From Acidobacteriaceae bacterium (lineage in GTDB: Bacteria > Acidobacteriota > Terriglobia > Terriglobales > Acidobacteriaceae), in contig JAICMT010000002.1 of assembly GCA_025929125.1 (NCBI GenBank), positions 1 to 19,428 of the forward strand: a stretch of 19,428 bases of DNA, given 5' to 3'. The notes under the pieces are model-generated. The model made no database searches. It worked only from the letters and a program-made list of their open reading frames with translations, and had not been told where the DNA came from. Below are positions 1-19,428 of the stretch, one piece after another. Numbering within the stretch: position 1 is the first letter of the stretch; the number at the start of each line of letters is the position of its first letter. Both the position numbers and the translations under genes were made by a program.

Positions 1-108
1 AATTTGCGCGCTGCGCTTCGCTCCGCGCTGATCGAAGTTGGGGCGCTCGCGGCCGGCAGTTCAGAAGAGAGCTGAGACCGAAGGCAAAGTTGAAGAGGGA
101 GATTTAAT
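1..108. other. Intergenic sequence, no gene seen
   Basis: This short stretch precedes the 3' end of the minus-strand tRNA-Pro gene. It starts with GCGC-rich repetitive-looking sequence and shows no reading frame or RNA gene that I can support. Any gene upstream is outside the window. Confidence 0.5.
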
Positions 109-185
109 TGGTCGGGACGGGCAGATTTGAACTGCCGACCCCTCGCACCCCAAGCGAGTGCTCTACCAGGCTGAGCCACGTCCCG
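109..185 (-). tRNA. tRNA-Pro (anticodon GGG)
   Basis: On the minus strand the sequence folds into a complete cloverleaf. The 7-bp acceptor stem CGGGACG pairs with CGTCCCG, the discriminator base is A, and the 3' CCA is encoded (109-111). The anticodon arm is CTCGC-TTGGGGT-GCGAG, giving anticodon GGG, which reads proline CCC codons. The T-loop is TTCAAAT. The gene lies 110 bp downstream of yggX on the same strand. Confidence 0.97.
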
Positions 186-295
186 ACGGCAGCAATTTCC
201 ACTCCGAGTTTACACGAGCCCCGCGCCTTTGAGTGATCTGAACGGCGATCCCACCGGCAATCTCCCCTCATCCGGCTCCACCAGTGCGGCACGCT

Positions 296-568
296 CTAAT
301 GGCTGGGTGGCACGTATTCCTTGGGCAGCGCCGAACCCTCCCCGAAGAAATACTGATCCATCTGTTCCACCAGGAACTCCTGCGCCTCGCGCGTCCAGGG
401 TTGCAGGCGGTACTCGTTGAGCAGCATCTTTTGATGCTCCAGCCAGCCGGCCCAGGCCTTCTTGGAAACATTTGCGTAGATCTTCTGGCCAAGCTCGCTG
501 TCAAACGGCGGCTCGTCGAGCCCCTCCAACTCCTCTTTGAAGCGCGCGCACATCACCATCCGTGCCAT
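296..568 (-). CDS. yggX: Probable Fe(2+)-trafficking protein YggX
   Basis: A 90-aa cytosolic protein, the usual length of the YggX family. Members are implicated in moving ferrous iron and protecting Fe-S clusters from oxidative damage. The family pattern is visible throughout: an N-terminal MARMVMCARF with the conserved cysteine at residue 7, then ELGQKIYANVSKKAWAGW and the MLLNEYRL segment, and a short acidic/aromatic C-terminus. The ATG at 568 has a G-rich purine run (GAAGGGGGAAG) a little upstream, and a -10-like TACAAT lies about 30 bp further up. It is the only gene between RNase R and tRNA-Pro on this strand and looks singly transcribed. Function is assigned from family resemblance. 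Confidence 0.95.
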   Translation of the reverse strand: MARMVMCARFKEELEGLDEPPFDSELGQKIYANVSKKAWAGWLEHQKMLLNEYRLQPWTREAQEFLVEQMDQYFFGEGSALPKEYVPPSH

Positions 569-597
569 CGTTAAACTTCCCCCTTCTGCCTATCCCT

Positions 598-603
598 ATT
601 GTA
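598..603 (-). promoter_or_regulatory. Possible -10 element for yggX
   Basis: The minus strand reads TTTTACAATAGGG here, giving a TACAAT hexamer about 30 bp upstream of the yggX ATG. I see no good TTGACA-like -35 at 16-18 bp, so support is limited to one hexamer in the right place. Confidence 0.3.
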
Positions 604-661
604 AAAGACCGATCTCCTAGAGCATTTTCCTGTTGCCGTGTCCCACCAAGCCCCGCGAGGT

Positions 662-686
662 GCGGCTTTTCTTGGTAAAAAGCCGC
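662..686. repeat. 9-bp perfect inverted repeat between rnr and yggX
   Basis: GCGGCTTTT (662-670) and AAAAGCCGC (678-686) form a perfect 9-bp stem with a 7-nt loop, about 43 bp beyond the rnr stop codon on the minus strand. It could end rnr transcription or stabilise its 3' end. No U-run follows the stem in either direction, so it is not a classic intrinsic terminator. Confidence 0.45.
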
Positions 687-728
687 GTTGGCGAAGCTGC
701 TACGGGATACATGTACAGGAGAAATGCT

Positions 729-3449
729 CTACCGCTTGCCGCGCCGCTTGTTCTTACCCCGCAGCTTGCCCTTGGATCCTTTGCCCCCGGGCGGCTTGCC
801 ACCCATCGCGTCGGATTCCTTGCTTTTCGCGGCATGCGCGCTGCGCTTGGCCGCTTTGCGTGCCCGTACCGCAGCTTTGCCGGGCTTTCCCGGCGCTGCG
901 CCCGGCCGGCCCAGATGCAGCGGCGCCTGCTCCAGAATGGAAAACTGCAGGCGTCGCTCCGCCGTATTCACGCGATCGAGGACCACACGCACCCGGTCGC
1001 CCATTGCGTAGCGGCGGCCGGAGTGCTCGCCAATAATCTGCCGCGTGTTTTCGCGATAGGTGTAGTGATCGCCCTCCAGGCTCATGATCGGAACCAGTCC
1101 CTCGATGAAGAGATTGTCCAGCTCGACGAAGCAGCCATATTTGGTGACGCTCAAAATCATGGCGTCGAAGTCCTCGCCCACGCGATCTCGCATGAACTTG
1201 ACCTTCTTCCAATCCATCAGCTCGCGTTCCGCATCGTCCGCCCGGCGCTCGCTCTGGCTGGATTCCTGAGCGATCGCAGCCAATTCGGATTCGGCAATGG
1301 GAGCCAGACCGTTCGCCGGCGCCTCCTTCCCGCCAATAGAATCTTTCTGGCGCCGGTCCCGCTTTCGATCCCCTCGGAGCTGGTCTTTCTCTGGCCAAGG
1401 CAGCTCTCGCTCCACGAGCGTCCCCCGTCCGCTCTCCCCGCCTCGCAGCAGAGCTTTGACCACACGATGAACGATCAGATCCGGGTAGCGCCGGATGGGC
1501 GAAGTGAAATGGGTATAGCAGGGTGTCGCCAGCGCAAAGTGGCCTTCATTCTTCTCGCTGTAGCGGGCCTGCCGCAGCGAGCGGAGCATCAGGTGGGCCA
1601 GAATCCGCTCCTCAGGCTTGCCCGCAATTTTTCGCGCCAATTGCTGGTACATTCGCGGCGTCACCGGAATGTCGCCGGGAATCTCATGCTGGCGCGGAGC
1701 ATGGCCTCGCCCCCTCGCAGCCTCGCGGCGGTCTGCCTTCATCGTCACACGCTTCACCGGCAGCGGCCCTAGCCCCAGCGAATAGCCGAAGGTCGCGGCC
1801 ACATCTTCAAACTCCACCACCCGCCTCGGCTCCGGCTTCTCGTGAATGCGGTAGAGCGAGGGCGCGCCCATCTGTTCCAGCCAGTTGGCGATGCATTCAT
1901 TGGCCGACAGCATGAACTCCTCAATCAAGCGATTGGCCCAGCTTCGCTCCGAGCGAACGATGCTCTCCATGCCCCCCTGTTCGTTGAACTCAATCACCGG
2001 CTCAGGCAGATCGAAGTCGATGGAGCCCCGCCGCTGGCGCTTGCTGTGCAGCAGACGAGCCAGTTCATACATGCGCTCAAACTCCGGTACCAGCGCCTCG
2101 AATTGCCGGCGTATGCTCTGGTCGCCTTCCAGCGCAGCGTGTACCTGGGTATAGGTCATGCGCGCGGCGGACCGGATGATCCCCTCTGTGATCTCATAGC
2201 CTTCGATCTCCCCTGCCGCATCGATGCGCATGACGCAGGAGAGAACCAGGCGGTCCTGCTGGGGCCGCAGGCTGCACAGATCGCTGGAAAGCTCTTGCGG
2301 CAGCATGGGAACGGCGCGGTCGGGAAAGTAGACGGAGGTCCCGCGCAGGCGTGCTTCCAAGTCGAGCGCGGAGCCGGGGAGCACATACTGGGCGACGTCG
2401 GCGATATGGACCTGCAGCTCCCATCGATCGCCGTGCCTGCGCACCAGCACGGCGTCATCAAAGTCCCGCGCCGTCTCGCCATCGATGGTCACGATGGGCA
2501 GCCCCCGGAAGTCGCGGCGGCGCCCGGCCTCCTCGCTATCCCAACGGTCAATGCCCCGTGCCTCTTCCAGCACGGCGTCCGGAAAGATGTGCGGCAGGTG
2601 GTGCTTGCGGATGACGATTTCGACGTCGACGCCGAAGTCGTCTTCATCGCCGAGGATCTCGATCACGCGGCCCCTCGCGGTGCGAGTCAGCGTGGGCCAA
2701 TCGAGGATCTCCACAACGACGACGAGCCCTTCCAGGTCAAGCTGTGCCGCCGCGTCATCAAGCTGCTCGGTGGCCTTATGACTTCGCGCGTCTGCGTCGT
2801 CGGGGTGCCCCGCGCCGCCGGAATCACCTTTTTGCCCGCCCCGTGAGGCATATGGCCTCGCCGCGGCCTCCTTGCCTAGAACCCGGTGGGGACCGATGCC
2901 GGCGGCTTCCGGTGGCGTCTCCATGCCAAAGGGAACCAGAATGGGTTGCGTCATCCGCTCATCGGAAGGGATCACGGTGTGGCCGCGGGCGGCATCCGTC
3001 CGGGCGTAATGAAAACGCCCCACAACGGTCGGATTATTGCGGCTCAGCACCCGGACAATTCGTCCCGAGCGCCGGCCATCGGCTCGCGGAGCGGCCAACT
3101 CTACCAGCACGTGGTCGCCCTGCATCGCCCCGCCCATCTCTGTCGGGGCAATGTAGACATCAGCGTCCATGCCGGATGCATGAGCGTCCGGGCGCACGAA
3201 GCCAAAGCCATCGCGATGCAGGTCAAGGCGGCCGGCGGCGAGATTGCTGCGGGAGTCGCTCGCCGGTATGGCCCAATGGTCCTTATCAGGCTTGGTCAAT
3301 TCTCCGCGCGCGGTCAGGCGATCGAGCTGTTGCAGCAGGATGCGGCGTTCCCGCCCTCCGCCCAGGCCCAGCTCCCGCACCAGTTGCTTGTAGCCGGCGC
3401 GCCGGCCGGCGGAGCGCTCGATGTGTCGAAGAAGTTCGCGATCTGTCAT
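729..3449 (-). CDS. rnr: Ribonuclease R (RNB-family 3'-5' exoribonuclease)
   Basis: RNase R degrades structured RNA processively from the 3' end in the cytoplasm. From the ATG at 3449 (MTDRELLRHIE) the protein is 906 aa. It has an N-terminal winged-helix region (about 1-62) and OB/cold-shock domains (about 70-290). The RNB catalytic domain (about 315-665) carries TIDGETARDFDDAV at 321-334 with the metal-binding aspartates, and HFTSPIRRYPDLIVHR at 647-662. An S1 domain follows (about 757-840), then a Lys/Arg/Gly-rich tail. Charged low-complexity inserts sit near 180-240 and 670-715. The frame stays open to an ATG at 3620 with a nearby AAGG, but the extra 57 residues look non-coding and the winged helix begins at the internal ATG, so I chose 3449. 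That start lacks a well-spaced ribosome binding site and remains uncertain. Confidence 0.95.
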   Translation of the reverse strand: MTDRELLRHIERSAGRRAGYKQLVRELGLGGGRERRILLQQLDRLTARGELTKPDKDHWAIPASDSRSNLAAGRLDLHRDGFGFVRPDAHASGMDADVYIAPTEMGGAMQGDHVLVELAAPRADGRRSGRIVRVLSRNNPTVVGRFHYARTDAARGHTVIPSDERMTQPILVPFGMETPPEAAGIGPHRVLGKEAAARPYASRGGQKGDSGGAGHPDDADARSHKATEQLDDAAAQLDLEGLVVVVEILDWPTLTRTARGRVIEILGDEDDFGVDVEIVIRKHHLPHIFPDAVLEEARGIDRWDSEEAGRRRDFRGLPIVTIDGETARDFDDAVLVRRHGDRWELQVHIADVAQYVLPGSALDLEARLRGTSVYFPDRAVPMLPQELSSDLCSLRPQQDRLVLSCVMRIDAAGEIEGYEITEGIIRSAARMTYTQVHAALEGDQSIRRQFEALVPEFERMYELARLLHSKRQRRGSIDFDLPEPVIEFNEQGGMESIVRSERSWANRLIEEFMLSANECIANWLEQMGAPSLYRIHEKPEPRRVVEFEDVAATFGYSLGLGPLPVKRVTMKADRREAARGRGHAPRQHEIPGDIPVTPRMYQQLARKIAGKPEERILAHLMLRSLRQARYSEKNEGHFALATPCYTHFTSPIRRYPDLIVHRVVKALLRGGESGRGTLVERELPWPEKDQLRGDRKRDRRQKDSIGGKEAPANGLAPIAESELAAIAQESSQSERRADDAERELMDWKKVKFMRDRVGEDFDAMILSVTKYGCFVELDNLFIEGLVPIMSLEGDHYTYRENTRQIIGEHSGRRYAMGDRVRVVLDRVNTAERRLQFSILEQAPLHLGRPGAAPGKPGKAAVRARKAAKRSAHAAKSKESDAMGGKPPGGKGSKGKLRGKNKRRGKR

Positions 3450-3907
3450 GAAGATAGGGCGCTTTGCCGCATTCGCCTCCCGCGTGGTCCCGGGCGCCCT
3501 GCCGGTGGAGATGCCGTGATGCCATTCTGAGGAGAGCCTGCCCCGCTCTCCCCGGCAGACGATGCGCAGGGGCTGGAGCCGCGCGGCGCACCCCGCGCTT
3601 CCCCTGAATGCCTGCCCCATGAATGCCTTATTTTCTTCACCCCGATTTGCTCTCCCACGCCGTTTTGTTGATGTTAACGGCTCGACCGCAAAAAACGCCC
3701 AGGAATAGGCATTTCAATTTTCGCCAAAGGATGGTTAAGATGCAGACTGAAGGAAAGCTCTGCGCGGCTTGAACGAAGTGGCCCCCCGCAACTACGTAGA
3801 GATCGCCACAACCCTCCCGGATTTGGCTTTCAGCGTGGGGAACTGCTGTCCGCAGGGAGATTCCGGGAGCCGGTATTCAGAAGTTATGCGAAAGGAAATA
3901 CGAAACG

Positions 3908-4432
3908 ATGTGGAAACCCAACCAGGCCGGAAGTCCATCCCCATCCTCAAGCAACGATCCGGTGCGTCCGGCGGTGCCTACAACCTCCAGCAATGAACCA
4001 ATCAGCGCACGTCCTTCCGGCGCCTCCCCCGCGGCATCCGCGATTGCCGATCAAGCAACCATCGGCAAGAGCCTTGTAGTCAAGGGCGAGGTGACTGGGT
4101 CCGAGTCATTGTATATAGACGGCAAGGTAGAGGGTGCGATCAACTTACCTGGCAACCGCGTCACCGTCGGTCGTAACGGCCAGGTCTCGGCCAACATCTC
4201 TGCTCGTGAGGTAGTGGTTCTGGGCAAGGTGCGAGGCAACATCAACGCGCAGGATCGCGTCGACATCCGCAGTGAAGGTTCGCTGACCGGAGACGTGATC
4301 GCGCAACGCATCAGCATTGAGGATGGAGCCTTCTTCAAGGGCGGAATCGACATCCGCAAGCCGGGCCAGACCAAAGACGGGGCTTCCAACAGCGGCGGCG
4401 CCGTAGAGGCGCAAAAGGCGGCGGCAGTCTAA
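3908..4432 (+). CDS. Bactofilin family cytoskeletal protein
   Basis: Bactofilins (DUF583) are small proteins that polymerise without nucleotide into filaments and act in cell shape, polarity or envelope organisation. This one is 174 aa. A disordered Pro/Ser-rich N-terminus (about 1-45) precedes the central beta-helical core (about 50-150), with regular short hydrophobic repeats such as IGKSLVVKGEVTG, LYIDGKVEGAINL and VVVLGKVRGNINA. A short Gly/Ala-rich tail follows. The ATG at 3908 follows an AAAGGAAATACG purine-rich stretch. The gene is divergent from rnr, convergent with murJ and closed by a strong terminator, so it is probably monocistronic. Family assignment is firm; the cellular role is not deducible here. 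Confidence 0.93.
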   Translation: MWKPNQAGSPSPSSSNDPVRPAVPTTSSNEPISARPSGASPAASAIADQATIGKSLVVKGEVTGSESLYIDGKVEGAINLPGNRVTVGRNGQVSANISAREVVVLGKVRGNINAQDRVDIRSEGSLTGDVIAQRISIEDGAFFKGGIDIRKPGQTKDGASNSGGAVEAQKAAAV

Positions 4433-4456
4433 GCATCCGTCAAAGTGTTGCACGCG

Positions 4457-4493
4457 AGAGAGCGCGGCTTCTGCCTAGCGCTCTCTTTTCGTT
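4457..4493 (+). terminator. Rho-independent terminator after the bactofilin gene
   Basis: AGAGAGCGC (4457-4465) pairs perfectly with GCGCTCTCT (4478-4486) around a 12-nt loop, and the stem runs straight into TTTCGTTT. It starts 25 bp after the bactofilin stop, between two convergent genes. Confidence 0.85.
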
Positions 4494-4554
4494 TGCGCGC
4501 CCCGCAGGCCGCACTCTAAAGAGAGCAACAACTCCGCTCACGCTGCGTAGTGCT

Positions 4555-6207
4555 CTAACCCCTCTTGAAGCGGCGCAGCAGGCTCCCGGGGATCGGCACC
4601 TTCATCAGAACGGTCAGGGCGATGTAGAGAGCGCCATAGGGCACCAGCACCGCAATCGCGTTCAGGATCGAGCTGTGAAGCGGCAGGCGGCGGTGCAGCA
4701 GGTAGCACAGCCCTCCGGCGATCAGCGCCGCCAGCCACAAGCGCAGGACGCGGCTCGTCGGATAGGCGACTTTCCCAATGCGGCCCTGCATCGCGCGGCG
4801 CAGCAGCGAATATTCCAACCAGGCGGCGAGGCCCGCGGAGAGCGTGAGGCCCGCCAGGCCCCAACGCGGATTGATGCCCAGCAAGCGCGGCAATGGCAGG
4901 GAAAACAGGTAGCCAAGCACCAGGGTGATGGAGACGCGGATCACGGCAAAGTTGAGCGGCGTCCGGGTATCGCGAAGAGCGTAGAAGGCGGAAGAGTAGA
5001 GCCGGCCCGACGTGCCGGCCAGCAGCCCGATGCCCGAGCCCGCCAGAGCGCTCCAGACATAGACAACATCGCTCGAACTGAAGTGGCCGGTGCGATAGAT
5101 CGCCGCGACGACCACATTCCCGAGTACGACAAAGGCTACCGCCGATGGCACTACGAACCATGCGATCTGCGAGAGGCCGGCCGCCAGCCGTGCACGCAGC
5201 TTGGCGGCAATCTCTTCCGCCGTGCCCAGCGCTGCCGACATCGCCGGCAGCTCCGCGGCGGAGACCGCCATGCCGAACAGCGATACCGGAAGTTGATTGA
5301 TGGTCTGCGCATAGCTAAGGGCAGCCACCGCTCCCGTGGGCAATAGGCTGGCGAGGATCTGATCGACGAACGCGCTCACCTGTACGACTCCCCGGCTAAG
5401 AAATACAGGGAAGAAGTTGCGGACAATAATGCGCACATGTTCTGAGCGGAAGGTCGCCTTCCACTGCAAAGGCCGCAGCAACTGCAGCACGGTCGGCAGT
5501 TGGATAAGAAACTGCAGTGCCGAGCCCACCACCGAGCCTATGGCCAGCGCGACGGCCAGCCGCGGCTCCGCCCAAGGCGCGCCGTTGACGCCGTGCATGA
5601 ACAGCCTCTGCCCCTCCCACACCAGCGTCGTGATCATGGCCAGGTTCCACACCACGGGCGCGGCGTAGGAGAGGAAGAAGCGGCGATGGCTGTTGAGAAT
5701 GCCAAGGCACCAGGCGGAAAGCACCAGCAGCGCGGCGCCAGGAAAGAGAATGCGGACCAGTTGAATGGTCAGAAGACGCTTCTCCCCATGGAAGCCGGGG
5801 GCGATCGCATAGACCAGCAGAGGAGCGAGGAGCACCCCGGCCAGCACCACCACCGATGCCACCAACACCAGCAGCGCAAAAATCGCGGCGGCGGTGCGCG
5901 TGGCCTCTTCATGCCGCTCCTCTGCGCCCAGCCGCGCATACACAGGGATGAACGATGCCGAGAGCACACCCTCGCCGAAGAGGTTTTGCAGCATGTTGGG
6001 GATTCGGAAGGCGGCCTTGAAAGCATCCGCCGCCATGGAGTTCCCAAAGTAGTAGGCGAAGATGCGCTCGCGAATTAGACCGATCAGCTTCGAGAGCAGG
6101 ATGCCGGAGCCGACCGCGAGCGCGGCCGCCCGGCCATGGGGCTGCCGGGGCTTGGGCGGTTGAGCCAAGGCTGGTGTCTCGCTGGAAGGTGTCAAACTGT
6201 CGCCCAT
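4555..6207 (-). CDS. murJ: Lipid II flippase MurJ (MviN family)
   Basis: MurJ flips the peptidoglycan precursor lipid II across the inner membrane. The product is about 550 aa, normal for the family, and consists of many hydrophobic segments consistent with the 14-helix MOP-exporter fold. Family sequence is clear near the N-terminus (SGILLSKLIGLIRERIFAYY, then NMLQNLFGEGVLSASFIPVY) and in the centre (RNFFPVFLSRGVVQVSAFVD). I placed the start at the ATG at 6207; the frame also opens at a TTG at 6234 close behind an AAGGA, adding nine residues. It lies 157 bp downstream of the peroxiredoxin on the same strand and could be co-transcribed, although that gap contains GC-rich inverted repeats. Confidence 0.95.
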   Translation of the reverse strand: MGDSLTPSSETPALAQPPKPRQPHGRAAALAVGSGILLSKLIGLIRERIFAYYFGNSMAADAFKAAFRIPNMLQNLFGEGVLSASFIPVYARLGAEERHEEATRTAAAIFALLVLVASVVVLAGVLLAPLLVYAIAPGFHGEKRLLTIQLVRILFPGAALLVLSAWCLGILNSHRRFFLSYAAPVVWNLAMITTLVWEGQRLFMHGVNGAPWAEPRLAVALAIGSVVGSALQFLIQLPTVLQLLRPLQWKATFRSEHVRIIVRNFFPVFLSRGVVQVSAFVDQILASLLPTGAVAALSYAQTINQLPVSLFGMAVSAAELPAMSAALGTAEEIAAKLRARLAAGLSQIAWFVVPSAVAFVVLGNVVVAAIYRTGHFSSSDVVYVWSALAGSGIGLLAGTSGRLYSSAFYALRDTRTPLNFAVIRVSITLVLGYLFSLPLPRLLGINPRWGLAGLTLSAGLAAWLEYSLLRRAMQGRIGKVAYPTSRVLRLWLAALIAGGLCYLLHRRLPLHSSILNAIAVLVPYGALYIALTVLMKVPIPGSLLRRFKRG

Positions 6208-6364
6208 GCGTGCTCGCTCTAGCTTATCGGGCAATCATCCTTGCAGGGGAGTGTGCAGAGAGGGGCGAAAATGATGCTCCACCTCGCAGCGCCAAGAGGG
6301 GCTTGGGGGGTGCCGCCGCCGGCATGGCGGCTCGTCCCAGCCTTGAAAAGAGATTTGGTTCGCG

Positions 6365-7033
6365 CTACTTCTTTCCCGCCAGTTCTTTGGTCGAGAGATA
6401 CCAAGTGGTCACGTTCAGCATTCCGTTCCCGCCGTTCACGCGGTTTCTCGCGTCCTCCACCGTGACCGGCGCGCCCACTATGACCCGGTCTCCAGGCCGC
6501 CAGTTGGCAGGCAACGAGACGCCGTTGCCGTCGATTACCTGCAAGCCCTCAAAAACGCGGATCAGCTCATCTATGTTGCGGCCAAGCTGCATTGGGTAAT
6601 AAATAATGGCGCGAATATTCTGCTTGGGGTCGATAGCGAAGACCGCGCGAACCGTCGCTGTGTCAGACACCGCCTCATGCACCAGCCCGTAAAGCTGGGA
6701 AATCCGCTGGTCCAGATCTGCGATCACCGGGAACGGCACTTCCACTTGGGCATGTTCTTCCAGGTCGCGCATCCATGCGATATGCGAGTATAGGCTGTCG
6801 ATGGAAACGCCGATCAGCTGCACATTCAATCTCTCGAATTCGGTTGCCCGCCTGGCAAACTCGATGAACTCCGTGGAACATACGGGCGTGAAGTCGGAGG
6901 GATGTGAGAAAAGCATGACGTACTTGCCCTTCGACGTGTAATCGCTGAGCCGGATAATGCCATGCGTGCTTCTGGCTTCGAAGTTCGGCGCCTGCTCAAG
7001 AATGCGTGGAATGCGCCCTTCCGGTGCGGCCAT
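6365..7033 (-). CDS. 1-Cys peroxiredoxin (Prx6-like alkyl hydroperoxide reductase)
   Basis: Peroxiredoxins reduce hydrogen peroxide and organic hydroperoxides with a reactive cysteine. From the ATG at 7033 the protein is 222 aa, the right size for the Prx6/PH1217-like group. The peroxidatic Cys52 sits in SHPSDFTPVCSTEF. The C-terminal 1-Cys-Prx domain is recognisable from YYPMQLGRNIDELIRVFEGL and PANWRPGD. Cys52 is the only cysteine, so there is no resolving cysteine and the enzyme must use an external reductant. I chose 7033 because AGAGGATAAAGGCG precedes it; the longer open frame to 7228 adds non-homologous sequence. The substrate is not predictable. Confidence 0.95.
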   Translation of the reverse strand: MAAPEGRIPRILEQAPNFEARSTHGIIRLSDYTSKGKYVMLFSHPSDFTPVCSTEFIEFARRATEFERLNVQLIGVSIDSLYSHIAWMRDLEEHAQVEVPFPVIADLDQRISQLYGLVHEAVSDTATVRAVFAIDPKQNIRAIIYYPMQLGRNIDELIRVFEGLQVIDGNGVSLPANWRPGDRVIVGAPVTVEDARNRVNGGNGMLNVTTWYLSTKELAGKK

Positions 7034-7460
7034 CGCCTTTATCCTCTGTCCCCAAAACAAATTTGGACGGAACTGGTGACTTAGGTTAAAGCCGCCCCCC
7101 AGGCATGTCAAACATGGCTGCGGGAAGAGCGCCTGCGCTTTGCCGGGCTGTGGGGCCGCTGAAAAGATGGAGCGGCGGCCGCCCCTCCGGCGCTTCCTTA
7201 TCGTTGGGCGATGGACGCCTTCCTCCACCGCGCAAAAAAAGGTTCGGAGATAGCACCGTTCCCGCGGCAGAAGTACAGGTTTTCCTGCGGCAATTCACAT
7301 TCTTTCAACAGGTGAAGAAGCGGCGTCTGCCAGCATTGACAAGGGGAATACAGCTTTCGGTGGAACATGAACGAAAAAATGCGCGCCACTTCGCTGCATT
7401 TTCCCCCTTTTCATGCAGCACGGCTCTTCGTACTCTTGGCAAACGTTTTTAGAACAGCAG

Positions 7461-7492
7461 TGGCGAGGCAGTCGCGATTCGAACTGCCGACC
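7461..7492 (-). other. tRNA T-arm-like relic
   Basis: The minus strand reads GGTCGGCAGTTCGAATC, identical to the T-arm of tRNA-Pro at the window start except for one base. The T-stem partner CTGCC occurs, but displaced by extra bases, and no acceptor or anticodon arm can be built. It is at best a fragment of a tRNA gene, such as an old attachment-site scar. Confidence 0.3.
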
Positions 7493-7609
7493 AAGCGAAA
7501 TTAGAACGGGAACGCAGCAGATGCGTGCCGGTCCATAGGGCCTCCGCCGAGGATTCGATTCCGTGGCATGAATCGCTGGTCCTGAGACGGGCACCGGGCA
7601 GGTGCTGCC

Positions 7610-7670
7610 GCTCCATTCACCGCCCTCAACTTGGCGTTGGGGAGGAGCCGTGCCGCGGTGAATATGGAGC
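7610..7670. repeat. Long imperfect inverted repeat (hairpin)
   Basis: GCTCCATTCACCGC (7610-7623) and GCGGTGAATATGGAGC (7655-7670) are complementary apart from a 2-nt bulge. The inner sequence CCTCAAC/GTTGGGG can extend the pairing around a small TTGGC loop. It sits about 140 bp upstream of the response regulator. Function unknown: a structured leader, a small RNA or a palindromic repeat unit are possible. Confidence 0.4.
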
Positions 7671-7812
7671 GATGAGGTTGCCGCCAGCCTGCTCCGTTCC
7701 CGCGGATGCGCCGCATATCCTCCCGGGGGTGCGGTCAACGGCAATGTTCGGGGTCTTCGTGGCAAGGAGGCTCCGCCTGGGCGACCCTTTGGGGTAGGAG
7801 TGTACGAAAGAT

Positions 7813-8262
7813 ATGAGACCCAAAAAAACGATTCTCTGCGTTGACGACAACGAGCAAGCGCTTTCGGTGCGGAAATTCATGCTCGAGACCCGCGGCTATC
7901 GGGTGCTTACGGCGCTGGACTGCGAGTCGGCGTTGGAGCTGTTTCGCGCAGGTGGAATCGACCTGGTGCTGAGCGACCTGGTGATGCCGCGCATGGATGG
8001 CAACGAGCTCGTCCGCCGGATGAAGGAGCTTGCTCCCGAGGTGCCGGCCATCCTGATGAGCGGGAGCGTCAAGGCATTCGATCGCGCCAACCGTGCCGAC
8101 GCCTTCTTGCCCAAGGGCGCCTGCTCGCCGCTGGAGATGTTGGAGCGCATTCGGGTGATGGTGGCGCGCAAGCGAGGACCTAAAAAGTCCCGGCTCGCCG
8201 GCCTGGTCCAAGTGGAAGCACCGGAGATGGACGAGGCAGCCATGGCTGCGGCGACATCTTGA
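7813..8262 (+). CDS. Receiver-only response regulator (CheY-like)
   Basis: A 149-aa protein made of one phosphoacceptor receiver domain plus a short basic/acidic tail, with no DNA-binding or enzymatic output domain. The acidic pair is Asp11-Asp12 in ILCVDDNEQ, the phosphoacceptor is Asp55 in DLVLSDLVMPRMDG, the switch Ser83 lies in AILMSGS, and the conserved lysine is Lys101 in FLPKGA. It probably works by protein-protein contact after phosphorylation by a histidine kinase, none of which is encoded here. The ATG at 7813 follows purine-rich GGAGTGTACGAAAG. The ABC ATPase starts 45 bp downstream on the same strand, but a functional link is not evident. Confidence 0.92.
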   Translation: MRPKKTILCVDDNEQALSVRKFMLETRGYRVLTALDCESALELFRAGGIDLVLSDLVMPRMDGNELVRRMKELAPEVPAILMSGSVKAFDRANRADAFLPKGACSPLEMLERIRVMVARKRGPKKSRLAGLVQVEAPEMDEAAMAAATS

Positions 8263-8294
8263 CCGCGCAGCGCCGGCACGGGGCATCCTGCATT

Positions 8295-8300
8295 TACAAT
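8295..8300 (+). promoter_or_regulatory. Possible -10 element for a leaderless ABC ATPase transcript
   Basis: TTTACAAT, with hexamer TACAAT at 8295-8300, lies only 7 bp upstream of the GTG start at 8308. A transcript from it would begin at or next to the start codon. There is no well-matched -35 at 16-18 bp. Confidence 0.3.
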
Positions 8301-8307
8301 CCTGAGA

Positions 8308-9054
8308 GTGGATCCCATTATTGCGGCTAGAGACGTCAGCAAGATATACGGCAGAGGCGAGACCAGCGTTCACGCCTTGAAAGGCGTCTCCTTCTCTGTT
8401 TTGCCGGGACAATTCGTCACTCTCGTAGGGCCTTCGGGCAGCGGCAAGTCCACTCTTTTTCACATCCTCGGCGGCCTTACTCGCGCGAGCTCAGGCACCG
8501 TCCTCATCGACGGGATTGACTTCTCTTCGCTGGGCGACGCCGATCGAACCAAACTGAGGAAGAAGAGAATCGGCTTCGTTTTCCAAAGATTCAATTTGCT
8601 CCCCACCCTCACCGCGCGGGGAAACATTGAGATCGCCCTGGAAATTGCCGGCCTGGAGAAGGGCAGCGAACGGCAGCATATGGATGAGCTGGCCGGCCTG
8701 CTGGGCATCACCGGCCGCCTTGACCATTTGCCGTCGCAGCTCTCCGGCGGCGAGCAACAGCGCGTAGCCATTGCCCGCGCCCTGATTACGCGCCCGGCAA
8801 TCATACTGGCTGATGAGCCGACCGGTAATCTGGACACCGCCAACTCCGACGCGGTGCTGGGAATGTTGCGGCGCTCCAATCAGCAGTTCCGGCAGACCGT
8901 CCTGATGATCACCCACAATCCCGAGGCGGCGGCCATTGGCGATCGCATCCTGCACATCAGGGATGGGCGGCTAGTGGATGGGGAAACAGCCGCCCAATTG
9001 GATGGGGAAGCGGCCTCTGGCCTGTTGGGGAAGAGCGAAGCCTCGCCGCGTTGA
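8308..9054 (+). CDS. ABC transporter ATP-binding protein (MacB/LolD type)
   Basis: A 248-aa cytoplasmic ATPase of the ABC superfamily. Visible motifs in order are Walker [10 protein letters not shown] (about residue 41), the Q-loop in [13 protein letters not shown], the signature [15 protein letters not shown], Walker [13 protein letters not shown], and the switch histidine in MITHNPE. The NLLPTL and ADEPTGNLD sequences are typical of MacB/LolD ATPases, which power mechanotransmission-type exporters or lipoprotein release rather than importers. No FtsX/MacB-type permease is encoded in the window, so the ATPase is an orphan here. The start is GTG; the sequence before it (CCTGAGA) is a weak ribosome binding site. 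The stop codon overlaps the tRNA-Gly promoter. Confidence 0.93.
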
Positions 9055-9080
9055 CCCGTCCAATCGGCCCTCGCTATACT
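9051..9080 (+). promoter_or_regulatory. Promoter of tRNA-Gly
   Basis: TTGACC (9051-9056) and TATACT (9075-9080) are separated by 18 bp, close to the sigma-70 consensus, and end about 15 bp before the tRNA 5' end. The -35 hexamer overlaps the stop codon of the ABC ATPase gene. Confidence 0.65.
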
Positions 9081-9094
9081 GCACAAGTACCCAT

Positions 9095-9169
9095 GCGGGA
9101 GTAGCTCAGTGGTAGAGCATCGCCTTGCCAAGGCGAGGGTCGCGGGTTCAAGTCCCGTCTCCCGCTCCA
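9095..9169 (+). tRNA. tRNA-Gly (anticodon GCC)
   Basis: Complete cloverleaf. Acceptor stem GCGGGAG pairs with CTCCCGC, the discriminator is T, and CCA is encoded (9167-9169). The anticodon arm TCGCC-TTGCCAA-GGCGA gives anticodon GCC, reading glycine GGC/GGU codons. The T-loop is TTCAAGT. It is followed 130 bp later by tRNA-Cys on the same strand and may share its transcript. Confidence 0.97.
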
Positions 9170-9299
9170 GTCGTGAAGCCTGTATGAGTGGGAGTGTGGC
9201 GCGCTCAGGTGGCAGCGGACTGGGGATGGCATGGGAAGCAGAAGCGGCCGTTCCGCCGGTCTCGAGGCGGTCGCGCGAATATCCATCCTTTCAATGAGC

Positions 9300-9374
9300 G
9301 GCGCGGTACCCAAGCGGTAAGGGAGAGGTCTGCAAAACCTTTATGCGTCGGTTCGATTCCGACCCGCGCCTCCA
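9300..9374 (+). tRNA. tRNA-Cys (anticodon GCA), island integration site
   Basis: Complete cloverleaf. Acceptor stem GGCGCGG pairs with CCGCGCC, the discriminator is T, and CCA is encoded (9372-9374). The anticodon arm AGGT-CTGCAAA-ACCT gives anticodon GCA (cysteine). From the anticodon arm onward the sequence is repeated at 13598-13643, so this gene is the attachment site of the downstream island, and the tRNA itself has been kept intact. Confidence 0.97.
9328..9373 (+). repeat. Left attachment repeat (within tRNA-Cys)
   Basis: A 46-bp stretch from the anticodon arm to the CC of the 3' CCA. It matches 13598-13643 in direct orientation with three mismatches, at 9339, 9350 and 9354. Confidence 0.85.
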
Positions 9375-9468
9375 CTCCTTCAACAACATAGAGCAGCCGC
9401 AAGCGAGAGGGGGAACCGCCACTGTAGCGGAAATTGAGCGACGCCCCTTCTTTTTTGAGTTTAGGTTA

Positions 9469-10131
9469 TTACTCTTCGCCTGATTGCCATTGAGCATGGA
9501 TCTCCCATAGCTGCTTAGCGAGCATTGAGCTTAAGAGATCTTTCATGGGGGTGAGATCGAGCCTTCCTTGTTCCCAAGCAATGTCTGCCGATTCAAGAGC
9601 TTTGTAGTATGGGGTCTTGTCTTGCGCAATCTGATCGGGGATAGTCCTCTTACCGGGAATCACATATCCCATTTTTATGCAAAGAATCATATACGAAGCT
9701 GCTCGGGAGGTTCGTCCATTTCCATCCGTGAAGGGATGTATCCAGTTGAGTCGCCACATAACGTAGGCCGCGAGGTGCGTTGCGCTCTTCTCGTTCCACT
9801 TTTCATTTACATAGTCGCAGAGTTCTTCCACCCGTTCAGGAACCTCGAAGGCCCCTGGTGGTTTGTGTCTACTTCCCCCAATTGCAATTTCGGAAGGGCG
9901 CCAATTCCCAGCATATTGCGATATGCCTAATAGCGCCTCGCGATGAAGATAGAGCAAGTGGGATGGGCGGAACTTAAAACCTTGGCGTTGAGGGTCAACA
10001 AACGTTTCAACCATCTTGATGACGGCGTCGAATTGCTTCAGCCCGTTTAAGGCTTCTTGTCTGGCTCGCTCGTCCGGGTCGGTAATAATCTCGGCATCAT
10101 ACGCACGGCTGTGCCGGGTTGTGTCTCCCAT
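9469..10131 (-). CDS. Fic-domain protein (probable adenylyltransferase toxin)
   Basis: Fic proteins transfer AMP, or sometimes another nucleotide moiety, from a nucleotide to hydroxyl side chains of target proteins. Many bacterial ones are toxins. The product is 220 aa. The catalytic loop IHPFTDGNGRTSR has His132, Asp136, Asn138, Arg140 and Arg143, a full match to HxFx(D/E)GNGRxxR, so it should be active. The upstream flap region (SEIAIGGSRHKPPGAFEVP, about 80-98) is also typical. The N-terminus lacks its own inhibitory helix; the small gene just upstream may supply it. Its ATG overlaps the TAA of that gene by one base (TAATG), indicating translational coupling. The target is unknown. Confidence 0.93.
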   Translation of the reverse strand: MGDTTRHSRAYDAEIITDPDERARQEALNGLKQFDAVIKMVETFVDPQRQGFKFRPSHLLYLHREALLGISQYAGNWRPSEIAIGGSRHKPPGAFEVPERVEELCDYVNEKWNEKSATHLAAYVMWRLNWIHPFTDGNGRTSRAASYMILCIKMGYVIPGKRTIPDQIAQDKTPYYKALESADIAWEQGRLDLTPMKDLLSSMLAKQLWEIHAQWQSGEE

Positions 10132-10313
10132 TACCTGTCGGAAGGTTCCAGGTCCAGTAGCGCAGCCTGCTCATCAATCATTTGCCGTGTTATCCGCTCG
10201 TTCTCGATGTGAGTGTTTCCGTATGCAAAGCTGCGACGCTGAGCCTCTCGCTCATCTTTCGAAAATGGCGCGCGCCTTCCGGCTTCAATCAATTCTTGCA
10301 AATGATGCGTCAT
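10131..10313 (-). CDS. Small Fic partner, probable antitoxin
   Basis: From the ATG at 10313 this is a 60-aa protein, similar in size to the VbhA antitoxin of VbhT Fic toxins (class I arrangement). It contains SFAYGNTHIENERITRQM. The core resembles the Fic inhibitory-helix motif [S/T]xxxE[G/N], although the residue four before the glutamate is Asn instead of Ser/Thr. In Fic regulation the glutamate blocks correct ATP binding. The stop codon overlaps the fic start by one base, so the two are coupled. The ATG at 10313 has GTGAGG upstream at a long 11-nt spacing; the frame extends further to 10382, with extra residues I do not recognise. The antitoxin role is inferred. Confidence 0.7.
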   Translation of the reverse strand: MTHHLQELIEAGRRAPFSKDEREAQRRSFAYGNTHIENERITRQMIDEQAALLDLEPSDR

Positions 10314-10389
10314 CGCTCGAAGAACCTCACCCACAAAATTTATCATCAATTTCGATATTTGGATGCACGAGGTTGTTCGCAAGTTAACC

Positions 10390-10403
10390 CGTAGAAATCT
10401 ACG
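10390..10403. promoter_or_regulatory. Palindrome upstream of the Fic pair, possible operator
   Basis: CGTAGA-AA-TCTACG is a 6+6-bp perfect inverted repeat, lying 77 bp upstream of the chosen start of the small Fic partner. Its position suits an operator for an autoregulated toxin-antitoxin unit, but I see no confident -35/-10 pair beside it and no DNA-binding domain in either protein. Confidence 0.3.
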
Positions 10404-10429
10404 CAGAAATTATGTCATGTCCATGGTTT

Positions 10430-10839
10430 GCGATACGCGAGTTCCAGATTGGAACTTTCCATCGCCAACGAATCAGTCGGTGAAGCCGGTAGCGCCCCTG
10501 GTGTTTCTGGAGGGCGTCGCCATCAACGGCGTCTGAACGCTTGTCGAGATTTTGAACTTGCTGGATGGCGACAAACAGTTCTAGGCGCTCGACAGCCCGC
10601 CTCTGATGCTCTTGAGTGGCGTGCACAAGCGCAGCACCATCTATGGCCCAGGGGGTCGCCAGCGTCACAAGGCCAATTCCCGATTCCGCCGCACCGGTCG
10701 CTCGGGTGCTGCGGAGATCATACAGCCGGAACCGCGCCACTTTGATGTCTCTCAACACTCTGTCGCGGGCATGGTTCGGAACGAACCTTGGTGCTTTCGT
10801 GTCGGGTGGGAAGAGGAAAGGCGCTTTGCAAGCACGCAT
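10430..10839 (-). pseudogene. Tyrosine recombinase/integrase, C-terminal remnant
   Basis: The minus strand encodes a decayed C-terminal half of a phage-type integrase: APFLFPPDTK, then FRLYDLRSTRATGAAESG, then LVTLA, and after disruption ATQEHQRRAVERLE. Intact relatives read DLRHTxATRxAxxG, LGHSxIxMVxRYAH and TQEHQ. Here the box-II His is Ser, LGH (near 10643-10651) and MVLR fall in two other frames, and the codon for the nucleophilic tyrosine is lost. The first ~60% of the protein is absent upstream. It cannot be catalytic, and was presumably the enzyme, or a relative of it, that inserted the island. Confidence 0.75.
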
Positions 10840-11135
10840 ATCGGAACAACAGTATGCGTTTCAAAGCGTCGGATGAGGCACTCGCCTCTGACATTGAACT
10901 TGGAACGCGGACGAAGTTCCTGACGAGACAGCTACGAGTCAAATCCCACCTCATCTTCTGCGATTGTCAGAGTGGCCCTGCCATACCCTGCACGCTCAAA
11001 AACTATCGATTCAACTGGCTGGCAGGCTGTGAAACTGCCCCCGGGATTCAAGCGCAAGCCTAGGGCGCTTCACGCTGCCTAAACGCATCGAAAGGAAGTT
11101 CGCCGTAATGAGCATCTCATACCACGGGGGCTGCC
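10840..11135. other. Gap between integrase remnant and YihY gene
   Basis: No gene that I can support. The minus strand directly upstream of the integrase remnant should have held its N-terminal half, but I recognise no integrase sequence there. The right edge (from about 11080) presumably carries the promoter of the YihY-family gene. Confidence 0.5.
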
Positions 11136-12011
11136 TTGGCGAACATTGCATGGCACACGAGGTGGCTGGCGTTTGCAAGGCATCTGTGGCGTGAAGTTCA
11201 GGACAATGACGTACTCGACGGCGCGGCTGTTTTGGCGTTCTTCTTTGTGCTGGCGGTCTTTCCGGCCGTAATCTTTGTCCTTTCTCTGCTTCCGTCCCTC
11301 TCCATCCCCCACCTGCAGCAGGCCATCCTCGATCTTCTCTATCAGATTTTGCCGGAGCAGTCCGCGAACCTCTTTCAGGTGACCATACAGTACGTCACCG
11401 CCAGGGGAAGTAAAGGAATGTTGACGTTCGGACTGATCTTTGCGCTCTGGTCCGGCTCGACCGGCGCCTATGCGATCATGGAGCAGCTCAATGTGATCTC
11501 TAACGTCACGGAACGGAGACCCTTCTGGAAAGTGCGGGGGATCGCGATTCTTCTGATGTTATTTTTCACGTTGCTGATGATCGGCTCTCTCTCGCTGGCG
11601 ATATTCGGAGGGGTGGTTCAGTCCTGGATGGCATCGATCTTCGGCTGGAGTCGGCCATTACGAGTCTTCTTTGCCACTCTCCGCTGGATCATCCTTGCCG
11701 CCGCATTGCTCTTCGGGCTTGCCGTGGTGTACCGGTTCGGGCCTGATAAGGAAGCTAGGTTCCGGTTCATTTCTCCTGGCAGTACAGCCGCTGCCATTCT
11801 CATCGCGCTCTTCTCGATGGGATTTCGATTCTATGTCTCCACATTCGCCAATTACGGTGCCACTTATGGAAGCCTTACCGCCATTATCATCCTGATGTTG
11901 TGGATGTATTTGGCTGGAATCGCCCTTTTGGTGGGCTGGGAAATTAACAAGATCTTGCCCGCGCACAAAATCGAGCCAGTCCGAATGAAAGAATTCCGGG
12001 GTGACCCGTAA
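11136..12011 (+). CDS. YihY/BrkB-family inner-membrane protein
   Basis: A 291-aa integral membrane protein of the YihY/virulence-factor BrkB family (UPF0761), whose biochemical role is unsettled. About six hydrophobic segments are visible, near residues 28-55, 94-115, 131-160, 177-200, 218-235 and 248-270. Typical family sequence includes DGAAVLAFFFVLAVFPAVIF, LIFALWSGSTGAYAIMEQLN, ANYGATYGSLTAIIILMLWM and WEINKI. The start is a TTG at 11136 behind GGGGG: an in-frame TGA lies at 11109 and there is no in-frame ATG before the first membrane segment. It sits inside the tRNA-Cys island, between the integrase remnant and the IS, with no obvious operon partner. Confidence 0.9.
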   Translation: MANIAWHTRWLAFARHLWREVQDNDVLDGAAVLAFFFVLAVFPAVIFVLSLLPSLSIPHLQQAILDLLYQILPEQSANLFQVTIQYVTARGSKGMLTFGLIFALWSGSTGAYAIMEQLNVISNVTERRPFWKVRGIAILLMLFFTLLMIGSLSLAIFGGVVQSWMASIFGWSRPLRVFFATLRWIILAAALLFGLAVVYRFGPDKEARFRFISPGSTAAAILIALFSMGFRFYVSTFANYGATYGSLTAIIILMLWMYLAGIALLVGWEINKILPAHKIEPVRMKEFRGDP

Positions 12012-12049
12012 CTCACTTTGGCTAGAGGTTTCTGATTTTGGCTGATTAG

Positions 12050-12063
12050 ATAACCGTGTCGGC
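12050..12063 (+). repeat. Left subterminal inverted repeat of the IS
   Basis: ATAACCGTGTCGGC is the inverted complement of 13407-13420 with a single mismatch (13/14). This pairing fixes the left end of the insertion sequence just upstream of 12050. Confidence 0.75.
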
Positions 12064-12082
12064 TCCAGTGCCGCCGGGTAGA

Positions 12083-12127
12083 CTTGGTTTGCTCAACGAA
12101 CCAAGGCTCGGAGGAGAGGAGCCGAGC
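12083..12127 (+). promoter_or_regulatory. Tandem hairpins over the transposase ribosome binding site
   Basis: CTTGGTT (12083-12089) pairs with AACCAAG (12099-12105). GCTCGG (12106-12111) then pairs with CCGAGC (12122-12127), leaving AGGAGAGGAG in its loop three bases before the ATG at 12130. The Shine-Dalgarno sequence is thus in a hairpin loop and part of the spacer in the stem, which could damp transposase translation. Confidence 0.45.
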
Positions 12128-12129
12128 AC

Positions 12130-13167
12130 ATGAAGATTGTAGGGTGTGATTTGCATACGCGCTACCAGCAGATCGCGATGCTGGATGAGGAGACGGGCGA
12201 GTTGGTTGAACGTCGCCTGGAACATGGCAACGGCGAGGCGAAGGAGTTTTACACCCATTTATCGGGGCCGGTGCGGGTGGGGATCGAAGCCACCGGCCAC
12301 ACACGCTGGTTCGAGCAACTGCTGGCCCAGCTGGGGCACGAGTTGTGGGTCGGGGATGCGGCGCGCATTCGCGCGGCCGAAGTCCGCAAGCAGAAGACCG
12401 ATGCGCGCGACGCGGCCTTGCTGCTGGATCTGCTGCTGAGCGGCCGGTTTCCGCGGCTATGGCGACCGGCGCCTGAAGAGCGCGATCTCCGGCACCTGTT
12501 GTGGCATCGGCAGAAGCTGGTGTGGATGCGCAACGCAATCGGCAATCAGCTGCATGCCCTGGCTATGGGAGAAGGGCTGTGCCGCAAGAGGCAGCTGTTT
12601 ACCAAGAAGGGGCGATGCGAACTGGAAGCTCTCCGGCTGGATAAGTGGGCCAGTAGGCAACGGCAAGAGTTGTTGCATATGCTCGATCAACTTGACGCTT
12701 CGCTGGCACAGTTCGACCAGGCGGTGAACGAGCAAGCCGCTGCTAACGGAGATGCGGTGCGGCTGATGACCCATCCCGGAGTAGGTCCGGTGACGTCATT
12801 GGCATTTGTGCTGATCGTCGGTCCGGTGGCGCGCTTTGAGCGCAGCAAACAACTGGTAAGTTATCTGGGACTCAATCCGTGCGAGCATTCCTCCGGCGGA
12901 AAGCAAAAGCTGGGCGCGATCTCCAAACAAGGTAATCCCATGCTGCGCGGTTTGCTGGTAGAAGCCGGACACACGGCGGCACGAATGGATCCGGAATTAC
13001 GGCAGGATTATCAACGACTCCGGCTGCGTCGTGGCGGGAGCGTAGCGAAGGTGGCGATCGCCAGGAAACTGGCGGTGCGCATGTACTGGATGCTGCGCCG
13101 GCAAGTGAATTACACGCAGCTGGTTCGCATGCAAGGCAGCTCGAGGGCCACCCTGGTGCAGCAGTAG
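12130..13167 (+). CDS. IS110-family transposase (DEDD recombinase)
   Basis: A 345-aa, apparently intact transposase. IS110 enzymes combine an N-terminal RuvC-like DEDD domain with a C-terminal Transposase_20 domain bearing a catalytic serine, and use a structured bridge RNA to choose target and donor sites. The acidic set is visible: Asp7 in VGCDLHT, Glu53 in GIEATG, and Asp91 and Asp94 in QKTDARDA. The C-terminal domain shows PGVGPVTSLAF (about 216-226) and LGAISKQGNPMLR with candidate nucleophile Ser265. The ATG at 12130 has AGGAG at 8 nt. No frameshift or premature stop is seen, so recent activity is plausible. Confidence 0.94.
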   Translation: MKIVGCDLHTRYQQIAMLDEETGELVERRLEHGNGEAKEFYTHLSGPVRVGIEATGHTRWFEQLLAQLGHELWVGDAARIRAAEVRKQKTDARDAALLLDLLLSGRFPRLWRPAPEERDLRHLLWHRQKLVWMRNAIGNQLHALAMGEGLCRKRQLFTKKGRCELEALRLDKWASRQRQELLHMLDQLDASLAQFDQAVNEQAAANGDAVRLMTHPGVGPVTSLAFVLIVGPVARFERSKQLVSYLGLNPCEHSSGGKQKLGAISKQGNPMLRGLLVEAGHTAARMDPELRQDYQRLRLRRGGSVAKVAIARKLAVRMYWMLRRQVNYTQLVRMQGSSRATLVQQ

Positions 13168-13406
13168 ATCACCGTTAGGCTGATTGGAGCGCCTTGCCTC
13201 CCCGAGCGGTCGAGGAGTCTGAACAACGAATCATGGTCGGAAGTTCGGTGACCGAATAGATGGCTGGTGGAACCGAGTGATCCACCGCAAGATTCTGAAA
13301 GCGGGCCTTGGTCGATGAGCGAAAAGCAAAAGCAACAACAAAAGCAAAAACCTCCCACGAAGGAAAAAACAAAAAACCTTCGACGGCAGGGGTGTCTCTT
13401 GACAAC
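13168..13406 (+). ncRNA. Candidate bridge RNA region of the IS (3' non-coding end)
   Basis: About 240 nt between the transposase stop and the right subterminal repeat, without a gene. It contains stable small hairpins: GGTGGA (13266-13271) with TCCACC (13281-13286) around a 9-nt loop, and CGAAGG (13358-13363) with CCTTCG (13377-13382) around an A-rich loop, plus an A-rich linker between. IS1111-type elements encode their bridge RNA in this position. No fold or binding loops were computed, so the RNA boundaries are unknown. Confidence 0.4.
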
Positions 13407-13420
13407 GCCGATACGGTTAT
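13407..13420 (-). repeat. Right subterminal inverted repeat of the IS
   Basis: GCCGATACGGTTAT, whose reverse complement ATAACCGTATCGGC matches the left repeat at 12050-12063 in 13 of 14 positions. Confidence 0.75.
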
Positions 13421-13463
13421 AGAGGGTGGCCCGAGTCTCTATACTCGAGCTGGGAGTGCCTAG

Positions 13464-13595
13464 CTGAAGTCAAAGGGCAACTGGACGCTCAAAAAGATAC
13501 AAAACGAACGTCTGGCGGGATTGCGCCTGTCGAAGAGCCTCTACCCGATGAGACTAGGAGAGGAGCGGATCGCGTACGAACAAATCGGTCTTTAG
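13464..13595 (+). pseudogene. Possible 3' remnant of a broken gene
   Basis: Between the IS and the right attachment repeat, one frame stays open for about 43 codons and ends in TAG at 13593-13595. It reads sensibly (NWTLKKIQNERLAGLRLSK, then MRLGEERIAYEQIGL). A stop lies directly upstream at 13461 and there is no good start, so it would be the tail of a decayed gene. I do not recognise the family. Confidence 0.25.
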
Positions 13596-13597
13596 GA

Positions 13598-13643
13598 GTC
13601 TGCAAAACGTTTATGCGTCAGTTTGATTCCGACCCGCGCCTCC
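13598..13643 (+). repeat. Right attachment repeat (partial tRNA-Cys copy)
   Basis: Direct copy of tRNA-Cys 9328-9373 with three substitutions. It starts in the anticodon arm, so it lacks the 5' half of the tRNA and cannot be functional. The CCA end is changed to CCG. Confidence 0.85.
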
Positions 13644-13679
13644 GCTTCTCAAAACTAGCCAGAGATTGCAGGAACTGAG

Positions 13680-14285
13680 ATGGCGATCAATCCGGCCAAT
13701 CCCGAGAAAGACATCTATCAGCTCAAGGTCACGCTGCTCGGCGCCAAGCCGCCCATCTGGCGTCGACTGCTGCTCGACCCGGACATGACCCTTGCCAAGT
13801 TGCACGACGTGCTGCAGACCACGATGGGGTGGGAGAACAGCCACATGCATGAGTTCCGTGCCGGCGAGCGGCGCTTCAGCCAGCCGGAGCCTGCCGACCC
13901 CTTCACGAGAACGCCTCGCGCCGAAAGCGAGCGCACCGCGCGTCTCCGGGCGATACTGAAAAAGGCCGGAGCGAAGATCATCTACGCCTACGATTTCGGG
14001 GATAGTTGGGAGCACAGCATCGTTTTGGAAAAGGTTCTTCCTGCCGATCCCAGTATTTCTTATCCCGTCTGCATGGACGGCAGGCTCGCCTGCCCACCCG
14101 AAGACTGTGGCGGCATTTCCGGATATTACGGCCTCCTTGAGGCTATCAATAATCCCGACGACGAAAGCTCCGAGGGTATGCGCGACTGGGTCGGCGATGA
14201 CTTCGATCCCCAGGATTTTTCGATCGACAAAGTCAACCGGCTCCTATCCTCAAAGCCACGCCGCCGTAAAAGCCCCCGGCCTTAG
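13680..14285 (+). CDS. Plasmid pRiA4b ORF-3 family protein
   Basis: A 201-aa soluble protein of the pRiA4b ORF-3-like family (PF07929), found on plasmids and in genomic islands; its biochemical role is unknown. The family hallmarks are clear: YQLKVTLLGAKPPIWRRLLL near the N-terminus, LHDVLQTTMGWENSHMHEF, the IIYAYDFGDSWEHSI core, then CPPEDCGGISGY and FDPQDFSIDKVNRLL. The C-terminus is basic (PRRRKSPRP). The ATG at 13680 follows GCAGGAACTGAG, a reasonable ribosome binding site. It begins only 36 bp after the right attachment repeat and is apparently single. Confidence 0.9.
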   Translation: MAINPANPEKDIYQLKVTLLGAKPPIWRRLLLDPDMTLAKLHDVLQTTMGWENSHMHEFRAGERRFSQPEPADPFTRTPRAESERTARLRAILKKAGAKIIYAYDFGDSWEHSIVLEKVLPADPSISYPVCMDGRLACPPEDCGGISGYYGLLEAINNPDDESSEGMRDWVGDDFDPQDFSIDKVNRLLSSKPRRRKSPRP

Positions 14286-14688
14286 CGCGGAACCCAAGGA
14301 GGGGAATCGTCGGCCATTCGGGAAGAGACGGCAGCCTGCAGTTCGTGTGGTCTTGCCGTAGAGGTTGAAGAGGGACCCATCGGCAAGGTGGACATTCTCC
14401 CGCCGGACGCGATAGACCTCCTCGGGCCTCATCCCCATAGCAAAGCCACGTCGCGACATTACGGCCCGCCGATAGAGCCGTATGACTGGGTTGACGCGAT
14501 ATACGTGATTTTGGTAATCATCAAGGCTGTCCGCATCATCGAATGGATTGTCACGGATAGAGCGATCATTGGATCGAAAACGTGCTCGGTCACGTAGCTG
14601 TCGACATCGAAATCGTTCTATGGCACGTGCCTCAAAGTGCGCGCTTGCGCAGCGACAACAAGTTCTCGATTTTAAGAGGTCCAAACCT
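14286..14688. other. Gap holding an integrase fragment
   Basis: Apart from the integrase fragment on the minus strand (about 14300-14480), I see no supported gene in this 400-bp stretch. A minus-strand frame stays open across it but is recognisable only in that fragment. Confidence 0.5.
14300..14480 (-). pseudogene. Tyrosine integrase, central fragment
   Basis: The minus-strand frame contains GMRPEEVYRVRRENVHLADG followed by SLFNLYGKT. This matches the start of the catalytic domain of phage-type integrases, where the first catalytic Arg lies in GMRPEEV. Upstream and downstream sequence is not recognisable, and the rest of the catalytic domain (HxxR and Tyr) is missing. It has the same orientation as the C-terminal remnant at 10430-10839 and would precede it in an intact protein. 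Confidence 0.65.
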
Positions 14689-14883
14689 ATGAAAGTTCTC
14701 CCCGACGGCAGCCTGCATCTGGAACGCGGAGAGCGCGTTCCGTTTTGCTGCTCATGCGGCCACTTTATCCCCTACTCAACCGCGCCGCAGATTCACTGCG
14801 ACGCGTGCGCGAAAGATTGGGACGCAAAGGAGCTGGCGAAGGCAACGGTTGCGACTGTAATCACGCCCGCACACAGGGCCTGA
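14689..14883 (+). CDS. Small zinc-ribbon-like hypothetical protein
   Basis: A 64-aa protein with two CxxC knuckles, FCCSCG (Cys22, Cys25) and HCDAC, about 17 residues apart. This is the layout of a small zinc ribbon that could bind DNA, RNA or protein. The ATG at 14689 has AAGAGGT at 8 nt spacing, which is why I prefer it to a longer upstream frame starting at 14548. I do not recognise a named family. It is in the accessory patch between an integrase fragment and the PQQ dehydrogenase, with no operon partner. Confidence 0.6.
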   Translation: MKVLPDGSLHLERGERVPFCCSCGHFIPYSTAPQIHCDACAKDWDAKELAKATVATVITPAHRA

Positions 14884-15189
14884 ACTGTCCATGCTGCGAA
14901 AGACAGGCTCTCGCGGCCGCTCCTGCTCCAGCTTTCGCCTCGCTTCCCGCGGAATGTCTGCAACGTGAAAAAGCTGCGGCTCCGCCGGCCAGGCGGAGGC
15001 CCGCCGGTAGAGTGCCCGAGTCCAGCCGCCTCGTTGACCTTCAGCCGACAGAACGCGCGGCATCAGGCGATCGCGAAGACCCGCGCGGCAATGGGCAGCG
15101 AGTTAGGAGCAGAAACCACGGGCCATTCGATGGGTGAATGGCCCCATGTCCTCGATCTCGCTACTCTGGCATTCGAGAACCGGCTGGCC
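14884..15189. other. Gap of about 300 bp between the accessory patch and the PQQ dehydrogenase
   Basis: No gene supported. It contains a 7-bp hairpin CTCCGCC/GGCGGAG (14980-14986 and 14992-14998) and a 9-bp hairpin at 15120-15144. It probably contains the right-hand boundary of the foreign DNA, but no repeat marks the junction. Confidence 0.5.
15120..15144 (-). terminator. Hairpin downstream of the PQQ dehydrogenase gene
   Basis: GGGCCATTC (15120-15128) and GAATGGCCC (15136-15144) form a perfect 9-bp stem with a 7-nt loop, 45 bp past the stop codon on the minus strand. The downstream sequence (GTGGTTTC) is only weakly T-rich, so it may be a terminator or a 3'-end stabiliser. Confidence 0.45.
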
Positions 15190-17484
15190 TTATTTTGCGG
15201 CCGGCAATGCAAACGCCATGTATTCCTTGCCGGTCGAGGGAGGCACGATGCCGCCTGGAGGCATGTAGGCTCCCTTTGGATACGGTGTAGCACCGCCGCT
15301 CACCGCGAGCAGAATGTATTCCCGCCCGTTCACTTCATAGACCGCGGGCACACCCTGCGATCCGTTCGGCAAATCTTTGGTGAAGATTACCTTCCCGGTG
15401 GCGCTATTCAACGCATAGAGCTTCGAGTCGTTGCCGGCAAACAGGATCAGTCCTCCGGCTGTTACCACAACCCCGCTTTTCGGATACACATTTCCCCGTA
15501 GCTTGTCGCTGGGGCCTGCTTCCGGAAGATCGCCATAAGGCGTCTGCCATTTGATCTTGCCGGTATTCAGGTCGTAAGCGGTGAGAGTGGTCCACGGCGG
15601 ATTGAACACATACGGCTCGTTGCCATATCCCGTTTTGTAACGCGACGGAGGAGGCACCACATAGTTTGGATAAGGAGGCGCCGAACTAAACGATCGCATC
15701 ATGGCCCGCATCCCGGCGGATGGCGCCGAACCCGGGGGCGCCAGGGACGGCTTGGTCAGAAACAAAATCAATTGGTTCATGGCGTCTGGCGGCATCGAAG
15801 AAAACGCCGGCATGCCTCCTCCGCCGTGCGTGATCTTGTCGGTAACCGCCTGAGCACCCATAGTGCTCACGGCTGTATCAATGGCAGGCCCACGATCTCC
15901 CTTTAGCTCCGGTCCGTGGCATACCTGGCAGTTCTGTTCATAGATGCCGCGGCCCATTTCCTCCTGTGTCGGAAAGCTCTCGCCGTTCCGACGCATCGTC
16001 CTTTGCACCTTTGTATGGGTCGGAATCAGGTTTCCCTCGTTCGCTTCGGTGGATTCCCCGGCCGGCACGAGCTTAACGATGGACACCATGTTTTTCGACT
16101 CGACATAAACCATGCCGTCCGCTGGATCCGCTGCGGTGCCAAAGAACAATGTGCCCCCATTCACGCTCGGATCATTAATCGTGTCTACCCCAAGGGACGG
16201 CGGCGTATAAAGACCGGTCTTCGCTTTTGACAGGCGATTCTTCCACCAGGCGATTTCATCCGGCTTCATGAATCCGGTATACATATCCTTCACGGTCATG
16301 CCCTGCCGTACAGCGGGAGGCACGACGGTCGGGAATGGCTGCGTCTTTGAAGCGACTTCACCCGGTACGTCGCTCGGCGGGACGGGACGCTCCACGATCG
16401 GCCATAGCGGCTTTCCCGTTACGCGGTTGAACACATACAGAAAGCCGTTCTTCGGTGCGATCGCTACCGCATCCACCATCTTGCCGTCATGCTTCACCGT
16501 TACAAGTTGTGGAGCGGCGTCAGGATCGAAATCCCACAGATCGTGGTGAACCAGCTGGAAGTGCCAGAGCTGCTTACCCGTATTGGCGTCGAGCGCCAGG
16601 ATGTTATCGGCATAAAGGTTGTCCCCGGGCCGGTCTCCCCCATAGAGCTCGTATTTTGCGGATGCTACCGGGAAGTAAGCGATTCCGCGCTTCTGGTCGA
16701 CGGTTATTTCTCCCCACACGTCCACGCCGCCCATATATTTGTAAGCATCTTTCGGCCATGTGTTATATCCAGGCTCGCCCGGCCGGGGGATCGTATGGAA
16801 GACCCAAACCAGCTTGCCGGTGTTCACATCAAAGGCGCGAATATCGCCCGGAGGCGCCAGGTACCCCTCACCGGTCGCACTGCCCAGAATCAGAATGTTC
16901 TTATAGACCCGCCCCGGTGTTCGGGAAGACAGCGGTCTGCCCGTTCGATCGATGCCAATCTTCAAGTCCAGCTTTCCGTGGTCGCCGAAGGAATCTACGA
17001 GCTTGCCGGTGCGCGCATCGATAGCCAACTCGAAGCCTCCCGCAGGCACGAACAGCCGCCTCTCTTTCCCATCTTTGCTTTCCCAGTAATTGGCGCCGCG
17101 CATGCCCGCGATTCCGCCAAACCGGGCGGGCATTCCCGCGGGAGTCGCGAAGGTATGCACCCACAGCTTTTTCCCCGTCGCCGCATCCACCGCCACCAGC
17201 GATCCATCCTCCGCAGCCAGGTAAGCCACGCCATGGGCCACCACAGGACTGAACGTGTAGCTGAATTGATCCCCGGTCGGAAAGCTCCAGGCGAGCTCCA
17301 ATTTGTCCACGTTGCCGGTATTGATCTGCTTCAACGCGGAATAGTGCGAGCCGTCCGGTCCTCCCAGGTAATCCTTCCAGGTAGTTCGCGCCTGCCAGTT
17401 AGTCTGGTTTTGCTCGGCGGATAAGGTTCCGCCGCAGACGAGAGCGAATAAAACAACAGGAAAAAACTGCCAAACCTTACTCAT
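15190..17484 (-). CDS. PQQ-dependent dehydrogenase with embedded cytochrome c domain
   Basis: A 764-aa periplasmic quinoprotein that would oxidise alcohols or sugars with pyrroloquinoline quinone and pass electrons to its own haem c. A signal peptide is visible (MSKVWQFFPVVLFALVCGG, cleavage near LSA). The eight-bladed PQQ propeller starts at KDYLGGPDGSHYSALKQIN, with repeated blade motifs such as LVAVDAATGKKLW and ILALDANTGKQLWHFQLVHH. A cytochrome c domain is inserted late in the propeller, with CQVCH (Cys519, Cys522, His523) and a downstream GGGGMPAF methionine ligand; the last blades follow it. The ATG at 17484 has AAGGAG at 4 nt; the frame is open 25 codons further but without a signal sequence. 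The substrate cannot be told, and no PQQ synthesis genes are present. Confidence 0.93.
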   Translation of the reverse strand: MSKVWQFFPVVLFALVCGGTLSAEQNQTNWQARTTWKDYLGGPDGSHYSALKQINTGNVDKLELAWSFPTGDQFSYTFSPVVAHGVAYLAAEDGSLVAVDAATGKKLWVHTFATPAGMPARFGGIAGMRGANYWESKDGKERRLFVPAGGFELAIDARTGKLVDSFGDHGKLDLKIGIDRTGRPLSSRTPGRVYKNILILGSATGEGYLAPPGDIRAFDVNTGKLVWVFHTIPRPGEPGYNTWPKDAYKYMGGVDVWGEITVDQKRGIAYFPVASAKYELYGGDRPGDNLYADNILALDANTGKQLWHFQLVHHDLWDFDPDAAPQLVTVKHDGKMVDAVAIAPKNGFLYVFNRVTGKPLWPIVERPVPPSDVPGEVASKTQPFPTVVPPAVRQGMTVKDMYTGFMKPDEIAWWKNRLSKAKTGLYTPPSLGVDTINDPSVNGGTLFFGTAADPADGMVYVESKNMVSIVKLVPAGESTEANEGNLIPTHTKVQRTMRRNGESFPTQEEMGRGIYEQNCQVCHGPELKGDRGPAIDTAVSTMGAQAVTDKITHGGGGMPAFSSMPPDAMNQLILFLTKPSLAPPGSAPSAGMRAMMRSFSSAPPYPNYVVPPPSRYKTGYGNEPYVFNPPWTTLTAYDLNTGKIKWQTPYGDLPEAGPSDKLRGNVYPKSGVVVTAGGLILFAGNDSKLYALNSATGKVIFTKDLPNGSQGVPAVYEVNGREYILLAVSGGATPYPKGAYMPPGGIVPPSTGKEYMAFALPAAK

Positions 17485-18008
17485 GAGACTCCTTGCGCCG
17501 CCGCCATAGATATCACCTGCGCGAGCGCCTGCGTGTGGTTCCAGAGAATAAGCATGCATTCCGCTTCAGAAGGAACGCTGTTCTGTGCGTCTTCCGGATG
17601 TTTGCGGGCCTTCCGCTTCGTTTCCCTTCTTCTGGTAGAAGGTCGCCAACGGTCGGATCAATTGCGTATCCTGCATGGCATCCTTCGCATGAATCACCAT
17701 GCGAGACTGATTCCCACGCCGACACGCACTCTATCATACCTCCGAGGAGGACGGCTTCAGAACCCGGAAAGACGCGTCAAATCCAAGAAATCAAGGCAAA
17801 TTCCCTCTGCAGCCGGGTTGATTCCCGTCTGCCCGCAATCGCCGGAAAACTCTGCAGCATCGAATGAGTGGCGAAGCAGTCAGAGTCGTCAAGGCTTCCC
17901 GCACAAACGAGTGCAGCCGAAAGCTGGATCTGCATCCGGACGATGCGAGCAGCGGGACTTCTTCGAGGCTTGGACAGTCTTATAGTTGGCTGAGGAGGCG
18001 GCAAAACG
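17485..18008. other. 520-bp divergent intergenic region
   Basis: Separates the minus-strand PQQ dehydrogenase from the plus-strand DipZ-like gene and should carry both promoters. Open frames are present on both strands, but none has family resemblance or a convincing start. A CCTCC-GA-GGAGG palindrome lies around 17740-17751. Confidence 0.5.
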
Positions 18009-19428
18009 ATGTTTCTGCTCCTTTTGGCTTATTTCGGCGGAATACTCACCATTGTGAGCCCGTGCATCCTGCCGGTGCTCCCCTTTGTGTTTTCGCGCGC
18101 CGATCAGCCTTTTCGCAAAAGCGGCCTCCCGCTGCTTGTCGGCATGGCAATTACTTTTGCGGGAGTCGCCAGTCTCGCGACGGTCGGCGGAGCTTGGGTG
18201 ATTCAAGCGAATCAGTGGGGGCGGTTTGCCGCTCTCGTCCTCTTCGCTGTGTTCGGCCTCGCCCTGCTGTTCTCCTCGCTTGCCGAGCGGCTTTCGCGTC
18301 CGCTGGTTCGCCTCGGCAACCGGCTCTCGCGGAACGCGGGTACGGGCTCCAGCGTGCGCAACTCGCTTCTGCTCGGCATTGCTACGGGACTGCTCTGGGC
18401 GCCTTGCGCGGGGCCGATTCTCGGCGTCATCCTCACCGGCGCAGCGATTAGCGGAGCCAACGTTCACACAGCGCTCCTGTTGCTCGCCTATGCATTGGGT
18501 GCCGCAACTTCGCTCGCCATTGCGGTGCTCGCCGGAGGCCGGGTCTTTGCCGCCATGAAGCGTTCTCTCGGCGCTGAACAATGGATCCGCCGCGTTCTCG
18601 GAGTCGCGATCCTGGCAAGCGTAGTGGTGGTCGCCCTAGGGCTGGATCGCGGAGTGCTCACCCGCATCTCTCTGGGAAGTACGACCGGCCTGGAGCAGAA
18701 GCTGGTCAATCATTTTCATCCCCAGCCGAGCCTGACGTTGGTTGTGAATTCAGACCCGGCGAATCCTGAGGGCCCAGCGATCGATCTCACCACGAACCAA
18801 GCGTCTGCTGAGATGCAGCCTGTATCCGATCCCGGCCCGGATCCCGGCCCAGCCCTCAAGAAGCTCACCGGAGCGACAGCATGGATCAACTCGCCCCCGC
18901 TCACGCCGGCATCGCTTCGCGGCAAAGTTGTTCTGGTGGATTTCTGGACCTACTCCTGCATCAACTGCTTGCGCACACTCCCCTATGTAGAGGCGTGGTA
19001 TCAGAAATATAAAGACAGCGGACTGGTCATCATCGGCGTTCATACCCCGGAATTCCCGTTTGAAAAAGACGAGTCCAACGTGCGCGAAGCCGTTCAGAAA
19101 CTTGGGATTCACTATCCCGTCGCAATGGACAATAACTATCGCATCTGGCGCAACTTCAACAATGAATACTGGCCCGCCGATTACTTCATTGACGCCACTG
19201 GCCACATCCGCTATCACCACTTCGGCGAGGGAGACTACGCCAAGTCCGAGCACTGGATTCGCAACCTTCTCGAGGAAGCCAATCATCAACCTCCTCCAAA
19301 CACGGCGACGAGGATCGATGGCGCCGGCAGGGAAGCAGCGCCGGATTCCAGGGATATCGAGTCACCGGAGACCTATATTGGATATGCGCGGGCGCAGAAT
19401 TTCGTCTATCCCAGCGGGCTCATTCACG
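18009..19428 (+). CDS. dipZ: DipZ-like cytochrome c biogenesis/thioredoxin fusion protein (3' end outside window)
   Basis: DipZ-type proteins join a CcdA-like membrane domain, which carries reducing power across the inner membrane, to an extracytoplasmic thioredoxin-like domain; they serve disulfide reduction and cytochrome c maturation. The frame opens at the ATG at 18009, behind TGAGGAGG, and is still open at the window end (473 codons seen). The CcdA part has Cys19 in TIVSPCILPVLPF and Cys133 in LLWAPCAGPILG, with about six hydrophobic helices up to residue 220. A Pro-rich linker follows, then the thioredoxin-like domain with VDFWTYSCINCLRTLPYVEA, the redox pair being Cys317 and Cys320. 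The last part, after about residue 430, begins the C-terminal domain usual in DipZ. It may serve the neighbouring haem-c dehydrogenase. Confidence 0.93.
   Translation, partial: MFLLLLAYFGGILTIVSPCILPVLPFVFSRADQPFRKSGLPLLVGMAITFAGVASLATVGGAWVIQANQWGRFAALVLFAVFGLALLFSSLAERLSRPLVRLGNRLSRNAGTGSSVRNSLLLGIATGLLWAPCAGPILGVILTGAAISGANVHTALLLLAYALGAATSLAIAVLAGGRVFAAMKRSLGAEQWIRRVLGVAILASVVVVALGLDRGVLTRISLGSTTGLEQKLVNHFHPQPSLTLVVNSDPANPEGPAIDLTTNQASAEMQPVSDPGPDPGPALKKLTGATAWINSPPLTPASLRGKVVLVDFWTYSCINCLRTLPYVEAWYQKYKDSGLVIIGVHTPEFPFEKDESNVREAVQKLGIHYPVAMDNNYRIWRNFNNEYWPADYFIDATGHIRYHHFGEGDYAKSEHWIRNLLEEANHQPPPNTATRIDGAGREAAPDSRDIESPETYIGYARAQNFVYPSGLIH

Follow-up and report, generated by a model that had tools for sequence, protein, structure and literature searches.

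The closest described systems are the IS1111 seekRNA elements, the IS621/IS110 group and ISPpu9. According to the available text of PMC11187229, elements of the IS1111 group have a 7-bp left and a 3-bp right extension (the 7/3 rule), ISPa11 targets REP sequences, an ISEc11 mini-element with 50 bp of the left end moved, and deletion of bp 1170-1374 of ISEc11 is said to keep the transposase gene (tnp) intact. The DEDD residues and S241 of IS621 are named in the accessible part of PMC11208158, and small RNAs that regulate the tnp of ISPpu9 are described in the accessible part of PMC8450116. The window analysed here, a stretch of 19,428 nucleotides, includes at positions 12043-13423 of the + strand a complete IS1111-type insertion sequence (IS) of 1381 bp. 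The element appears to carry a bridge (seek) RNA of about 180 nt (approximately 13131 to 13312), the 5′ part of which lies in the 3′ end of tnp. The features of the element and its flanks are as follows.

12037-12042, + strand: left target flank TTTGGC, outside the IS; 5 of 6 bases match the left target guide
12043-12049, + strand: left extension TGATTAG, 7 bp, opening with the core TG; right donor (RD)
12050-12063, + strand: left subterminal inverted repeat ATAACCGTGTCGGC, 13/14 identity with 13407-13420
12100-12110, + strand: tnp leader segment ACCAAGGCTCG, complementary to 13302-13312, just before a Shine-Dalgarno-like sequence
12130-13167, + strand: tnp, 345-aa DEDD/serine recombinase with matches to PF01548 and PF02371
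13131-13143, + strand: putative P1 5′ strand GCAAGGC-A-GCTCG, inside tnp, pairing with 13185-13197 with compensatory changes
13145-13153, + strand: putative right target guide (RTG) GGGCCACCC, tnp codons 339-342, reverse complement of 13424-13432
13154-13174, + strand: predicted apical hairpin of the target loop, TGGTG/CACCG, from structure comparison among relatives
13165-13167, + strand: tnp stop codon TAG, inside the apical hairpin
13175-13182, + strand: putative left target guide (LTG) TTAGGC and core TG, covarying with left flank positions -5 to -1
13183-13197, + strand: ATT and putative P1 3′ strand (GGAGC, GCCTTGC), from structure comparison among relatives
13198-13217, + strand: predicted hairpin P2, CTCC/GGAG, from alifold of relatives
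13228-13233, + strand: GAATCA, comprising the putative right donor guide AATCA (complement of TGATT, 12043-12047) and the PX 5′ strand
13256-13262, + strand: putative left donor guide (LDG) ATAGATG, identical to the RE-LE circle junction sequence
13266-13286, + strand: predicted hairpin P4, GGTGG/CCACC, from alifold of relatives
13291-13295, + strand: GATTC, putative PX 3′ strand, partner of 13228-13232
13302-13312, + strand: segment Y CGGGCCTTGGT, complementary to the tnp leader
13399-13404, + strand: TTGACA, candidate -35 box of a circle-junction promoter, from sequence
13407-13420, + strand: right subterminal inverted repeat GCCGATACGGTTAT, a single mismatch from the left repeat
13421-13423, + strand: right extension AGA, 3 bp; left donor (LD) end
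13424-13432, + strand: right target flank GGGTGGCCC, outside the IS; the RTG is its exact reverse complement

The ends at 12043 and 13423 were set by aligning relatives from different insertion sites. The 7/3 extensions of the IS1111 group were found at this boundary, which is backed by relatives with different flanks; the end parser used for the wider set of relatives demanded TGA at the element start. The 14-bp subterminal repeats fall within the 7-17 bp of the group, and the long non-coding region that the group has downstream of tnp is present, with 239 nt from the stop codon to the right repeat and 80 nt from the left repeat to the ATG. Features of the group also include a promoter arising at the circle junction, insertion free of target duplication, and an RNA that copurifies with the transposase and is required for movement. 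In 74 of 75 elements the sequence TTGAC occurs close to the right end. The bases adjacent to the IS, GGC and GGG, have no repeat in common, and uninterrupted GGC-GGGTGGCCCA sites are present in fetched loci. The target core in the window is GG versus the donor core TG, and relatives flanked by GGG likewise have no TG in the right flank.

The transposase has D7, E53, D91 and D94, and S255 within a GL-P----SG motif. These residues correspond to the DEDD set and S241 of IS621, S241 being S255 here; the alignments cover E53 (against ISCro4), D91, D94 and S255, and D7 was assigned from the motif alone. ISCro4 and IS621 are the solved relatives of the protein by sequence. Its length, residues and motif agree with those of IS1111-group transposases (330-350 aa, DEDD, GL-P----S(T)G), with D7 again by motif only. 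The original prediction of an intact IS1111-type element with a complete DEDD set, a C-terminal serine and a 13/14 subterminal inverted repeat was borne out, the ends, repeats, extensions and 345-aa ORF all being found.

One genome scan gave 15 loci with relatives. At the DNA level, partial matches included, 20 of 396 phylum genomes had relatives; at the protein level, 48 of 399 genomes of the class did (E up to 1e-90), as did 52 of 250 genomes of the family (E up to 1e-80), the own genome being counted each time. There is a near relative at 92% in amino acid sequence, and a DNA search in phages gave zero matches. There were 137 loci with a transposase match, 27 of which failed the end parse. 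The 110 that were parsed reduced to 89 distinct elements, then to 81 after dropping eight with a poor parse or incomplete RNA (L066, L081, L083, L089, L101, L104, L106 and L109), and to 75 after dropping six without anchors (L058, L086, L105, L107, L119 and L129). Right target guides were studied in the 73 elements with at least 10 right-flank bases and left target guides in a distinct set of 73 with at least 6 left-flank bases. Clusters were weighted or thinned in most guide and pairing tests, the crossed pairs of the LTG being unthinned, and the permutations retain column make-up, not kinship.

The putative RTG of the window matches the right flank exactly (9/9). The 9-mer GGGCCACCC appeared in none of 20000 dinucleotide shuffles of the 66-nt region, and on the + strand of the window GGGCCACCC and GGGTGGCCC occur once each, at 13145 and 13424. 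When the region upstream of a TGATTGG motif was compared with the right flank across the family, the best antisense match had a mean of 8.55, versus 5.62 with permuted flanks, and guide and flank tracked each other with z = 18.2 (53 representatives). A score of at least 7 was reached by 65 of the 73 elements, the window included; 56 of these 65 matches begin at flank base 1, and the 65 right flanks form 20 classes (up to 3 differences). The best placement of the guide was entirely within the ORF in 59 of the 73 elements, spanned the stop codon in five, was past it in one and was weak in eight. Two of the 59 in-ORF placements (L065 and L158) have unusual spacing and may be due to chance. The closest relative fetched, L002, is among the weak eight: its RNA has an identical GGGCCACCC and its flank is TGGCCC without GGG. 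The guide lies past the stop codon in L018 and in L221, an IS1111-type element of a Klebsiella plasmid. A right guide downstream of the ORF was considered and rejected, since fixed- and free-offset searches from 10-12 nt before TGATTGG onward came back empty; the guide surfaced only once the coding region was searched too.

The putative LTG corresponds to the five bases before the TGATTGG motif. At least four of these five, wobble allowed, match the left flank in 59 of 73 elements, compared with 15.4% of crossed pairs, and the guide position had z values of 3.9 to 6.1 (61 elements). The window LTG, TTAGGC, agrees with its flank, TTTGGC, at 5 of 6 bases. For the LDG, the 4-nt guide and the terminal four bases match in 74 of 75 elements, wobble allowed (position z 5.4, 6.0 and 3.0). 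The order published for IS1111 elements, a top-strand match 5′ of the bottom-strand match, was found, with the RTG at 13145-13153 and the LTG at 13175-13182. The guides matched both flanks within the segments 12030-12060 and 13410-13440, where the original prediction had proposed to look for complementarity. A separate observation concerns position 13263 of the window and its equivalent in relatives: the base after the TG of the LDG shows same-sense tracking of right-flank base 3 (z 4.8-4.9), much as though the LDG were also reading the right-end junction before excision.

The proposed RNA would consist, in order, of a P1 strand, the RTG, the apical hairpin, the LTG, the core TG, ATT, the other P1 strand and P2, followed by the right donor guide, a hairpin, the LDG, P4, GATTC and segment Y. 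The 5′ half of its target hairpin, RTG included, is inside the ORF (13131-13167). The compensatory changes show a predicted target hairpin that straddles coding and non-coding sequence, half each. Of its 16 pairs, 12 have changes on both sides, the double-change cells number 68 versus 18.3 in shuffles, and 98.3% of cells are paired, compared with 83.6% in shuffles (0/500 as high) and 36-50% when the 3′ strand was slid. These values are from 30 of 41 representatives (L018, L039, L059, L065, L085, L088, L090, L097, L151, L152 and L158 were omitted from the hairpin alignment), and they lean to good pairing because several of the omitted elements had a poor P1 match. When all 41 representatives were included, the P1 strands fitted their own partner above crossed ones with z 5.9. 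The stem types are GCAAGGC/GCCTTGC in the group of the window, CGAGAGC/GCTCTCG in a second group and GCGGGA/TCCCGC in a third. For the putative stem PX, with GAATC/GATTC, TAATC/GATTA and GCATC/GATGC as types, 45 of 60 representatives contain the exact partner, versus a mean of 18.5 on permutation, and the other 15 lack it.

Conserved structure across copies, which had been named as a check on the original prediction, was seen in the compensatory changes among relatives. That prediction had placed a candidate bridge RNA with discrete hairpins at 13168-13406, in a 240-nt gene-free segment. The kind of RNA appears right and the segment is real, at 239 nt from stop codon to repeat, but it holds only part of the RNA, which would start near 13131, inside tnp. 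The hairpins are backed by the relatives, but 13165-13316 folded alone does no better than its own shuffles (z = 0.14). A comparison of 12900-13500 with Rfam families (E up to 1) gave zero matches. Relatives translate the C-terminal tail of the transposase in two or more frames; its protein sequence is unconserved and the hairpin is conserved. Because the tail is unconserved as protein and the hairpin is conserved, selection on it probably acts on the RNA. In the 3′ tail of the element, an A-rich stretch beginning GCAAAAGCAACAACAAAAGC (window 13316-13378) is also seen in L027, L029 and L043, about 200 nt downstream of IS110-type transposases that are only 28-33% identical.

Segment Y and the tnp leader are complementary in many relatives. 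The mean score was 15.16, versus 10.57 for crossed pairs (z 16.0, 62 representatives), and in a search of the whole RNA, 52 of the 62 best leader partners were 39-66 nt past the LDG anchor, i.e., at Y. Shuffling of the leader gave p up to 0.05 in 46 of the 62, the lowest attainable p being 1/101; the window element alone had p = 0.07. Several Watson-Crick types were found at leader-Y offsets -6 to -2 in 42 of the 62, which were picked for good duplexes. The leader segment (bases 58-68 of the IS) has a narrow distance from the IS start and an equally narrow one from the start codon (median 19 nt). Masking of the Y site raised the predicted access to the Shine-Dalgarno sequence in 4 of 50 cases and lowered it in 4 of 50, an inconsistent effect. 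Candidate roles of this putative pairing are translation control, RNA processing or a donor contact.

The IS is present once in the own genome, which measures 2.4 Mb at 63.6% completeness. In this incomplete genome the REP target GGGTGSCCC occurs 35 times, with the guide and the flank accounting for two of these, versus 31 for the reversed control. A REP-target reading holds, unlike in the own genome, for the 99%-complete genome G241, where GGGTGSCCCA is enriched (189 versus 8 in the control) and a related IS has eight or more copies, mostly at REP-like motifs; the exact 9-nt right target was present in six of the eight copies examined (L025, L039, L088, L094, L095, L096, L133 and L134). Other relatives (e.g., L021, L037 and L063) have the right flank GGGSCACCC, versus GGGTGSCCC in the window type; these are the same REP-like motif in opposite orientations, used by two IS groups. 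Elsewhere in the window, the 3′ end of a tRNA-Cys gene (9300-9374) is repeated at 13598-13649 (52 nt, 90%), 4.27 kb downstream. Between the repeats lie the IS and two ORFs, one with a Fic domain and one BrkB-like, an arrangement that resembles a small island integrated at a tRNA gene; the ORFs scanned there include no integrase.

Comparison among relatives showed the element ends, the guides and their order, the hairpin and the overlap with the ORF. The explanation that we consider very probable is that this IS1111-group IS transposes through a circle and that its placement depends on a bridge or seek RNA overlapping the 3′ end of tnp, the target hairpin of this RNA holding two guides in an internal loop. 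Following published IS1111 and IS110 work, the recombinase with its RNA would connect the circle to the target at the core; the circle intermediate, transcription, protein binding and strand exchange would be as in those elements. The locus could instead be a dead remnant whose guides are relics of a past insertion, as the single copy in an incomplete genome, the mismatch in the right repeat and the flank core GG rather than TG might suggest. We regard this as unlikely, given that the full-length ORF, the catalytic residues, both ends, both flanks and all four guides are there and that a near relative exists at 92% identity. Since the RTG segment is coding, its match to the flank might also be a by-product of the C-terminal codons, with no guide at all. 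That idea is hardly tenable: the segment varies with the flank over about 20 target classes, the tail occurs in two or more reading frames and is unconserved as protein, and in L018 and L221 the guide is past the stop codon.

The complementarity between leader and Y bears on two further readings. The RNA might chiefly regulate transposase expression, with Y pairing with the leader in cis or in trans and the guide-like matches being secondary. The strength of that complementarity and its several Watson-Crick types speak for such a role, as does the precedent of the ISPpu9 small RNAs acting on tnp (PMC8450116, in its available text). The covariation of guide and flank would nevertheless be left unexplained, masking of Y moved Shine-Dalgarno access equally often in either direction, and the downstream RNA of ISPpu9 is described in the same text as pairing with an antisense RNA, so we judge regulation as the chief function to be quite improbable. 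Y could also be a third donor contact, in which the RNA pairs with left-end DNA. Such a contact is compatible with a guide RNA overlapping tnp, and the complementarity and the narrow distance from the IS start would fit it; the distance from the start codon is just as narrow, and the ISEc11 mini-element moved with 50 bp of the left end, which would not reach the segment at bases 58-68 here (PMC11187229, in the accessible text). We hold it to be doubtful.

Returning to the guide RNA that overlaps tnp, we propose, tentatively and as a possibility short of an even chance, that a large branch of IS1111 elements in Acidobacteriota has had its target guide slide into tnp, so that retargeting rewrites the C-terminal tail, and that a third conserved pairing of the RNA, with the left end or leader, ties transposase expression and donor identity to the guide RNA. 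Half of the target address stored in the last codons of the enzyme would be an unusual way to keep a changeable target. In most of the examined elements of this branch, a look at the annotated non-coding region alone would miss half of the target guide. The natural guide-target pairs, with about 20 right-target classes in one IS branch, would be enough for a reading rule of IS1111 guides, and these programmable recombinases might be controlled through the leader-RNA pairing. The way in which a single stretch can be both codons and guide, and the way in which the RNA is excised from the tnp mRNA, are testable questions.

The kind of system is known already. In the literature searched (text only), no statement was found of a target guide inside a transposase ORF or of a leader pairing with the guide RNA; this is weak evidence of absence because figures, supplements and bioRxiv fell outside the scope. 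As far as the available text of PMC8450116 goes, ISPpu9 (Asr9, Ssr9) is likewise of the IS110 family, located at REP sites and equipped with an RNA downstream of tnp, and its small-RNA control is linked to the 5′ leader; the downstream RNA is described there as pairing with an antisense RNA, whereas here it is complementary directly to the leader. With the IS621/IS110 group, as described in the accessible parts of PMC11208160 and PMC11208158, the element shares the DEDD set and serine, four core-sharing guides, and target and donor parts. Unlike in IS621, the RNA is downstream, the guide order is reversed in both loops (right first) and the subterminal repeats are long; the upstream RNA with the left guide before the right that marks the IS621-like IS110 group was not found in this element. 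The Klebsiella plasmid element L221 (NZ_CP095146.1, 7/3 parse) has an RTG, TTTATTCA, of 8 nt and an LTG, GCTTTGTTG, of 9 nt in the same order as in the window, but its guides are 96 and 120 nt past the stop codon, and its leader-RNA complementarity is not significant (p 0.085). The closest likeness is to the IS1111 seekRNA elements ISEc11, ISPa11 and ISKpn4 (PMC11187229, in its available text), which have in common with the element a downstream RNA, 7/3-bp extensions, subterminal repeats, the transposase size, the GL-P----SG motif and the top-strand match 5′ of the bottom-strand match. Unlike in those three, tnp here contains the putative RTG and a strand of the target stem.
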